Shown here: positions 1 to 64,000 of the stretch, one piece after another | Layout: each line of letters begins with the position of its first letter | Position numbering within the stretch: the stretch's first letter is position 1 | Source of the DNA: Inquilinus sp. Marseille-Q2685 | Lineage (GTDB): Bacteria; Pseudomonadota; Alphaproteobacteria; DSM-16000; Inquilinaceae | Direction of reading: 5' to 3' | DNA: 64,000 bases | Assembly (NCBI RefSeq): GCF_916619195.1 | Contig: NZ_CAKAKL010000008.1 | Coordinates: 186,001 to 250,000 of the forward strand | Notes under the pieces: model-generated | Told to the model about the DNA's origin: nothing | Database searches by the model: none | The model's input: only the letters and a program-made list of their open reading frames with translations | Program-made: the position numbers and the translations under genes

Positions 1-2
1 TG

Positions 3-173
3 CGCAGTGCGGCCTTGAACGGCACGGCGGATGTCCGCCTGGCCAAGATCCGCGAGGCGCGGGCCAAGGGCTATGAGGGCGATCCCTGCCCCGAATGCCA
101 GAACATGACGCTGGTGCGGAACGGCACCTGCCTGAAATGCGATACCTGCGGCGGGACCACCGGCTGCAGCTGA
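3..173 (+). CDS. nrdJ: Adenosylcobalamin-dependent (class II) ribonucleotide reductase, C-terminal end (partial)
   Basis: Only the last 56 residues are in the window; the 5' part lies upstream. The tail carries two CxxC pairs (CPEC and CDTC) followed by GGTTGCS and the stop. This zinc-ribbon-like, cysteine-rich end is typical of B12-dependent ribonucleotide reductases of alphaproteobacteria, where C-terminal cysteines are thought to re-reduce the active site after each turnover. The enzyme makes deoxyribonucleotides from ribonucleotides in the cytoplasm. The next 530 bases hold no clear gene, so it is probably the last gene of its transcript. Family recognition rests on the tail alone, but the tail is distinctive. 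Confidence 0.85.
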   Translation, partial: RSAALNGTADVRLAKIREARAKGYEGDPCPECQNMTLVRNGTCLKCDTCGGTTGCS

Positions 174-704
174 GGCCCGGAGGGCGATAGGAAGCGGGAA
201 GAAGGAGGTGCCCCGGGCGCGAGTGTCAAACCTCACAAGAGATAGCACTCGCCTCGCAAAACCGGCACCGGGTCCCGGCGGGCTTCACGAAAATGGCGCT
301 CGCCGGGACCTTATTGCTCCAGACAACAGCCGCCCCAGAGGGGGGGGGCGGCCTCGTCAGACGCTTGCTCAACGGCCGCGATCCACGATGTGAAGGTGAC
401 CGTCGTCGGCACCCGGGAGGCTGAAGCGCCTTCGGCCACGATATCCGGCCGTGTCGGCTGAAACGCAGTCGCGATTTTCAGCTGAAAAGTGGGCGGCGCC
501 TCCGTACCCGCGCCCGGCCCTCCGACCAAGGTGGTAGCTCGCCATGCCCGGGGCTCAGCATTGCGATGCCCCTGCCCTACCACCTCCGCTCGCCGGTCCC
601 CCTCCATGAATGACGGTCGGCGCATCCAGCACGCCGAATGTCCAATTGTGGGAAGGCCGTGCCGTCAATAGCGTTTCCGACGCATACGAAACAGAAGGTG
701 CAGC
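174..704. other. Intergenic stretch without a convincing gene
   Basis: It holds a strong inverted repeat (271-310, listed separately), a run of G residues near 341-350, and the presumed promoter of the downstream three-gene cassette. An open frame of 104 codons on the minus strand (311-625) has no recognisable domain and is not called. An AAGGTG ribosome-binding site sits just before the ATG at 705. Confidence 0.5.
271..310. terminator. Perfect 10-bp inverted repeat, possible terminator of nrdJ
   Basis: GGTCCCGGCG at 271-280 is exactly complementary to CGCCGGGACC at 301-310, with a 20-base loop. It lies about 100 bases after the nrdJ stop and is followed by TTATTG, not a true U-tract. It may act as a transcription barrier or mRNA-stabilising hairpin, but intrinsic termination is unproven. 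Confidence 0.45.
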
Positions 705-1016
705 ATGACGGCCCTTCCTGACCCCCCTCCGCAGATCGACACGCCAGATCAGAACGACACGGCGGATCGTCGAGCGTTCCTGGCCAAGTGCGGCCGATTT
801 GCGGTCGTGACCCCTCCCGCGGTCACCATGCTCCTGTCGACCAGCCTGAGCTCACAGGCGATCGCACAGTCGGGCGGCCGGGGCGGTCCGCCGGGCCATA
901 ATCCGGGCCCTGGCGGAACACCCCCGGGCCATGGCGGCACACCCCCGGGGCATGGCGGCGAGAATCCAGGCCGGCACGGCGGCCTGTTAGGCTGGCTCCT
1001 GGGCCTGCTGTCCTAG
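705..1016 (+). CDS. Small Tat-like exported protein with Gly/Pro/His-rich tail; candidate substrate of the adjacent kinase cassette
   Basis: 103 residues, family not securely recognised. Residues about 22-35 read DRRAFLAKCGRFAV, a twin-arginine-like n-region, followed by a weakly hydrophobic stretch ending near SSQAIA, a plausible signal-peptidase site. The remaining tail has the repeats GGTPPGH and GGENPGRH, is dominated by Gly, Pro and His, and ends in a Leu/Trp-rich segment with a C-terminal Ser. Start ATG is preceded by AAGGTG. The kinase gene begins 12 bases after its stop, so the two are co-transcribed. Inference: it is the substrate of the PqqD-HprK and nucleotidyltransferase proteins. 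It could instead be a structural exported peptide whose Arg pair is not used by Tat. Confidence 0.6.
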   Translation: MTALPDPPPQIDTPDQNDTADRRAFLAKCGRFAVVTPPAVTMLLSTSLSSQAIAQSGGRGGPPGHNPGPGGTPPGHGGTPPGHGGENPGRHGGLLGWLLGLLS

Positions 1017-1027
1017 GCGTCGCGAGG

Positions 1028-2191
1028 ATGATGCCGTCAGCCGACGAGACCGGCGGAACCGAGGCTGGCCCGGGCGAGGTCGACGCCGCAGGGCCTGCTT
1101 TCGCGGTGATGAACGGCCGAAAGCTGGCGTTCAGCGAGCCGCGGCAGGAGATCTACGAACTGAACGATACGGCGGCCTACATCTGGTACCGCCTGGCCGA
1201 TGGCGACGCGCCGGCGGCCATCATCGACGGCCTGGCCGGACTCGGGATTTCGCCGGAGACCGCGGACGCCTATGTCCGCGACGCGCTGGCCGTCTGGGCC
1301 AGGCTCGCCGGCGCCGGCAGGGCCGGCTTGGGCACGGCAGCCAGAGGCGGTGCGCAGCCTCAGGTCATCCACGTCGCCGGGCTGGTCGTCCGGATTCGAT
1401 ACGACCGCCCGTCCCTGGCGCGGATCGTCGCGCCCGCCTTCGCCCATCTCGCAGCGAAATCCCCCGCCGCGCACGAGGTCGCCCGGGCGGATGTGTCGCT
1501 CGAGATCCTTGCCGAGGGGACCCGGTTCCGATTGCAGGCGGATGGTGTGGGCCTGGACGCATGGGGCCTGGACGAGCTCCTTCCGGCCCTGAAGGCACAG
1601 CTCACCGCGGCTGTTCTGGCCCACGGCCGGTATGCGCTGGCGATCCATGCGGCGGCCTTGGCGCACCGCGATCGCATGCTGCTGCTCGGCGGGGAGGCCG
1701 GGGCGGGCAAGACGACCCTCGCGCTGGCCTTGGCGCATGCCGGCTTCGGCTATGCCGGCGACGACATCGCCCTGCTGACGCCGACCGGCCGGGTGGCCGG
1801 GGTGCCGTTCGCCGCGGCGGTCAAGTCCGACGCCTGGGGGTTGGTCTCGTGGTTCCGGCCGGAATTGGAGACGGTCCGAACCTGCCTGAGATCGGATGGG
1901 CAGCATGTCCGCTATCTGCCGCCGTCCGCCCCTCCGGTGATCGAGCCCCTGCCGCTCGGCTGGGTGGTGCTGCTGCGCCGGCAGCCACGCCGCGCCGCGG
2001 CGTCCCTGGCGCCCTTGGACAAGGTCGACGCGATGCGGATGATCCTGGCTGAGGCGACCGCCCCCGGAGAGCGGCTGCGGACAGCCGCGTTCGGGCAGCT
2101 GGTCCAGGCCATGGCAGGCGCGCAATGCTATGTGCTGCACTATGCCCGGCTCGAAGACGCCGTGCGGGAACTGCAGCGCGGATGCGCCTGA
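1028..2191 (+). CDS. PqqD-like domain fused to HprK-like serine kinase
   Basis: 387 residues. Residues about 24-100 resemble PqqD, the small peptide-binding chaperone of RiPP pathways (the LNDTAAYIW segment matches its conserved core). The C-terminal half is HprK-related: Walker A GGEAGAGKTT at about 221-230, followed by a GDDIALL segment typical of HPr-kinase relatives. Such kinases phosphorylate serine in a protein or peptide; in some lasso-peptide clusters an HprK homologue phosphorylates the C-terminal Ser of the precursor. A fusion of the two functions suggests a recruit-and-phosphorylate enzyme. It lies 12 bases after the small protein and overlaps the nucleotidyltransferase by about 10 bases. 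Exact substrate unknown. Start ATG 1028, with ATG 1031 as an alternative. Confidence 0.8.
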   Translation: MMPSADETGGTEAGPGEVDAAGPAFAVMNGRKLAFSEPRQEIYELNDTAAYIWYRLADGDAPAAIIDGLAGLGISPETADAYVRDALAVWARLAGAGRAGLGTAARGGAQPQVIHVAGLVVRIRYDRPSLARIVAPAFAHLAAKSPAAHEVARADVSLEILAEGTRFRLQADGVGLDAWGLDELLPALKAQLTAAVLAHGRYALAIHAAALAHRDRMLLLGGEAGAGKTTLALALAHAGFGYAGDDIALLTPTGRVAGVPFAAAVKSDAWGLVSWFRPELETVRTCLRSDGQHVRYLPPSAPPVIEPLPLGWVVLLRRQPRRAAASLAPLDKVDAMRMILAEATAPGERLRTAAFGQLVQAMAGAQCYVLHYARLEDAVRELQRGCA

Positions 2192-3234
2192 AGATGCCGG
2201 CATTGAGGGCCCTGATCAGGGCCCTCGACGGCATACCGCCCGATCCCGCGGACTGGCTCGCCGTGATCGAGATCGCCAATCGCTCCTGGCTGACGCCGGC
2301 GGTGTTCCTCGCGCTTGAACGCAGCGGCGCCCTGCCTGGGCAGCCAGGCGAGATCCGCGACTATCTCGGCTTCATCCACGGTCGCAACCGGCAGCGAAAC
2401 CTTCGCCTCCGGGCGCAGCTGATCGAAGCGATCGGAGCGCTGAACCGGGCGGGCATCAGGCCGGTGGCCCTGAAGGGGGCAGGCATCCTGCTCCTGGTGC
2501 CCGATGCCGATATCGGCGCCCGGATGATGAGCGATCTCGACCTTCTGGTCGCAGACGCGGAGAAACCCGTCGCGGACGCCGCTCTCGGGGCGCTCGGCTA
2601 TCAGGCGTCGCAGGATCTGCATGGCCTGTGGCGCTCCGCGGACGCCGGCGTCCTGGAACTGCATTGCCTCAACGATGCGCTGGAGGCCTACGGCGCGGCA
2701 GTCTTCGCAGCGGCGCGATGCTGCTCCGTCGAGCGCGACCGCATCCAGGCCTGGCTGCCGTCCCCGACCTTCCGCGCCGTCCATCTGATCATGCATGACC
2801 AGATCAAGGAGGGTGACTACTGGCGCGGCAGCATCGACCTGCGCCATCTCCGCGATCTCGCCGCGCTGGCGGAGGAGATCGACTGGTCCATGCTCAAGGC
2901 GAGCCTGTCGGCGGCCGGCTGGTGGAACGCAGCCGAGACCCAGCTTCTGACCCTGCACGACCTGTTCGGAGTCGAGGTGCCGGCGGAGCTGACGGGCCGC
3001 CTGACTCCCCGGCTGCAGCACTGGCGGCGGATGGCTCAGATCCGGCATCCGGTCCTCGCGGCACCGCTGCGCTTGGCCGGTGCGACGGCGTGGCTGGCCC
3101 GGCGCATCCGGCTGGGAGACGGGCCTTCGTTCACCCTGGCCGATTTCGCGCCGCGGATCGCACGCAAGCTGCTGCAGGGACGCCGGAGAACCATCGAGGC
3201 CCTGATGGGAGTCCATCTCGGCCCCAAGCTCTAG
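2182..3234 (+). CDS. Nucleotidyltransferase-family protein (NTP_transf_5 type)
   Basis: 350 residues. An LKGAGILLL segment followed by GARMMSDLDLLV at about residue 112 is the signature of this minimal nucleotidyltransferase family, with two Asp residues (DxD) for metal and nucleotide binding. Members occur beside HprK-related kinases and PqqD proteins in proposed modification systems, and some are polysaccharide-linked. The ATG at 2182 overlaps the kinase end; an in-frame ATG at 2125 lies deep inside the kinase gene and is less likely, and ATG 2194 is also possible. The nucleotide transferred and the acceptor are unknown; the small upstream protein is a candidate acceptor. Confidence 0.75.
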   Translation: MRLKMPALRALIRALDGIPPDPADWLAVIEIANRSWLTPAVFLALERSGALPGQPGEIRDYLGFIHGRNRQRNLRLRAQLIEAIGALNRAGIRPVALKGAGILLLVPDADIGARMMSDLDLLVADAEKPVADAALGALGYQASQDLHGLWRSADAGVLELHCLNDALEAYGAAVFAAARCCSVERDRIQAWLPSPTFRAVHLIMHDQIKEGDYWRGSIDLRHLRDLAALAEEIDWSMLKASLSAAGWWNAAETQLLTLHDLFGVEVPAELTGRLTPRLQHWRRMAQIRHPVLAAPLRLAGATAWLARRIRLGDGPSFTLADFAPRIARKLLQGRRRTIEALMGVHLGPKL

Positions 3235-3455
3235 GCCTTTGTACTCCGGCGACAAGGCGGACCCGCAAAATGGCCATCCCCCTTTGAGGGAGGGATACTT
3301 CCAAATCTCGGAAGATACTCCGAAAAACCCCGGCACCCCCGACCAAGGTGTGAACGGCGGTGCCGTTTGTTCAGGTTCCAGCCATCTCCTCGCCTGGTAT
3401 ACGAGTTTATGCAGACCAATGTATATTAGGAAATGACGCCGCTCGCGGAAGATGG

Positions 3456-4265
3456 ATGACAATCACACAATCCCGGCGCGCAAGTCTGAAAGACAATCAG
3501 ATGCGAGGATTTCCACTAGAAAGTCGCCTGAACGGCTTTATTTCACTGTCGGAAGAAGAGCTTGAGGTCCTAAGGGATCTTCACATTCAACGAACAATTC
3601 ACAACAACACCGAACATTCGTATGAAGACGATGACAATAAATCGATTCACATCATCCTGAAGGGTTGGGGATATACGTACAAGGACCTTCCGAACGGCAA
3701 GCGGCAGCTGATCGATATCCTCATCCCCGGTGATGTCGCCGGACTTCGCACCAGCCTTCTCGGCCCTCACCATCATGGATTTCGGGCGATCGGCGAGCTC
3801 GAAACCGCTGAGATCGATGGTCGATCGATCGTTCGGCTGTTCCACGATTGGCCGCGCATTGCCCTGGCCTTGTTCTGGATCGCCAACCAGGACGCCGTCC
3901 TCATCGCCGAACGCCTCGTCGATATCGGGCGCCGTTCCGCCGTCACCAGGGTGTCGCGCTTCCTGCTGGAGCTCGGCGCCAGGCTCGAGACCGTCGGCCT
4001 TGCGACACCAGACGGATTTCACTGCCCGCTGACGCAGAACGACATCGCGGATGCCCTCGGCCTTTCGGCTATCCATGTCAACCGGGTGCTCCGCCAATTG
4101 CGGGAACAGGGCCTGCTGGCGTTCCGCAACGCGATGGTCGAGTTCCTCGCCCCCGAACGGCTGATCGCGCTGGCGCAATTCGAAGCTGCGGATCCTCCCG
4201 CTTCCGCCACGACCGGCCGGCCTCCCCGACGAACCCGCCCCACCAGAGATCCGGATCAAGCGTGA
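3456..4265 (+). CDS. Crp/Fnr-family transcription regulator
   Basis: 269 residues with this start. The first part is a cyclic-nucleotide-binding-like beta roll (FISLSEEELEVL through PGDVAGL), and residues about 190-225 form a Crp-type helix-turn-helix (LTQNDIADALGLSAIHVNRVL). The Fnr cysteine cluster for an iron-sulfur centre is absent, so it does not sense oxygen in the Fnr manner. The ligand is unknown. Start ATG 3456 has GCGGAAG just upstream; ATG 3501 is a credible shorter start. It ends 25 bases before galE, implying co-transcription and probable control of the exopolysaccharide genes. Confidence 0.85.
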   Translation: MTITQSRRASLKDNQMRGFPLESRLNGFISLSEEELEVLRDLHIQRTIHNNTEHSYEDDDNKSIHIILKGWGYTYKDLPNGKRQLIDILIPGDVAGLRTSLLGPHHHGFRAIGELETAEIDGRSIVRLFHDWPRIALALFWIANQDAVLIAERLVDIGRRSAVTRVSRFLLELGARLETVGLATPDGFHCPLTQNDIADALGLSAIHVNRVLRQLREQGLLAFRNAMVEFLAPERLIALAQFEAADPPASATTGRPPRRTRPTRDPDQA

Positions 4266-4290
4266 GAGAGATCCACCAAGGAGAGCAGTG

Positions 4291-5322
4291 ATGATGGAGA
4301 TCCCCCGCGTCGGCCCGCTGCCGAATGAACGCATACTTGTGGCCGGCGGCGCCGGCTATGTCGGAAGCCATGTCGCCTGGCTGCTGTGCCGCCTCGGCTT
4401 CCACGTCACCGTCCTCGACGACCTGTCGACAGGGCATCGGGGCGCCGTGCCCGACCGGGCCGAGTTCATACGCGGGGACGCGCGCGACCGTGCCGCCGTG
4501 TCGCGGATCTTCGCGGAGCAGAAGCCCACTGCCGTCATCAACTTCGCGGCGCTCAGCCTGGTCGGCGAATCCTATCGGGACCCGCTCGGCTACATCGCGC
4601 ACAATCTCGCGATCACCCTCAACCTGGCGAAGGCATCCGTCGAGTCCGGCGTGTCGAGCTTCCTGCTCTCGTCGACAGCCAGCATCTTCGGACCCGACGC
4701 GGCCGGGCCGATCGCCGAGGATGCGCCGATACGGCCCGGCAACCCCTACGGGGAGTCGAAGGTGATGTGCGAGCGGGTGCTGCACTGGCTGGAAGTCGCG
4801 TCCGGCATCCGGACCGCCGCCCTTCGATACTTCAATGCTTCGGGAGCCCTGCTTTCCGGCAGTCTCGGAGAGGCTCACCTCCCCGAGACCCATCTGATCC
4901 CGATCGTCATCCAGGCCGCCATGGGCCTGCGCGACCACGTCGACATCTTCGGCAACGATCATCCGACCCCGGATGGGACATGCGTTCGCGACTACATCCA
5001 TATCCTCGACCTGGCCGATGCGCATGTCAGGTCGCTGATCGCCCTGAGGACCGCAGGCGGCCTGCGCTACAATCTCGGCAGCGGCCGGGGATACAGCGTC
5101 CGCGAGATCGTCCGGGCGGTGGAGGAGCTGACCGGACGCCGCATCGCGACCCGGCTTCGGCCGCGCCGTCAGGGTGATCCCCCGAGCCTGGTCGCATGCA
5201 CGGATCGGGTTCGGCAGGATCTCAACTGGCGTCCCGTGCACAGCACCCTTCCGACGATCATCGGGTCGGCCTGGAAGTGGCATGCCGATCACCCATACGG
5301 CTACGACGCCCAGGCAGCGTGA
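4291..5322 (+). CDS. galE: UDP-glucose 4-epimerase
   Basis: 343 residues, the usual GalE length. N-terminal GGAGYVGSHVAWLL is the NAD-binding glycine motif of extended short-chain dehydrogenases. The active-site pair is present (SSTASIFG and YGESK, the YxxxK motif), as is the C-terminal part with YNLGSGRGYSVREI. It interconverts UDP-glucose and UDP-galactose in the cytoplasm, supplying galactose for the polysaccharide. AAGGAGAG at 4279-4286 is an ideal ribosome-binding site; GTG 4288 or ATG 4291 could start, and ATG is preferred. It follows the Crp/Fnr gene closely. Confidence 0.93.
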   Translation: MMEIPRVGPLPNERILVAGGAGYVGSHVAWLLCRLGFHVTVLDDLSTGHRGAVPDRAEFIRGDARDRAAVSRIFAEQKPTAVINFAALSLVGESYRDPLGYIAHNLAITLNLAKASVESGVSSFLLSSTASIFGPDAAGPIAEDAPIRPGNPYGESKVMCERVLHWLEVASGIRTAALRYFNASGALLSGSLGEAHLPETHLIPIVIQAAMGLRDHVDIFGNDHPTPDGTCVRDYIHILDLADAHVRSLIALRTAGGLRYNLGSGRGYSVREIVRAVEELTGRRIATRLRPRRQGDPPSLVACTDRVRQDLNWRPVHSTLPTIIGSAWKWHADHPYGYDAQAA

Positions 5323-5770
5323 CCGCCGGATGTCGGGCGCCGCCCTTTCAATGCGGGATAGGCGATCGGTTCGATGCGGCCCGCCATTCTGCGGAGAACC
5401 ATCGCCTTTGCGTTCGATATTCAGGGCGGCTTTCGGCTGTATCGACCCGCGCAAGCCATGCCTTTTCCCAAGCGCCTTGCCGTCACATGGGGTAAAATTT
5501 TCCCCCAAAGAGGTATATTCGGATTAACCTGAGTTAGAGACATTCCATATATACTACGATATTATCCTGATCGTCGCTGATCTTACTGCCATGATCCGAG
5601 GGAAATCCAAGTATTTATTGGGAGTATCAACCTAGAGACTAGAACACTCCCGCCGCACCACAGAACACTAGCGCACTGTCGATGAACAATTTTGCGGAAG
5701 TGGAACAAAAAAACATAAAATTCGACAGATCCGACCGACGTGCAATTTTTTGATGCTGGGGGATCAGATT
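5323..5770. promoter_or_regulatory. AT-rich intergenic region, probable promoter of the NarL-like regulator
   Basis: About 450 bases with no convincing gene. Base composition drops sharply from about 5500 on, with several A- and T-runs. A short inverted repeat (GGGAGT 5620-5625, ACTCCC 5646-5651) could be an operator. A G-rich ribosome-binding site (GGGGGAT) lies 8 bases before the ATG at 5771. Confidence 0.5.
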
Positions 5771-6562
5771 ATGTCTTATCAAATGGAAGCGATGAGCCGG
5801 CCACCGGAGGCGACTGTCGCGAGCATAGGCGTCGTTCGCAGTGACTGCGATTTCGCCGACGCCGACTCCTCCACGGAACACCGGGTGCGGCTGCACACCA
5901 GCTGCATCGTCATCATCGATTCCCGGGCGCTGGACAGAGAATGCCTGGCCAAAGGCCTGATGGCGAATGACGCCAGCATCAAGGTATTCTCCTTCGGGAC
6001 GATCGAGGAATGGCAGCAGGCCATCGATCTCCACGACCGTGCATCGGCCATTCTGCTCAGCCTGGGGTCGCGCACCGGCGGCGATGCCACCGTCGAGGCC
6101 GAGATCGGCGGCCTTGCCGGGACGTTCAAGGAGATCCCGATCATTGCCATCGGCGATCTCGACAATCTCAGCCATATCATGAAGATCCTCGAATATGGCG
6201 CCCGCAGCTACATCCCGACGAGCGTCGGGCTGGATGTCGCGATCGAAGCCATCCGTCTCGCCCGGGCCGGCGGCACCTTCGTGCCGGCCAGCAGCCTGGT
6301 GGCCATCCACAAGCGCATCGCCGCGGAAACCACGGCACCGGCGCCGACGCTGAACACGCTGTTCACCGCCCGTCAGGCGGCCGTGGTGGACGCGCTGCGG
6401 CGGGGCAAGGCCAACAAGATCATCGCCTATGAGCTGAATCTCTGCGAAAGCACCGTGAAGGTGCACATCCGCAACATCATGAAGAAGCTCAAGGCAAAAA
6501 ACCGGACGGAAGTCGCCTTCAAGATCAACGACCTGTTTCCGCACGGCGTGATCGGCACCTAG
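5771..6562 (+). CDS. NarL/LuxR-family response regulator with degenerate receiver
   Basis: 263 residues. The C-terminal region (about 195-255) is a LuxR-type helix-turn-helix, with NKIIAYELNLCESTVKVHI as the recognition part. The N-terminal receiver fold is present (IVIIDSRALDRE, then YIPTSV), but the position of the phospho-acceptor Asp is Ser (AILLSLGS), and one Asp of the acidic pocket is also lost. Classical phosphorylation is therefore unlikely. A clear paralogue sits at 46955-47752. It is followed by the ExoP-like gene after 125 bases, so exopolysaccharide genes are the obvious targets. In-frame TTG 5750 and ATG 5753 are alternative starts. Confidence 0.85.
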   Translation: MSYQMEAMSRPPEATVASIGVVRSDCDFADADSSTEHRVRLHTSCIVIIDSRALDRECLAKGLMANDASIKVFSFGTIEEWQQAIDLHDRASAILLSLGSRTGGDATVEAEIGGLAGTFKEIPIIAIGDLDNLSHIMKILEYGARSYIPTSVGLDVAIEAIRLARAGGTFVPASSLVAIHKRIAAETTAPAPTLNTLFTARQAAVVDALRRGKANKIIAYELNLCESTVKVHIRNIMKKLKAKNRTEVAFKINDLFPHGVIGT

Positions 6563-6687
6563 CCTTAGGCGTGCCGAAGAGGCCTTCGCTCATGACCATA
6601 GCCGACGGGGCCGCCGGACGGACAAGCCTGTGACGGCCGTGTCCTCGAATCTCATCGCCTCGTCGGGCCGGCCCAAGGATCAGACCC

Positions 6688-8892
6688 GTGATCGTGTCGA
6701 AGCAGGCCGCTGTGCGGCAGACATCGAAGGTGCGCGAGTATCTCCGGTTCCTCAGGCGCCGGAAGTATTCGGTCGCGCTTCCAGCCCTGATCTTCCTCGC
6801 GGTCGGGCTGACCCTTTATTCCGTGATGCCCCGCCGCTACGTGGCCGAGGCGGTCGTTGCGCTTGACCCGCGGCGCATCCAGATCCTGTCGACCGAAGCG
6901 GTGCTGTCGCCCCTGCCGCAGGAAAGCCCCGTTCTGCGGACGGAACTGGACATCATCAACTCCCGGCTGATGGCCGAGCGCGTGCTGGACCGGCTGGAGC
7001 GGATGGGGCTGGAGATGCCGTCGCCGGCCACGTCCCTGACGAGCACCGCGCTGCAGCTCTTCTCCGGCCGAACGAGGGCCCAGGCGGAGGCCGCGGCACC
7101 GGTGGACCGGCGAACGCAGATCGATCGGCTGCTCGGCAATCTGACGGTCAGCAACGACGGCCGTTCCTACACGATCTTCATCATGTTCGCGGCGACCGAT
7201 CCGGTCTATGCCGCCGCCGCCGCCAACGCCTTCGGCGAGGCCTATCTCGACTACCAGGCCGACATGCAGGCCGCCGCCACGCGGCACGCCACCGAGTGGC
7301 TCGGCTCCAAGCTGGTCGACCTCCGCAAGCAGTTGGAGGCGTCGGAAAGCGCAGTCGAGGCCTTCCGGCGCGATGCAGGCCTGGTCATCGCGGAAGGCAC
7401 CAGCCTGCAGGCGCAGCAGCTCAGCACGCTGAACACCGCCCTGATCCAGGCCCGGTCCGAGCGCGCCGCCGCGGAGGCCCGCTATCAGACCGCGACGACG
7501 CTGGCCCGGAGCGACAACGGTCTCGACTCCTTCGGCGCGGTGCTGGGCTCCCCCATCGTCCAGGCGCTGCGCGCGGAACAGGCCAAGGTCGACCGTCAGC
7601 TCTCCGAATACGAGGACACCGGCGTGACCAAGAGCGCGGAGCTGCCGGTGCTTCGATCCCAGCAGGCCTCGCTCCGGCAGCAGATCAGGCAGGAGGTCGA
7701 CCGGGTGGTCGCCAGCCTGGCGAACGAGGTCGAGGTCGAGCGGCGGAAGGAGAGCGGCCTCGAGACGACGCTGCAGGCGGCCGAGGCGGCGCAGTCGACC
7801 GTCAACGCCGCGCAGCTTCAGCTGAACCAGCTGGAACGCGAGGCGAGCGCCAACCGCACGGTCTACGAGAGCTATCTGACTCGCTACAAGCAGACGATCG
7901 AGCAGGACGGCCTCGCCCTGCCTGAAGCACGGCTGATCTCGCAGGCCGAGCCGCCCGGCCTTCCTGCGGCGCCGAAGCTGATACCGTTCGTCGTGCTCAG
8001 CCTGCTGGCCGGATCCGGCCTCGGCCTCGGCGTCGCCACGCTGCGGGAAGGCTTCGACAACCGGGTGCGATCGCGCCGCGATCTGGAGGAGATCACCCCC
8101 CTCCCCGTTCTCGATCTGGTGCCCTATCTGCGGGCGCCGCGCACCTTGCCGGTCCATGCCGCGGTGGTCGAGATCCCCGGGTCCGCCTTCGGCGAGGCCG
8201 TGCGGCGGCTGCGATCCACCCTGCTCCTTGCCCCGATGCTGAGACGGGCCAAGGTCCTGGCGCTGACCTCCCCGGAACGAGGCGACGGCAAGACGACGCT
8301 GTGCCTCACCCTGGCCCGCTCCATGGCGCTGACCGGCCAGAAGGTCATCCTGATCGACGCCGATCTGCGCAATCCGATGGTGGCATCGATGACGGGCGTC
8401 GAACCATCGGTCAGGCTTCTCGACGTGGTCCGCGACGGCCGTCATCCGAACGACGCCATCACGGCCGACAGGATCTCGCCGCTGCATCTGATCGCCGCGT
8501 ATCCGGATCGGCTCGCGGCCGAGCGCCTCCTCGACGAAGCCGGTTTCGCCGCTTTGCTGTCCCAGCTTCGCCAGCGCTATGACCGCATCATCATCGACAT
8601 CGGATCGGTCGAAGCGTCGACCAGCACGACCCAGCTCGGCTCGCTGGTCGACGGCATGGTGCTCGTCACCCGCTGGGAGAAGACGACCCGGAGCATCGCG
8701 GCATCGTCGATCCGGCACCTGGCCTTCCGCGGGGCGCCCATCTCGAGCGTCATCCTCAACGGCGTTCGCGGGCACCGGCCTGACCGTGACGAGGCCGACC
8801 ATCCGGCCGTCCCGGCGCTGCCCGACGGGACGGCTCTGCTCGCCAAGCCTTACAAGGCCGGGGACGACTTGGCTGTTGCGCACGAAGCCTGA
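6688..8892 (+). CDS. ExoP/Wzc-like polysaccharide chain-length regulator and tyrosine autokinase
   Basis: 734 residues. An N-terminal Wzz domain has a membrane helix near residues 30-50, a long periplasmic coiled-coil region (about 200-400) and a second helix near 430-450. The cytoplasmic BY-kinase domain follows: Walker A SPERGDGKTT at about 528, Walker A' VILIDADLRNP, and Walker B RIIIDIG. It controls polymer length and export in Wzx/Wzy systems. Unlike Wzc, the C-terminus lacks a tyrosine cluster (one Tyr near the end). GTG start at 6688 with AAGGAT 7 bases upstream. The export gene follows 34 bases later, as in ExoP/ExoF loci. Confidence 0.9.
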   Translation: MIVSKQAAVRQTSKVREYLRFLRRRKYSVALPALIFLAVGLTLYSVMPRRYVAEAVVALDPRRIQILSTEAVLSPLPQESPVLRTELDIINSRLMAERVLDRLERMGLEMPSPATSLTSTALQLFSGRTRAQAEAAAPVDRRTQIDRLLGNLTVSNDGRSYTIFIMFAATDPVYAAAAANAFGEAYLDYQADMQAAATRHATEWLGSKLVDLRKQLEASESAVEAFRRDAGLVIAEGTSLQAQQLSTLNTALIQARSERAAAEARYQTATTLARSDNGLDSFGAVLGSPIVQALRAEQAKVDRQLSEYEDTGVTKSAELPVLRSQQASLRQQIRQEVDRVVASLANEVEVERRKESGLETTLQAAEAAQSTVNAAQLQLNQLEREASANRTVYESYLTRYKQTIEQDGLALPEARLISQAEPPGLPAAPKLIPFVVLSLLAGSGLGLGVATLREGFDNRVRSRRDLEEITPLPVLDLVPYLRAPRTLPVHAAVVEIPGSAFGEAVRRLRSTLLLAPMLRRAKVLALTSPERGDGKTTLCLTLARSMALTGQKVILIDADLRNPMVASMTGVEPSVRLLDVVRDGRHPNDAITADRISPLHLIAAYPDRLAAERLLDEAGFAALLSQLRQRYDRIIIDIGSVEASTSTTQLGSLVDGMVLVTRWEKTTRSIAASSIRHLAFRGAPISSVILNGVRGHRPDRDEADHPAVPALPDGTALLAKPYKAGDDLAVAHEA

Positions 8893-8926
8893 CGCCACCT
8901 TGCCCTGAAGCCCCCCTGCAAGGACC

Positions 8927-10204
8927 ATGAGGTCACGCGACATGCCACTCAGCCCCTTTTCCGCGCCACGCCGGCGCCCGACCCGGGCCCGCCTGGCCCT
9001 GCTGCTCCTCGCCGGCCTGGCGTCGGCCCACCCGGTCGCCGCCATCGCCCAGGATACGCAGGCCTACAAGGTCGGCCCTGGCGACACGCTGGCGATCACC
9101 GTCGCAGGCCAGGAGGGCTTCTCCGGCAAGTTTTCGATCGGGCCGGACGGCAGCATCAACTACCCGCCGCTGGGCGACCTCCGGGTGGCGAAGCTGACCC
9201 CGGGCGAGATCGCCGACCGGATCGGCCAGGGCCTCAGCCAGTATCTTCAGGCCGGCAGCGGCGTGCGCGTCGCGATCGAGGAATACGCCCCGGTGTTCGT
9301 CATCGGCGACGTCGACCGGCCGGGACAATACCAATATCGTCCGGGCATGATCGCGCTGGAGCTCGTGGCCGTCGGCGGCGGGATGCGGCGCGCCCAGTTC
9401 ACCAGCGAGAACGGCACCCTGCAGATGATCCAGACGGAACAGGACTATGCCGATCTGAAGCTGCAACAATTCGCGCTGCAGGTCCGGAAGGCCCGGATCG
9501 CGGCGGAAATGGCCGGTACCGAGTTCAACTATGCCATTCCGGATCATGACGGCCTTCTCGACCGTCCGGCGATGCAGCGGGCCATCGATGCCGAGACCAC
9601 CCGGTTCCGCACCCGCCGGGATGTCCTGCAGAGTCAGGAAAAGGCGTTGATGGATCAACGCGCCAGCTACGATTCCGAGATTGCGGCCCTCGAGCAGAGC
9701 ATCAAGCTCTATGACGAGGAGATGGCGCTGATCGCCGAGGACGTCGCCGCGACCAGGACGCTCGCCGACCAGAAGCTGGTCGTCCAGTCCCGACTGAGGG
9801 AAGTGCAGCGCAGCTATTCCGCGGCCCAGCGGGACGAGCTGGAACACCGGTCCTTCCTGGCGCGAGCGCGCCAGAACCAGCTCGACATCGTCCAGCGCCT
9901 CGTCGAGCTGCATAATCGGCGGGCCGACGAGAATGCGAGCACGCTGCGCGATATCGACCTCGAATTGTCCCGAAACGGGCAGAAGCTGGCGTCCCTGCTC
10001 TCCACCCTGACCGAGTTGAAGCGGCAGGCCGACACTTCGGCAGCCGCGGTGACGACCGTCACGGCGTCCTACACCATCACGCGCGTCGTCGACGGCCAGC
10101 ATCAGCAGATCGTGGCCGACGAGCAGGCAGCGATCGAGCCGGGCGACATCCTTCGCATCGACCAGAAGCTGACCGTCAGCGGCACCCGGGTGAGCCTGAA
10201 CTGA
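8927..10204 (+). CDS. ExoF/Wza-like polysaccharide export protein
   Basis: 425 residues. An N-terminal signal peptide ends near AIAQD; there is no lipobox cysteine, so it is not a Wza-type lipoprotein. The Poly_export domain (YKVGPGDTLAITVAGQ, then SINYPPLGDL) is at about 45-125, followed by an SLBB-like segment (PVFVIGDVDRPGQY), a long central coiled coil (about 220-380) and a C-terminal beta region. Architecture and length match ExoF of rhizobial succinoglycan systems. It should form or gate the outer-envelope export path together with the kinase encoded just upstream. Start ATG 8927; ATG 8942 also possible. Confidence 0.9.
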   Translation: MRSRDMPLSPFSAPRRRPTRARLALLLLAGLASAHPVAAIAQDTQAYKVGPGDTLAITVAGQEGFSGKFSIGPDGSINYPPLGDLRVAKLTPGEIADRIGQGLSQYLQAGSGVRVAIEEYAPVFVIGDVDRPGQYQYRPGMIALELVAVGGGMRRAQFTSENGTLQMIQTEQDYADLKLQQFALQVRKARIAAEMAGTEFNYAIPDHDGLLDRPAMQRAIDAETTRFRTRRDVLQSQEKALMDQRASYDSEIAALEQSIKLYDEEMALIAEDVAATRTLADQKLVVQSRLREVQRSYSAAQRDELEHRSFLARARQNQLDIVQRLVELHNRRADENASTLRDIDLELSRNGQKLASLLSTLTELKRQADTSAAAVTTVTASYTITRVVDGQHQQIVADEQAAIEPGDILRIDQKLTVSGTRVSLN

Positions 10205-10237
10205 CAGCCGGTGCCCGCCCGGCGACGATCATCCTGA

Positions 10238-10275
10238 CCCGGGGAGCGCCGGCGAGATCGACGGCGCTCCCCGGG
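10238..10275. terminator. 13-bp perfect hairpin between convergent genes
   Basis: CCCGGGGAGCGCC (10238-10250) pairs exactly with 10263-10275 across a 12-base loop. It lies 33 bases after the export-protein stop and 26 bases from the Fcl stop on the other strand, the expected place for a bidirectional terminator. No U-run follows on either strand. Confidence 0.7.
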
Positions 10276-10300
10276 GCATACAGGCAGGGACAATGAGCGG

Positions 10301-11302
10301 TTATGCCAGCCGGTATCGTCCGCCGCGGAGATCCCGGCCGTCCGCCGCGTGATCGATCCAGTGGCGGGACGTCTCCTCGATCCCCCGGCGCAGGTCGATG
10401 CTCGGCTGCCAGCCCAGCGCTCGTATCCGGCCGACATCCAGCAGCCTGCGCGGCGGGCCGTCGGGCCGCGTGAAATCGAAGGTCATGCGGCCGCGATAGC
10501 CGGCGACCTCCGCCACGAGCGCCGCCAGGCCGGCGATCGAGATCTCGGCGTCGGCGCCGATATTGATCGGCATCGGCCCGTCGTAGCGGCGCATCACCAG
10601 CACGCACGCGTCCGCCAGGTCGTCGACATGGAGGAACTCCCGCCTTGGCCGGCCGGAGCCCCAGATCGTGACGGTCGGCCGCCCCTGCGTCTTGGCCTCG
10701 TGGAACTTGCGGATCAGGGCCGGCAGGACATGGGAGGTTTCGGGATCGAAATTGTCGTTCGGACCGTAGAGATTGCAGGGCAATGCGGAGACGAAGCGGC
10801 AGCCATACTGGCGGGCATAGCTCTCCGCCAGCTTCAACCCGGCGATCTTGGCCACAGCATAGGCCTCGTTGGTGGCCTCGAGGGTTCCGGTCAACAGCTG
10901 CTCCTCCCGGATCGGCTGCGCGGTGTCTCGCGGATAGATGCAGCTGGATCCGAGATGAAGCAGCTTTTCGACGCCGACGCGGTAGGCCGCATGGATGATG
11001 TTCGCGGCGATCATCAGGTTGTCGTAGAGGAAGTCGGCCGGCCTGGACGCGTTGGCGACGATGCCGCCGACCCGTGCCGCGGCGATGAAGACGATGTCGG
11101 GCCGCGTCTGCTCCATCCAGGCGGTGGTGGCGGCCTGATCCCGCAGGTCGAGCGCGGAGCGCTCGGCCAGGATCAGGCGGCATTGCTCGCGACCGAGCCT
11201 GCGGCACAGCGCCGACCCGACCATGCCGCGGTGCCCGGCGACCCAGACGCGCCTGCCGGCGAGCTCGATCGGGGCGTGGACGGATTCAGTTGAAGCGGTC
11301 AT
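10301..11302 (-). CDS. fcl: GDP-L-fucose synthase
   Basis: 333 residues. N-terminal [16 protein letters not shown] is the NADP-binding glycine motif of GDP-4-keto-6-deoxymannose epimerase/reductases. [10 protein letters not shown] and [13 protein letters not shown] carry the catalytic Ser and the YxxxK pair. It epimerises and reduces GDP-4-keto-6-deoxy-D-mannose to GDP-L-fucose in the cytoplasm. Its start overlaps the end of gmd by 17 bases, making a two-gene fucose unit and indicating fucose in the exported polymer. Confidence 0.95.
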
Positions 11303-12356
11303 TGCGTCCGGTTTCCCACATGACGGTCTGCAAATCCGACTGCACCATCTCCGCCACCAGCGCCTCGAACGGCACGGTATGCCGCCAGCCCAGCCTCTCG
11401 CGGGCCTTCGCCGGGTCGCCGATCAGGAGGTCGACCTCGGTCGGCCGGAAGTAGCGGGGATCGATCTCGATCAGGGGTGAGCCGGTCCGTGCGTCGAGGC
11501 CCTTCTCCTCGACCCCCTGCCCCACCCATTCGATGTCCCGGCCCACTGTCCGGAAGGCGAGCTCGACGAATTCTCGCACCGTATGGGTCTCGCCCGTCGC
11601 CAGGACATAGTCGTCCGGTTCATCCTGCTGCAGGATGCGCCACATGCCGTCGACGTAGTCGCGAGCATGGCCCCAGTCCCGCTTGGCGTCGAGATTGCCC
11701 AGGAACAGGCTGCGCTGCAGCCCGCGTTCGATCGCGGCGACCGCCCGCGTGATCTTCCGCGTGACGAAGGTCTCGCCCCGGATCGGACTCTCGTGATTGA
11801 ACAGGATGCCGTTGGAGGCGTGCATCCCGTAGGCCTCGCGATAGTTCACCGTGATCCAGTAGCCGTAGAGCTTGGCCACGGCATACGGGCTGCGGGGGTA
11901 GAATGGCGTCGCCTCATCCTGTGGGATGCGTTGCACCCGCCCGAACAGCTCGGATGTGGACGCCTGGTAGAAGCGGCAGCGGTCGCCGAACCTCAGGACA
12001 CGCAGGGCCTCCAGCAGGCGCATCACCCCCAGCGCGTCCGCGTTGGCGGTATATTCCGGCGTCTCGAAGCTGACCTGAACATGGCTCTGGGCGCCGAGGT
12101 TGTAGATCTCGTCGGGCACCACCTCCTGGATGATGCGGCAGAGATTCGTCCCGTCGGTCAGGTCGCCATAATGCAGATGGAAACGAGGGGTCGCGCCGTG
12201 CGGATCCTCGTACAGATGATCGATCCTCTGGGTGTTGAACGACGACGACCGCCGCTTCACGCCGTGAACCCGATAGCCCTTCGACAACAGAAATTCGGCA
12301 AGATAAGCACCATCCTGCCCGGTAACACCAATGATGAGCGCGGTCTTTTCGGACAT
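11286..12356 (-). CDS. gmd: GDP-mannose 4,6-dehydratase
   Basis: 356 residues. Glycine motif [15 protein letters not shown] at the N-terminus, [13 protein letters not shown] in the GDP-mannose-binding part, and [10 protein letters not shown] with the YxxxK active site. It converts GDP-D-mannose to GDP-4-keto-6-deoxymannose. ATG 12356 has GGAG 6 bases upstream; an upstream in-frame start at 12371 is less likely. A 170-base AT-rich gap separates it from the preceding minus-strand gene, so it may have its own promoter. Downstream it overlaps fcl. Confidence 0.95.
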
Positions 12357-12526
12357 ACACCAACTCCGCACTAAAAGAGAACGAGATATCTTTTCGTATT
12401 ATTGTCACAACATCGATTTTATGAAGACAGGCCCGATCCGGCATCCTGTCCAATGGGGTGCGTGCCGCCGGCGGGGAGGTAGGCGGGTGCAAAATCGGGC
12501 GGGGCGAGCCATCCCAATGGCTGGCC
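12357..12526 (-). promoter_or_regulatory. AT-rich gap upstream of gmd, probable promoter
   Basis: The stretch next to the gmd start (about 12370-12425) is much richer in A and T than its surroundings and includes GATATC. It is the only sizeable gap in the minus-strand sugar-nucleotide run, apart from the divergent region at 18461-18845. Confidence 0.4.
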
Positions 12527-13537
12527 CTATATCCGTTCGGCGATCCCACCCGGATCGAGCGGCCGGCCGCGGCGGACCAGCTCGGCCGCCCGGAGACCGC
12601 CGGCCTGCAGGCGGACGATCGGCTCCGGGCCGAGGGCGTTGAGCAGGATCGCCATATGCCCGTGTCGCGGCGGCTGGGGCGGCCAGACGGCGATGCCGCG
12701 GCGCCGGACCTCGTCGCGATCGATGTCGCCCCAGAACTGCGCCAGCAGCGCCTGCGGCGCCACGCACGCCAGATGGCGGATGTCCTCGCCCGCGAGCCGC
12801 AGGCCTTCGTCATCCGGCCGCAGCGACACCAGCACCGCCTCCCACGCGGCATCCGGCACCGTTCCCGCTGTCTCGAAGACCTCGGCCCGGGCGCCGGCGG
12901 CCGCAAGCCCCTCGGCCAGGAACGGCGCAAAGGGGTTGTCGCACAGCACGGCAATGCGCTGCCCGACGACCGGCAGCCCGGCGTCGCGCAGCAGCCTCAC
13001 GCACAGCGGCCCCAGAAAGGGGAATACCCCAACGGCAGGATGGCGCTCGTTGACGGCGACGATCGGAATGCCGCGGCGGCGACACGCCTCGCGGTCGATA
13101 TCCCCGCCCCGGATCTCCCAGCCCTCGAACATCAGCCCGATCACCGCCCGCTTCGGCAGTTGGTCGATCAGCCGGGCGTCGATCGGCCGCAGATGGCCGC
13201 TGTTGGTCAGAATGTCGACCGTCGCCAGCATCTCCGCCGGCAGGGTCTCGATCACCGCGACGCGGTCCTGGACGCCGAGCGCTCGGGCCAGGGCCATGGT
13301 TCCGGCCGCGATCTCCGCGGCCGTGCCGTAGCGGCTGGAGCGGGTGAAGGCCCAGACCCGCGCCGCGCCGGCCAGCGCCGCGATCACGGCCGTCGTCGCG
13401 TAGGCGCCGGTCGCGGCCTCGGTCAGCACGGTCAGCCCGGTCAGGTCGAGCCCGGTGGCCGCGATCCTCTCCCGCATCAGACGGCACAGCAGCGTCACAT
13501 CGTCGGCCGGTGATGCGCCGCCCATATCAGGCGGCAT
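12527..13537 (-). CDS. Protein of unknown function in the sugar-nucleotide operon
   Basis: 336 residues, not assigned to a family with confidence. It reads as a soluble alpha/beta protein with two Rossmann-like halves: LTGLTVLTEAATGAYATTAV and LTNSGHLRPIDARLI in the first, then VGQRIAVLCDNPFAPFLAEG in the second. The pattern is loosely like 2-hydroxyacid or alanine dehydrogenase folds, but no clear dinucleotide glycine motif is seen. There is no signal peptide or membrane helix. ATG 13537 overlaps the end of the upstream aminotransferase by 11 bases and has GGGAG upstream; ATG 13525 is an alternative. Translational coupling suggests a role in making or transferring the amino sugar. Confidence 0.6.
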   Translation of the reverse strand: MPPDMGGASPADDVTLLCRLMRERIAATGLDLTGLTVLTEAATGAYATTAVIAALAGAARVWAFTRSSRYGTAAEIAAGTMALARALGVQDRVAVIETLPAEMLATVDILTNSGHLRPIDARLIDQLPKRAVIGLMFEGWEIRGGDIDREACRRRGIPIVAVNERHPAVGVFPFLGPLCVRLLRDAGLPVVGQRIAVLCDNPFAPFLAEGLAAAGARAEVFETAGTVPDAAWEAVLVSLRPDDEGLRLAGEDIRHLACVAPQALLAQFWGDIDRDEVRRRGIAVWPPQPPRHGHMAILLNALGPEPIVRLQAGGLRAAELVRRGRPLDPGGIAERI

Positions 13538-14702
13538 GGACCGGCTCCCGCTGCCCCGGAGCCGCCGAGGCCAGGGCCCTGCGCAGCGCATCCACCACCT
13601 GGATCTGCACCGCCGCCGTCATCTGCGGGAACAGCGGCAGCAGGATACAGCGATCCCGCGCCTGCTCGGAATTCGGCAGCGGGAAGCGCAGCGGCTGGTC
13701 GGCATAGGCGGGTTCGAGATGGGCGCACATGACACCGCGCCGCGTGGCGATGCCATTGTCCAGAAGGCTCTGCATGACCGCGCGCTGGTCCGCTTCGGCC
13801 GGCAGGTGGACGCAATAGCTCTGCCAGTTCGAACGGGCCCAGCTCGGCTCGAATGGCACGGTCACCCCTTTGAGGACGTGCAACAGCTGCCGGTAGTGAT
13901 GCGCCAGCTCGCGGCGACGCGCCACGATCGCCGGCAGCCGCTTCAGCTGCTGACGCCCGATGGCGGCCTGAAGATCGGTCATCCGGTAGTTGTAGGCCGG
14001 CGTGCCATAATCCTCGAAGACCACGGTCCCGCTGCGGTGCCGGATCGTGTCGGGCACCGACATGCCGTGCTGGCGCAGAAGCCGGAACCGGGCGTCCCAT
14101 TCGGCATTGTTGGTCGTCAGCATGCCGCCGTCACCGACACTGACCAGCTTGCGCGGATGGAACGAGAAGCAGGCGATATCGCCACGCGGCCGCCCGATCT
14201 TCTCCCACCGGCCGTTGAACAGGATCTCGGATCCCGCGGCACAGGCTGCGTCCTCGATCACGGCCAGTCCGTGGATTCGCGCGATCCGCAGGATCGCCGG
14301 GAGATCGCAGGGCATTCCGATCTGATGGACGCAGAGGATGGCCCTGGTCCGCGGCGTGATCGCCCGTGCGACGGCCTCGGCCGAGATGTTGAAGGTCTCG
14401 GCGTCGATGTCGACGAACACCGGCACCGCGCCGCATTGCCGGATCGCGTTGGCCGTGGCGATGAAGCTGTGGCTGACCGTGACGACCTCGTCGCCGGGCT
14501 CCACGCCGAGCGTGAGCAGAGCCAGATGCAGCGCCACGGTGCAGTTCGCCACGGCACAGGCATGGCGGGCGCCCACGAACCCGGCGAACTCCGCCTCGAA
14601 CGCGGCGACCTGCGGGCCCTGCGTCAACCAGCCGGAGCGGATCACCTCCGCCGCGGCGGCGACCTCTTCCTCGCCGAGCAGAGGCTGGGTGATCGGGATC
14701 AT
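13527..14702 (-). CDS. DegT/DnrJ/EryC1-family sugar aminotransferase
   Basis: 391 residues, full family length. GSGWLTQGPQV-like N-terminus (SGWLTQGPQ), EDAACAAGSEI in the PLP-binding region, and FSFHPRKLVSVGDGG, where the Lys forms the PLP Schiff base. It transaminates a keto-sugar nucleotide to an amino sugar in the cytoplasm. Its ATG overlaps the stop of the upstream epimerase gene by 4 bases, so the two probably act together. It is distinct from the second DegT enzyme at 15785-16906, which implies two different amino sugars or two steps of one pathway. Sugar position aminated is not deducible here. Confidence 0.9.
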   Translation of the reverse strand: MIPITQPLLGEEEVAAAAEVIRSGWLTQGPQVAAFEAEFAGFVGARHACAVANCTVALHLALLTLGVEPGDEVVTVSHSFIATANAIRQCGAVPVFVDIDAETFNISAEAVARAITPRTRAILCVHQIGMPCDLPAILRIARIHGLAVIEDAACAAGSEILFNGRWEKIGRPRGDIACFSFHPRKLVSVGDGGMLTTNNAEWDARFRLLRQHGMSVPDTIRHRSGTVVFEDYGTPAYNYRMTDLQAAIGRQQLKRLPAIVARRRELAHHYRQLLHVLKGVTVPFEPSWARSNWQSYCVHLPAEADQRAVMQSLLDNGIATRRGVMCAHLEPAYADQPLRFPLPNSEQARDRCILLPLFPQMTAAVQIQVVDALRRALASAAPGQREPVHAA

Positions 14703-15748
14703 GCGACGCTCGCCTCGGGAATGGCGACCTGTTTGGCGGGACCGTCCGACGGGGCTGCGGCGACCGGCCGGCCGGCCGAGGCCTGCCGCCACCATGCCAC
14801 GAGTTCGCGCAGGCCGGTCTCGACCGGCACGCTGGTGCGGAACCCGAGCAGCTCCTCGGCGGCCCGCGTATCCGCCACGCGCTTGGCGACCGGATTCACC
14901 GTCCGCTCCGCCATATGCACCGGGGCCAGCCATGGCCGCTCCATGGCAGCGCACATTGCCCGGGCGAGATCCAGCAGCGATGTTTCCTCGCCGCTTCCGA
15001 CATTCAGCGCCACATCCGTGGCGTCGGTGGTGGCCGCCAGGATGTTGGCGCGCGCCACATCCTCGACATGCACTAGGTCCATGGTCTGCTGCCCATCGCC
15101 ATAGATGATCGGCGGGCTGCCGGCCTCGATCCGCTCCATCCAGCGGATCATGACCTCGGTGTAACGGCCGTGGATGTCCATGCGCGGCCCGTAGACGTTG
15201 AAGTAGCGCAGGGCCACATAGTCCAGCCCGTACATGTCGTTGAAGGACCGCAGCAGGCCTTCTCCGAACGTCTTGGCCGCGCCGTACAGCGTGCGGTTGG
15301 CGTAGGGGTTCTGCGCCTCCGGGGTCGGGAACTGGTCCGCCATGCCGTAGATCGAGGCGGAGGACGCCATCACCACCTTGCGCACCTTGGCGGCGACGCA
15401 CTGCTCGAGCAGATCGAAGGTGGCGTCGACCATCACCTCGATCGCCTGCCGGGGCTCGGCGGCGCAATGGGTGATGCGCAGTGCGGCCTGGTGGAACACG
15501 GTATCGATCCCGTCGACCAGCCCGGTCATCACCGACCTGTCCCGGATATCGAGGTCGATCAGGCGCACGCGGCCGCTCTCCATGGCCTGCGCCAGGTTCT
15601 CCGGCCGGCCCCGAACCATGTTGTCGACCACCAGGATCTCGGAGCATCCGGCCTCGACCAAACGATCGACGATCCGCGATCCCACGAACCCGGCCCCGCC
15701 GGTGACCAGCACCCGCTTGCCGGTCAGAATACCGCTTTGGCTGGACAT
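14699..15748 (-). CDS. NAD-dependent sugar-nucleotide epimerase/dehydratase
   Basis: 349 residues. Glycine motif VTGGAGFVGSRIVDRL, active-site SSASIYG and YGAAK (YxxxK), then VALRYFNVYGPRM, typical of extended short-chain dehydrogenases acting on UDP sugars. Closest in style to UDP-N-acetylglucosamine or UDP-glucose 4-epimerases, but dehydratase activity cannot be excluded. It overlaps the DegT gene by ATGA and lies 36 bases after the next upstream minus-strand gene, so it belongs to the same operon. The C-terminal 25 residues are Ala/Pro-rich and probably disordered. Confidence 0.85.
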   Translation of the reverse strand: MSSQSGILTGKRVLVTGGAGFVGSRIVDRLVEAGCSEILVVDNMVRGRPENLAQAMESGRVRLIDLDIRDRSVMTGLVDGIDTVFHQAALRITHCAAEPRQAIEVMVDATFDLLEQCVAAKVRKVVMASSASIYGMADQFPTPEAQNPYANRTLYGAAKTFGEGLLRSFNDMYGLDYVALRYFNVYGPRMDIHGRYTEVMIRWMERIEAGSPPIIYGDGQQTMDLVHVEDVARANILAATTDATDVALNVGSGEETSLLDLARAMCAAMERPWLAPVHMAERTVNPVAKRVADTRAAEELLGFRTSVPVETGLRELVAWWRQASAGRPVAAAPSDGPAKQVAIPEASVA

Positions 15749-15784
15749 GATGACCTCAATCAGGAAGGTGGGAATTGATGTCGG

Positions 15785-16906
15785 TCAGGCGACCGAGGCC
15801 TTTTGTGGTTGGCAGATTTCTGTCACCGCCCGGGCGATCTGGCGCGCCACGTCCTCTGCCAGCTCCGGATAGATCGGCAGGGACAGCGTCTGGGCGGCCA
15901 TGGCCTCGCTGACCGGGAACTGCCCGGGCCCGTAACCCAGCCCGGCATAGGCCGGCTGCAGATGGACCGGCCGCGGGTAATGGATGCCGGTGGCGACGCC
16001 GATCTGCGCCAGGCGGGACCGGACGTCGTCGCGGTCGTCCACCTGGATGGCGTAGACGTGATAGGCATGGTCCTCGCCCGTCGACCGGGCCGGGAGCCGG
16101 AGGCCGGCGACGCCGGACAGGGCCTCGTCGTACACGGCCGCGACCCGCCGGCGGCCATCCGTCCACTCGTCCAGATGGCGCAGCTTGACGCCGAGGGCAG
16201 CCCCCTGGATGGCATCCATGCGGTAGTTGAAGCCGTGCCGGACGTGATTGTACTTGCCGTTCTGGCCCCAGTCCCGCAGGCAGCGGATCGTCTCCGCCAG
16301 ATCGGCGCGGTTGGTGACGATGGCTCCCCCCTCGCCCACGGCGCCGAGATTCTTGCCGGGATAGAAGCTGAAGCAGCCGATATCGCCGAATGTCCCGGCG
16401 GCGATGCCGCCGCGCCAGGCGCCATGCGCCTGCGCCGCATCCTCGATCACCCAGACGCCATGCCGATGGGCGATTGCCAGGATCGAATCCATATCGGCCA
16501 GGCGGCCATGCAGATGGACCGGCACGATCGCCTTCGTCTTCGGCGACAGCGCCGCCTCGAGCGCCGTCGGATCCATCGTCCAGGTCACGGGATCGATGTC
16601 GACGAAGACCGGCGTCGCCCCGGCATAGAGGATGGCGGCAACGGTGGCGACGAAGGTCATCGGAACCGTGATGACCTCGTCACCCGGACCGACGCCCGCC
16701 GCCAGCAGGGCGAGGTGCAGGGCCGAGGTTCCGGTGTTCAGGGCCACCGCCTCCCGGACGCCGCAATAGGCGGCAAAGCCGTCCTCGAAATCCGCGACGG
16801 GTGCGCCCAGGACATAGTCGGCGCTGCGCAGCACCTCCAGGACCGAACGCTCGAGCTCGGGGCCGATCTGGCGGTACTGCGCCCGCAGATCCAGGAAAGG
16901 TATCAT
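15785..16906 (-). CDS. DegT-family aminotransferase (WbpE/WlbC-like)
   Basis: 373 residues. [11 protein letters not shown] start, PMTFVATVAAILYAGATPVF, EDAAQAHGAW, and FSFYPGKNLGAVGEGG with the PLP Lys: the classic 3-amino-sugar aminotransferase layout. The neighbours are an oxidoreductase and a hexapeptide acetyltransferase, the same trio as WbpB/WbpE/WbpD, which builds UDP-2,3-diacetamido-2,3-dideoxy-glucuronic acid. ATG 16906 overlaps the oxidoreductase stop by 4 bases. Assignment to the exact sugar is inference from this trio; a dTDP-3-acetamido-sugar route is the main alternative. Confidence 0.9.
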   Translation of the reverse strand: MIPFLDLRAQYRQIGPELERSVLEVLRSADYVLGAPVADFEDGFAAYCGVREAVALNTGTSALHLALLAAGVGPGDEVITVPMTFVATVAAILYAGATPVFVDIDPVTWTMDPTALEAALSPKTKAIVPVHLHGRLADMDSILAIAHRHGVWVIEDAAQAHGAWRGGIAAGTFGDIGCFSFYPGKNLGAVGEGGAIVTNRADLAETIRCLRDWGQNGKYNHVRHGFNYRMDAIQGAALGVKLRHLDEWTDGRRRVAAVYDEALSGVAGLRLPARSTGEDHAYHVYAIQVDDRDDVRSRLAQIGVATGIHYPRPVHLQPAYAGLGYGPGQFPVSEAMAAQTLSLPIYPELAEDVARQIARAVTEICQPQKASVA

Positions 16907-17931
16907 GACGCTCTCCGCAGCTTGACGAGGTCGACGGGCTGGCCCCGCTGCTTCATCGACTGCGAGGCCGCTTCCAGCATCTCGACGATACGGAGGCCGC
17001 TGCTTCCGTCCGTCGTGGGCCGCGACTTGGTCTGGATGCAGTGGACGAAGTGTTCGACCTCGGTCAGCAGGGCTTCCTTGACCGAGATCTGGGGCGACCA
17101 CATGTCCCCCATCCGGTAGGAGACGAGCAGCTTGTGGATGTCCTGCACGTCGCTGGCCAGATCGATGCCGCGATCGTAGACCTTCACCTTCTCGCTGGCC
17201 TGCAGGTCGTCATAGACGATCATCCGGCGGCTGCCGCCGATCAGCGTCTGCCGGATCTTGACGGGTGCGAGCCAGTTGACGTTCAGGTGGGCGATGGCGC
17301 CGCCGCTGAAGAAGATCGTCAGCTGCGCCATGTTCTCGGGATTGCCGGGGACATGGCCGGTGCCGCTGGCGGATACGGCGACGGGATGCGTCGGCAGGAC
17401 GAAATCGAGGATCGCGAGGTCATGGACCGCCAGGTCCCACAACACGTTCACGTCCCGCTGGAACAGTCCCAGGTTGATCCGCGTGGAGTCGTAGTAATAG
17501 ATGTCGCCGATCGCGCCCGAGGAGATCATCTCCTCGATCTTCTGCACCGCGCCGGTATAGATGAAGGTGTGATCCACCATCAGCGTCAGGCCGCGCTGCG
17601 CCGCCTCCTCGATCAGGATCGACGCCTGGGCGGAGGATTCCGCGATCGGCTTCTCGACGAGGACGTGCTTGCCGGCCCGCAGGGCGGCGAGGGCGATATC
17701 GAAATGGCTCGCGACGGGCGTCGCCACCACCACGGCGTCGACCCGCGGATCGGCCACCAGCTCGCGCCAGTCGGAGAGCAGACGCGCCGTCGGATGGCGC
17801 TTATGCGCCCGCCTCAGGGCATCGTCGGACATGTCCGCGACGGCGGCGACGGCACAGCCTTCGGTTTCGGCCACGGTGCGCGCCAGATTGGGCCCCCAGT
17901 AGCCGTACCCCACCAACCCCACACCGATCAC
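16903..17931 (-). CDS. Gfo/Idh/MocA-family sugar-nucleotide oxidoreductase (WbpB/WlbA-like)
   Basis: 342 residues. N-terminal [17 protein letters not shown] is the dinucleotide-binding glycine motif, and [10 protein letters not shown] is the conserved EKP segment of this family. The C-terminal half is the beta-sheet substrate domain. In WbpB-type pathways it oxidises C3 of UDP-N-acetyl-glucuronic acid before transamination. GTG 17931 is chosen because the glycine motif starts at residue 6 and CGAAGGGGG precedes it; no closer ATG exists. It overlaps the acetyltransferase frame by 131 bases, which is unusually long (see findings). Confidence 0.88.
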
Positions 17932-18460
17932 GACACGGCCCCCTTCGAGAGTTGAGTATGTTTGCCAGCTCCGCCCCCCGCCTTCTCCGCGCCTCGCGCA
18001 CATCGCCGATGACGCGCGCCGGAACGCCTGCGACGATGGCGAAGTCGGGAACATCGCGGGTCACGACGGCGCCGGCGCCGACCAGAGCCTCCGCACCGAC
18101 CGTGACTCCGCCGATGATCGTGGCGTTCGAGCCGATCGACGCCCGCCGCCGGATCAGGGTCGGCGTCAGCTCCCAGTCCCCGTCGACCTGAAGGCTGCCG
18201 TCCGGATTGGTCGCCTGCGGCAGAAGGCCGTTGGTGAACATCACGCCGTGCGCGATCATCACCTCGTCCTCGATCACTACCCCTTCACAGATGAACGAAT
18301 GGGACGAGATCTTGCAGGACTCGCCGATGCGGGCGTTTTTCTGGATCTCTACGAAGGGGCCGATCCTGGTGTGGGCGCCTATGGTGCAGCCATAAAGATT
18401 GACCAGGCCGTCGTGAAAAATGACAACGCCTTCTCCGAGATCGACATTGGTGATCGGCAT
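17801..18460 (-). CDS. Hexapeptide-repeat N-acetyltransferase (WbpD/WlbB-like)
   Basis: 219 residues. The first about 165 residues are a left-handed beta-helix with isoleucine-patch repeats ([28 protein letters not shown]) ending in [10 protein letters not shown], which is the full length of WbpD-like enzymes. It would acetylate the 3-amino group of the UDP-sugar using acetyl-CoA. The last about 44 residues are Arg/Gly/Cys-rich, look unlike protein, and are encoded inside the next gene in another frame. The native protein may therefore end earlier, with a frameshift near 17940, or carry a meaningless tail. First gene of the minus-strand operon. Confidence 0.85.
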
Positions 18461-18845
18461 TCATCGATTCTCACTTAATTGTAAGGGGCATGAATATTGA
18501 TTTAGGCGCCTCAATCGAGGCCGCACGGAACCATACCGCGCTCAGCCAGAATAAGAATTTGACCAAGGGAATGCTGGCGGCTCAATCGGGCCGGCCATTT
18601 TGATAACCCCGGCGGGGCCAGGGTGAGGATGCACCTACCTCTCCCGGTTGATCGACGGTCCCCCCGGGGGGCGACGGTTCCGCCCCGCGAGCGACAGCTA
18701 CCGCCTTTGCGCTTCTTGCTGCGCCGCGGAACAGCGCACCACTGTAGCGGCATCGAGAGTGCGGACGAACAACTGGCGATGCGCGTTCGTCCCGAGGGCG
18801 GCCCTCCCAAAGCCGTCGGCGAAAGGAACCAGGACCGCGCGATTC
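18461..18845. promoter_or_regulatory. Divergent intergenic region between sugar-nucleotide and glycosyltransferase operons
   Basis: 385 bases without a convincing gene. AT-rich next to the acetyltransferase start (18465-18560), where its promoter should lie. A perfect palindrome CCCCCCGGGGGG sits near 18660. The plus-strand operon begins at ATG 18846. Two divergent promoters are expected here. Confidence 0.45.
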
Positions 18846-20117
18846 ATGAAAATCATTCTTGTGAACCGTTACCTGTATCCCGACCAGTCGGCGACCAGCC
18901 GGATGACGTCGAGCCTGGCGACGGGCCTGGCGGAGCGGGGATTCACCGTGGTCGGCCTGGCCAGTCGCGACATTCACAACGACCGCAGTGGGCGCCTGCC
19001 CCCCGAAGGGCAGATGGGCGCGGTCCGGCTGCAGCGCCTCTGGACCTCCGGCTTCGGCCGGGCGACCCTCTGGGGCCGGGCTCTCGACTACCTCACCTTT
19101 CACATCTCCGCGGCGCTGTGGGTGCGGCGGCATGTCGAGCCCGGCGACATCTGCATCATCGGCACCGATCCGCCGCTGCTGTCGGTGACGCTGGCCCTGC
19201 CGCTCCGGCTCAAGGACGCGCAGATGGTGAACTGGCTGCACGACCTGTTCCCGGAGGTCGCCCTCCGTCTCGGCGTGCCGGGCGCCGGCCCTCTCGGCAC
19301 CGTGGCGCTGGCCCTGCGCGACTGGTCGCTCCGGCAGGCCGCCGTCAACGTGCCGCCGATCGGCACGATGGCACGGCTCCTGGAAGATCGAGGCGTCGCC
19401 GCGGACAGGCTGAAGGTCGTCCACCACTGGGCCGACGGAACGGACATCCGCCCGGTGCCGCCGGCCGCCAATCCCCTGCGGCGGCAATGGGGGCTCGAAG
19501 GCAAATTCGTCGTCGGATATTCCGGCAATTTCGGCCGGGCGCACGAATTCGACACGGTGCTTGCCGCCGCGGAACGCCTGAGATCGCGTGACGACATCAG
19601 GTTCCTCTTCATCGGCGACGGCCACCGGCGGCCGGAGGTGGAGAAGCGTGTCCGGCAGAGCCGGCTGCACAATGTCCAGTTCCAGCCGCTGCAGCCGAGC
19701 GAGCGTCTTGCCGAGAGCCTCTGCGCCGCGGACGTGCACCTCGTCTCGCTGCTGCCGTCGCTCGAACCCTGCATCATTCCCAGCAAGTTTTACGGCATCC
19801 TGGCCGCCGGCCGCCCGACGATCTTCGTCGGCGACCTGGCCGGCGAAGTCGGCTCCGCCCTCACCCAGGCCCGGTGCGGCCGGTCCGTCGTCATCGGCGA
19901 CGGCGAGGGGCTGGCGACCTGCATCCGCGAACTGGCGGAGTCGCCGGAGACCTGCGCCCGGATGGGCGCCGATGCGCGCCGGCTGTTCGAGACCGAATAC
20001 ACCCAGACGCGGGGATGCGATCAATGGGCAGGCCTGATGATGCGCCTCCTGCGCCGGCCCGACGGCGCGATCTCCCAGGCGCTCGAGCCGCCACTGGCGA
20101 AGAAGAAGGCATCGTGA
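18846..20117 (+). CDS. Family-4 glycosyltransferase
   Basis: 423 residues, GT-B fold. The N-terminus KIILVNRYLYPDQSATS is typical of WcaI/WbuB-like family-4 transferases acting in exopolysaccharide assembly. The C-terminal domain has VVGYSGNFGRAHEF and PSKFYGILAAGRP, where an E-like nucleotide-binding position is replaced by SKFYG, as in that subgroup. It adds one sugar to the lipid-linked repeat unit on the cytoplasmic face. ATG 18846 is chosen because the Rossmann strand starts at residue 2; upstream in-frame sequence is not protein-like. Next gene starts within its stop (GTGA overlap). Confidence 0.88.
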   Translation: MKIILVNRYLYPDQSATSRMTSSLATGLAERGFTVVGLASRDIHNDRSGRLPPEGQMGAVRLQRLWTSGFGRATLWGRALDYLTFHISAALWVRRHVEPGDICIIGTDPPLLSVTLALPLRLKDAQMVNWLHDLFPEVALRLGVPGAGPLGTVALALRDWSLRQAAVNVPPIGTMARLLEDRGVAADRLKVVHHWADGTDIRPVPPAANPLRRQWGLEGKFVVGYSGNFGRAHEFDTVLAAAERLRSRDDIRFLFIGDGHRRPEVEKRVRQSRLHNVQFQPLQPSERLAESLCAADVHLVSLLPSLEPCIIPSKFYGILAAGRPTIFVGDLAGEVGSALTQARCGRSVVIGDGEGLATCIRELAESPETCARMGADARRLFETEYTQTRGCDQWAGLMMRLLRRPDGAISQALEPPLAKKKAS

Positions 20118-21361
20118 CCAGAAGCATCGTCGTCAGCCAGCTGGGCGCGCGCATGCACTACGCCGTGCCGCGCATCCTGCACCGGGCCGGGATGCTCACG
20201 CATTTCTACACCGACATCTGCGCCACGAAGGGCTGGCCCCGCCTGCTCGGCCGCTTGCCCCGGAGCGTCCTGAACAACGGCCTGCGGCGCCTCGCCGGCA
20301 GGGTCCCGGCCGACATCCCGGCCGATCGGATGACCTGCTTCAACGGGATCGGGCTGCTCTACACCCTGCATCGCATGCGCGCGCGCAGCCCCTCCGAGGA
20401 GACGGCCGCGATGCTCGCCACGGCGCGGGCGTTTTCCAGGCGCGTCGTGCGGCGGGGTTTCGGCGACGCGGACGGCTTCTACGGAATCGCCGGCGAGTGC
20501 CTGGAGCAGATGCAGGCGGCCCGCGCGGCGGGGCTGTGGACGGCGGTCGAGCAGATCATCGCGCCGCGCGGAATCGTCGAGCGGCTGATCCAGGAGGAGG
20601 CCGCGCGGTTCCCCGACTGGGAGAGACCCGGACCGCCGGACCGCCATGCCGAGGCATTCGGCGCGCGCGAGAAGGCCGAATGGGAAGCGGCCGACCTGAT
20701 CGTCTGCCCGTCCGAGTTCGTGCGGCAGACCGTGATCGAGAGCGGCGGGCCGGCCGGTCGTTGCGTTCTGGTGCCTTATGGGGTCGACGCCCGCTTCCAG
20801 CTTCCGGAGCGGCGCCGCATCGGCGGCCCTCTGCGCGTGCTCACCATCGGCGCCGTCGGTCTGCGCAAGGGGTCCCCCTATGTCGCCGAGGCCGCGCGGC
20901 AGCTGGCAGGGCATGCCGTGTTCCGCATGGTCGGTCCGTGCAACCTTCCCGAGCAGGCCCGCTCCCGCCTGGGCGATCTGGTCGAGATCACGGGACCGGT
21001 CCCGCGGGCCGAGATCCTCGACCACTATGCCTGGGCCGACGTCTTCCTCCTGCCGTCGATCTGCGAGGGGTCGGCGACGGTGATCTATGAGGCGATGGCC
21101 GCCGGGCTGCCCGTGATCACCACCGCGAACAGCGGCAGCGTCGTGCGCGACGGCCTCGACGGCTTCGTCGTCCCCATCCGCGATGCGGCCGCCATCGCCG
21201 AGGCGCTCGCCTTCCTGCATGGGCATCGCGGCCGTCTCGCCGATATGTCCCGCCAGGCCCAGGCCAGGGCCCGCGACTTCGATCTCGCCGGCTATGGCCG
21301 CCGGCTCCGCCAGGCGCTGGCGCAGCCCGGCGAGCACAGGCCGGCCCTGGCCGTCCGTTGA
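20114..21361 (+). CDS. Family-4 glycosyltransferase
   Basis: 415 residues. GTG start overlaps the preceding stop by 4 bases. The N-terminal domain SIVVSQLGARMHYAVPRIL suits an acceptor-binding half. The C-terminal half has VLVPYGVD, LTIGAVGLRKGSPY and the donor-site stretch SICEGSATVIYEAMAAGLPVI, with both Glu residues of the EX7E motif. Cytoplasmic sugar transfer to the repeat unit is expected; donor sugar unknown. A helical insert at about 90-190 distinguishes it from the neighbours. Confidence 0.87.
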   Translation: MTRSIVVSQLGARMHYAVPRILHRAGMLTHFYTDICATKGWPRLLGRLPRSVLNNGLRRLAGRVPADIPADRMTCFNGIGLLYTLHRMRARSPSEETAAMLATARAFSRRVVRRGFGDADGFYGIAGECLEQMQAARAAGLWTAVEQIIAPRGIVERLIQEEAARFPDWERPGPPDRHAEAFGAREKAEWEAADLIVCPSEFVRQTVIESGGPAGRCVLVPYGVDARFQLPERRRIGGPLRVLTIGAVGLRKGSPYVAEAARQLAGHAVFRMVGPCNLPEQARSRLGDLVEITGPVPRAEILDHYAWADVFLLPSICEGSATVIYEAMAAGLPVITTANSGSVVRDGLDGFVVPIRDAAAIAEALAFLHGHRGRLADMSRQAQARARDFDLAGYGRRLRQALAQPGEHRPALAVR

Positions 21362-21372
21362 GAGGATCGACC

Positions 21373-22620
21373 ATGCAGGCCCGTCCGGCCATCTCACAAA
21401 GGTGTTCCGCCGCCACGTCCGACCAGGAGGCGCCGCCGACCCCTCTGATCAAGATCGGAATGATGCTGGCCTCCACCGCCGCGGCCGATGGTGGCGTGTC
21501 GGAAGTCGTGCGGGAGCTCGCCCGCACCATGCACGATCCGTCGTCGGTTCAGGTCGACGTGCTGACGTTGCAGCGCCGCGGCGATGCCGAGCCGTCGGAA
21601 GGCTGGGACGGCATTTCCATCCGCCGGGCGCGAAGCTTGGGCCCGAGGAGCTTCGGCTATTCCCGGCAGCTCGACATCCTTCTCGACGAATCCGACATCG
21701 ATCTGCTGCATGTCCACGGCCTCTGGATGTATCCGTCAATCGCGGCGCAGCGCTGGCATCGACGGACCCGGCGACCCTACGTCCTCAGCCCGGAGGGCAT
21801 GCTCGACCCCTGGGCGCTCGCCAGCAAGTCGTGGAAGAAGGGCCTGGCGATGCGGCTCTACGAGGATTCGCATCTGCGCGGCGCGTCCTGCCTGCACGCC
21901 CTCAACGAATCCGAGATGCAGTCGATCCGCGCCCTCGGCTACACGGCCCCGATCTGCCTTGTTCCGAACGGCGTCAGCCCACCGCCCGCGGACCTGCCGC
22001 CGCCGCCCTGGCACGGCCGCATCCCCGAGGATGCCAGGGTGCTGCTCTATCTCGGCCGGGTGACGCCGAAGAAGGGCCCCGCTCAGCTGATCCGCGCCTG
22101 GTCAGCGCTGCAGGCAGGGTGGCCCGCAGCGGCACGGTGGCACCTGGTCTTCGTCGGCCCCGGCCCCGACACCTATCTCCAGGAGCTCCAATCCACGATC
22201 GAGCAGGTCGGCGTGCAGGAGAGCGTCCACATCGTCGGTCCAGCCTATGGCATCCACAAGTCCGCATGCTTCGGCGCATCGCACGGCTTCGTTCTTCCGT
22301 CATTCAGCGAGGGGATGCCGATCGCCGCACTGGAGGCCTGGTCCCACGGTCTCCCCGCGCTGCTCACGCCGCAATGCAACCTGCCGGAGGGCTTCGCCCA
22401 TGACGCCGCCGTCGCCATCCAGCCGGATGTGGCGTCCATCGCGGACGGCCTGCGCCGCCTGACCGCCATGACCGACCGGCAGCGCGCGGCCATGGGCGCC
22501 AGGGGACGGGCGCTCGTCACCGACCGCTTCTCCTGGCCCGCCGTCGCCCGGCAGTTCGAACAGGTCTATCGCTGGCTGCTCGGCCAGCAGCCGCCGCCCG
22601 ACACGATCAGGCTGGCCTGA
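21373..22620 (+). CDS. Family-4 glycosyltransferase
   Basis: 415 residues. Glycine-rich loop STAAADGGVSEVVRELA near the N-terminus, LHVHGLWMYPS, VPNGV, LLYLGRVTPKKGP, and SFSEGMPIAALEAWSHGLP with the EX7E motif. The pattern matches the colanic-acid/rhizobial type family-4 transferases. ATG 21373 with AGGAT upstream, 11 bases after the preceding gene. Third consecutive transferase of this operon, followed by the flippase after 39 bases. Confidence 0.88.
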   Translation: MQARPAISQRCSAATSDQEAPPTPLIKIGMMLASTAAADGGVSEVVRELARTMHDPSSVQVDVLTLQRRGDAEPSEGWDGISIRRARSLGPRSFGYSRQLDILLDESDIDLLHVHGLWMYPSIAAQRWHRRTRRPYVLSPEGMLDPWALASKSWKKGLAMRLYEDSHLRGASCLHALNESEMQSIRALGYTAPICLVPNGVSPPPADLPPPPWHGRIPEDARVLLYLGRVTPKKGPAQLIRAWSALQAGWPAAARWHLVFVGPGPDTYLQELQSTIEQVGVQESVHIVGPAYGIHKSACFGASHGFVLPSFSEGMPIAALEAWSHGLPALLTPQCNLPEGFAHDAAVAIQPDVASIADGLRRLTAMTDRQRAAMGARGRALVTDRFSWPAVARQFEQVYRWLLGQQPPPDTIRLA

Positions 22621-22659
22621 TCATCCCTTCCCGGAAAGCCGCCCGATCGCCCGAGGGAG

Positions 22660-24150
22660 ATGATCCGATTGCGCCGCTCCATCATCTTCGCCTTCATCGC
22701 CCGGTACTCGATCAACGTCATCAACCTGCTGATGGCCGCCATCCTGGCTCGGCTGCTGCATCCCGACGAGATCGGCGTCCTCGCGATCGCCGCGGCGATC
22801 TTCATGATCACCGAAGCCCTGCGCGATTTCGGCACCAGCGTCTATCTCATCCAGGCCCGGGACATCACGCCGACGGGGGCCGGCACCGCCTTCACCGTGA
22901 TGCTGATCCTGTCGCTCGCCCTCGCCGGCACGGCCTATGCCCTGGCGGGCCCGATCGCCGCCTTCTATGACGAGCCGAGGCTCGAGCCCGTCCTGCACAT
23001 CGCGGCCCTGGGCTTCCTGATCGGGCCGTTCCTCAGCCCGAGCCTGGCGCTGCTGCGGCGCGACATGGCCTTCGACGCCATCGCGGTCATCATGATCTCC
23101 GGCGCGGTGGTGAACCTGGTCAGCGCCGTCGCCCTGGTGCTGCTCGGCGCCGGATATGCCGGGCCCGCCTGGGGATCGGTCATCGGCGGGCTGGCGAGCA
23201 CCGCCCTCGCGCTGCTGCACCGCCCCCAGCTCTGGATCTTCCGCCTGACGCTGAGGGATTGGCGGGCCGTCGTCTCCTTCGGCGGCTATTCGAGCGCGAC
23301 CGCGATCCTGAACCTGTTCTACATGATGCTGCCGCAGCTGGCGCTGGGCCGCATCCTCGGCTTCGAGGCGGTCGGCCTGTACAGCCGGGCGACCATGCTG
23401 TGCCAGATGACGGAGCGCACGATCGCCAGCGCGATCGAGCCCGTGGTCCTGCCGGCCTTCGCCGCCCAGGTGCGCAGCGGCGAGAACCTGAAATACGCCT
23501 ATCTGCGCGGGATCAGCTACATGAGCGCGGTGCAGTGGCCGTTCCTGCTTTGCCTGGCCCTGCTGGCGGATCCCGCCGTACAGCTGCTGTTCGGGCCGCA
23601 ATGGTCGGCCGTGGCGCCGCTGGTGAGCACCATGGCCCTCGCCTCATGGGCCCTGTTCCCCGCCTTCATGACCTATCCCGCGCTGGTCTCGGTGCAAAGG
23701 GTCAGGGACACCCTGATCCTCAGCCTGATCGTCCTCCCGCCCTGCATCGCCGTCATCATCGGCAGCGCCTTCGCCGGGCTGCACTGGGTGGCGGCGAGCC
23801 TGTTCCTGACGGCGCCGCTGCAGATCTTCGCGTCGTTCACCTTCATCCGTCGGTCGATTCCCTTCAGCTGGGGCGAGCTGGCGGCGGCGTGCCGGCGCAG
23901 CGCCCTCGTGGCGCTGGGCACGGCGGTCATCCCGCTTGCGGCGGTGGCCATGGAAGGGTTCCGCTTCGAGCGGCCGCTCGCCGCGATGCTGATCGTGGTT
24001 CCAGCCACGGCGGCAGCCTGGCTGATCGGATTGCTGGCGACCGACCACCCGCTGCTGTCCGAGATCGGCGGCAGGGCCCGTGTCCTGTCCTGGCTCGGCA
24101 CCCGCCCGAGGACCTGGCTGGGACGAGCCAGGCATGCCAGGCCATGGTGA
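22660..24150 (+). CDS. Wzx-type repeat-unit flippase (MOP superfamily)
   Basis: 496 residues with about 14 predicted membrane segments, starting RSIIFAFIARYSINVINLLMAAILARLL, the standard opening of polysaccharide flippases. It moves the undecaprenyl-linked repeat unit across the inner membrane. ATG 22660 follows CGAGGGAG. It overlaps the next gene by 7 bases. Together with the polymerase-like gene at 27131-28408 and the ExoP-like kinase it defines a Wzx/Wzy-dependent pathway. Confidence 0.92.
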   Translation: MIRLRRSIIFAFIARYSINVINLLMAAILARLLHPDEIGVLAIAAAIFMITEALRDFGTSVYLIQARDITPTGAGTAFTVMLILSLALAGTAYALAGPIAAFYDEPRLEPVLHIAALGFLIGPFLSPSLALLRRDMAFDAIAVIMISGAVVNLVSAVALVLLGAGYAGPAWGSVIGGLASTALALLHRPQLWIFRLTLRDWRAVVSFGGYSSATAILNLFYMMLPQLALGRILGFEAVGLYSRATMLCQMTERTIASAIEPVVLPAFAAQVRSGENLKYAYLRGISYMSAVQWPFLLCLALLADPAVQLLFGPQWSAVAPLVSTMALASWALFPAFMTYPALVSVQRVRDTLILSLIVLPPCIAVIIGSAFAGLHWVAASLFLTAPLQIFASFTFIRRSIPFSWGELAAACRRSALVALGTAVIPLAAVAMEGFRFERPLAAMLIVVPATAAAWLIGLLATDHPLLSEIGGRARVLSWLGTRPRTWLGRARHARPW

Positions 24151-26204
24151 CGGCCGGTCCCTTCCGGCGCGATGTGCTCAGGGGCCTGTCCGGCCTCGCG
24201 GTCGCCGGCGCAGCCGCCTCGGCCGCCCCTGCTTCGGCGGCCGAGGTTCCGCCGAGCACGGTGACGCAGATCTACACGCCGCGGGATTTCGGCGCGCGCG
24301 GCGACGGGGAGGCGGACGACACCTCCGCCTTCCGCGCCATGCACCGGACACTGCGGCAGCGGCAGGCGGAGGATGATCGCTTCCGCGCCGCGGATCCGCA
24401 GCGCCCACCCGTCGAATTCGTCATCCGCCTCGATCCGGGGCGCTATCGCTACACCTGGAACCGCTGGACCTGGGGGCTCCGCCGGGTCACCGTCCTGGGC
24501 TACGGCGCGACCATCCAGTGCCTGCATTCCGGCCCGTACGACATCGACCAGGCGCCGCTCATGAGCAACCGGGACCATTACTGGGCCTGGGCGGCGGACG
24601 GTCCGGCCTATGGCGACACCTCGGCCGGGCCGGCGGAGCAATACGGGCTGCGGCTTCGTACGGCCAGGCCGGGGGACGAGGCCGTGACCCTCCTCGCCCC
24701 GGCGGCCCCGCTTCCCTTCGCGTCCGGGAACTGGGTGCTGATCCAGTCCTACGCGCAGCAGCAATACGGCTACCCGCCGAACATGCGGTACTTCGAGCGG
24801 GCCCGGGTCACCGCCGTCGACGGCCTGGTGATCCGGCTGGACCGCCCCCTGCGCCATCTCCATCGCGACGACTGGCCCGAGGATCCGTCGCAGCCGCCGG
24901 CCATCGGCAGCGCCCGGATCGTGGCGATCGACCGGCCGGACTGTCCGCTGGCCCTGTCGCAGCGGTTCCTCGGGCTGACCGTCGCGTCCAATCCCCGTCA
25001 CGCCGTGCGTGACGCCGGCATCAGGACCACGCGCGAAACCCTGAACATCAACGGCACCATGCAGGCCGTCGTCGAAGACTGCGACCTGATCGCCTTCGGC
25101 GTCTCGCAGGTTGGCGACGTGCAGGTCCGCAACTGTTCCTTCGCCTATACCGAACCGGACAAGCTGATCGACCGGTTGAGTTTCGAAGGCTGCACGATCG
25201 GATCGCTCCAGCAATGCACCGGGGTCAACCATCTGACCCTCCGCAACTGCACGATCGAAGGCGACGCCCAGATCCTCGCCCGTGAGGCCGTGGTCGACGG
25301 CTGCACCTTTCCCGGGCCGGCTTCTCCAGGGGAAGACCGGCGCGGAATCAATCTGGAAGGCCCGAACCCGACCCGTCGCATGACCGTCACCGGCTGCCGC
25401 TTCTTCGGCCGCGGCGACCCGACGGGGCATGCCCTGCGCGGGCCGGTCTGGATCGAGGCCGCGATCGACGGGCGCGACGTCCGGCTCCGCGACGGGAACC
25501 GGCTTCATGTCGCCTATGGCAGCCAGGCCTATTCCACCCTGGTCGATCTTCTCGAAGAGGGCTGGCCGATCCGGATCGAAGGACCGGACGGCCCGCAATT
25601 CGGCCGCTGCTCGGAGATCGCGGATGCCGGCGACGGGGCCGTCATCGGCGTCTCCGTGCCGGGGCGGCTTCGGCCCGGAGCCCGGCTGTCGATCCCCCGC
25701 CTCCTGTCCCTGTCCGTCACCGGCTGCCGCTCGACCGGATTGCCCGGCACCCGTCCGGATCCGCCCGATCTCACCTGGGAAGACGAGATCGACCATTCAC
25801 GCCGCCTGCGGATGGTGCTGCGATCGACCGTCGCCTCCCGCCCGGCTTGGCTGCCAGGCTATCTCACGGCGTTCCGCTGCATCGTGCTGAGACCTTATAC
25901 CGGGCCGTCGCCGGGGTGCTTCCTCACCTTGCGGGAAGAGGGGCCGGAGCCGTTCGAGCTGAACATCGACCTGACCCAGGCGGGGACGCGCGAGGTGACC
26001 GGCACCGGCCTGCGGCTGAACCCGAATGACGGCTTCACCATCGGCGGCCGGCCGGCGCGGCAGCTGCCGGATCTCCGCTATGTCCGCGCGGCCTGGGCGC
26101 TGATCGTCACCGAGCCGGGCGCGGTTCCAGCCCCGGCCCTCGGATCCGAGGCGGAGCAGGCCGTCCTGCGCCTCGAGGTCGAGGTCGAGCCGCCCTTTGC
26201 GTGA
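24144..26204 (+). CDS. Tat-exported right-handed beta-helix protein (pectate-lyase-superfamily type)
   Basis: 686 residues. N-terminal RRDVLRGLSG plus a hydrophobic Ala/Gly stretch and APASAAE is a Tat signal peptide. Next comes YTPRDFGARGDGEADDTSAF, the conserved entry of Pectate_lyase_3-type beta-helix proteins, then many short strands with turns (DCDLIAFGV, NCSFAYTEP, GCTIGSL, NCTIEGD) forming the helix at about 290-440, and a C-terminal beta domain. It probably binds, cleaves or epimerises the exported polysaccharide in the periplasm. It is translationally coupled to the flippase, so it is dedicated to this polymer. Catalytic residues are not identifiable by eye. Confidence 0.8.
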   Translation: MVTAGPFRRDVLRGLSGLAVAGAAASAAPASAAEVPPSTVTQIYTPRDFGARGDGEADDTSAFRAMHRTLRQRQAEDDRFRAADPQRPPVEFVIRLDPGRYRYTWNRWTWGLRRVTVLGYGATIQCLHSGPYDIDQAPLMSNRDHYWAWAADGPAYGDTSAGPAEQYGLRLRTARPGDEAVTLLAPAAPLPFASGNWVLIQSYAQQQYGYPPNMRYFERARVTAVDGLVIRLDRPLRHLHRDDWPEDPSQPPAIGSARIVAIDRPDCPLALSQRFLGLTVASNPRHAVRDAGIRTTRETLNINGTMQAVVEDCDLIAFGVSQVGDVQVRNCSFAYTEPDKLIDRLSFEGCTIGSLQQCTGVNHLTLRNCTIEGDAQILAREAVVDGCTFPGPASPGEDRRGINLEGPNPTRRMTVTGCRFFGRGDPTGHALRGPVWIEAAIDGRDVRLRDGNRLHVAYGSQAYSTLVDLLEEGWPIRIEGPDGPQFGRCSEIADAGDGAVIGVSVPGRLRPGARLSIPRLLSLSVTGCRSTGLPGTRPDPPDLTWEDEIDHSRRLRMVLRSTVASRPAWLPGYLTAFRCIVLRPYTGPSPGCFLTLREEGPEPFELNIDLTQAGTREVTGTGLRLNPNDGFTIGGRPARQLPDLRYVRAAWALIVTEPGAVPAPALGSEAEQAVLRLEVEVEPPFA

Positions 26205-26219
26205 GGCCTCCGGGCCCGG

Positions 26220-27089
26220 TCAAAGCCGCTCCACATACTCCGGCTCGCACCGGCCGCGGACGAGAAGGGAAAAGGCGACGAGATTTCCCCTGAGCCGGCC
26301 CAGGCGGTCGACCGCATGGTCGCGGGCCAGCGCCCCCCAGAGATTCGCCGCGACGGCGCGCCCCCAATGCCCCCTGAGAAGGCCGGCGAACGACATCTGC
26401 CCTTTGCGCTTGAGATAGTACGAATTCATGATCTGCGCGAAGCCGAACTGCCGGCCGCTGATCCGGCCGCCCGGAACGGCGAGATGCACGGCCTGGGCGT
26501 CGCAGCGGGCACAGCGCCCGAGGGCCAGGCAGCGCCGCGTGAAGTCCGCGTCCTCGAGCCACGCATAGAGCCGCAGCCGCTCGTCGAAACGCACCTGGTC
26601 GGCGATCTCCCGGCGCACGGTCATGTTGCAGCCGATGGCGTTCAGCGTATAGGCGAACCGGCCGGCCGGCTTGGGCTGGGCTGCGAGAAGCCGCAACGCG
26701 TCCGGCCGCCCGATCCCGCCGTCGCGGACCAGCTCGCCATCCGCCAGCGCGATCTCCGGATGCTCGGCGAAAAAGGTCCGGATCCGCTGGAGATAGGCCG
26801 GGGCGAGCTCGATATCGTCGTCGAGGAACGTCACCAGCCGGACGCCGGGGGACAGCTCCGTCAGCGCGCAGTTGCGCTGCGCCGGCAGACCCCGCGGCGC
26901 AATGACGATGCGGATGCCCGGCTCGCGCCACAATGCCTGGGGCACGTCCTCGCGCCTCGGGACCGAGAGGATGATCTCGGCCGGCTGCACGATCTGGCGC
27001 CGGAGAGAGGCGATCGTATCGCCGAGAACGCTCGGCCGGTTCGCCGAGCAGATGACGACCGCGTGATCGGTAGCCGTCTCGCGATGCAT
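26220..27089 (-). CDS. Family-2 glycosyltransferase
   Basis: 289 residues, GT-A fold. VVICSANRPSVLGDTIASL at the N-terminus, RNCALTELSPGVRLVTFLDDDIEL with the DDD metal/nucleotide motif, and LEDADFTRRC, the acceptor-side ED motif. GGAGG lies just before the ATG. It is the last gene of the minus-strand polymer operon, 41 bases after the polymerase-like gene, and convergent with the beta-helix gene (15 bases apart). Confidence 0.88.
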   Translation of the reverse strand: MHRETATDHAVVICSANRPSVLGDTIASLRRQIVQPAEIILSVPRREDVPQALWREPGIRIVIAPRGLPAQRNCALTELSPGVRLVTFLDDDIELAPAYLQRIRTFFAEHPEIALADGELVRDGGIGRPDALRLLAAQPKPAGRFAYTLNAIGCNMTVRREIADQVRFDERLRLYAWLEDADFTRRCLALGRCARCDAQAVHLAVPGGRISGRQFGFAQIMNSYYLKRKGQMSFAGLLRGHWGRAVAANLWGALARDHAVDRLGRLRGNLVAFSLLVRGRCEPEYVERL

Positions 27090-27130
27090 GGTCGAACCTC
27101 CTTCTGAGATGCCGGCGCGCCGAGAGATCG

Positions 27131-28408
27131 CTAAGACGATCCGGCCGGCACCGCTCTTCCGGCGATGATCGGCGGTTCATCGTTCGGAACCCGGCGTATC
27201 CGGGCGAAGAGCAGGCAAGGCAGGAACAGGAGAGCGAAATGCACCAGCGTGCTCGGCACCCACTGCGTGTGATGAGTGATGGTCAGCATGCCGGATGCGA
27301 TGCAGAGGATGTAGATGATCTGCGCCAGCGCCCAGCCGGAACAGGCGGCGCGATAGACCCGCGACAGGAAATAAGCCACCAGGAAGAACTTGAAGGCGCC
27401 CAGATAGTAGAATGACCCGAAGGCGTCGGCCATGCCGGTCTCGGTACTGCCGAGATCCGGAACATAGTTGCGGTCATCGAAGGTCTGAATCACCAGAGAA
27501 CGCTTGAAGGTCTGACCGACCACCTGCGCCGGCACGAAGTTCCAGACCAGAACATTCCAATGATAGATCCCGTAATCCCACTCCTGCGTCTTGCTCTGCG
27601 CATCCATGAGATAGATGGCGTTCCGCATCTCCGGCCCGCCATTCTGCAGCACGTTCCGGAAGTTGCCGAGGACGTCGATGCTGGAGACGCCCTCGATGGA
27701 GGGTCCGTTCTGCTGGCGCGTGTTGTTGCGGTAGTCGCCGATGCTGTTGAGGCCGAGGATGGCCAGCAGCACCGCGCCAAGGGCGAGGGTCCGCGGCAGC
27801 ACCCAGCCGCGCTGGAACCAGGCGACCAGCAGGATCGCCATGCCGAATTCGATGAACTCGCCCCGTTTCCCGCCCATCAGGATGCGGTCGATAACGAAGA
27901 GGGAATCGAACAGCGCGATCGCCAGGGCGATGCGGGACGGCCGGCGCCCGAAGCAGAGCACCGACAGCATGAACCCGTAGGTCAGCATCCGTGCGAAGAA
28001 CAGATACATGACCGCCGTCCCTGTCGGCATGGTCGACATCCGGGCTTCCGCCGGCAGCCGGCTCAGCGCGAAGTAGAAATAGGCGCCGAGGAGAGACATG
28101 CCGGCGGCGACATACAGCAGCCGCTTCTCGTCGAACACCCATCGGAATCCGGTGGCCGGCCTGTCGCCGGCGGCCCAGCCGACCCCGCACATGATGGCGC
28201 ACAGGATGGTGAAGACCGCCGTCTGCTCGAAGGCGCCGACCGGCAGGAAGCGGTCATGCGCGAGCCCGACCATCTGCGGCACGATGAAGCCCAGGAAGGT
28301 CGCCCCGGCCAGGAACGGGAAGCCGTAGATCCCGCCGCGCCGCCTGAGGCCCTGGATCATCAGGGCGATGCAGACGACGAACAGCCCGAAGGTGAGGAAT
28401 TCGTTCAT
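27131..28408 (-). CDS. Wzy-like polysaccharide polymerase (multi-pass membrane protein)
   Basis: 425 residues with about 10-12 hydrophobic segments and a large loop in the second half (about 230-340, with IGDYRNNTRQQNG and GSTETGMADAF), the usual layout of O-antigen/exopolysaccharide polymerases. Sequence is too divergent for direct recognition; function is inferred from topology and the surrounding transferase, flippase and kinase genes. ATG 28408 overlaps the preceding stop by one base. No other polymerase candidate exists in the locus. Confidence 0.75.
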   Translation of the reverse strand: MNEFLTFGLFVVCIALMIQGLRRRGGIYGFPFLAGATFLGFIVPQMVGLAHDRFLPVGAFEQTAVFTILCAIMCGVGWAAGDRPATGFRWVFDEKRLLYVAAGMSLLGAYFYFALSRLPAEARMSTMPTGTAVMYLFFARMLTYGFMLSVLCFGRRPSRIALAIALFDSLFVIDRILMGGKRGEFIEFGMAILLVAWFQRGWVLPRTLALGAVLLAILGLNSIGDYRNNTRQQNGPSIEGVSSIDVLGNFRNVLQNGGPEMRNAIYLMDAQSKTQEWDYGIYHWNVLVWNFVPAQVVGQTFKRSLVIQTFDDRNYVPDLGSTETGMADAFGSFYYLGAFKFFLVAYFLSRVYRAACSGWALAQIIYILCIASGMLTITHHTQWVPSTLVHFALLFLPCLLFARIRRVPNDEPPIIAGRAVPAGSS

Positions 28409-28995
28409 CAGACGGCGATCCCGTATCGCAGCGAGTACCAGCCGAGCTTGACGTACTCCTTCATCACCCACAGCCCGTCGGACCGGCCCATCATCTGCCA
28501 GACGGATCCCCCCGGCTCCACCGGGGCCGACATCCACTCCAGCTGCGGCGCGGTGCGTTCGAAACAGGCGAGCGCCCGGCGGCTGTGAAACCAGCTGGTG
28601 ACCAGGATCGCGCGCCGCGCGCCCATGGCCGACAGGATCGGGGCGGAGAACAGGGCGTTCTCCCAGGTGTTTCGGGATGCGCACTCGATCTGGATCACCT
28701 CCGTCGGCACGCCCGTCTCGGCGATCAGGCGGCGGATGTCGGCGCAGTCGCCGCCGCCGGAGACCAGGACGCGCGGCGCCGCCCCGGCCCGGTAGAGCGC
28801 GGCCGCCTGCGCCGCCCGAGGCGGGCCGTCGCCGCCGAGAACGACGATGACGTCGGCCGGCTGCCGCGCGGTCCGGACGAAGAGCAGCGTCTCGGCCGAT
28901 TTCAGGCCCACGGCGACCACGGCACCGTAGGCGAGGACGGCGATGACCGCCGCGGCCGCGAGCCGGCGCCCCCAGGCAGCGCGAGGCGTCGTCAC
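28408..28995 (-). CDS. YdcF/SanA-family (DUF218) membrane-anchored protein
   Basis: 195 residues. One N-terminal membrane helix (about 11-32), then ADVIVVLGGDGPPR, LVSGGG, and ILVTSWFHSRRA, the conserved glycine, and His/Arg segments of the DUF218 family. E. coli relatives (ElyC, SanA) affect envelope integrity and undecaprenyl-linked polymer synthesis. Position between a transferase and the polymerase, with ATGA coupling, suggests a role in handling the lipid carrier or the repeat unit. Confidence 0.85.
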   Translation of the reverse strand: MTTPRAAWGRRLAAAAVIAVLAYGAVVAVGLKSAETLLFVRTARQPADVIVVLGGDGPPRAAQAAALYRAGAAPRVLVSGGGDCADIRRLIAETGVPTEVIQIECASRNTWENALFSAPILSAMGARRAILVTSWFHSRRALACFERTAPQLEWMSAPVEPGGSVWQMMGRSDGLWVMKEYVKLGWYSLRYGIAV

Positions 28996-29825
28996 ACCCG
29001 CAGCCCCTGCTCGCGGCGGCGGATCTCCATCATCTTGACGACGATCATGTACTCATAGGCCGTGAGCAGCCGGCAATACAGATAGCCCGCCCCCCCATCG
29101 AGGAATCCGCCCCGGATGAAGTACATGTAGAGGAACCTCAGGGCCGGCCGGAACGGCAGGCGGAACGACAGCTCCTTGAGCGCCCGCCGCCGCAGCTCGG
29201 CGCGACCGCTGAAGATGTCGGCGAGCTTCAGCCCGCCTCGCCGGAGGCTCTTCAGCGATTCCTGCGCCTCAAACCACGAATACCGGTTGTGCTTCTCGTA
29301 CCAGGCATTGAGGCCCTTGTTGAAGCTGTAGTGGTAGAAATGGCTCTGCAGGCGTCCTTCCAGACCGTCGGCGACGCATTGCAGATTGATCTGGCGCTCG
29401 AACGAGATCTTCTCCGGTCGCACGAGGCGGACCACCCAGGTCGGGTACAGGCTGCTGTGGCGGATCCAGCGGCCCATGAAGATGTTCTTGAACCGGACCC
29501 GGAACATCACTTCGGGGCGGCCCGGGTCGGCGGCGATCGCGAGCATCTCGTCCCGCAGGTCCGGCGGCGTGATCTCGTCCGCATCCGGCATATAGACCCA
29601 GGGATGCCTGAACTCGATCTGCCTGAGCCCGTAGGTGCGCTGGGCGTGCTCGTTGTCCTGCACGCGATGATACACCCGCGCGCCTGCGGCCTTGGCGATC
29701 TCCACCGTCCGGTCGGTGCTGCCGGAATCGAGCACGACGATATCGTCGCTCCACGACACCGCATCCAGGCAGTCCGGCAGGTTGAGTTCCTCGTTCAGGG
29801 TCAGGATCAGGACGGAGATGCTCAT
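28992..29825 (-). CDS. Family-2 glycosyltransferase (WaaE/KdtX-like)
   Basis: 277 residues. SISVLILTLNEELNLPDCL opening, DDIVVLDSGSTD with the DSGS nucleotide motif, and VYMPDADEITPP, with the DAD metal site. The C-terminal region with YEKHNRYSWFEA and FLDGGAGYLYC is characteristic of the WaaE-type subgroup. Transfers a sugar to the lipid-linked intermediate at the membrane. ATG overlaps the acetyltransferase stop. Confidence 0.88.
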   Translation of the reverse strand: MSISVLILTLNEELNLPDCLDAVSWSDDIVVLDSGSTDRTVEIAKAAGARVYHRVQDNEHAQRTYGLRQIEFRHPWVYMPDADEITPPDLRDEMLAIAADPGRPEVMFRVRFKNIFMGRWIRHSSLYPTWVVRLVRPEKISFERQINLQCVADGLEGRLQSHFYHYSFNKGLNAWYEKHNRYSWFEAQESLKSLRRGGLKLADIFSGRAELRRRALKELSFRLPFRPALRFLYMYFIRGGFLDGGAGYLYCRLLTAYEYMIVVKMMEIRRREQGLRV

Positions 29826-30472
29826 GCGCGATTTCCCTGCTGCGCGACCGCCCGGGACCGGTTGCGGATCATCCTGGCGGGGTTGCCGACGACGACCGTC
29901 CAGGGCGGCACGTTCTTGAAGACGGAGGCGCGGGCCCCGACGACGGCGCCTTCGCCGATGACGACGCCCGGCCCCACGAAGGCGTCGGCGGCCACCCAGG
30001 CATGGTCGCCGATCGTGATCGGCGCGGTGGTCAGGGCCATGTCCGCGGAATCGATGTCGTGGCCCGCGGCACAGAGGAAGCTGTACTGGCTGACGGTCGC
30101 GTGCCGGCCGATCGAGATGCGGTCGACCGCGTAGCAGTCGACGCCGGGGCTGAGGCAGCCGTGGTCTCCGATCTCGAGGTTCCAGGGCGCCCAGATGCGG
30201 GCGGACGGGTGCACGACGGCGGCACGGCCGATCCGGGCCCCGAAACGCCGCAGCAGGAAGCGCCGCCAGCCATGGAGGGGCTTGGGGCTCGGCCGGTAGA
30301 GCAGCAGCCAGACGACCCCCCACACCGCCCGCGCGGCCTTGTTGGCGGCCGAATGCGGGCTCGGCCTGGACGGCTCGCCCCCCCCTTCCGCCTGGTCCGG
30401 GAGATCCGGGCGGGTCCCCGCCACGGCCCGGCTGCCGGACGGCGCCGCCGCGGATCGGGTCATCGCCCGCAT
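29822..30472 (-). CDS. WcaF-like hexapeptide O-acetyltransferase
   Basis: 216 residues from ATG 30472, which has an excellent GAGGAGGG ribosome-binding site; GTG 30535 would add 21 residues and overlap the upstream gene. The LbH domain starts at IGRAAVVHPSARIWAPWNLE and ends VVVGNPARMIR. The W-P-W context and the preceding helical region match the WcaF/NodL-like putative colanic acid acetyltransferases. Probably adds O-acetyl to the repeat unit using acetyl-CoA. The first about 40 residues are low-complexity. Confidence 0.83.
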   Translation of the reverse strand: MRAMTRSAAAPSGSRAVAGTRPDLPDQAEGGGEPSRPSPHSAANKAARAVWGVVWLLLYRPSPKPLHGWRRFLLRRFGARIGRAAVVHPSARIWAPWNLEIGDHGCLSPGVDCYAVDRISIGRHATVSQYSFLCAAGHDIDSADMALTTAPITIGDHAWVAADAFVGPGVVIGEGAVVGARASVFKNVPPWTVVVGNPARMIRNRSRAVAQQGNRA

Positions 30473-30518
30473 CGTGCCGCCCTCCTCGAGGCCCGGCCGC
30501 CATTCTGGGGGAAGATCG

Positions 30519-31718
30519 TCATGCGTAGCGCTCACGAAGCATCCGAAGGCCGTTCTTGACCGGTGTCGGCAGATAGGTCCTGAAGCCGTCCCTCAGCCCC
30601 GCCGGGAAGCTCCATCGCGCGAGATCGAGCGGTGCGGCCACCGCCGGGCGAGCCCCGGCCAGGCGGTCGAGAAGGTCCCGATACCGCCGCGCCATCAGGT
30701 CCACGCCGAACAGGTCGCGCGCGGACTGGCTCGCCCGCTCCGACATCCGCGCCAGCGCCGCCGGATCCTGCGCCAGCTCCGTCACGGCGCGCGCCGCGGC
30801 CTTGACGTCGCCCACCGGAAAGAGCCGCCCGTTCCACCCGTCCCGGATCGCCATGTCGGTGACGCCGCGGATCAGCGACGCGACGGGCACGCAGCCGGCG
30901 GTCATCGCCTCCACCATCGTCACCGGGAACCCTTCGAAGCGGGAGGGCATGATCAGCATGTCATGTTCCGCGAGCAGCGCGCCGACGGCCTCCGGCGCGA
31001 CGGCACCGCGGAAGCGGATGCGCCCGCCGAGGCCGTCGCAGCCCTGCTTGAGGCGGGCCAGGTCGGGGCCGTCGCCGGCGACGGTGAGGGTCACCGGCTC
31101 CGGCACCTCCCGCAGGATGCGCGGCAGCCAGAGCACCCCTTTCGCCTGGTCCTCGATCCGGCCGAGATAGAGCAGGCGCGGCCGACCGCCGGCACCGCGG
31201 CGGTCGCCCCGGACCATGCCGGCGGCCTCGATCCCGTTCGGAATCACCTCCGTCCGGCCGGCGTCGAAGCCATGATGCGACACGAGGTCGGCCCGGATCC
31301 TGTCGGAGACGGCCACCGTGGCATGCACATGGTCCCGGATCGACCGGGCCGCCGCATAGGTCCCCGGGGTGATGTTGTGCACGATCATCACCCGGAGGAT
31401 CCGCGGGGAGAGGTAGCGGGCGCAGTTGGTCTGCACCCGGTCGGCGCAGACATTCACGAAGACGCCGTCGAAGCCCCCGCCTTCGATCGCCTCGATCGTC
31501 GCGCGGGCGCCGGCCTTCTCGTCGTCGCCCGGCCGGCCCACCACGGTGCCGCGATCCCGCTCGGCGCGGAAGGCCGGGCTGCCGGCAGCGCCGTGGGCCG
31601 CGGGCCCGTGGCCGAGCCAGCGGAGATCGATGCCGGCCGGGGCCAGTCCCGCATGCAGGTGGCGGAACACCGAATATGTGCCGCCGATATGCGGGAAGCC
31701 GAAATAGGCCAGCTTCAT
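30519..31718 (-). CDS. Family-4 glycosyltransferase
   Basis: 399 residues. KLAYFGFPHIGGTYSVF with the glycine loop, VIPNGIEAAG, LLYLGRIEDQAKG, and PSRFEGFPVTMVEAMTAGCVP with the EX7E motif. Start ATG 31718 overlaps the WecA-like stop by 4 bases. It probably acts early, adding the sugar onto the first lipid-linked residue, given coupling to the initiating enzyme. Donor not deducible. Confidence 0.88.
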   Translation of the reverse strand: MKLAYFGFPHIGGTYSVFRHLHAGLAPAGIDLRWLGHGPAAHGAAGSPAFRAERDRGTVVGRPGDDEKAGARATIEAIEGGGFDGVFVNVCADRVQTNCARYLSPRILRVMIVHNITPGTYAAARSIRDHVHATVAVSDRIRADLVSHHGFDAGRTEVIPNGIEAAGMVRGDRRGAGGRPRLLYLGRIEDQAKGVLWLPRILREVPEPVTLTVAGDGPDLARLKQGCDGLGGRIRFRGAVAPEAVGALLAEHDMLIMPSRFEGFPVTMVEAMTAGCVPVASLIRGVTDMAIRDGWNGRLFPVGDVKAAARAVTELAQDPAALARMSERASQSARDLFGVDLMARRYRDLLDRLAGARPAVAAPLDLARWSFPAGLRDGFRTYLPTPVKNGLRMLRERYA

Positions 31719-32803
31719 CGCCTGGGTTCCGGAGCGAGCTGCCCGGCCGCCGGCACGCGGTCGCGCCGGGACGCCATCCAGACGAAGCCGAGCTGCGTCG
31801 CGACCGGCGCCAGGAGCCCGATGGTCAGCACCGAGTCCGGGATCAACAGCACCGATCCGAGATAGGCGACGGCGCCCAGCAGGATCGACACCCCGATGAT
31901 GATCATCGCCGAGAGCGCGTGCGGGACGCCGAGGTCGAGCAGAAGATGATGGAGATGCCAGCGGTCGGGCGAGAACGGGCTGCGCCCCGCCAGCAGCCGC
32001 CGCACGATCAGGCTGAGCGTGTCGACCACCGGGATGATGCAGACCCACAGCAGGACCGGGAAGGGAATCGTCGGCTGCGGCCCGGAGGAGAGGTCGATGA
32101 TGAAATAGCCGATCGCGGCGCCCAGCATCGTGCTGCCCGCATCGCCCATGAACACCAGCGCCCGCGGGCGCCAGCGATGGCGGGTGTTGAACACCAGGAA
32201 GCCGAGGACCGCGGCCAGCAGCAGCGCGATCTCCGCCACCAGCTCCTGCCGCCCGATGAAGGAGGCCAGCAGCGCCAGCCAGAACAGGGCCGCCGCGGCG
32301 GTCCCCCCGGCCAGCCCGTCCAGGCCGTCGATCATGTTGAAGGCGTTGGTCAGGCCGACCAGGAAGACGATGGTCATGACCAGGCAGACGGCCGACAGGA
32401 GCGGCTCGCCCAGCGCCGACGCCAGGCCCGGGGTGCTGGCGCCCAGATCGGCGATCCGGTGCTGCCCGAGGACGATGATGGCGATGGCGGCGAAGGTCTG
32501 CGCCAGAAGCCGGATCAGGGGCCGGAGATCGAGGCGATCGTCCGCCGCGCCGGCCGCGACGATGACGGCGAGGCCGCCGACGAAGACCCAGGGGCCCTGC
32601 AACGTCCGGTCGAAGAGCAGGAGTCCGATGCCGTAGGCGGCGAACATCGCCAGGCCGCCGCATCTCGGCACGATGCCTTCGTGCCGCTTGCGTTCCGACG
32701 GCCGGTCGACCAGGCCCAGCCGCGGGGCGATCCGCTGCATCCAGGCCACGAGAACCACGGCCAGCAGAAAGCCATTGAGCAAATGAGGCGTCAGGTCCGG
32801 CAT
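31715..32803 (-). CDS. WecA/MraY-family undecaprenyl-phosphate sugar-1-phosphate transferase
   Basis: 362 residues, about 10-11 membrane helices. Conserved cytoplasmic motifs are present: AADDRLDLRP, the D-rich loop; NAFNMIDGLDGLAGG, with the essential Asp pair; and FMGDAGS, followed by the WHLHHLLLDLG HxH loop. It transfers a (N-acetyl)hexosamine phosphate from UDP-sugar to undecaprenyl phosphate, starting repeat-unit synthesis on the inner membrane. First gene of the minus-strand run ending at 26220. It is the initiating enzyme for the locus; no PglC/WbaP-type alternative is seen. Confidence 0.92.
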   Translation of the reverse strand: MPDLTPHLLNGFLLAVVLVAWMQRIAPRLGLVDRPSERKRHEGIVPRCGGLAMFAAYGIGLLLFDRTLQGPWVFVGGLAVIVAAGAADDRLDLRPLIRLLAQTFAAIAIIVLGQHRIADLGASTPGLASALGEPLLSAVCLVMTIVFLVGLTNAFNMIDGLDGLAGGTAAAALFWLALLASFIGRQELVAEIALLLAAVLGFLVFNTRHRWRPRALVFMGDAGSTMLGAAIGYFIIDLSSGPQPTIPFPVLLWVCIIPVVDTLSLIVRRLLAGRSPFSPDRWHLHHLLLDLGVPHALSAMIIIGVSILLGAVAYLGSVLLIPDSVLTIGLLAPVATQLGFVWMASRRDRVPAAGQLAPEPRR

Positions 32804-33052
32804 CGCGTCCCCTTCCGAAATCGTCTGGTCCGCCGATGGCGGCGGGAAAAGCAGTGCAGAAGAAAAGGCCTCGATCCCCGCAAAGCGTCTGAAAAGCTAG
32901 GCGCAGCGCCCCGTCGAACTCGATTCGGGAGAACTAATGAGGGCGGCCGATCGGAAGGAGCATGCCCTGCCCTGTCGTCCCCTTTTGGCGGCGGGTGCCT
33001 CATCCATCAGGACAGTGGACACGGCGCTCCATCGCATGGCGTGCGAACGGCC
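32804..33052 (-). promoter_or_regulatory. Gap upstream of the WecA-like gene, probable operon promoter
   Basis: About 250 bases between two minus-strand genes. No open frame with protein character. It should hold the promoter of the 31715-26220 operon and the end of the upstream transferase transcript; no clear hairpin with U-tract was found. Confidence 0.35.
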
Positions 33053-34045
33053 TCACCCGGCCGGATCGCGGCGGCCGAGCACGTCCCGCACCAGGGCGAC
33101 GAAGCGCCTGTCCGGCCGGTGAATCCGCGTCAAGGCGCCGAGCAGCGGCAGGAACGGAGTCGACGGGTCGAGCTCGTGCACCAGCCGCAGCAGGCGGCGG
33201 GCGGTGCCCCAACGGCCGCGGGCCGACTGCGCCATGGCGGTCCAGAAGGCGTGCTGCGCCAGCCGGCGCAGGGCCAGGCGGTGCAGGAAAGGCGCGTGCT
33301 CCAGCCCATGCCCCTCGTTCCGGAAGAACGACCGGAAGGCCTCGGCGCGCTGCTGATAATCGCGCAGGATGACGTCGGAAGACGTGACCGACATGTTGCG
33401 GCCGTGCACGCGCTTGATCCCCTGCAGCATCGGGGTGCTGGCGACGGCTCCCCGGCTCGCCAGCCGCAGCCACATCTCCATGTCGCCGGAATGCGTCAAT
33501 TCCGGACGGTAGCCGCCGACGCTCTGCTGCGCGGCCGTCCGGACGACCGCCGTCGGGGTGGCGATGGGATTGCCCGGCTCGCGGCACAGGCGGGCGGTGA
33601 AATCGATACCCGTCTCGATCCGCCACTCCGGCTGGGCCTGCGGGTCCGGCATCGGCGGCAGGGGCTGGTCCGGAAGCAGGTCGTGGGCGAAGCCGTAGAC
33701 CAGCGCGATGTCCGGATGGCGGTCCATCACCGCGATCGCACGATCGAGCGCGCCCGGCACCAGCAGATCATCGGCGCTGAGCAGCAGCAGATAGTCGGAC
33801 CGGGCCCAGGCGATGCCTTCGTTATAGGTGCGGATATGCCCGTGATTGACGGCATGCGCCAGCACCTCGATGCAGGGATGCCGTTCCGCGTAGCGCCTGG
33901 CGACCGCTACGGAATCGTCGGTCGAGGCATCGTCGATGACGAGGATGCGGAGATCCTTGGTCGCCTGGGCGAGAACGCTGTCGAGACAGTCTCCGAGAAA
34001 ATGCCCGTAATGGTAGCAAGGAATGCAAATATCGATCTTCGGCAT
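33053..34045 (-). CDS. Family-2 glycosyltransferase
   Basis: 330 residues. KIDICIPCYHYGHFLGDCLDSV opening, ILVIDDASTDDS nucleotide motif, and LLLSADDLLVPGALD, with the DD metal motif; later SGDMEMWLRLASRG on the acceptor side. ATG 34045 is chosen because the first strand begins at residue 3. It is separated from the WecA-like gene by about 250 bases, so it may be transcribed alone. It is the outer boundary of the polysaccharide locus. Confidence 0.87.
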   Translation of the reverse strand: MPKIDICIPCYHYGHFLGDCLDSVLAQATKDLRILVIDDASTDDSVAVARRYAERHPCIEVLAHAVNHGHIRTYNEGIAWARSDYLLLLSADDLLVPGALDRAIAVMDRHPDIALVYGFAHDLLPDQPLPPMPDPQAQPEWRIETGIDFTARLCREPGNPIATPTAVVRTAAQQSVGGYRPELTHSGDMEMWLRLASRGAVASTPMLQGIKRVHGRNMSVTSSDVILRDYQQRAEAFRSFFRNEGHGLEHAPFLHRLALRRLAQHAFWTAMAQSARGRWGTARRLLRLVHELDPSTPFLPLLGALTRIHRPDRRFVALVRDVLGRRDPAG

Positions 34046-34568
34046 GGAAACGCCTTTGGTTCGATGACGATATACTTGGCGGCCGACGTGCTGACGCCGG
34101 AAGAAGCCTGGATGGTGCCTGTCCAGCATAGCCAGCCTTCGGCGCGGCCCCCGACGCCTCCATTGGCAGATCCATCTCCCCCGAGCGGCGTAGCCGGCTT
34201 CCTCCGAACGGAGCCGGGCGGCGGCAGGAAGCCTGAATGGTGCCGGGCGGGGGCGCCCCCGTAGAGTGGCCGGCCTGAAGCCGATCGCACATCACGGTTG
34301 TGCACTGCGGTCCGGCTTCCGGCCGCGCCGGCGGAGCGCGGCGTTCGGGACGCCGGCGAGGAAGCGGCGGCAAGACCGGTCGATGCTGCCGGCGTCCCCC
34401 CTCCTCCCAGCTTCCTTTGCTCTGCGATTGCTCTGCGCTCTTCCTCCTACATCCATTGGAGAGGGGGGAAGCGGCCGAAGGGCTCAATCGCGGCGGACCG
34501 CTTTGGCACTGCACAATACGGGTCTCGATGAGCGTGCGGCAGGCCGGACGTCACGAAAGGATGCGGAT
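34046..34568. promoter_or_regulatory. Intergenic region upstream of the giant secreted protein
   Basis: About 520 bases between divergent genes, no convincing gene. GC-rich, not AT-rich as in other gaps here. A 17-base near-repeat (16 of 17 identical) occurs at 34103-34119 and 34228-34244. GAAAGGA at 34555-34561 is the ribosome-binding site for ATG 34569. The promoter of the secretion operon should lie here. Confidence 0.4.
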
Positions 34569-37500
34569 ATGGTTGCGCTGAACACCTCAGCCCGCGATGC
34601 CTTGGCAAGCACCCTCGCTTTGGCAGTCACGGACAGCACAGCCCCCGGATTCCAGGCCTCTCTGCCGGATGCCCCGGCGTCCGACGGGACAGCGGCCGGG
34701 CAGACGGCCGACCCGCTTCTGGCCGGGAACGCCGCCGATCCATCGGCCGCCGCGCCTGCCGTCGTCGAGGACACGGGGGCTGCGGCGGAAGAGCCGACGC
34801 GGGGGACGATCCGGCCCCTGTCCGCCGACGCTCCCGCCGCTCGCCTGCTGGATCCGGGGGCCGCGACGGCGGCGCCAGCCGCCCCTGCAACCACGATGGA
34901 ATCCGCGAACTCGGCCCTGTCGCTGCCTCTCGCGGCCCCGGTCGGCGCGGTGCTGGCCCCGATCGGATCCCTGCTCGACCGGCTGATGCCCGGGGCGCCG
35001 ACCCCGTCCGGGGAGACACCCAGCGTCCCGAGCGAGACGGAGGGCGGCGCCGCATCCATCCCCGCCGACACCGGCCCGCCGGAGCCCCCGACGCTGCTTC
35101 CCCAGACGGCGGCCACGGCGATCAATCCGATCGTCCTGGAGAACCAGAAGACCGGCAATCCGGAGAGCGAGTGGGGCATCGAGGGCAGCGGCAGCGCCAA
35201 TATCCAGGGCTTCGCCACCAGCATCAGCGTCAATCACGGCCAGACGGTCGACTTCAAGATCGCCACGGATTCGACCGACTACCGGATCGACATCTACCGC
35301 CTGGGCTATTACGGCGGCATGGGCGCCCGCAAGGTCGCGACCATCGACCGGCAGCTCACCTCCGCACAGGTGCAGCCGCACCCGCTGGTCGACTACAGCA
35401 CCGGCCTGATCGACTGCGGCAACTGGTCGGTCTCCGCCAGCTGGGACGTGCCCGCCGACGCGGTCTCCGGCGTCTATATCGCCAAGCTGGTGCGAGAGGA
35501 CGGGACCGAAGGCGCGAGCCACATCCCGTTCATCGTCCGCGATGACGAGGCCGACAGCGACATCACCTTCCAGACGTCGGACACCACCTGGCAGGCCTAC
35601 AACGCCTGGGGCGGCGCCAGCCTCTATGGCGGCAACGTGCCGACCGATCCCGCCGACCTGATCGGCTGGACGCCGCCGAACTGCAGTTGCGGCCTGACCG
35701 CGATCGGCCGCGCCACCAAGGTCAGCTACAACCGGCCGTTCATCACGACGGACAGCCCCTATTCGGCCGGGCCGCAGGACTGGATCTTCGGCGTCGAGCA
35801 TTCGGCGATCCGCTGGCTGGAGCAGAACGGCTACGACGTCAACTACATCTCCGGCGTCGACACCGACCGTGACGCGGCGCAGCTGCTGAACACCAAGATG
35901 TTCCTGTCGGTCGGGCATGATGAATACTGGTCGGGCCAGCAGCGCGCCAATGTCGAGGCGGCCCGCGACGCCGGCGTGAACCTGGCGTTCTGGAGCGGCA
36001 ACGAAGTCTATTGGAAGACCCGGTGGGAGACCAGCATCGACGGCAGCGGCACGCCCTACCGCACCCTGGTCACCTACAAGGAGACCTGGGGCGACCGCAC
36101 GGACCCGAGCAACACCGGTACCGGCACCTGGCGCGATCCCCGCTTCGCCGATCCGGGACAGGAGCCCGAGAATTCGCTGACCGGCACGATGTTCACGGTC
36201 GACGCCTATCGCCTCGACACGATCACCATCCCCTACGACTATTCCAACCTGCGGTTCTGGCGGAACACGGATGTCGCCGACCTCCAGCCCGGCCAGACCT
36301 ATTCCCTGGTCCAGAACCTGCTCGGCTACGAATGGGATTCCGACGTCGACAACGGCTTCCGCCCGGCCGGGCTGATCAACCTGTCGCTGTCGACGGTGTC
36401 GGTGGACACGTATCTGCGGGATTACGGCACCAGCGTCGGATCCGCCACCGTCGACCACAGCCTGACCATGTACCGGGCGGAGAGCGGCGCCCTGGTCTTC
36501 GGCGCCGGCACGGTCTACTGGTCCTGGGGCCTGGACGACAACCACGACAACGAAGCGACGCCGGTGGACCGGAACGTCCAGCAGGCGATGGTCAACATGT
36601 TCGCCGACATGGGCATCCAGCCCGGCACGCTGCAGGCCAGCCTGATCATGGCGACGGGCTCGACCGACCATACGGCGCCGACCGCCACCGTGCTGACGCC
36701 GGCGAACGGCACCGGCCTGGTCGAAGGCCAGCGGGTCGTCATCACCGGCACCGCCCAGGATTTCGGCGGCGGCATCGTCGCCGGCGTCGAGGTCTCCACC
36801 GACGGCGGCGTCACCTGGCGCAAGGCGTCGGGGCGGGAGAGCTGGAGCTACGCCTGGAACGCGCAGGCTGCCGGCACCTATGTCATCATGGCCCGGGCGG
36901 CGGATGACAGCGTCAATCTCGGGGCGGCGTCGACGGGCGTCTCGGTCACCGTCACCCTGCCCTCCACGGAAAGCATGTGGACCTTCGCCAACAAGCCGAC
37001 GCAGGTCCATATCCAGGATCGCAACGCCGTCGAACTCGGCATGCGCTTCAGCTCCAACGCCGCCGGCACGATCAGCGGCGTCCGCTTCTACAAGGGCTTC
37101 TACAACCAGGGGACCCACACCGGCAGCCTGTGGAGCGCGGACGGCACCCTGCTGGCCACCGCCACCTTCACCAACGAGACGCTGGAGGGCTGGCAGACCG
37201 TCACGTTCTCCAATCCGGTCTCGATCCAGCCGGGGACGACCTACATCGTCTCCTACCACAGCAACGGCTTCTATTCGGCCGATGCTGGCTATTTCGACGT
37301 CGCCCGCACCAACGGTCACCTGACCGCGCCGGTCGGGGCGGGCGTCTACGCCTATGGTACGTCGAGCCTGTTCCCGAGCAACGTCTTCCAGAACGAGAAT
37401 TTCTGGGTGGACGCCCTGTTCACGCCCGGGCCCGGCGGCGGCAATGTCGCCCCCGTCGCCAACAACGACAACGGCCTCGCCACCAACCAGGGTGTCGCGC

Positions 37501-39788
37501 TGACGGTCCAGGCCGCGACCCTGCTGGCGAACGACACCGATCCCAACGGCGATCCCTTGACCGTCACCGGTGTCGGCAACGCGGTGAACGGCACGGTCAG
37601 CTTCGACAGCCAGTCCGGCGCGATCACCTTCACCCCGACGGCTGGCTACAGCGGCCCGGCCAGCTTCACCTACACCATCTCGGACGGTCGCGGCGGCACC
37701 GCCACCGGGACGGCCAACCTCACCGTCAATCCGCCCGGCACGGGCCTCAGCCTGTGGTCGACCTCGACGACGCCGGGGACGGTCACCGTGAACGACGGGA
37801 GCCCGGTCGAGCTCGGCGTCAAGTTCGTCGCGTCGAGCAACGGCACCATCACCGGCATCCGGTTCTACAAGGGGGCACAGAACACCGGCCCCCACACCGC
37901 CAGCCTGTGGACCGCGACCGGCACGCTGCTGGCCACCGCCACCTTCACCGGCGAGACCGCAACCGGCTGGCAGACCGTCACCTTCGCCAACCCTGTCGCG
38001 ATCAGCAGCGGCACGACCTATGTCGCCTCCTACCACACCAACGGCTACTACTCGGCGGATTCCGGCTATTTCACCGCCAGCTACAGCAACGGTCCTCTGA
38101 GCGCCCCGGCCAATGCCGGCGTCTACGCCTATGGCGGGTCCAGCCTGTTCCCGACCAACAGCTGGAACGCCTCCAACTACTGGGTCGATGTCCTCTACAA
38201 CCAGTCGGGCGGCGCCTCCAACCAGCCGCCGACGGCGGTGGCGGATGACGGCTTCAGCACGGCCCAGAACGCGCCTTTGGCGATCGCGGCCGGGGATCTG
38301 CTGGCCAACGACACCGATCCGAACGGCGACGCGCTGACGGTGACCGGCGTCAGCAACCCGGTCAATGGCGCGGTCAGCCTGAACAGCCAGACCAACACCA
38401 TCACCTTCACCCCGACTGCCGGCTTCACCGGAACGGCCAGCTTCACCTACACCATCTCGGACGGCCGCGGCGGCACCGCTTCGGCCACGGTCGACGTGAC
38501 CGTCCGGCAGGCCGGCGACGGGGTCAGCCTGTTCCTGCCGACCGACACGCCGGCGACGGTGACCGAAGAGGATCCGAATTCGGTCGAGCTCGGCATGAAG
38601 TTCTCGGCCTCCGCCGGCGGCACCATCACCGGCATCCGGTTCTACAAGGGGCCGCAGAACACCGGCCCCCACACGGCCAGCCTGTGGACCGCGAGCGGCA
38701 CCCTGCTGGCCACTGCCACATTCACCGGCGAGACCGCCACCGGCTGGCAGACCGTCACCTTCGCCAACCCGGTCGCGATCAGCGCCGGCACCACCTACGT
38801 CGCCTCCTACCACACCAACGGCTACTATTCGGCCACCAGCGGGTACTTCACGACCTCCCGCTCGAACGGTCCCCTGACCGCTCCGGTCGATGCCGGCGTC
38901 TACGCCTATAGCGGATCCAGCATGTTCCCGACCAACAGCTGGAACGCCACGAACTATTGGGTCGATGTCGTCTACAACCAGTCCGGCACCGGGACGAACC
39001 AACCGCCGACGGCGGTGGCGGACAGCGGCCTCTCCACCAACCGGGACGCCGCACTGTCGATCCCGACCTCGACTCTGCTGGCCAACGACACCGATCCGAA
39101 CGGCGACGCGCTGACGGTGACCGGCGTCAGCAACCCGGTCAACGGCACGGTGAGCCTGAACAGCCAGACCAACACCGTCACCTTCACCCCGACCGCCGGC
39201 TTCACCGGGACGGCGAGCTTCACCTATGCCATTTCCGACGGCCGCGGCGGCACCGCTTCGGCGACCGCCTCGCTGACGGTGGCGCCGCCCCCGGCCGGAA
39301 GCAGCCTGTTCTCGGCCTCGGACACGCCGGCCATCGCCAGCGTCAACGATCCATCGCCGGTCGAGCTGGGCATGAAGTTCCAGGCCGATGTCGCCGGCAC
39401 GATCACCGCCCTGCGCTACTACAAGAGCGCCCAGGACACCGGCACCCATCAGGGCCATCTCTGGACCGCCACCGGTCAGCTGCTCGCCACGGTCACCTTC
39501 ACCAACGAGACCGCCAGCGGCTGGCAGACGGCGGTCCTCGCCCAGCCGGTCGCGATCGACGCGAACACGACCTACATCACCTCCTACCACAGCAATGGCT
39601 ACTACGCGGCCACGCCGAACTATTTCGCGGACGACGTCGTCAACGGCCATTTGCGCGCCCTCGCCGATGCCACAGGCGGCGGCAACGGCGTCTTCGCCTA
39701 TGGCGCCAGCGGCAGCTTCCCGACCGGCAGCTTCAACCGCACCAACTACTCGGCCGATGTCGTCTTCAACCCGCAACTGGCCGCCTGA
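34569..39788 (+). CDS. Giant modular secreted protein: dimethylformamidase-like domain, Ig-like domain, four DUF4082-like and three cadherin-like repeats
   Basis: 1739 residues, no Sec or Tat signal. Residues about 1-180 are Ala/Pro/Thr-rich and probably disordered. About 186-690 resembles the beta subunit of N,N-dimethylformamidase ([29 protein letters not shown]). About 696-797 is an Ig-like fold ([15 protein letters not shown]). Then four DUF4082-like domains (each VELGMKF, G-x-RFYKG, SYHSNG/SYHTNG) at about 800-953, 1058-1213, 1317-1473 and 1577-1739, alternating with three tandem-95/cadherin-like domains ([22 protein letters not shown]). No RTX nonapeptides. The HlyB- and HlyD-type exporter genes follow, so type I secretion is the natural inference. 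Likely a cell-surface or matrix protein. Confidence 0.85.
37743..39297 (+). repeat. Tandem 777-bp coding repeat (DUF4082 plus cadherin-like module)
   Basis: Two successive units, about 37743-38519 and 38520-39297, are in register with a period of 777 bases (259 codons). For example, the GGCACCATCACC segment at 37842 recurs at 38619, and the CTGGCCAACGACACC segment at 38301 recurs at 39078. Nucleotide identity is high including silent sites, indicating recent duplication or gene conversion. Flanking units (from about 36970, and the final domain after 39300) are more diverged. Such arrays change copy number by recombination. Confidence 0.85.
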
Positions 39789-39798
39789 GGGGCGCGGC

Positions 39799-41013
39799 AT
39801 GACCTCTCCGCCGCGCCTTCCCGTCACGGTCCTCTCCGGCTTTCTCGGGGCCGGCAAGACGACGCTGCTGAACCATATCCTGCGCAACCGCGAAGGCCGC
39901 CGGGTCGCCGTCATCGTCAATGACATGAGCGAGGTCAACATCGACGCCGACCTGGTCCGCGACGGCGGCGCCGATCTCAGCCGCACCAGCGAGTCCCTGG
40001 TCGAGATGACCAATGGCTGCATCTGCTGCACCCTGCGCGACGACCTGCTGCACGAGGTCCGCCGCCTGGCCGCCGAGCAGCGGTTCGACTATCTGCTGGT
40101 GGAGAGCACCGGCATCTCCGAGCCCCTGCCGGTGGCGGCCTCGTTCTCCTTCCGCGATGCCGGCGGCGCCTCGCTCGGCGATGTCGCCCGGCTCGACACC
40201 ATGGTCACGGTGGTCGATGCGATCGGTCTGCTGCGGGACTATGCCGGCCGCGACCTGCTGCGCGACCGCGGCCAGGCCGCCCATGACGGCGACGCGCGCA
40301 CGCTGGCCGACCTGCTGGTCGAACAGATCGAATTCGCGGATGTGGTCGTCCTCAACAAGGCCTTCGACGTGTCCGCCGTGGAGCTGGTCCAGATCCGCCG
40401 CATCCTCCGCGCCCTCAACGCCGATGCCCAGGTGGTGGAGGCGGAGTACGGCCGGGTTCCGCTGGACGCGATCCTCGACACCGGCCTGTTCGTGGAAGGG
40501 AAGGCCGCGACCCATCCCCTTTGGCACCGGGAGCTGTTCGGGCCAGGCGGACACACGCCGGAGACGGAGCTCTACGGGATATCGAGCTTCGTCTATCGGG
40601 CCCGTCGCCCGTTCGACCCGGAGCGGCTGGAGGAGTTCCTGGGGCGCAGCTGGCCGGGACTGATCCGGGCCAAGGGCTTCTTCTGGCTCGCGACCCGGCC
40701 GGACTGGATCGGCCAGCTGTCGATCGCCGGCAGCCAGCGCCGTGTCGACGGCAAAGGACTGTGGTGGGCGGCCGTCCCGCCGCAGCACTGGCCGCGCCAC
40801 CCGGACTGGCAAAGCCGGATCGAGCAGCACTGGAGCCTGATCTGGGGCGACCGGCGGCAGGAGCTGGTGTTCATCGGCTGCGGGCATGACGAGGACGCCA
40901 TCCGCCAGGCATTGGACGCCTGCCTCGTTGGCTCCCCGCTCCGTTACGACCGCGCCGCCTATCGCGGGCTGCAGGACCCTTTCCCCGACTGGCAGATCGG
41001 CCACGCCGCCTGA
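39799..41013 (+). CDS. CobW/G3E-family GTPase (metal chaperone type)
   Basis: 404 residues. Walker [10 protein letters not shown] at 14-22, CxCC metal site (NGCICC) at 73-76, [12 protein letters not shown] switch region, and a CobW C-terminal domain ([15 protein letters not shown], then ELVFIGCG). Members such as ZigA deliver zinc or other metals to client enzymes, especially under metal limitation. The usual NKxD guanine motif reads NKAFD, a small departure. It starts 10 bases after the giant gene and precedes the exporter genes, an unusual place; it may load a metal into the neighbouring amidase-like domain or a regulator. No Zur site was recognised. Confidence 0.88.
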
Positions 41014-41058
41014 CGTTCCGTCGATTTTCAGATCACCATTCGCAACGAGGACATGCAT

Positions 41059-41388
41059 ATGCAGACCGAAATCTACGCAGACGGCATCGGCGAAATCACG
41101 GTCACGGGGTCCGTCCTGCGTATCGACCTGGTCAGCCTGTCGGCGACCGAGCGCGATGCCGCCGGCGCCCCCAGGGCGGCGTTCCGGCAGCGGATCATCA
41201 TGCCGCTCGACGGCTTCGCCAACGCCTCGGACCTGATCCAGAAGGTGATGCAAGGGCTGATCGAGGCCGGCGCCATCCAGCGCCGGGCGCCGGAGGCCGC
41301 GGCGCCGGCCGTCGTCGCCGATCGGGCTCCGGTCCCTCCCTCCCCGAACGGCGCTCTCCACCGCAACACGTCGCCGAACTTCGCCTGA
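41059..41388 (+). CDS. Small protein of unknown function in the type I secretion operon
   Basis: 109 residues from ATG 41059 (ACGAGG 8 bases upstream; ATG 41053 is an alternative). The first about 75 residues look like a compact alpha/beta domain (EIYADGIGEITVTGSVLRID, then RIIMPLDGFANASDLIQKV). The rest is Ala/Pro-rich and disordered. No signal peptide. Its stop overlaps the ABC exporter ATG by one base, so translation is coupled. Possible roles are an exporter accessory or a secretion chaperone; this is inferred only from position. Confidence 0.7.
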   Translation: MQTEIYADGIGEITVTGSVLRIDLVSLSATERDAAGAPRAAFRQRIIMPLDGFANASDLIQKVMQGLIEAGAIQRRAPEAAAPAVVADRAPVPPSPNGALHRNTSPNFA

Positions 41389-43583
41389 TGCTTGCCGCGC
41401 CGGACGCCGCGGCCGGAGAAGGCGCACCGGCCGCGGCCGCCGGGGGACGCGACACCGGGCTGTACTGCCTGGCCGTCGTCCTGCGCCACCATGGCTTCGA
41501 CATCTCGGTCGACAGCCTGACCCACCGCTATGCCCTGGGCGCCGAGGCGGTCTCGGCGGCCCTGCTCCTCCGCATGGCGCGGGAATCGGGCCTGCGGGCG
41601 CGCCGGCTGCAGCTCGACTGGGCCGGGCTGGCGCGGCTGGATGAGGCCTTCCCGGCGCTGGCGTTGCTGAACAACGGCAATTGGGTGCTGATCGCCGGCG
41701 TGGTCGCCGACGCCGAGGGACAGGGCGCCGTCCGGCTGCTCGACCCGCTGGCCGAGCGGCCCGAGGCGCTTGTGGTTCCCGAGGAGGCGTTCCGCGGCCG
41801 CTGGTCCGGCGAGATGGTCCTGCTGAAGCGCAGCTACCGCATCGCCGATCCCGACCAGCCCTTCGGTTTCCGCTGGTTCGTCCCCGAATTGCTGCGCCAA
41901 CGCCGGCTGTTCGCCGACGTCGCCGTCGCGGCGCTGTTCCTGTACGGTCTGGGGCTGGCGACGCCGATCTTCTTCCAGCTGATCATCGACAAGGTGCTGG
42001 TCCACAACAGCTACATGACGCTGTACGTGCTGTCGGGCGGCATCGTCGTGGCCCTGCTGTTCGACGCCGTCTTCACCTTCCTGCGGCGCTATCTCCTGCT
42101 CTATGCCACCAACCGGATCGACATCCGGCTGGCGACCCGGACCTTCGCGCATCTCCTGAGCCTGCCGATCGCCTTCTTCGAGCAGGCGTCGGCGGGCATC
42201 CTGGTCAAGCACATGCAGCAGGCTCAGCGGATCCGGGAGTTCCTCACCGGCCGCCTGTTTCTCACGCTGCTCGACGGCCTGTCGCTGATCGTCTTCCTGC
42301 CCGTGCTGCTGATGTACAGCCCCTGGCTGACCCTGGTCGTGCTGTCCTTCGCACTGCTGGTGGCGCTGGTGATCCTGCTGCTGATCGGTCCCTTCCGCAG
42401 CCGGCTGCGCGCCCTGTACGAGGCCGAAGGCCAGCGCCAAGCCCTGCTGGTCGAGACCGTGCACGGCATGCGGACGGTGAAGTCGCTATCGATGGAGCCG
42501 ATGCAGCGCCGGGTCTGGGACGACCGTTCGGCCCAAAGCGTCGCGATGCGCTTCGACGTCGAGAAGATCTCGACCACGGCCCAGTCCGTGACCGGGCTGG
42601 TCGAGAAGCTGATGAGCGTCGCGGTGATCGGGCTCGGCGCCGTCGCGGTGTTCGACGGGACGATGACGATCGGCGCCCTGATCGCCTTCAACATGCTGGC
42701 CGGCCGGGTCTCCGGCCCGCTCGTCCAGATCGTGACGATGGTGCATGAGTACCAGGAGGTGGCGCTGTCCGTCCGGATGCTGGGCGAGGTGATGAACCGA
42801 CGGCCGGAGCGGCACGGCCGGACCGACGGCCTGCGTCCGGCGATCAAGGGGCGTGTCGAATTCGAGAACGTGTCCTTCCGCTATTCCGCAGATGCCAACC
42901 CGGCGCTCGACAACATCTCCTTCACGGTTCCGGAGGGCAGCGTCTTCGGGGTGGTGGGGCGAAGCGGCTCCGGCAAGACCACGGTGACCCGGCTGATCCA
43001 GGGTCTCTACCCGGTGCAGCAGGGCGTGGTGCGCATCGACGGCGTCGACATGCGCGAGTTCGACCTGGTCCATCTGCGCAAGGCGATCGGCGTCGTGCTG
43101 CAGGAGAATTTCCTGTTCCGCGGCACGGTGCGCGAGAACATCGCCGCCGCCCGGCCGGGCGCCAGCTTCGAGGAGATCGTCGAGGCGGCCCGGATGGCCG
43201 GGGCCGAGGAGTTCATCGAGCGCATGCCGCGCGGCTTCGACTCGATGCTGGAGGAGAGCGCCGAGAACCTGTCCGGCGGGCAGCGTCAGCGCCTGGCCAT
43301 CGCCCGCGCCCTTGTGACCAATCCCCGGCTCCTGATCTTCGACGAGGCGACCAGCGCCCTCGATCCCGAAAGCGAGGCCATCATCCGGCAGAATCTGCGG
43401 CGCATCGCGGAGGGGCGTACGGTCATCATCGTCTCCCATCGCCTGTCCACCCTGATGGACGCCAATGCCATCCTGGTGATCGACCGGGGCCGGATCGCCG
43501 ACATCGGACGGCACGACCAGCTGCTGTCGCGCTGCACGACCTACCGGCACCTCTGGACCCAGCAGACAAGGCAAAGCGCATGA
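41388..43583 (+). CDS. Type I secretion ABC transporter, HlyB type with degenerate C39 domain
   Basis: 731 residues. The N-terminal about 130 residues are a C39-peptidase-like domain in which the catalytic Cys position is Thr (DTGLYCLAVVLRHHGF), so it binds but does not cleave the substrate, as in HlyB. Six membrane helices lie at about 175-470. The ATPase domain has Walker A GRSGSGKTT at about 524, LSGGQRQR signature, LLIFDEATSALD Walker B and the H-loop SHRLS. It exports unfolded protein with an uncleaved C-terminal signal, which suits the giant protein encoded upstream. It overlaps the adaptor gene by ATGA. Confidence 0.93.
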   Translation: MLAAPDAAAGEGAPAAAAGGRDTGLYCLAVVLRHHGFDISVDSLTHRYALGAEAVSAALLLRMARESGLRARRLQLDWAGLARLDEAFPALALLNNGNWVLIAGVVADAEGQGAVRLLDPLAERPEALVVPEEAFRGRWSGEMVLLKRSYRIADPDQPFGFRWFVPELLRQRRLFADVAVAALFLYGLGLATPIFFQLIIDKVLVHNSYMTLYVLSGGIVVALLFDAVFTFLRRYLLLYATNRIDIRLATRTFAHLLSLPIAFFEQASAGILVKHMQQAQRIREFLTGRLFLTLLDGLSLIVFLPVLLMYSPWLTLVVLSFALLVALVILLLIGPFRSRLRALYEAEGQRQALLVETVHGMRTVKSLSMEPMQRRVWDDRSAQSVAMRFDVEKISTTAQSVTGLVEKLMSVAVIGLGAVAVFDGTMTIGALIAFNMLAGRVSGPLVQIVTMVHEYQEVALSVRMLGEVMNRRPERHGRTDGLRPAIKGRVEFENVSFRYSADANPALDNISFTVPEGSVFGVVGRSGSGKTTVTRLIQGLYPVQQGVVRIDGVDMREFDLVHLRKAIGVVLQENFLFRGTVRENIAAARPGASFEEIVEAARMAGAEEFIERMPRGFDSMLEESAENLSGGQRQRLAIARALVTNPRLLIFDEATSALDPESEAIIRQNLRRIAEGRTVIIVSHRLSTLMDANAILVIDRGRIADIGRHDQLLSRCTTYRHLWTQQTRQSA

Positions 43584-44992
43584 TCCCGGAGCGATCCGCA
43601 TCGTCGGAGCGCCAGACCCTGCCGGTGGTCCGGGCGCCGACCGTCGCGCCGCTGTCCCGAGCGCATCCGGCCATCGCCGAGTTCCAGCGCGATGCCGTCG
43701 AGCTCGAGGCGCGGGCGCCACCACGGATCACGCGCCTGACCTTGTACGCCGTGACGGCGCTGATCGTCGGCGCTGTGGCCTGGGCCGCGCTGTCCACGGT
43801 CGACGAGATCGTCGTCGCGCCCGGCAAGCTGATCACCACCCAGCCGAACCTCGTGGTCCAGCCGCTCGAGACCTCGGTCGTCCGGTCGATCGACGTCGCG
43901 GTCGGCGAGATCGTCCGTGCCGGCCAGCAGCTGGCCGCCCTGGACACGACCTTCACCCAGTCGGATGTCGAGCAGCTGCGCGCGAAGGTGGCTGCGCTCG
44001 AGGCGCAGATGGGCCGGATCGAGGCCGAGCTCGCGGGGCTGGCCTATGAACCCGCCGCCGATGCCGGCGCGGATGCGCAGCTGCAGATGCGCTTCTTCGC
44101 GCAGCGCAAGGCGGCCTACGAGTCCCAGCTGCGCAATTTCGACGACCAGATCGCGCGCGCCGAAGCCAATCTGGCGGCGAGCCGCGACGAGGAACAGCTG
44201 CTGGCGCAGCGCGTCGCGACCCTCGAACAGGTCGAGCAGATGCGGCAGCAGCTGATGGCCAGCGAAACCGGTTCTCGGCTCAACTATCTCGTCTCCAAGG
44301 ACACGCGGCTGGACATCGAATCCCAGCTTGCCCGGAATCGCGGCATCCAGGCCGATCTGGCCCTGGCCATCGACAAGGCGCGATCGGAGCGGCAGGCCCA
44401 TGTCGAAGAGTTCCGCCGAGCCGCTCTGGAAGATCTGGTCAAGGCGCGCGAGGCCTATGCCGCCGCGGCGGAGGAGCTCAAGAAGGCCGAGCTGCGTCGC
44501 GACATGATCGTGCTGTCGGCCCCCCCGGACGCCGTGGTCCTCGATATCGCGCAACGATCGATCGGGTCGGTGGTGCGGGAGGCCGAGCCGCTGTTCACGC
44601 TGGTGCCGCTCACCGTTCCCCCCGAGGCCGAAGTCTCGACCGCCAGCAAGGATATCGGCCAGCTCGGAACCGACGAGCCGGCCCGCCTCAAGATCGACGC
44701 CTTCCCCTTCCAGAAGCACGGCACGGCCTCGGGCACGGTCCGCACCATCAGCCAGGACAGCTTCGCCTCCAACGCTCGGGACGACAAAGGCAATGTCGAC
44801 GCCTCGGCGCCGCCGGTCTACCGGGCTCGGATCCGGCTGATCGATACGACGCTGCGGTCGGTTCCGGACACCTTCCGCCTGCTGCCCGGCATGACCCTGA
44901 CGGCCGAGATCGAGGTCGGGCGGCGCCGGGTGCTCTCCTATTTCCTCTATCCTCTGCTGCGCGGCCTGGACGAGAGCCTGCGCGAACCGTGA
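43580..44992 (+). CDS. HlyD-family type I secretion membrane-fusion protein
   Basis: 470 residues. One N-terminal membrane helix (about 50-72), then VDEIVVAPGKLITTQPNLVVQPLE, the lipoyl-like entry of HlyD proteins, a long periplasmic coiled-coil hairpin (about 130-310) and a C-terminal beta-barrel with LLPGMTLTAEIEVGRR. It links the ABC exporter to a TolC-type channel. No TolC gene is in this operon; the TolC-family gene at 57469-58938 is a candidate partner. Confidence 0.93.
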   Translation: MIPERSASSERQTLPVVRAPTVAPLSRAHPAIAEFQRDAVELEARAPPRITRLTLYAVTALIVGAVAWAALSTVDEIVVAPGKLITTQPNLVVQPLETSVVRSIDVAVGEIVRAGQQLAALDTTFTQSDVEQLRAKVAALEAQMGRIEAELAGLAYEPAADAGADAQLQMRFFAQRKAAYESQLRNFDDQIARAEANLAASRDEEQLLAQRVATLEQVEQMRQQLMASETGSRLNYLVSKDTRLDIESQLARNRGIQADLALAIDKARSERQAHVEEFRRAALEDLVKAREAYAAAAEELKKAELRRDMIVLSAPPDAVVLDIAQRSIGSVVREAEPLFTLVPLTVPPEAEVSTASKDIGQLGTDEPARLKIDAFPFQKHGTASGTVRTISQDSFASNARDDKGNVDASAPPVYRARIRLIDTTLRSVPDTFRLLPGMTLTAEIEVGRRRVLSYFLYPLLRGLDESLREP

Positions 44993-45076
44993 GACGATCT
45001 TCGCGCGGCTTGCCTGCCGCATTGCGGGATCGGCAGGTCCGTCGCAAGCTGATGGAATTGCCGGAGGCCATTGCCG

Positions 45077-46852
45077 ATGCGAGTCCAGCGCCGGCTCACT
45101 GTCATCGTTTCGCTCGACGTGGCGGGCTTCACGCGCCTCGTGCAGGAGGACGAGCGCGGCACGCTGGCCGCGCTCGCCTCGATCCGCCGCGAGCTGCTGG
45201 GCTCGACCCTCCGGGCCCGTCACGGCCATGTGTTCAAGACCATGGGTGACGGCGTGCTGATCGAGTTCTCCAATATCGAGGATGCGGTCTGCTGGACGGT
45301 GGAGTTCCAGGAGGCCATGGCGGCCCGTCAGGCGCGGCGGCCCAAGCGGCCCATCCTGGTGCGCGCCGGCATCGCGCTCGCCGACGTCTTCGTTGAAGGG
45401 GAAGACCGGTTCGGGGCCGCCGTCGCCTTCGTCGTCCGCCTGCAGCAAGCGGCGCCGCCCGGCGGGATCGCCATCACCCATTCCGTGCGCTGGCAGCTCG
45501 GCAAGGCGCTGGCCACGCCCTTCATGCGGGTGATGAAAACGCTCAAGGACATCGCGGAGCCGATGGAGGTCTGGATCTGGAGCCCTGGGGGCGCTGCCGG
45601 CGAAGGTGCCGAAGAAGCGACCAAGCGCACCGTCGGGGTGGTGGACGAGGAGGATCTGCCCTCGATCGTCGTCATGCCCTTCGACAATCTTTCAGGCGAT
45701 CCCGCCGTGTCCGCCCTCGCCGACGGCGCGGTGGAGGAGATCACCGCCACCCTCTCCCGCATCCGGGACTTCCCCGTCATCGCCCGCCACTCGGCCGAGG
45801 CGTACCGGGCCGCGGGACGGCCCCAGGACCCCCGCGTGATCGCCCGCACGCTCAAGGTCCGCTACCTGCTCGAAGGCAGCGTGCGGAGGTCGGGCAACCG
45901 GGTTCGGATCACGGCGCAGCTGATCGACGCCGCCAGCGCGCTGCACCTGTGGTCCGGGCGCTATGACGGGACGGTCGAGAACATGTTCGACCTGCAGGAC
46001 CGGATTGCCGAAGGCGTCGCCGGAGCGCTCCACCCCTCCATCCGGGCAGCGGAAATCACGCTGGCGCTGCGCAAGCGGCCCGACAGCGTCGCGGCCTACG
46101 ACCTGATGATGCGGGCGCTGCCGCATCTCTGGGCCCATCGCAAACCCGAGAATGTCGAAGCCATCCGGCTGCTCGACGAGGCCCTGCGGCTGGATCCGGA
46201 CTACAGCCGCGCGGCCGCCCTCGCCGCCTGGGCGCATGCCCAGCAGGTCACCTACAACTGGGCTTCGGACTACGACGCCGAGCGGGCGGCGGGCGATCGC
46301 CTGATCAAGCAGGCATCGGAAGGGTCCCAGGACGATGCGACCGCGTTGAGCGCCCTGGCCACGGCAACCATGCTCCTGTTCGGCGATATCGGTCGGGCCG
46401 AGCAGTTCGTCGATCAGGCTTTGGCGCTCGACCCAAACCACGCCTGGTCCTGGACACGCCGCGGCTTCCTGCACGTCTATCGCGGCAATCCTGCCGCAGG
46501 ACGGCCCTGCTTCGAGCGAGCGATCCGGCTCAGCCCCCTCGACCCGTTCAGCTTCAACTGCTTCATCGGCCTGGGTCTCGCCGCCTTCGCCGAGGGGCGC
46601 CCCGCAGAGGCCGCCGGCTTCACCCGAAAGGCGCTGCATCAGAAGCCGACGGCGACCTGGATGTTCCGCGACCTCGCCACCTTCCTCGCCCATGCGGGGC
46701 AGATCGATGCCGCGCGCGAGGCGCTGGCGCGGTTCACGGCCTCCCGACCCGGGCTCACCGTGGCGACCGTCGCCGACGCCCTGCACTATTTCGAGCCGGA
46801 TCTGCTGCGACGCTACCTCGACGGCCTGCGCCGCGCCGGATTGCCGAGCTGA
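45077..46852 (+). CDS. Class III adenylate/guanylate cyclase domain fused to TolB-like and TPR domains
   Basis: 591 residues. Cyclase domain at about 8-165: SLDVAGFTRLVQEDE carries the first metal Asp, and FKTMGDGVLIEF the second. A TolB-like amino-terminal fold follows (PSIVVMPFDNLSGDP, then VRYLLEGSVRRSGNRVRI), about 190-325. The C-terminal part holds TPR repeats (LLDEALRLDPDYSRA, FVDQALALDPNHAWSW, CFERAIRLSPLDPFSF). This domain order is common in rhizobia and relatives; it is thought to make cAMP in response to protein or peptide signals. GGAGG precedes ATG 45077. The Crp/Fnr protein at 3456 could read the product, which is inference. Confidence 0.88.
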   Translation: MRVQRRLTVIVSLDVAGFTRLVQEDERGTLAALASIRRELLGSTLRARHGHVFKTMGDGVLIEFSNIEDAVCWTVEFQEAMAARQARRPKRPILVRAGIALADVFVEGEDRFGAAVAFVVRLQQAAPPGGIAITHSVRWQLGKALATPFMRVMKTLKDIAEPMEVWIWSPGGAAGEGAEEATKRTVGVVDEEDLPSIVVMPFDNLSGDPAVSALADGAVEEITATLSRIRDFPVIARHSAEAYRAAGRPQDPRVIARTLKVRYLLEGSVRRSGNRVRITAQLIDAASALHLWSGRYDGTVENMFDLQDRIAEGVAGALHPSIRAAEITLALRKRPDSVAAYDLMMRALPHLWAHRKPENVEAIRLLDEALRLDPDYSRAAALAAWAHAQQVTYNWASDYDAERAAGDRLIKQASEGSQDDATALSALATATMLLFGDIGRAEQFVDQALALDPNHAWSWTRRGFLHVYRGNPAAGRPCFERAIRLSPLDPFSFNCFIGLGLAAFAEGRPAEAAGFTRKALHQKPTATWMFRDLATFLAHAGQIDAAREALARFTASRPGLTVATVADALHYFEPDLLRRYLDGLRRAGLPS

Positions 46853-46954
46853 GATCGGCGCCGCGCCGCGGGGTCCGGGGGACAGACGAGGCGATCATCC
46901 CGTCCGCAGGACGCGTTCGCCTCCCCCGGCCGCTCAGCCATCCAAACGATCGGC

Positions 46955-47752
46955 TTACGTGGCGCAGCGGTGAGGCGACGCGGCCCGCGGGAGACCTTCC
47001 CGTGGGCCCGACGAGGCCGGCGGCATGATCGGAAGGCCATACGCCGATCGCGGGCGCGCCTTCATGCTGTGCAGCTTGAAGGCAACCTCGGTCCGGTTCC
47101 GGGCCTGCAGCTTCTTCATGATGCCGCGGATATGAACCTTGACCGTTCCCTCGGAGAGATTGAGCTCGTGGGCGATGATCTTGTTCGGCTTTCCGCGGGC
47201 AAGGCCTTCGGCCACCGCAGCCTGCCGATCGGTCAGGTCGAAAGGGAGCCTGGTGCGCTCCGGCCCTCCCTCCCGCTCCATTCGGCCCGCCATGGCCAGG
47301 GCGGTGGCCGGCACGAACATCCCGCCGGCGATGGCGAGCGACAGCGCGCCGATCGCAACGCTCAGGCTGACGCTCGTCGGAATATAGCCGCGTGCCCCGG
47401 ACGACAGGATCTTGAGGACATGGCAGGATTCGTCGCGGTCGCCGATGACGATGACCGGCCTGTCCGGGCGGTCCTGAGCGAGAAGCCGGAGATCCTGCAT
47501 CAGATCAGGATCATCGGCACCCTCTCCGTCAATGCCGAACAGAATCGCCGATGCATCGTTCCGAGCCCCGCAGGCCAGCCACTCGCCGGTATCCGCAAAT
47601 CCAATGCCTCGGAATCCCCCATCGGCCGTCATGAGGGCCGCCGTCAGAGCCTCCCGAACCAGGACCCTGCGATCAATAATCGCGATCTTCGTTGTTTCGG
47701 AAAGATTCCCCGGAGCTGCAGCTTTCTCAGCATCGTCCCTGCAAGACAGCAT
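46955..47752 (-). CDS. NarL/LuxR-family response regulator with degenerate receiver (paralogue of 5771-6562)
   Basis: 265 residues. The C-terminal helix-turn-helix NKIIAHELNLSEGTVKVHI is nearly the same as in the protein at 5771-6562, as is the stretch around YIPTSVSLSVAIGA. At the phospho-acceptor position it has Gly (AILFGID) and its acidic pocket is IIDRR, so it is unlikely to be phosphorylated in the usual way. AGGAGGAGAT lies directly upstream of the ATG. A 27-residue Pro/Arg-rich tail follows the HTH. It sits next to glmS, which supplies UDP-GlcNAc precursor. Probably controls matrix or polysaccharide genes with its paralogue. Confidence 0.87.
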   Translation of the reverse strand: MLSCRDDAEKAAAPGNLSETTKIAIIDRRVLVREALTAALMTADGGFRGIGFADTGEWLACGARNDASAILFGIDGEGADDPDLMQDLRLLAQDRPDRPVIVIGDRDESCHVLKILSSGARGYIPTSVSLSVAIGALSLAIAGGMFVPATALAMAGRMEREGGPERTRLPFDLTDRQAAVAEGLARGKPNKIIAHELNLSEGTVKVHIRGIMKKLQARNRTEVAFKLHSMKARPRSAYGLPIMPPASSGPREGLPRAASPHRCAT

Positions 47753-48099
47753 ATCTCCTCCTGATCGGGCACAAAGCTCGCCAATGACAGGCCAGTCGTC
47801 GACGTGAATAATCTCGAATACAAGCAGATCTTTATATCAGTTTCGGTATTATTGAGAGTGCCCGAGCTTCCAGGAGGAAGCTCGGCGAGGTCACCAAATG
47901 CGAATAGAAGCAGAAGTCGTAGGACATGAAACCCGACCAGGGGCACGCGGTCAAGGCATTTATCTCTATTTTTATGAAAATTTCAATTCGCCCATACTCA
48001 ATTTGGCGGGAACCCTACTCCTTTCGGAGTATCTTCGATGGTCAGGGAAATGCCCACTCCCATGACCGGCAGCAACGACACGCCCGATCCGCTCCCTCT
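47753..48099 (-). promoter_or_regulatory. AT-rich region upstream of the second NarL-like regulator
   Basis: About 350 bases with no convincing gene. AT-rich at 47800-47860 and 47955-48005. A 6-bp hairpin TACTCC-TTTC-GGAGTA lies at 48016-48031. It holds the regulator's promoter and the 3' end of the glmS transcript; no U-tract terminator is visible for glmS. Confidence 0.45.
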
Positions 48100-49923
48100 T
48101 CACTCCACGGTGACGCTTTTGGCGAGGTTTCGGGGCTGGTCGACGTCGGTGCCTTTGGCGACGGCGGTGTGATAGGCCAGGAGTTGCACCGGCACGGCGT
48201 AGAGGATCGGGGCGACGAAGGGATCGATGCCCGGCAGGCCGATCGCCGCCACCGGGCCGGGGCCGAGCCTCTCGATCCCCTCGGGGTCGGAGACGAAGAT
48301 CACCTTGCCGCCGCGGGCCATCACCTCCTGCACGTTCGACACGGTCTTGTCGAACACCGGGTCGCGCGGCGCCAGCACGATCACCGGCACCTTGTCGTCG
48401 ATCAGCGCGATCGGCCCGTGCTTCATCTCGCCGGCGGCGTAGCCTTCCGCGTGGATGTAGCTGATCTCCTTCAGCTTCAAGGCCCCTTCCAGCGCCAGCG
48501 GATAGGACAGGCCGCGGCCGAGATACAGCACGTCCCGCGCCAGCGCCACCTGGTGGGCCAGGTCGCGGATCGTGGCGTCGTGGTTCAGGACCTCGGCCAG
48601 CCGGCCCGGCACCTCGGTCAAGGCGGTCGACAGCTCGGCCTCCCGCTTCGCGTCGATGGCGCCGCGCGCCCGCGCCGCCGCCACCGCCAGGCAGGCCAGC
48701 ACGGTCAGCTGGGTGGTGAAGGCCTTGGTCGAGGCGACGCCGATCTCCGGCCCCGCCAGGGTCTGGATCACCGCGTCGCTCTCGCGCGCGATCGAGCTGT
48801 CCGGCACGTTGACCACCGAGAGCACGCGCTGGCCCTGCGACCGGGCGTAGCGCAAGGCCGCCAGCGTGTCCGCGGTCTCGCCCGACTGCGACACGAAGAT
48901 CGCCAGCCCGCCCTCCGGCAGCGGCGCCTCGCGGTAGCGGAACTCCGAGGCGATGTCGATCTCGACCGGCAGCCGGGCCACGGTCTCGAACCAGTGCTTC
49001 GCCACCATGCCGGCATAGAAGGCGGTGCCGCAGGCGACGATGGTGGCCCGCGGCACCCGGGCGAAGTCGAAGGGCAGCGCCGGCGGCACGATCGCCCGGG
49101 TCGCCGGATCCAGCATGGTGCGCAGCGTGTCGCCCACCACCGCCGGCTGCTCGTAGATCTCCTTCAGCATGTGGTGCCGGAAATCGCCCTTGCCGATCAG
49201 CGCCCCGGTCTGGGCGATCGGCTTCACCGGCCGGGCCACCGACCGGTCCCCGGCGTCGTAGATCTCGACCCCGCTCCGGGCGATCACCGCCCGGTCGCCC
49301 TCGTCGAGATAGCAGATCCGGTCGGTCCAGGCCCCGATCGCCAGCGCGTCCGAGCCGACATACATCTCGCCGTCGCCGAAGCCGATCGCCAAGGGCGAGC
49401 CGCGCCGGGCGACCACCAGCAGGTCCTCCTCGCCGGTGAACAGGAAGGCCAGCGCGAACGCCCCCTCCAGCCGCCGCAACGCCGCGGCGCTGGCCTCGCG
49501 CGGCGCCATCTGCCGGTCGAGGTAATGCGTCACCAGATGCGCGACGATCTCGGAATCGGTCTCGGTCGCGAAGACATGGCCGAGGCCCTCGAGCTCGCGC
49601 CGCAGCTCCCGGAAATTCTCGATGATGCCGTTGTGCACGATCGCCACCCGGGCGGTCGCATGCGGATGGGCGTTGGTCTCGCTCGGCCGGCCATGCGTCG
49701 CCCAGCGGGTGTGGCCGATGCCGATGGTGCCGTCGACCGGGTCCTCGCCCAGGCGCCGCTCCAGATTGACCAGCTTGCCCTCGGCACGGCGGCGCTCGAT
49801 CCGACCCCCAACCAGCGTGGCGATGCCCGCCGAGTCATAGCCGCGATACTCCAGACGCTTCAGCGCCTCGACCAGTCGCGACGCCACCGGCCGCCTCCCC
49901 ACGATCCCCACAATCCCGCACAT
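48100..49923 (-). CDS. glmS: Glutamine-fructose-6-phosphate aminotransferase (isomerizing)
   Basis: 607 residues, the usual length. It starts MCGIVGIVGR; the Cys at position 2 becomes the N-terminal nucleophile of the glutaminase domain. The C-terminal half has two SIS sugar-isomerase domains (FVSQSGETADTLAALRYA) and ends LAKSVTVE, the family's conserved terminus. It makes glucosamine-6-phosphate, the first step to UDP-GlcNAc, for peptidoglycan, lipopolysaccharide and the amino sugars of the locus. ATG 49923 is chosen because Cys must follow the initiator Met. Confidence 0.97.
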   Translation of the reverse strand: MCGIVGIVGRRPVASRLVEALKRLEYRGYDSAGIATLVGGRIERRRAEGKLVNLERRLGEDPVDGTIGIGHTRWATHGRPSETNAHPHATARVAIVHNGIIENFRELRRELEGLGHVFATETDSEIVAHLVTHYLDRQMAPREASAAALRRLEGAFALAFLFTGEEDLLVVARRGSPLAIGFGDGEMYVGSDALAIGAWTDRICYLDEGDRAVIARSGVEIYDAGDRSVARPVKPIAQTGALIGKGDFRHHMLKEIYEQPAVVGDTLRTMLDPATRAIVPPALPFDFARVPRATIVACGTAFYAGMVAKHWFETVARLPVEIDIASEFRYREAPLPEGGLAIFVSQSGETADTLAALRYARSQGQRVLSVVNVPDSSIARESDAVIQTLAGPEIGVASTKAFTTQLTVLACLAVAAARARGAIDAKREAELSTALTEVPGRLAEVLNHDATIRDLAHQVALARDVLYLGRGLSYPLALEGALKLKEISYIHAEGYAAGEMKHGPIALIDDKVPVIVLAPRDPVFDKTVSNVQEVMARGGKVIFVSDPEGIERLGPGPVAAIGLPGIDPFVAPILYAVPVQLLAYHTAVAKGTDVDQPRNLAKSVTVE

Positions 49924-50701
49924 CAACCCTTCTCCTGCCGAACGGCCCGGATGCCGAGAATGGCCGTCATGAGGAAAGCCGGAGACAGGGATCAGCCCGG
50001 GAACCCGTTTCGACCGCCCTCACGCGTAGCCTTCCTGGCGTCACGACGAGCCGCCGGGATAACATTCGCCGTGGAAAACACCATCGCCACCCATCAGATG
50101 CTTCCATCATTCTTGCTTCCGCCGACACTCATTTTCTGAAATCCGAAGCATTCTGAATAAAAATTAACAGTTAAGTTATACACAATTTCTCTCCTTATTT
50201 AATATTTACAATATGCGGGCCAAAATGGAATTTGAAGATATCCTTTGGTGGTACCCTCCGATGACTCAGGCACCCCTCCCGCAAATCACTGCCGGCAACA
50301 CCGATGCCGAGAAGAACCGCCAAGATGCTGCGCCCCGCTTTGTCGACAGCCAGCCATGGATATCGACGAAGCCACAGGCACGGAAGCACCCCGTCGGCCG
50401 CCGGCCCTGCGTTGTCCTATCGTACCGACTTCGACCGGATACGATTTCCGGGGCGCAGAGCAGGATATCTTCGGGATTTCGTCGGCCGCCCTCATATATT
50501 CTTATGCACAACGCGGTCAGGCTGCTACGGGAAGAGCTGCGCGCAGGTTAGGAATACCTAATCCTGGTGTATCATTCCGTCCCAACGTGATATTCTTTCT
50601 CGTGGCTGCAACGTCCCCCCTATTGAGGCCCAGCGATCACACGTCCGGTATAGTTTGACATGATTTCCCCATATCGATGATTTCAACTTGAGACAGAGCC
50701 G
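49924..50701. promoter_or_regulatory. Long intergenic region between glmS and the PleD-like gene
   Basis: About 780 bases. The AT-rich core at 50140-50215 (several A/T runs) looks like a promoter region. Short overlapping open frames at 50195-50560 on both strands have no protein-like character and no ribosome-binding site, and are not called. It should carry divergent promoters for glmS and the diguanylate cyclase. Confidence 0.5.
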
Positions 50702-52096
50702 ATGACCGCTCAGGTGCTAATCGTCGACGATACAGAAGCAAACGCCCATATATTGAGCGTTGTCGCGGAGGACCAATACTATACCGTCCTGACGGCATCG
50801 AGCGGCGCCGAGGCGATTTTGCTGGCGCAGAACTGGCAACCGGACGTTATCGTCCTGGATGTGATGATGCCCGAGTTGGATGGCTACGAGACCTGCCGTC
50901 GGCTGAAGGCGGACGAACGGACGATGCATATCCCGGTCGTCATGGTCACCGCGCTCGATGGCGCTGCCGAAAGGCTGCGCGGGCTCGAATGCGGTGCCGA
51001 CGATTTCCTGACCCGGCCGATCGATACCGAGACCTTCCTCGCCAGGATCAAAGGCCTTGTTCGTCTCAAGCAGCTTTTCGATGAATGGAGGGCAAGGCAC
51101 GAGACGACGCGGGCCCTGGGCCTCGCTCCCGAGCCGCGGACCCAGGTCGAGGTGAGCGGGACTCGCGCGCTGATCGTGGACGACTGGGATCTCGGCGCGG
51201 CCAGCGTCGAGAATGCGCTCGCAGAAGATGGCATCCAGGCCGTTCGGGCCTCCAACGAGGAGGAAGCGACCGCCATCGGCGCCAGCCACCAGTTGAGCCT
51301 GATCATCATCAATCTCTCGATGAGGGGATTCGAACCCCTGCGCCTCGCCTCGCGGCTTCGCGCCAATGTGGCCAGCCGCGACATACCTCTTCTCCTGATC
51401 GCCGAGCCCGATCATCGGGACCTGATCCTGCGCGGTTTCGATCTGGGCGTGAACGACTGGATTTCCAGGCCGTTCAACCCGAATGAGTTCAGGGTGCGGG
51501 CCCGCAATCAGATCCGGCGGAAACTCTATCAGGACCGGCTGCGAAGCGCGCTCGACGGCGCTCTCAAGATGGCGCTGACCGATCCGCTGACCGGCCTCTA
51601 CAATCGTCGTTATTTCATGCGGCACCTCGAAGGCGTGCTGGCGGCAAAGCAGATGGCGAACATCGCCGTGCTGATGATCGACGTCGACAGTTTCAAGATC
51701 GTCAACGACCGGTTCGGCCATCAGGCCGGCGACACTGCGCTCGAACTTCTGGGGGAAAGGCTTCGCCTCGAGGTCCGGGCCGTGGATCTCGCGGCCCGTC
51801 TGGGAGGCGAGGAATTCGCCGTCGTCATGATCGGTGCCGGCGTCGACGAGGTCGCTGCCACGGCGGAGAGGGTCCGGGCCAAGCTGGCGGCGGAAAAGTT
51901 CGCCCCGACACAGGAGAGCGCATTCCCATTGACCGTCAGCATCGGCGCCGCGGTGGCCCAGGCCTGCGACACCGATATCAATGAACTGATGCGGGCCGCC
52001 GACCGCACGCTATACCTCGCCAAGGCGCGGGGGCGTAACCGGGTCGAGGTCACGGTGCTGACAGGCCGGGACGGCCGGACTGCCTTGGGTGGCTGA
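50702..52096 (+). CDS. pleD: PleD-like response regulator with diguanylate cyclase domain
   Basis: 464 residues with the PleD order REC-REC-GGDEF. The first receiver is complete, with acceptor Asp53 in VLDVMMPELDG. The second (about 155-280) has Asn at the acceptor position (LIIINLSMRG), as expected of the PleD adaptor receiver. The cyclase domain begins DPLTGLYNRRYF and has an intact GGEEF at about 368-372, preceded by an RxxD inhibitory site (RAVD). It makes cyclic-di-GMP upon phosphorylation, and product feedback should limit it. Promotes attached, matrix-producing growth. It has its own upstream region. Confidence 0.93.
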   Translation: MTAQVLIVDDTEANAHILSVVAEDQYYTVLTASSGAEAILLAQNWQPDVIVLDVMMPELDGYETCRRLKADERTMHIPVVMVTALDGAAERLRGLECGADDFLTRPIDTETFLARIKGLVRLKQLFDEWRARHETTRALGLAPEPRTQVEVSGTRALIVDDWDLGAASVENALAEDGIQAVRASNEEEATAIGASHQLSLIIINLSMRGFEPLRLASRLRANVASRDIPLLLIAEPDHRDLILRGFDLGVNDWISRPFNPNEFRVRARNQIRRKLYQDRLRSALDGALKMALTDPLTGLYNRRYFMRHLEGVLAAKQMANIAVLMIDVDSFKIVNDRFGHQAGDTALELLGERLRLEVRAVDLAARLGGEEFAVVMIGAGVDEVAATAERVRAKLAAEKFAPTQESAFPLTVSIGAAVAQACDTDINELMRAADRTLYLAKARGRNRVEVTVLTGRDGRTALGG

Positions 52097-52358
52097 CCCC
52101 GGCCGAGCACGCCGGCAAGGTGGGTTCGGCCCGGCCGCTCGATCGTCCTCGACCGTCTCGACGTGGACGACGCCCTGATCCGAGGAATACGCTGCAATCA
52201 GCATTCAGAGCGCCCGTCTATTGACGGTCAGCGCTGCTGCACTCATGTCTCGCGAGCATAAAGCGGTCTTTTTAGGTAATTCCCATCCTTTGAGACGGCT
52301 TTCGTCCGCCTCAAAACTGTGACGGATTACTGCCGTGCCGATGCGGAAGGAGCACCTC
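52097..52358. promoter_or_regulatory. Gap between PleD-like and desaturase genes
   Basis: About 260 bases, no gene seen. The segment 52240-52340 is less GC-rich and should include the desaturase promoter. GGAAGGAG at 52345-52352 is a strong ribosome-binding site for ATG 52359. Confidence 0.35.
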
Positions 52359-53555
52359 ATGTCCACCTTCGTTGCGGGTATTGAACATGTCGGGTCCCGC
52401 GAGGCTGCGCACACCGCGCGGCGAGACCCCCGAGCCGAAATGGCTGAACGCCTTCCGGCCGCTGTCCAGCCGTTCCTGTCCTGGCTGACCGCCCGGCCGG
52501 CGCCGCAGGAGGCCGAGGCCGCACACACCCCGATGCATTTCGTGCATCAGGGATGCCTGCTGGTCATGGCCGGCCTGTCGTTCGGCGTCCTATGGACCGT
52601 CGTTCCGACGATCCCGGGCGCCCTCCTGCTCTTCATCTCTCTGATTCTCACGACATCCGGCCTCGGCGTGTTTCAGGTCGTGGTGTTTCACCATTGCGCT
52701 CATGGGACCGTCTTCCGGACCTGGGAGCGCAACCGAGCCGTGGGCCGGCTGATCTCCGCCGTCTTCCTGTTCAAGCATTTCGACCATTACCGAAAAGAGC
52801 ACATGCATCACCACAGCGCCCGCAAGCTGCTGACCGAGGAGGACGAATTCGCCGACTTCGTCCTCGGCATGTGCCGCCTCGAGCCGGAGCTGCCGAAGCG
52901 CGAACTGTGGCGCCGCGTGCTGGTCAACGTCGTCTTTTCCCCCGGCTTCCATGTCCGGTTCCTGTTTCGCCGAATCCGCGCTGCGATGCGCTCGCACGAT
53001 CCGCAGCACAACATCGTGGCGATGTTCGCCCTGGCGATTCCGGCGCTGGCTTCGGCCCTCACCGGCCATGCCCTCGCCTTTCTCGTCATCTGGCTCCTGC
53101 CGCTGACCCTGCTCCTGCAATGGGCGACGATCGGCCGGATCCTCTGCGAGCACCGCTTTCCCGAGCCGGCGCTGATCGCCGCGCGGGACAAGGAGTTCGT
53201 CTGCCTGGCGACCGCCGGCGTATTTCCGGGCGCCCCTCCGCCGCGAGATTCGGCGTGGTCGCCCGCGGGGCTCGCCGCCTGGTGCGGCTGGTGGGCGAAC
53301 ATGCTCACGATCCAACTTCTCGTACGCGTCATCGTCCTGGTCGGGGACGCTCCATGCCACGATTTCCATCACCGGCGCCCATCGACCAAACAGTGGACCG
53401 ACTACATCCATGCCCGGCAGAAGGATGTGGACGCCGGATGCCCCGGCTTTCCCCTGAACTACGGCGAGACCTGGGGACTGTTCCGCGCCATCGACGAGAA
53501 TCTCGCGACGCTGTCGGCGACGCCCAAAGGCGCCGTCCCGACATGGCCCCACTAG
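52359..53555 (+). CDS. Membrane fatty-acid desaturase-family protein
   Basis: 398 residues. Three histidine boxes for the di-iron centre: HHCAHG at about 111, HMHHH at about 148 and DFHHRRP at about 335. There are four or so membrane segments, grouped at about 70-110 and 225-265. It would introduce a double bond or hydroxyl into a lipid acyl chain or similar substrate using oxygen. ATG 52359 is supported by GGAAGGAG; upstream in-frame starts at 52335 and 52341 precede that site. It converges with the histidine-kinase gene (6 bases apart). Substrate unknown. Confidence 0.87.
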   Translation: MSTFVAGIEHVGSREAAHTARRDPRAEMAERLPAAVQPFLSWLTARPAPQEAEAAHTPMHFVHQGCLLVMAGLSFGVLWTVVPTIPGALLLFISLILTTSGLGVFQVVVFHHCAHGTVFRTWERNRAVGRLISAVFLFKHFDHYRKEHMHHHSARKLLTEEDEFADFVLGMCRLEPELPKRELWRRVLVNVVFSPGFHVRFLFRRIRAAMRSHDPQHNIVAMFALAIPALASALTGHALAFLVIWLLPLTLLLQWATIGRILCEHRFPEPALIAARDKEFVCLATAGVFPGAPPPRDSAWSPAGLAAWCGWWANMLTIQLLVRVIVLVGDAPCHDFHHRRPSTKQWTDYIHARQKDVDAGCPGFPLNYGETWGLFRAIDENLATLSATPKGAVPTWPH

Positions 53556-53561
53556 CCCGGA

Positions 53562-54944
53562 TCAGCCGGCTTTCGGGGGGTCGGCCTGCCCGGGGCTTCC
53601 GAGCGCCGCGGGAAACATGACACGAACGGTGGTTCCGCCTCCCGGCTCGCTGGTGATCACGAGCGAGCCGCCATGGGCCTCGACAAGGCCCTTGGTGATC
53701 GGCAGCCCCAGCCCGGTGCCGGCGGTCTTGCGGGTCAACGCGTTGTCGAGCTGACGGAACGGTTCCATCGCGATCGCGATCTCCTCGGGCCGCATTCCAA
53801 TCCCGGTGTCCGTGACCAGGAGTTGGATCGATCGGTCCGTTCCGATCTCGACATCGACGACGACCTGCCCTCCCTGCGGCGTGAACTTGATCGCGTTGCC
53901 GATCAGATTGTCGAGAATCTGGCGGAAGCGAACCCCGTCGACAAGGAGACCGAAGGCCGGATCGATCGGCGACATCGACAGGGCGACGCCCCGCTCCGCC
54001 GCCATGCCATGCGCCGCCCGAACGGCGGCTGCCACCGCATGCTCCAGGCGGATCCACTCGGGTTGGATGGCGAGATGACCCCGGGCGATGCTTGAATAAT
54101 CCAGAATATCGTTGATCAGGCGCAGCAGATGGCGGCCCGAGCCGCCGATCTCCGTCGCATAGGCGACGGATCGCTCGATCGTCAGGCCGGAGGGACGCTT
54201 CGCGGACAGGATGTCGGCCAAACCGATGATGGCGTTCAGCGGCGTCCGCAGCTCATGGCTCAGCGTCGCGAGGAATGCGGCCTTCGCCTCGTCGGCCTGC
54301 TCCGCTGCGTGCATGGCGCGCCGAAGCTCCTGCTCCGCCTGCTTGCGGGCCAGGACGTCGATATAGACCGAGAGGCCGCCTTCGATGAGCTCCTGGTCGG
54401 CGGATTCGAAAGCCCGGCTCACATTCGCCTCGGACCGGTTGCCGATCATCAGGGCCTGGCCCGTCGTGCGATCATAAGCCCAAAGAACATAGGGCAGTTG
54501 CAGGATGCCCGTAAGCTCATAGGCCGGCGGCTCGATTCTGGATTGAGCGGTGGTGAAGAAGAAGTCGGGAACGCTCGGCAGCGTGATCGGCGCGGTCGCC
54601 TTCTCGCGCAGCCCGATGGCGTGCGTGACACGAAAGGTCCGGCTGCCGGGGGTCTCCTCGACCAGAAGCGCCGCGCGGTCGCACATCGCATTGTCGACGA
54701 CGATCTCCAGGATCCGGTCGCCGAGATCCTCCGGGCCGATCACCGTGTCGGCGAGACGGTGGGCCTCACGGATCAGCTTGGCCAGCGTCCGGCTGCGCCG
54801 CGCCTCTCGGAAGGCCTGGCTCTGTTCCTCCTGCAGCCGAAGCAGGCGCGCGCCGAGATCGTTGCACTCGCGCTGGTAATAGGCGAGCTCCCGTTCCAGC
54901 TGACCGGGCGACACGCCGACAGTCCTCCGCGGGCCGCCGTTCAT
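53562..54944 (-). CDS. Cytoplasmic hybrid-free sensor histidine kinase with GAF-like input
   Basis: 460 residues, no membrane helix. N-terminal coiled coil (about 14-55), a GAF-like region (about 60-195), a second coiled coil, then the HisKA domain with SHELRTP (His230) and the ATPase with DNLIGNAIKF (N box), TDTGIGM (G1) and TGLGLPITKG (G2). It is coupled by an ATGA overlap to the FIST gene, a common pairing in which the FIST protein feeds signal to the kinase. No cognate response regulator lies beside it; the intact PleD-like receiver 1.5 kb away is a candidate partner. Confidence 0.9.
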   Translation of the reverse strand: MNGGPRRTVGVSPGQLERELAYYQRECNDLGARLLRLQEEQSQAFREARRSRTLAKLIREAHRLADTVIGPEDLGDRILEIVVDNAMCDRAALLVEETPGSRTFRVTHAIGLREKATAPITLPSVPDFFFTTAQSRIEPPAYELTGILQLPYVLWAYDRTTGQALMIGNRSEANVSRAFESADQELIEGGLSVYIDVLARKQAEQELRRAMHAAEQADEAKAAFLATLSHELRTPLNAIIGLADILSAKRPSGLTIERSVAYATEIGGSGRHLLRLINDILDYSSIARGHLAIQPEWIRLEHAVAAAVRAAHGMAAERGVALSMSPIDPAFGLLVDGVRFRQILDNLIGNAIKFTPQGGQVVVDVEIGTDRSIQLLVTDTGIGMRPEEIAIAMEPFRQLDNALTRKTAGTGLGLPITKGLVEAHGGSLVITSEPGGGTTVRVMFPAALGSPGQADPPKAG

Positions 54945-56137
54945 CGTGCCGACAACACGGTCAGGAGGCCGGTCCAGTCCAAGGGCCGGCTGTAGCCGTC
55001 GAAGGGCGCGATCTCGACGCCGGAATAGAAGCCGAGAAAGGGAATCGACGGATCGAGATGGTCCGCCACCAGCCGGGCTTCCTCGATCGCGGCCCCGCTG
55101 CGGGCACTGGCGCGGCCCGCACAGTCGATATAGATCGCCAGAAGAGGCTGCCCGTCCCGCTGCGTCTGGTTGATCGCGCTGATGCCGTTTCGAACGCTGT
55201 CGAGCATCAGCGCGTTATCCCGGGACATGATCTGAACCCGCGTGCCGAGGCGGAAGTCCCTCTCGAACAGGGTGATCGAGCCGGTGGTCCGGTTGGCGCG
55301 CAGGATCAGACGGTTGACGTAGCTGTTCTCGTCATAGGCCGCGTAGGGATCCCCCTGCTTCTCGCCCAGCGTGGCGATCAGCGACAGGTCGTGTGATGAG
55401 GTGGCGCCCAGCGTCACGCCCAGCATCTGCTCGATCACCTCGAGCGCCGGCCGGCCGTCGAGCTCGAACACCTCGGCCCCTTCGATGCGCGTGATCTCCA
55501 TGAAGGTGCTGACCGGGCGGCAGCCGTGCAGGATGACGGTCTCGTCCTTGAGGCTGGATGGGAAGACAAGCGCGACGGCCGCGTGCTTGGCGACGGACGT
55601 GCCGTCGAGCACCCAGGCATCGGACAGATTCATGTCGGTCAGGGTCCCCCCGCCGATCAGCCGGATCCTGTGGCCGGCAAGACCCGACTGCAGCCCCTCG
55701 ACCAGATCGCTCGCCGGATGCAGACGCAGCGGCGACGGGTCGGCGACGCTGTCATAGAACATCAGCACGACGGAGTCCTGCTCGGCGGTCTCGGCCAGCT
55801 TCTGCCCGAGCGAAAAGCCGGCGGCGCGCTCACCCTGCCGCAGATCGCGGTTGACCAGGATCTGCGGCAGGGCATCTTCCGCTCCGAAAGCCACGACCCC
55901 GACCTCCAATCCGCTGTAGCCGAGGCCGTCTCGCCAGATGACGCCGGCCGCCGATCCGCCGACAATTGCGACTGCGTCCCCGAAGGTGGTCCTGAGCGCC
56001 TCGACAACGTCGGAACCCTCATGCTTTCCGCCGCAGAACACCAGCAGCAGTTGCGGGACGATATTCCCCAACGTCGCACGGCACTGCTCGATCGCCGTCG
56101 CAGCCGAGACGCTTCTTCCATGACCAATCGCGACCAT
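54941..56137 (-). CDS. FIST-domain sensory protein
   Basis: 398 residues: an N-terminal FIST_N part (LLLVFCGGKHEG, VGGSAAGVIWRDG) and a C-terminal FIST_C part (SRDNALMLDSVRNGI, IPFLGFYSGVEIAPFDG). FIST domains are thought to bind small ligands, perhaps amino acids, and occur in signalling proteins; relatives such as NosP bind haem and regulate partner kinases. It is encoded between an EAL gene and a histidine kinase, so it probably tunes that kinase. Soluble, no signal peptide. Which ligand it binds is not evident. Confidence 0.88.
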   Translation of the reverse strand: MVAIGHGRSVSAATAIEQCRATLGNIVPQLLLVFCGGKHEGSDVVEALRTTFGDAVAIVGGSAAGVIWRDGLGYSGLEVGVVAFGAEDALPQILVNRDLRQGERAAGFSLGQKLAETAEQDSVVLMFYDSVADPSPLRLHPASDLVEGLQSGLAGHRIRLIGGGTLTDMNLSDAWVLDGTSVAKHAAVALVFPSSLKDETVILHGCRPVSTFMEITRIEGAEVFELDGRPALEVIEQMLGVTLGATSSHDLSLIATLGEKQGDPYAAYDENSYVNRLILRANRTTGSITLFERDFRLGTRVQIMSRDNALMLDSVRNGISAINQTQRDGQPLLAIYIDCAGRASARSGAAIEEARLVADHLDPSIPFLGFYSGVEIAPFDGYSRPLDWTGLLTVLSAR

Positions 56138-56218
56138 TCAGCCTCCCCGGCCATCAGGCGCCCGGCGGCGCCCGCGGGCCATCCATTCAGCGGCAGGACC
56201 TTCATCCTTGTCCATCGA

Positions 56219-56926
56219 TCAGTGCATCGGCGTGCGCCAAAAATCCCGGCTCGGCACCGCCGCCGTCCGTTCCGGCATCGCAACCAGAAACCCTTGCAGC
56301 CTTTCGCAGCCGAGATCCCGCAGGATCCGCAGCTGGGTTGCGTCCTCGACGCCTTCGGCCGTCACGCGGATGTCCAGCTCCCTCGCGAGTTGCATCGTGG
56401 CACGGACAATCGCGACGGCACGCGGATTGGATGGCAGATCCGCCACGAGACTCCGGTCGATCTTCAGCCCGTCAAACGGAAGGCGGCGCAGCATGTCGAG
56501 GGAAGCCCAGCCGGTGCCGAAGTCGTCGAGCACCAGCCGAATGCCCAGGCTCCTCAACTGCTCGAACACCCCGGCGATTTCCTTTGATGCCTCGAGCCGA
56601 ACCGATTCCGTGATCTCGAGCTCCAAGCGAGTCGGGGCCAGTTTGGCGGCGGCCAGCGCCGTCATTACCGCCGACGGGAAAGCGCTGGACCGAACATGCG
56701 TTGCGGAGATGTTGACCGAGACCTGCGCGGTCCATGGCCAGGAGGCCGCCTGTCGGCAGGCGTCCTGGAGCGCCCATTCGCCAAGATAGGCGATGAGGCC
56801 GGACGCCTCGGCAACCGGGATGAAAATGCTGGGAGCGATTTCGCCACGGGTCGGATGGCGCCAGCGCATCAGCGCTTCGAAGCCCCACAAATCTCCGTCG
56901 GAGATCGCCACGATCGGTTGGAACAC
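56219..56926 (-). CDS. EAL-domain cyclic-di-GMP phosphodiesterase (start uncertain)
   Basis: 235 residues from GTG 56926. Catalytic motifs are intact: FEALMRW (EAL), VSVNISA, ELEITES, DDFGTGWASL, LKIDRSLV and TAEGVED. It should hydrolyse cyclic-di-GMP and oppose the PleD-like cyclase. The start is odd: the first strand of the domain continues upstream in frame (LTARQARQFFLVFQPIV) to a TAG at 57019-57017, but no ATG, GTG or TTG lies in that extension (two ATT codons at 57013 and 57010). Either a rare start is used or the protein begins with a clipped strand. First gene of the EAL-FIST-kinase operon; an 82-base gap precedes the FIST gene. Confidence 0.85.
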   Translation of the reverse strand: MFQPIVAISDGDLWGFEALMRWRHPTRGEIAPSIFIPVAEASGLIAYLGEWALQDACRQAASWPWTAQVSVNISATHVRSSAFPSAVMTALAAAKLAPTRLELEITESVRLEASKEIAGVFEQLRSLGIRLVLDDFGTGWASLDMLRRLPFDGLKIDRSLVADLPSNPRAVAIVRATMQLARELDIRVTAEGVEDATQLRILRDLGCERLQGFLVAMPERTAAVPSRDFWRTPMH

Positions 56927-57019
56927 GAGAAAAAACTGCCTTGCCTGACGCGCAGTCAGGAGATCCGCTTTTCCGGGCAGCCCCTGTTTCCATCCGCGGC
57001 GAAGACGAATAATGACCTA

Positions 57020-57468
57020 TCTCCCAAGGCTGAAATATTGCCGATCGGGGTCCTCGATGACACCGAGGCGTATCCAATTTCCGAGCGAAGCAGACTGGTA
57101 TCTGAGACACAGCACCGAATCTGATAATTTTAGATAAACGGAACATATTTGAGAAGAAGCAATTTGAGTCTCCGCTCCTGCTCACATTCCCTAAGCGCTC
57201 AGTCACTGCATACCCCAATAAGAAGCACTTAGTTGATTTACGATCCAGGACAAGTTCTGACTCACACTTGACCTCTCAACCGGCAGTTCATAGACAGTAC
57301 ATCCCATAATCATCGGAATATCTCTTTTGAAGTAATTGAAATCCGGCGGAGATCGGGAAACCATCATCTCTTGGAAATGCATGCCCACGGCATGGCGGAT
57401 CGCTTTCAAACCGGACGGCATCGATGCTTATGCGTCTGGTGGCGCCCAAGAATACGGCAGCGTCGACG
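57020..57468. promoter_or_regulatory. Divergent AT-rich region between the EAL operon and tolC
   Basis: About 450 bases, strongly AT-rich at 57110-57350, no convincing gene. Expected to hold promoters for the EAL-FIST-kinase operon (leftward) and the TolC-family gene (rightward). Confidence 0.5.
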
Positions 57469-58938
57469 ATGACACGATACGGACGATTCGGGCTCTCCAC
57501 CGCGGTGTTGTCCGCCGTGCTGGTGCTGGGGGCCGGCCCGGCCTCGGCCCAGTCGATGACCGAGGCGCTGGCGTCGGCCTATGCCACCAATCCGGACCTC
57601 GCCGCCGACATCGCCAATTTGAAGGCGGTCAATGAAGGCGTCGCCCAGGCGCTGTCCGGCTACCGGCCGAATGTGAGCGCCAGCGCCAGCATCTCAAGCC
57701 AGTTCACCAACACCACCAGCGACAACGTCCCGACCTCGGGCGGCATCATCGATCAGCTGCAGCCCAGTGGCCAGAGAGGCGATCCTCTGAACGGCGGCGG
57801 CCGCGAGGGCTACTGGCACGAGGTCAACCCGGCCACGCTCGGCATCACGATCACGCAGAACGTCTACAATGGCGGGCAGACCGAGGCCGCGGTCAACCAG
57901 GCCGAGAACACGGTGATGGCGACCCGCGCCGTGGTCCAGACCACCGAGCAGACGGTGCTGCTGGACGCCGCCACCGCCTATGCCGACGTGGTCCAGGCCC
58001 AGGCGGCGCTGGACGTGCAGCGCACCACCGAGGCGGTGCTGCGGCGGCAGCTGCAGGCCCCCCAGGACCGGTTCAAGGCCGGCGAGGTGACGCGGACCGA
58101 CGTCAGCCAGGCCGAGGCCAGCCTGGCCAGCGCCACCGCCGGGCGGATCGAGGCCGAGGGCACCTTGCGCGCCAGCCGGGCCACCTTCGAGCGCTTCATC
58201 GGCCAGCCGCCGGGGACGCTGGAGACGCCGGCGGTGCCGGCCGGGCTGCCGACCTCGATGCAGGACGCGCCCCCGAAGGCCCAAGCCAACTATCCGGGCA
58301 TCGTCGCGGCGGTGTTCACCGAGCGGGCCGCGGCCGACAACATCGACCTGCAGTTCGGCGCGCTGCTGCCGCAGCTGAGCCTGCAGGCGCGGATCCAGCG
58401 GCAGTATTCGACGGTCTCGCATCCGAAGAGCAGCAGCGGGGCGCAGAACCGCATCGATTCCGCGGCGATCGTGGCGCAGCTGACCATCCCGCTGTATTCC
58501 CAGGGCAACCAGGAATCGCTGGTGCGCCAGGCCCGCTACACCCATGGCCAGCGGCGGATCCAGATCGAATCGCAGCGCCGCACGGCGATCCAAGGGGCGG
58601 TGCAGGCCTGGCAGGCGCTGGTGACGGCGCGGGCGGCGATCAAGTCGTTCCAGGCCGCGGTCAAGGCCGAGCAGCTGGCGGTGGAAGGCCTGCAGCAGGA
58701 GGCCCAGGTCGGGTCGCGTACCGTGCTCGACGTGCTGACCGAGCAGCAGAACCTGCTCGAGGCCCAGCTCAGCCTGGTGCAGGCCCGGCGCAACGAGGTG
58801 GTCGCGGGCTATCAGCTGCGCAACGCGATCGGCACCCTGACCGCGCAGGACATGGGCCTGCCGGTCAAGGTCTACGATCCGGAGCCCGACTACCAGAAGA
58901 CCCGCGCCCGCTGGTTCGGCACGTCCGTCGACGAATGA
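57469..58938 (+). CDS. TolC-family outer-membrane channel
   Basis: 489 residues from ATG 57469, giving a clean Sec signal peptide ending near GPASAQS; in-frame ATG 57424 and 57430 would lengthen the n-region. The body is the duplicated TolC repeat (MTEALASAYATNPDLAA; GITITQNVYNGGQTEAAVNQ; DRFKAGEVTRTDVSQAEA; QVGSRTVLDVLTEQQNLLEA). It forms the trimeric tunnel for type I secretion or efflux. It stands alone, not beside an inner-membrane pump, and is the only TolC gene in the window, so it may serve the HlyB/HlyD pair at 41.4-45.0 kb. Confidence 0.93.
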   Translation: MTRYGRFGLSTAVLSAVLVLGAGPASAQSMTEALASAYATNPDLAADIANLKAVNEGVAQALSGYRPNVSASASISSQFTNTTSDNVPTSGGIIDQLQPSGQRGDPLNGGGREGYWHEVNPATLGITITQNVYNGGQTEAAVNQAENTVMATRAVVQTTEQTVLLDAATAYADVVQAQAALDVQRTTEAVLRRQLQAPQDRFKAGEVTRTDVSQAEASLASATAGRIEAEGTLRASRATFERFIGQPPGTLETPAVPAGLPTSMQDAPPKAQANYPGIVAAVFTERAAADNIDLQFGALLPQLSLQARIQRQYSTVSHPKSSSGAQNRIDSAAIVAQLTIPLYSQGNQESLVRQARYTHGQRRIQIESQRRTAIQGAVQAWQALVTARAAIKSFQAAVKAEQLAVEGLQQEAQVGSRTVLDVLTEQQNLLEAQLSLVQARRNEVVAGYQLRNAIGTLTAQDMGLPVKVYDPEPDYQKTRARWFGTSVDE

Positions 58939-58995
58939 GGACCGTGCCGGTATCGGCCACCCGGCGCCGTCTCCCGGCGCACCCGCGCCCTTCGG

Positions 58996-60264
58996 TCAGT
59001 CCTTGCTGGCCAGCAGCGTGGCCACGCGAAGCGCATCCAGCAGCTCCACCGAAGCCCGCCGCGTCACGGGCAGGCCCTGGCCCCGCTGGAAGCGGGCGAT
59101 GGCGGCCCGGGTCCGGCGCCCGACCAGGCCGTCGATCGGCCCCACATCGAAACTCAGCCTCGCCATCAGCTGCTGGATCTCCTTGATCTCAGCCACCGTG
59201 GCTCGCCGCGGCCTGGCCGCAGGCCGCGCCGCCGGGGCGGATGCCGGGACCAGCTCGGCCGGATCGGGCGGCGGCCGGCCCGCCATCTGCGCGGCCAGGT
59301 CATCGAGGATCGGGTCCGCGCCGGCGGCGGGCATGATGGTCTGGTCCAGAATGAGAAGACCGGATTCCGGCGCCAGGCTGACAAATCCGATCCGAGGCGC
59401 GGCCGGACCGTCACCATAGGCTGCGGCCTGCAGCCTCGCCAGCGCCGCCGCGGCCTGCTCGTCTCCGGCATCGGCCGCGACCCGGTACCAGCCGGCGGCG
59501 GCTTGCGGATCGGGTGTCCCAAGATCGCCGCTCTCATACAGCCTGGCCGTGTTGTAGGCGCCGCGTGGATTGCCGCCGAGGCTGGCCCGCCGGAACCAGA
59601 TCAGCGCCTCCGCCGGATCGCGCGCCACGCCCGAGCCGTCGCGATAGGCGAGGCCTAGAGCATTCAGCGCGCCGGCGTGCCCGGCCTTCGCGGCCTCGCG
59701 GAAGCGCGCCACCGCCGCTTCCGGATCGCGCGACAGGCCAACGCCTCGTGCCAGCAGCACGCCGAGATTGTATGCGGCGCTGGCCACGCCCTGATCCGCG
59801 GATCGGCGATACCAGCAGGCGGCGCGCTCAAAATTCCGCGGCACCTCGATGCCGAGCGCGTAGAACGTACCGAGATCATGCTCGGCATCCGCTTCGCCGG
59901 CGATGGCCCTGCGCGCCAGGCTGCGCAACTCCGCAGAGGCCGTGTCGGGCAGCAGTAGCTCCGCGGCCCGGCTATTGGCCGGAGCGGCGGCAGCGCCGGT
60001 TCCCGGCGGCGATGCTGCAGCCGGAACGCACGCCGGAGCTGCGGGCGAGGTTTGCTGAGCCGCGGCTGCGGGAGTGGGTGCGAGGGCGAACACCTGTGGC
60101 TCTTCGCCACCTGCAGCCAGGGAACCGGCTTCGGCCCGGCGGGCTCCCAGCCCTTCCGCAGCGAAGCAGCCGCTGCCGGCGGAGATCAGCAGTACCGCGA
60201 CCATGAAGCGAGCGCCGTTCGGTGCCCGGTCGAGCCGGATGCCGTTGTCGGCCGGAGATATCAC
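58996..60264 (-). CDS. Secreted Sel1-repeat protein with C-terminal peptidoglycan-binding domain
   Basis: 422 residues. GTG 60264 has GAGGAG upstream; ATG 60204 is an alternative that gives a shorter signal sequence. A hydrophobic segment (about 20-36) acts as signal peptide or anchor, followed by an Ala/Pro linker. Sel1 repeats occupy about 120-290 (AEHDLGTFYALGIEVPRN, ASAAYNLGVLLARGVGLSR, AGALNALGLAYRDGSGVAR). The last about 60 residues resemble PG_binding_1 (FDVGPIDGLVGRRTRAAIARF). It probably sits in the periplasm bound to the wall and scaffolds envelope complexes. Convergent with tolC, 57 bases apart. Confidence 0.85.
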   Translation of the reverse strand: MISPADNGIRLDRAPNGARFMVAVLLISAGSGCFAAEGLGARRAEAGSLAAGGEEPQVFALAPTPAAAAQQTSPAAPACVPAAASPPGTGAAAAPANSRAAELLLPDTASAELRSLARRAIAGEADAEHDLGTFYALGIEVPRNFERAACWYRRSADQGVASAAYNLGVLLARGVGLSRDPEAAVARFREAAKAGHAGALNALGLAYRDGSGVARDPAEALIWFRRASLGGNPRGAYNTARLYESGDLGTPDPQAAAGWYRVAADAGDEQAAAALARLQAAAYGDGPAAPRIGFVSLAPESGLLILDQTIMPAAGADPILDDLAAQMAGRPPPDPAELVPASAPAARPAARPRRATVAEIKEIQQLMARLSFDVGPIDGLVGRRTRAAIARFQRGQGLPVTRRASVELLDALRVATLLASKD

Positions 60265-60518
60265 CAGCTCCTCGCCCGTTTCGAGACCCTCCCGCCTCGC
60301 CGAATTGGCACAGGACCGGGCAAGCCGCTTTCTTTTGACGTCGGATCGTGCTCGCCCGGTCCCATGTAGAGGAGTTGCGAGGCTGATCAGCGGGGACGTC
60401 TCAGCCCATCAATTCCCGAGTGAAAGCCTAGATGCGAGGTCGGCTTTGACCTAGATACACTTTGGGGGATCGCGCCGATCCGGACCGATCTTCAAGAGGA
60501 GCAGGCTCCCCCCCGGGG

Positions 60519-60779
60519 TCAAGTGCAATACTCCTTTCCATCGATACTCCGTGATTTCTCCATCCCAGCCTGGGCCGACAGATCAATGCAGACGAGGTCA
60601 CCGGGCTCCTTCACACAGTCATTCTCCGTGAAGCCGGAGTTCGAACCATCAGCGGCGACGCCTCCAAAGATATCGAAGAGCTGCCCTATCCTTGCTCCTC
60701 GCAACCGGATATTCGTCCTTGGTGATAAAGCGCCTCCGCCGAAAGAGGTAATTGGACCGTCGTTTTGCGATGTTATCAT
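60519..60779 (-). CDS. Possible small hypothetical protein
   Basis: 86 codons, no recognised domain. Residue use is moderately protein-like (Gly, Asp and three Cys: NDCVKEPGDLVC, KEYC), with no signal peptide or membrane helix. A rival plus-strand frame of 93 codons (60523-60804) occupies the same bases and would better fit the plus-strand terminator. No strong ribosome-binding site supports either. Only one, or neither, is likely real. Confidence 0.25.
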   Translation of the reverse strand: MITSQNDGPITSFGGGALSPRTNIRLRGARIGQLFDIFGGVAADGSNSGFTENDCVKEPGDLVCIDLSAQAGMEKSRSIDGKEYCT

Positions 60780-60896
60780 TTCGATGCTTCGGCCGAGGAA
60801 ATGAATGTGTTCGGGCCGTCACCCGACACACGGCTTCGCGGATAGAATATTCTTGCCCGTGCTGACGGATCGGGAAAGAACGCTGGGAGCCGAGAA

Positions 60897-60919
60897 GGCC
60901 GCCTTTCGGGCGGTCTTTT
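60897..60919 (+). terminator. Intrinsic terminator, plus strand
   Basis: GGCCGCC (60897-60903), loop TTTCG, GGCGGTC (60909-60915), then TTTT. A 7-bp stem with one G-U pair and a short U-tract, the standard form. It reads rightward, yet no confident plus-strand gene ends nearby, so it may end a small RNA or short gene in 60500-60890. Confidence 0.75.
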
Positions 60920-61158
60920 CCACATCAGGACCTCGGCTCCGGAACCTCCGCCCAAGCTTCTACGGAACATCGGCCGACACCATCGCTCGACAGGACATTT
61001 CTTCCTCTTTGATGATCTTCGAGCTTATGAGATAATTAACTGAATTTTTCTGAAGGATTGATCGAAAAAAACAATCTCGATCCGACGATGGGCTCCACCT
61101 GAGTCCTCATGGTTTTCAGAGGAGCCACTGAGGTCCTTCGCCTGGTCCGGAGGCATTC

Positions 61159-63516
61159 TTGGGTTACGCCACCATCCGCGTCAGATGGATCGAACGGGCC
61201 GCTTTCGGTGGTCTGGCCCTGGTGGCATCTGTCTTCGCGGCCTGGCTTCCCGACGCCCGGGCCGAGACCATCGAAGTCCGCCTCGAGCCCAACCAGACCA
61301 TTCGGCAGCTGTCGGAGCGGTATCTGGGAGATCCCGATCTCTGGCCCGAGATTCTCGAAGCCAGCGATGTGGCCTCGGTCGCGCATCTGTCCCCGGGCCA
61401 GCCGCTGAGGATCCCGGTCGATCTGATCGCCGCCGCCGAACGCGCCCTCGCCCGCTGCGCCGACCAGATCAGGCTGGCCAATCTGGCGGGGGCGCAGCTT
61501 TTCGCGCCGGACGAGATCGGTCGCGCCATAGGCCTCTACGATCGGGCGCTTGGCCGCCGCGTCGAACGCGCGTGGGTCGACGCCAAGGATCTCGCCCTCG
61601 AATCTCATTCAGAGGCTGCAAGAGCCCTCGCCATCTCGGAACAGCGGCGCGACGAGGCGGCCGAGGCGCTGCTGAGCGACAAGAACGGATGGGTCGAGGC
61701 CCGGAAGCCGCGGGATCTAGCCTGGAACGACGTCAAGCTCCGCGCCATCCTGGTGGAGCAGGAAAAGGTCCGCACCCTGTCGGAATCGACCGCCCAGCTC
61801 ACCTTCCGCGACGCCAGCAGGCTCAGGCTCAACGCCAACTCGAACGCGATCATCCAGCAGATGCGCTACGACCCGCTGACCCGCCGGGAGGAGGCGAAGG
61901 TCAGCCTGGTCGAAGGCGACTTCTACGCCCTGCTCGCCAGCGAGAGCGGGCGCACAAGCTTTGCCGTCGACATCCCCGAGGCGAAGGCCCGCATCGAGTC
62001 CGGCGATTTCTGGGTCAGCAGCGGCGATGCCGGCGCCAAGTTCACCAACTACGACGATCGTCCCGTTGCCGTCGTGGCCAGAGATGAGACCGTCGTGCTC
62101 GGGCGGAACGAGGGGCTCGTCCTGTCCACGAAGGGCAAGACCACCGAGAAGCGCGACGTGCTCGACGCGCCTCACCTCTCCACGCCGGCCAACGACGGCG
62201 TCGTCTACGAGGCATCCGTCGATCTCGCTTGGACCAGCCCGGACGGCGCCGGAGGCTACTGGCTCGAGATCGGGGCCGACCAGTCGTTCGACACGATGCT
62301 CGTCTCGGAATTCGGGCTTCGGAAACCCGCGTTCCGCACCGAGCATCTGCCTCCCGGCGATTATTACTGGCGGGTCTCCGCCCTCGATGCCTTCGGCCTG
62401 CCCGGCGAGCGGAGCGCCCCCTGGCGCTTCACGGTGGTGATCGACACGCTCGCGCCGTATCTCAGGATCGACACGCCGGCCGAGGGAGCGATCGAGCGCG
62501 AATCCGCGGTCGAGATCCGGGGCGAGACGGAACCGGACGCCACCGTTTCCGTGAACGGACGTCGGGTCGAGGTGACGGCCGCCGGACGGTTTGCCGGACC
62601 GATGACGGCCAGCGAGGGCGACAACCTAGTCGAGGTCGTGGCCACCGACCTCGCGGGCAATCTCACCCGGCTGCAGCGCCGCTTCAGCTTCATGCCGGAC
62701 CGGTCCGAAGCGGTCGCCCTGGACGCGTCGGTGCCCCGGGATCCGGCGGGCAGGGTGCTGGCCGCCGGCGACACCGTTTCCCTTGCGGGTCGCACCAGGC
62801 CGGCGTCCCGCATCGATGTCGTCGGCGCCGACGGCGCCCTCCGCGGCTCGACGGCCAGCGGCCCCGAGGGCCGCTTCGCCCTCAACATCGGGCTCGGCGC
62901 CGACGAGGAGGCGCTCTCGATCGTCGTGACCGCGCCCTCGGGCTTCCGCAGCGCGCACAGGATCGACGTCGCGGTCGACCGCCAACAGCCGACCATCACT
63001 CTTTCGGAAGAGTTGCCCCGTCTGACCGCGTCTGAAACGCTGTTCGTCAAAGGCCACGTGGCCAAGGCCGACGCGACGCTGCGCATCAATGGCGGCGAGG
63101 TCGGGCTGAGGGACGGCGCCTTCGATGAGATCGTCAGCCTGCACGCCGGCGACAACCCGGTCGAGCTCGTCGCCGTCGACGCGCTCGGCAACACCGACGT
63201 GGCCCGGTTCACGGTCACGCTCGACCAGGATCCGCCTCGCCTCGTGGCGGCGAAGCTCACGCCCGAGGCGGGTGATGCCGGTTCGCATGCGGCGATCGAG
63301 ATCCGCGCCTCCGACGCTTCGGGACTGGCGGCGACCGCGCTCGCGACCGTGGGGTACGGGTCGGGGACCGCGGATGCCGTGCTGCGGTTCAATCGAGCCG
63401 CGCAGGCCTATCAGGGATCGCTTCCCGTCCCCCGCGGCGAGCTGAGATCGGCGGCGGTCCGGACAGTGGAGCTGACGGATGCGGCCGGCAATCGGCAGTC
63501 GTACCGCATCGACTGA
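61159..63516 (+). CDS. Secreted LysM/FecR-domain protein with Ig-like repeats
   Basis: 785 residues. TTG start at 61159 is supported by GGAGG 5 bases upstream and by the signal peptide that follows (cleavage near DARAET). A LysM-like domain at about 36-90 (LEPNQTIRQLSERYLGDPDLW) should bind peptidoglycan. A FecR-like beta domain at about 195-320 (STAQLTFRDASRLRLNANS, VSLVEGDFYALL) follows. The rest is a series of Ig-like/fibronectin-like folds (SVDLAWTSPDGAGGYWLEI, TVSVNGRRVEVT, NPVELVAVDALGN). A common periplasmic architecture next to cyclase or CHASE2 proteins; the role is unclear. The next gene starts 33 bases later. Confidence 0.85.
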   Translation: MGYATIRVRWIERAAFGGLALVASVFAAWLPDARAETIEVRLEPNQTIRQLSERYLGDPDLWPEILEASDVASVAHLSPGQPLRIPVDLIAAAERALARCADQIRLANLAGAQLFAPDEIGRAIGLYDRALGRRVERAWVDAKDLALESHSEAARALAISEQRRDEAAEALLSDKNGWVEARKPRDLAWNDVKLRAILVEQEKVRTLSESTAQLTFRDASRLRLNANSNAIIQQMRYDPLTRREEAKVSLVEGDFYALLASESGRTSFAVDIPEAKARIESGDFWVSSGDAGAKFTNYDDRPVAVVARDETVVLGRNEGLVLSTKGKTTEKRDVLDAPHLSTPANDGVVYEASVDLAWTSPDGAGGYWLEIGADQSFDTMLVSEFGLRKPAFRTEHLPPGDYYWRVSALDAFGLPGERSAPWRFTVVIDTLAPYLRIDTPAEGAIERESAVEIRGETEPDATVSVNGRRVEVTAAGRFAGPMTASEGDNLVEVVATDLAGNLTRLQRRFSFMPDRSEAVALDASVPRDPAGRVLAAGDTVSLAGRTRPASRIDVVGADGALRGSTASGPEGRFALNIGLGADEEALSIVVTAPSGFRSAHRIDVAVDRQQPTITLSEELPRLTASETLFVKGHVAKADATLRINGGEVGLRDGAFDEIVSLHAGDNPVELVAVDALGNTDVARFTVTLDQDPPRLVAAKLTPEAGDAGSHAAIEIRASDASGLAATALATVGYGSGTADAVLRFNRAAQAYQGSLPVPRGELRSAAVRTVELTDAAGNRQSYRID

Positions 63517-63549
63517 CGGGAGATCGCTTCGGGCAGGCACGGTGGGGCC

Positions 63550-64000
63550 ATGGACATGAGGGCAGGTCGGACGGGAGCAGCATCATTCGTCGCCGTCATG
63601 GCCATTCTGGCGGGCGGGTCGGTATCGCCGGCGCAGGCCGAGGAGAGGCCGGCTCTCATCACCTATGGCCCGAAGGCGCTCACCCGGGAAGGCGATTTTT
63701 ACCGCGAGCAGACGATCTACATCAGCGTGCCCGCGGGCTCGACCGAGCGGCTGTGGATCAACGTGTTCGACCCCGGGATCAGCGCGGAGTACGACCAGTC
63801 GACGGGCCAGCCCGGGGCCAGCCGGACCCGCTACGCGGTGTTCGGCGGCCCCGGCGCCTTCTCGCCCCCTCCGCTCGTCCCCGCTGTTCCACCGCCGGAG
63901 CAGGCATCCGCGGGCACGCTGATCGCGGAGAAGGTGTTCGGCGACGAGCCGGATGCGGGGGGCCAGTGGAAGACGGTGGCCGTCGTCGACCCGCGCCAGG
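63550..64000 (+). CDS. Secreted protein of unknown function, N-terminal part (runs off the window)
   Basis: 150 codons are visible and the frame is still open at the last base. A Sec-type signal peptide (VAVMAILAGGSVSPAQAEE) is followed by a beta-rich region (FYREQTIYISVPAGSTERLW, INVFDPGISAEYD), then a Pro-rich stretch (SPPPLVPAVPPPEQ). The first part resembles an adhesive or pre-peptidase-like beta fold but no family is named. Start ATG 63550, ATG 63556 also possible. It is 33 bases after the LysM/FecR gene and so probably co-transcribed with it. Confidence 0.75.
   Translation, partial: MDMRAGRTGAASFVAVMAILAGGSVSPAQAEERPALITYGPKALTREGDFYREQTIYISVPAGSTERLWINVFDPGISAEYDQSTGQPGASRTRYAVFGGPGAFSPPPLVPAVPPPEQASAGTLIAEKVFGDEPDAGGQWKTVAVVDPRQ

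What the first reader, a model, noticed from the sequence alone, without database searches (positions are those of the whole stretch)
705..3234. Compact HprK/PqqD/nucleotidyltransferase cassette with an exported-looking candidate substrate
Seen: three genes in one transcript, 12-base and overlapping junctions, coding for a small exported-looking protein, a single-chain PqqD-HprK fusion and a minimal nucleotidyltransferase. Known: HprK homologues phosphorylate serine, PqqD domains hold peptide substrates, and HprK homologues modify lasso precursors. Inference: this is a modification system for a small protein in which recruitment and phosphorylation are fused, perhaps with a second nucleotidylation step. 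No lasso, sactipeptide or lanthipeptide cyclase is present, so the chemistry would be different from known RiPPs.
Basis: partly seen in the sequence, partly recalled or inferred. Interest (0 to 1): 0.7.

Follow-up and report, generated by a model that had tools for sequence, protein, structure and literature searches.

The report
Putative phosphopeptide gene trio in proteobacteria
Three neighbouring genes, found together in several different orders in a range of proteobacteria, look like a kit that phosphorylates one conserved serine of a small exported peptide and perhaps adds a sugar, a Gram-negative counterpart of a peptide family reported in 2026 from Gram-positive bacteria; no modification has been shown yet.

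Summary
The trio is real: a 103-aa small protein (705-1016), a PqqD/RRE-HprK fusion (1028-2191) and a PF14907 transferase (2182-3234). It is conserved. Of 20 loci with a full kinase and transferase, 17 have the small protein within 1.5 kb, in five arrangements. A profile of the small protein alone found 7 further genomes in a phylum sample; all 7 have the kinase, 6 adjacent. In 42 RR-bearing small proteins the tail varies, but a serine two residues after an Ala-x-Ala site is present in 34, and in 34 of 34 outside four deviant genomes. The kinase keeps the His-Lys-Asp-Asp set of lasso-peptide kinases.

Closest known: Linear Polyphosphorylated Peptides (LPPs) of Bacillota (PMC13381572), with HprK kinase, RRE, NTP transferase and phosphoserine just after the leader cleavage site, often near capsule loci. 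Here the RRE is fused to the kinase, no dedicated peptidase or exporter was seen beside the trio, and the leader resembles a Tat signal. Best reading: an LPP-like phosphopeptide system of Pseudomonadota exported by Tat. No modification is shown. Against: three genomes with the small protein lack a kinase match, and LPP leader motifs are absent.

The parts
705..1016 (+). small protein, candidate precursor/substrate (103 aa): acidic N-terminus, RRAFLAKCGRFA, TPP, AIA, S, Gly/Pro/His-rich tail
768..773 (+). R22-R23, the twin arginines
   Evidence: 13 of 13 in the first set, collected without asking for RR; the later members were picked with an RR pattern, so 38 of 38 is not independent
810..818 (+). 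T36-P37-P38, conserved leader motif (T 37, first P 36, second P 32 of 38); candidate RRE-binding site (inference)
858..866 (+). A52-I53-A54, signal-peptidase-like Ala-x-Ala (A 32 and 29 of 38)
870..872 (+). S56, conserved serine two residues after Ala-x-Ala; predicted phosphoacceptor (inference)
1028..2191 (+). PqqD(RRE)-HprK fusion kinase, 387 aa
1139..1300 (+). PqqD/RRE domain (residues 38-91); best solved relatives of this part of the profile are lasso RREs TbiB1 and TfuB1
1646..1765 (+). kinase catalytic stretch: H207, Walker-A K228, D245-D246
   Evidence: motif as in lasso kinases
2182..3234 (+). NTP_transf_5 (PF14907) putative nucleotidyl/glycosyl transferase, 350 aa; K98-G99 and D118-x-D120 conserved in 8 of 8

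Best explanation
A RiPP-like phosphopeptide system. The N-terminal half of the small protein is at once the recognition leader and a Tat-type signal. The PqqD/RRE domain of the fusion protein captures the leader in the cytoplasm, and the HprK domain phosphorylates the conserved serine (S56) at the start of the tail, perhaps more than once. The PF14907 enzyme then decorates that phosphoserine with a sugar or nucleotidyl group. The modified precursor leaves through Tat, and the housekeeping signal peptidase cuts after Ala-x-Ala, giving a linear peptide (49 residues here) with the modified serine at position 2 and a variable, often Gly-rich tail. Sites beside exopolysaccharide loci suggest a cell-surface or matrix role. 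Shown: the genes, their linkage and co-occurrence, the conserved residues, the absence of a lasso leader peptidase match in the window's genome. Inferred: every catalytic step, the target serine, Tat export, cleavage and the role.
For: Linkage: small protein within 1.5 kb of the kinase in 17 of 20 loci with full kinase and transferase, in five arrangements; among the 13 of these that came in through the kinase (window included) it is 11. Co-occurrence: in 385 class genomes 11 carry the small protein (E<=1e-5), 10 a strong kinase match (E<=1e-45), 8 both, Fisher 6.6e-13; 5 of the 8 supplied rows to the small-protein profile. Without those, 10 of 13 small-positive genomes carry the kinase, against 10 of 385 in the class sample. 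Leader constant, tail variable: T 37/38, P 36/38; the serine is present in 34 of 42 RR-bearing members, and in 34 of 34 outside genomes G094, G307, G683 and G685. Catalysis: H207, K228, D245 invariant and D246 in 12 of 13, matching the lasso kinases' His-Lys-Asp-Asp set. RRE part closest to lasso RREs 5v1u 9e-6 and 6jx3 1e-4; kinase part to HprK 3tqf 2e-6. Precedents: LppK phosphorylates S3 of its core and S3A abolishes it; PsmK/PsmN phosphorylate then hexosylate serine. Internal control: G544 has, besides its fused cassette, a separate locus with discrete PqqD, PF13471, HprK and transferase genes. Negative control: five loci with a kinase domain but no PqqD match have no small protein at E<=1.
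Against: No modification has been observed. Small proteins without a kinase match: G129, G137 and G307 (where only 5 candidates per genome were scored). Kinase present but not adjacent in G373, G724, G094. Serine missing at that place in the four G094 and two G307 members; shifted in G683 and G685. Three further profile matches (two in G588, one in G373) lack the RRxFL part in frame and look broken or degenerate. The RRE motif of LPP/lasso leaders is missing: [YW]xxPx[LVIFAY] in 1 of 38, YxxPxV[LI] in 0 of 38. Tat assignment rests on sequence only; RR could serve RRE binding instead. Deleting lppN changed nothing in the LPP work, so the transferase step is weak even there. No structure could be predicted.
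Confidence: 0.6

Rival explanations
1. Switch, not natural product: the kinase reversibly phosphorylates the small protein to regulate polysaccharide synthesis or export, as HprK/P does with HPr.
For: HprK ancestry; polysaccharide and nucleotide-sugar families are frequent in the flanks (no baseline).
Against: An exported substrate could not be reached again by a cytoplasmic kinase (reasoning); tails vary widely; several loci show no polysaccharide genes close by.
Confidence: 0.14
2. Nucleotidylation: the transferase AMPylates or UMPylates the (phospho)serine and that is the end product.
For: The PF14907 proteins keep K98-G99 and D118-x-D120, a nucleotidyltransferase-type D-x-D (recalled).
Against: The one lasso transferase of this kind with a reported product, PsmN, gives +hexose (its PF14907 membership was not checked here); no solved relative to compare.
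Confidence: 0.12
3. The kinase and transferase act on another molecule (a sugar or lipid), and the small protein is a Tat-exported partner.
For: Frequent polysaccharide neighbours.
Against: A fused RRE implies a peptide ligand; the serine just after Ala-x-Ala is kept while the tail is not.
Confidence: 0.1
4. Chance neighbourhood of unrelated genes.
For: Small-protein genes without an adjacent kinase exist (G129, G137, G373, G724, G094, G307).
Against: Linkage kept through rearrangement and far above base rate.
Confidence: 0.02

Closest known systems
Linear Polyphosphorylated Peptides (LPP; lppA, K, B, S, D, N), Popov et al., Nat Commun 2026, PMC13381572 (abstract, sections 6, 7, 12 and passages seen)
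   Same: HprK-like kinase, RRE, NTP transferase, no macrolactam cyclase in the set; precursor with constant N-terminus and variable C-terminus; serine right after the leader cleavage site; polysaccharide loci often nearby
   Different: RRE fused to kinase; no SpI-like peptidase or MsbA-like exporter seen beside the trio; leader is Tat-like, without YxxPxVL; Pseudomonadota, whereas the paper calls LPP restricted to Bacillota
Pseudomycoidin/paeninodin lasso tailoring (PsmK/PsmN, PadeK, ThcoK; review PMC9266682, passages seen)
   Same: kinase catalytic residues and kinase + nucleotidyltransferase pair
   Different: no lasso leader peptidase match in 16 of 17 cassette genomes; lasso kinases modify the C-terminal serine, here the candidate serine opens the tail
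Bufferins and other MNIO RiPPs (PMC12452194, passages seen)
   Same: an export signal takes the place of a classical leader
   Different: Sec signal and iron enzymes there; Tat-like signal and kinase here
NCBIfam TIGR04352 HprK_rel_A
   Same: kinase domain related (4.4e-20)
   Different: 72 bits against a cut-off of 200; our protein carries a fused PqqD domain

Membership tests
LPP | HprK-like kinase with catalytic residues | tested here: met
   LppK itself not compared by sequence
LPP | NTP transferase in the cluster | tested here: met
   LppN itself not compared by sequence
LPP | discrete RRE | tested here: not met
   RRE is fused to the kinase
LPP | SpI-like leader peptidase and MsbA-like transporter next to the kinase | tested here: not met
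   none among the five downstream genes scanned or, by eye, in 10 kb upstream; among 131 flanking proteins of 16 loci no peptidase S26 is in the 25 commonest of 168 families and 3 match ABC_tran (the other 143 families were not shown). A C39-domain ABC exporter lies 38 kb away at window 41388-43583
LPP | precursor motif YxxPxVLxHQxIxFETxxS | tested here: not met
   YxxPxV[LI] in 0 of 38
LPP | serine just after leader cleavage, phosphorylated | tested here: inconclusive
   serine conserved; phosphorylation and cleavage not testable here
lasso peptides | B2 leader peptidase (PF13471) | tested here: not met
   no match in the window's genome and 15 others of 17 cassette genomes; G544 has two, on another contig than its cassette
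lasso peptides | macrolactam (Asn-synthetase-like) cyclase | not tested
   no whole-genome search; none among the genes scanned beside the trio
PF14907 NTP_transf_5 | Pfam gathering score 31.2 | tested here: met
   104.3 bits
RRE/PqqD (PF05402) | Pfam gathering score 23.4 | tested here: met
   27.9 bits; peptide binding not tested
TIGR04352 HprK_rel_A | NCBIfam cut-off 200 bits | tested here: not met
   71.9 bits
Tat substrates | twin arginine, moderately hydrophobic stretch, Ala-x-Ala (consensus recalled) | tested here: met
   RR 13 of 13 without selection for it; mean hydropathy 0.91 over 22 residues in 38; A at -3 in 32/38 and at -1 in 29/38
Tat substrates | Tat-dependent export | not testable with these tools
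   TatC present in 17 of 17 genomes is only permissive

The most novel reading that the evidence does not exclude
A class of Pseudomonadota RiPPs, with several dispersed precursors in some genomes served by one RRE-kinase, whose leader doubles as a Tat signal and whose phosphoserine is a hook for sugar: peptides joined through a phosphodiester to glycans of the exopolysaccharide.
Probability: 0.12. Interest if true: 0.85.

Novelty: new variant of a known kind. Interest (0 to 1): 0.6.

Why it matters
If right, phosphorylated linear peptides are not confined to Bacillota, the small protein names both substrate and residue for HprK-like kinases whose target is unknown, and a leader that serves as both recognition tag and Tat signal would explain how such a pathway can do without a peptidase and exporter of its own. 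The trio is present in a Sinorhizobium meliloti record, a tractable laboratory species, so it can be tested directly.

Tried and rejected
Lasso peptide cluster: rejected, no match of the lasso leader peptidase PF13471 in the window's genome. Plain HprK_rel_A system: rejected as membership. Kinase-domain-only relatives (L034-L038: genomes G066, G023, G386, G020, G311): no small protein near any of the 5 at E<=1, though L035 is only 4.5 kb. G247 fusion of transferase + PqqD + kinase: first taken as supporting fusion evidence, but its kinase half has lost Walker A and the Asp pair, so it counts as weak support only. Six guessed S. meliloti locus tags (recalled numbers): no paper. TIGR/Pfam-name search: no paper. 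Literature for a proteobacterial counterpart: none recognised from the titles and abstract starts shown (25 of 54 listed; 20 of 325; 10 of 17; 12 of 12); the held library lacks most subscription journals. The primary paeninodin and pseudomycoidin papers are not held; I rely on passages of the review PMC9266682. PDB profile of the transferase: no hit. Structure prediction never ran, so folds rest on sequence profiles.

Rows dropped before counts: five class genomes with small-protein matches between 1e-5 and 1e-3 (G099, G189, G222, G327, G341). Of the 13 plasmid-collection records with a kinase match I opened 4 (H1, H2, H6, H8). Of the 25 loci five are not among the 20: L028 (contig ends; a cut small-protein-like ORF follows), L030 and L031 (one kinase split over two contigs of G382, small protein beside the second piece), L032 (no transferase; a divergent small protein beside it) and L109 (degenerate fusion, no small protein). 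L001 repeats L022. From the flank tally three very long proteins, two window ORFs and ORFs that my rough gene caller missed were left out. The 38 small proteins were picked with a pattern that asks for RR; 7 further profile matches were read, of which 4 bear RRxF (giving 42) and 3 do not.

Full report
What is there. The window lies in an unnamed 7.29-Mb genome (G000); the one named relative found is Inquilinus limosus DSM 16000 (60% identical kinase; a same-genus genome has a like match). At the window's left end are three same-strand genes: a 103-aa small protein, a 387-aa protein with a PqqD domain followed by an HprK-type kinase domain, and a 350-aa PF14907 protein. Upstream lies a 1237-aa gene that I take for a ribonucleotide reductase (by eye). 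Downstream come a Crp-type regulator, galE, a LuxR-type regulator, and Wzc-type and polysaccharide-export proteins, then GDP-mannose dehydratase, glycosyltransferases and a flippase.

Conservation of the trio. The window's kinase as query matches 3 of 17 genomes of the family, G000 included. A 13-row kinase profile gives strong matches (E<=1e-45) in 10 of 385 class genomes; two of those ten deviate (G382 is split over two contigs, and the best G247 hit is a degenerate fusion). Four of 13 matching plasmid-collection records (Ensifer, two Sinorhizobium, Parasedimentitalea) were opened as well. A local profile scan of 25 loci found full kinase plus transferase in 20; 17 of these have the small protein within 1.5 kb of the kinase. 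The orders are small-kinase-transferase (window, L022, L023, L024, L042, L159, L160), kinase-transferase-small (L039, L040, L041, L153), kinase-transferase with a convergent small gene (L026, L027, L029), a small gene divergent from kinase-transferase (L154, L155), and transferase-kinase with a convergent small gene (L158). A link that survives so many rearrangements is most likely functional. The three without it are L025 (G373), L156 (G724) and L033 (G094, a 6.7-kb contig); all three genomes have small-protein genes elsewhere. The genomes of L153-L160 came in through the small protein; among the 13 loci that came in through the kinase the small protein is adjacent in 11.

Test from the other side. 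A profile of only the 43 conserved residues of the small protein was run over 385 class and 398 phylum genomes. In the class sample 11 genomes match at E<=1e-5, and 8 of them have the strong kinase match (Fisher 6.6e-13). Five of those 8 (G000, G102, G200, G360, G395) gave seed rows, so this count is partly circular. The phylum sample gave 9 matches, two of them already known; all 7 new genomes carry the kinase (E 7e-119 to 1e-46), 6 of 7 adjacent. Two of the 7, G683 and G685, lie outside the class but in the phylum. Leaving out seed genomes, 10 of 13 small-positive genomes have the kinase, binomial 4e-14 against 10/385; relatedness is ignored in that number, and four of the 13 (G373, G572, G588, G724) are one genus. 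Against: G129 and G137 have no kinase at 1e-10 and G307 none at 1e-8; they are rated 100, 94 and 83% complete. G137 does have a PF14907 gene on a short contig.

Anatomy of the small protein. In 38 aligned members, 37 unique, F 37, L 35, T 37, P 36 and second P 32 of 38 follow the RR. RR itself was part of the pattern that picked later members; in the first 13, collected without it, RR is 13 of 13. After an Ala-x-Ala (A 32 and A 29 of 38) comes, as a rule, one residue and then serine. With four more RR-bearing members read, the serine stands in 34 of 42. The eight exceptions are the four of G094, the two of G307 (a genome without a kinase match) and the single ones of G683 and G685, which have a serine close by; elsewhere it is 34 of 34. 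Three more profile matches, two in G588 and one in G373, lack the RRxFL part in frame and look broken or degenerate; the G373 one keeps the serine. The tail ranges from a few residues (KSGGKKPK in L023) to over 100 and is often Gly-rich. A constant leader, a fixed serine and a variable tail are what a precursor peptide looks like. Several genomes carry more than one match: G588 six (two broken), G572 and G094 four, G373, G395 and G724 three; the window's genome has a second at C12.

The enzymes. H207, K228 and D245 are invariant and D246 holds in 12 of 13 kinases. A review (PMC9266682, passages) gives His-Lys-Asp-Asp as the catalytic motif of lasso kinases. D246 is E in L028, L033, L159 and L160. 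Profile search of solved structures puts the N-terminal part with lasso RREs TbiB1 (9e-6) and TfuB1 (1e-4), and the C-terminal part with HPr kinases. The transferase has no solved relative in that search. In G544 a second locus has discrete PqqD, PF13471, HprK and transferase genes, a lasso-like arrangement, apart from its fused cassette, so the fusion seems to mark a separate pathway.

How it probably works. I propose RRE capture of the leader, phosphorylation of the serine, decoration by the transferase, Tat export and signal-peptidase cleavage. The first two steps have a direct precedent: in the Paenibacillus alginolyticus lpp cluster, expressed in Bacillus subtilis, LppK puts phosphates on S3 of the core (AQSNWK), and S3A abolishes it (PMC13381572, section 7 read in full; sections 6 and 12 read). 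The third has PsmN, which adds hexose(s) to phosphoserine, although the review notes that nucleotidylation followed by a host glycosyltransferase was not excluded, and deleting lppN had no visible effect. The Tat step is inference from RRxFL, moderate hydropathy and Ala-x-Ala; bufferins show that RiPP precursors can use an export signal as leader (PMC12452194, passages). Polysaccharide linkage: apart from PF14907, the commonest Pfam families of 131 flanking proteins from 16 loci are sugar-nucleotide dehydratase/epimerase families, which overlap on the same proteins (5 of 131 each), with polysaccharide-synthesis families at 3. No random-locus baseline was made, and L022, L024, L027, L041, L158 and L159 show none or little by inspection.

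Compared with what is known. It works like an LPP system but is not an LPP by definition: the RRE is not discrete, no SpI-like peptidase or MsbA-like exporter was seen beside the trio, and the leader motif is absent. The LPP paper says LPPs are restricted to Bacillota; the words proteobacteria, Pseudomonadota and twin-arginine (at word start) do not occur in its main text. Hence: new variant of a known kind.

Confidence. High that the trio is a functional unit acting on the small protein; moderate for serine phosphorylation; low for the transferase's chemistry and for Tat.

Noticed in passing
L099:3781-3987 (G000:C12), outside the window: A second small protein (68 aa, same leader, tail SGGKKGDPPGWSRPKNPH) stands alone in the window's own genome, some 400 bases from a gene that looks like a transposase (by eye).
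   Followed up: partly
tails of 10 of 38 small proteins, e.g. L041:12091-12402, L104:9522-9788: A second shared motif GNNGxGN, often followed by DGxPG or the like, recurs in tails across genera; no explanation.
   Followed up: no
L109:8581-10782 (G247): One 733-aa protein joins a PF14907 part, a PqqD part and a kinase part that has lost Walker A and the Asp pair; an intact kinase with a divergent small protein beside it sits elsewhere (L032).
   Followed up: partly
L106:9427-10338 (G094): Three tandem small proteins share the leader but have Cys-rich tails (such as CEPCSTCTPCD) and lack the serine at the usual place.
   Followed up: partly
L103 and L104, about 9500-10050: Two orphan small-protein genes lie beside apparently phage-like genes (by eye).
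   Followed up: no
L167 and L162:9238-9309 (G588), L171 (G373): Three small-protein matches look broken or degenerate, which suggests gain and loss of copies.
   Followed up: partly
window 34266-44992: A 1840-aa DUF4082/cadherin-like repeat protein, with a C39-domain ABC exporter and an HlyD-type protein downstream; large proteins that look repetitive by eye also lie next to the cassettes in L039, L040 and L153.
   Followed up: partly
window 8927-10204: Export protein with a Poly_export domain followed by an HlyD-like stretch.
   Followed up: no
L041 (record CP090106.1): Record titled pSymB is 3.7 Mb and carries murA, hisD, infA and a Maf-like gene here; it may be a mislabelled chromosome.
   Followed up: no
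G000:C1:243560-244006 (L021): A second, weaker PF14907 match in the window's genome (5.5e-8); the window's kinase as query has its only match in this genome on C8, so no such kinase was found beside it.
   Followed up: no
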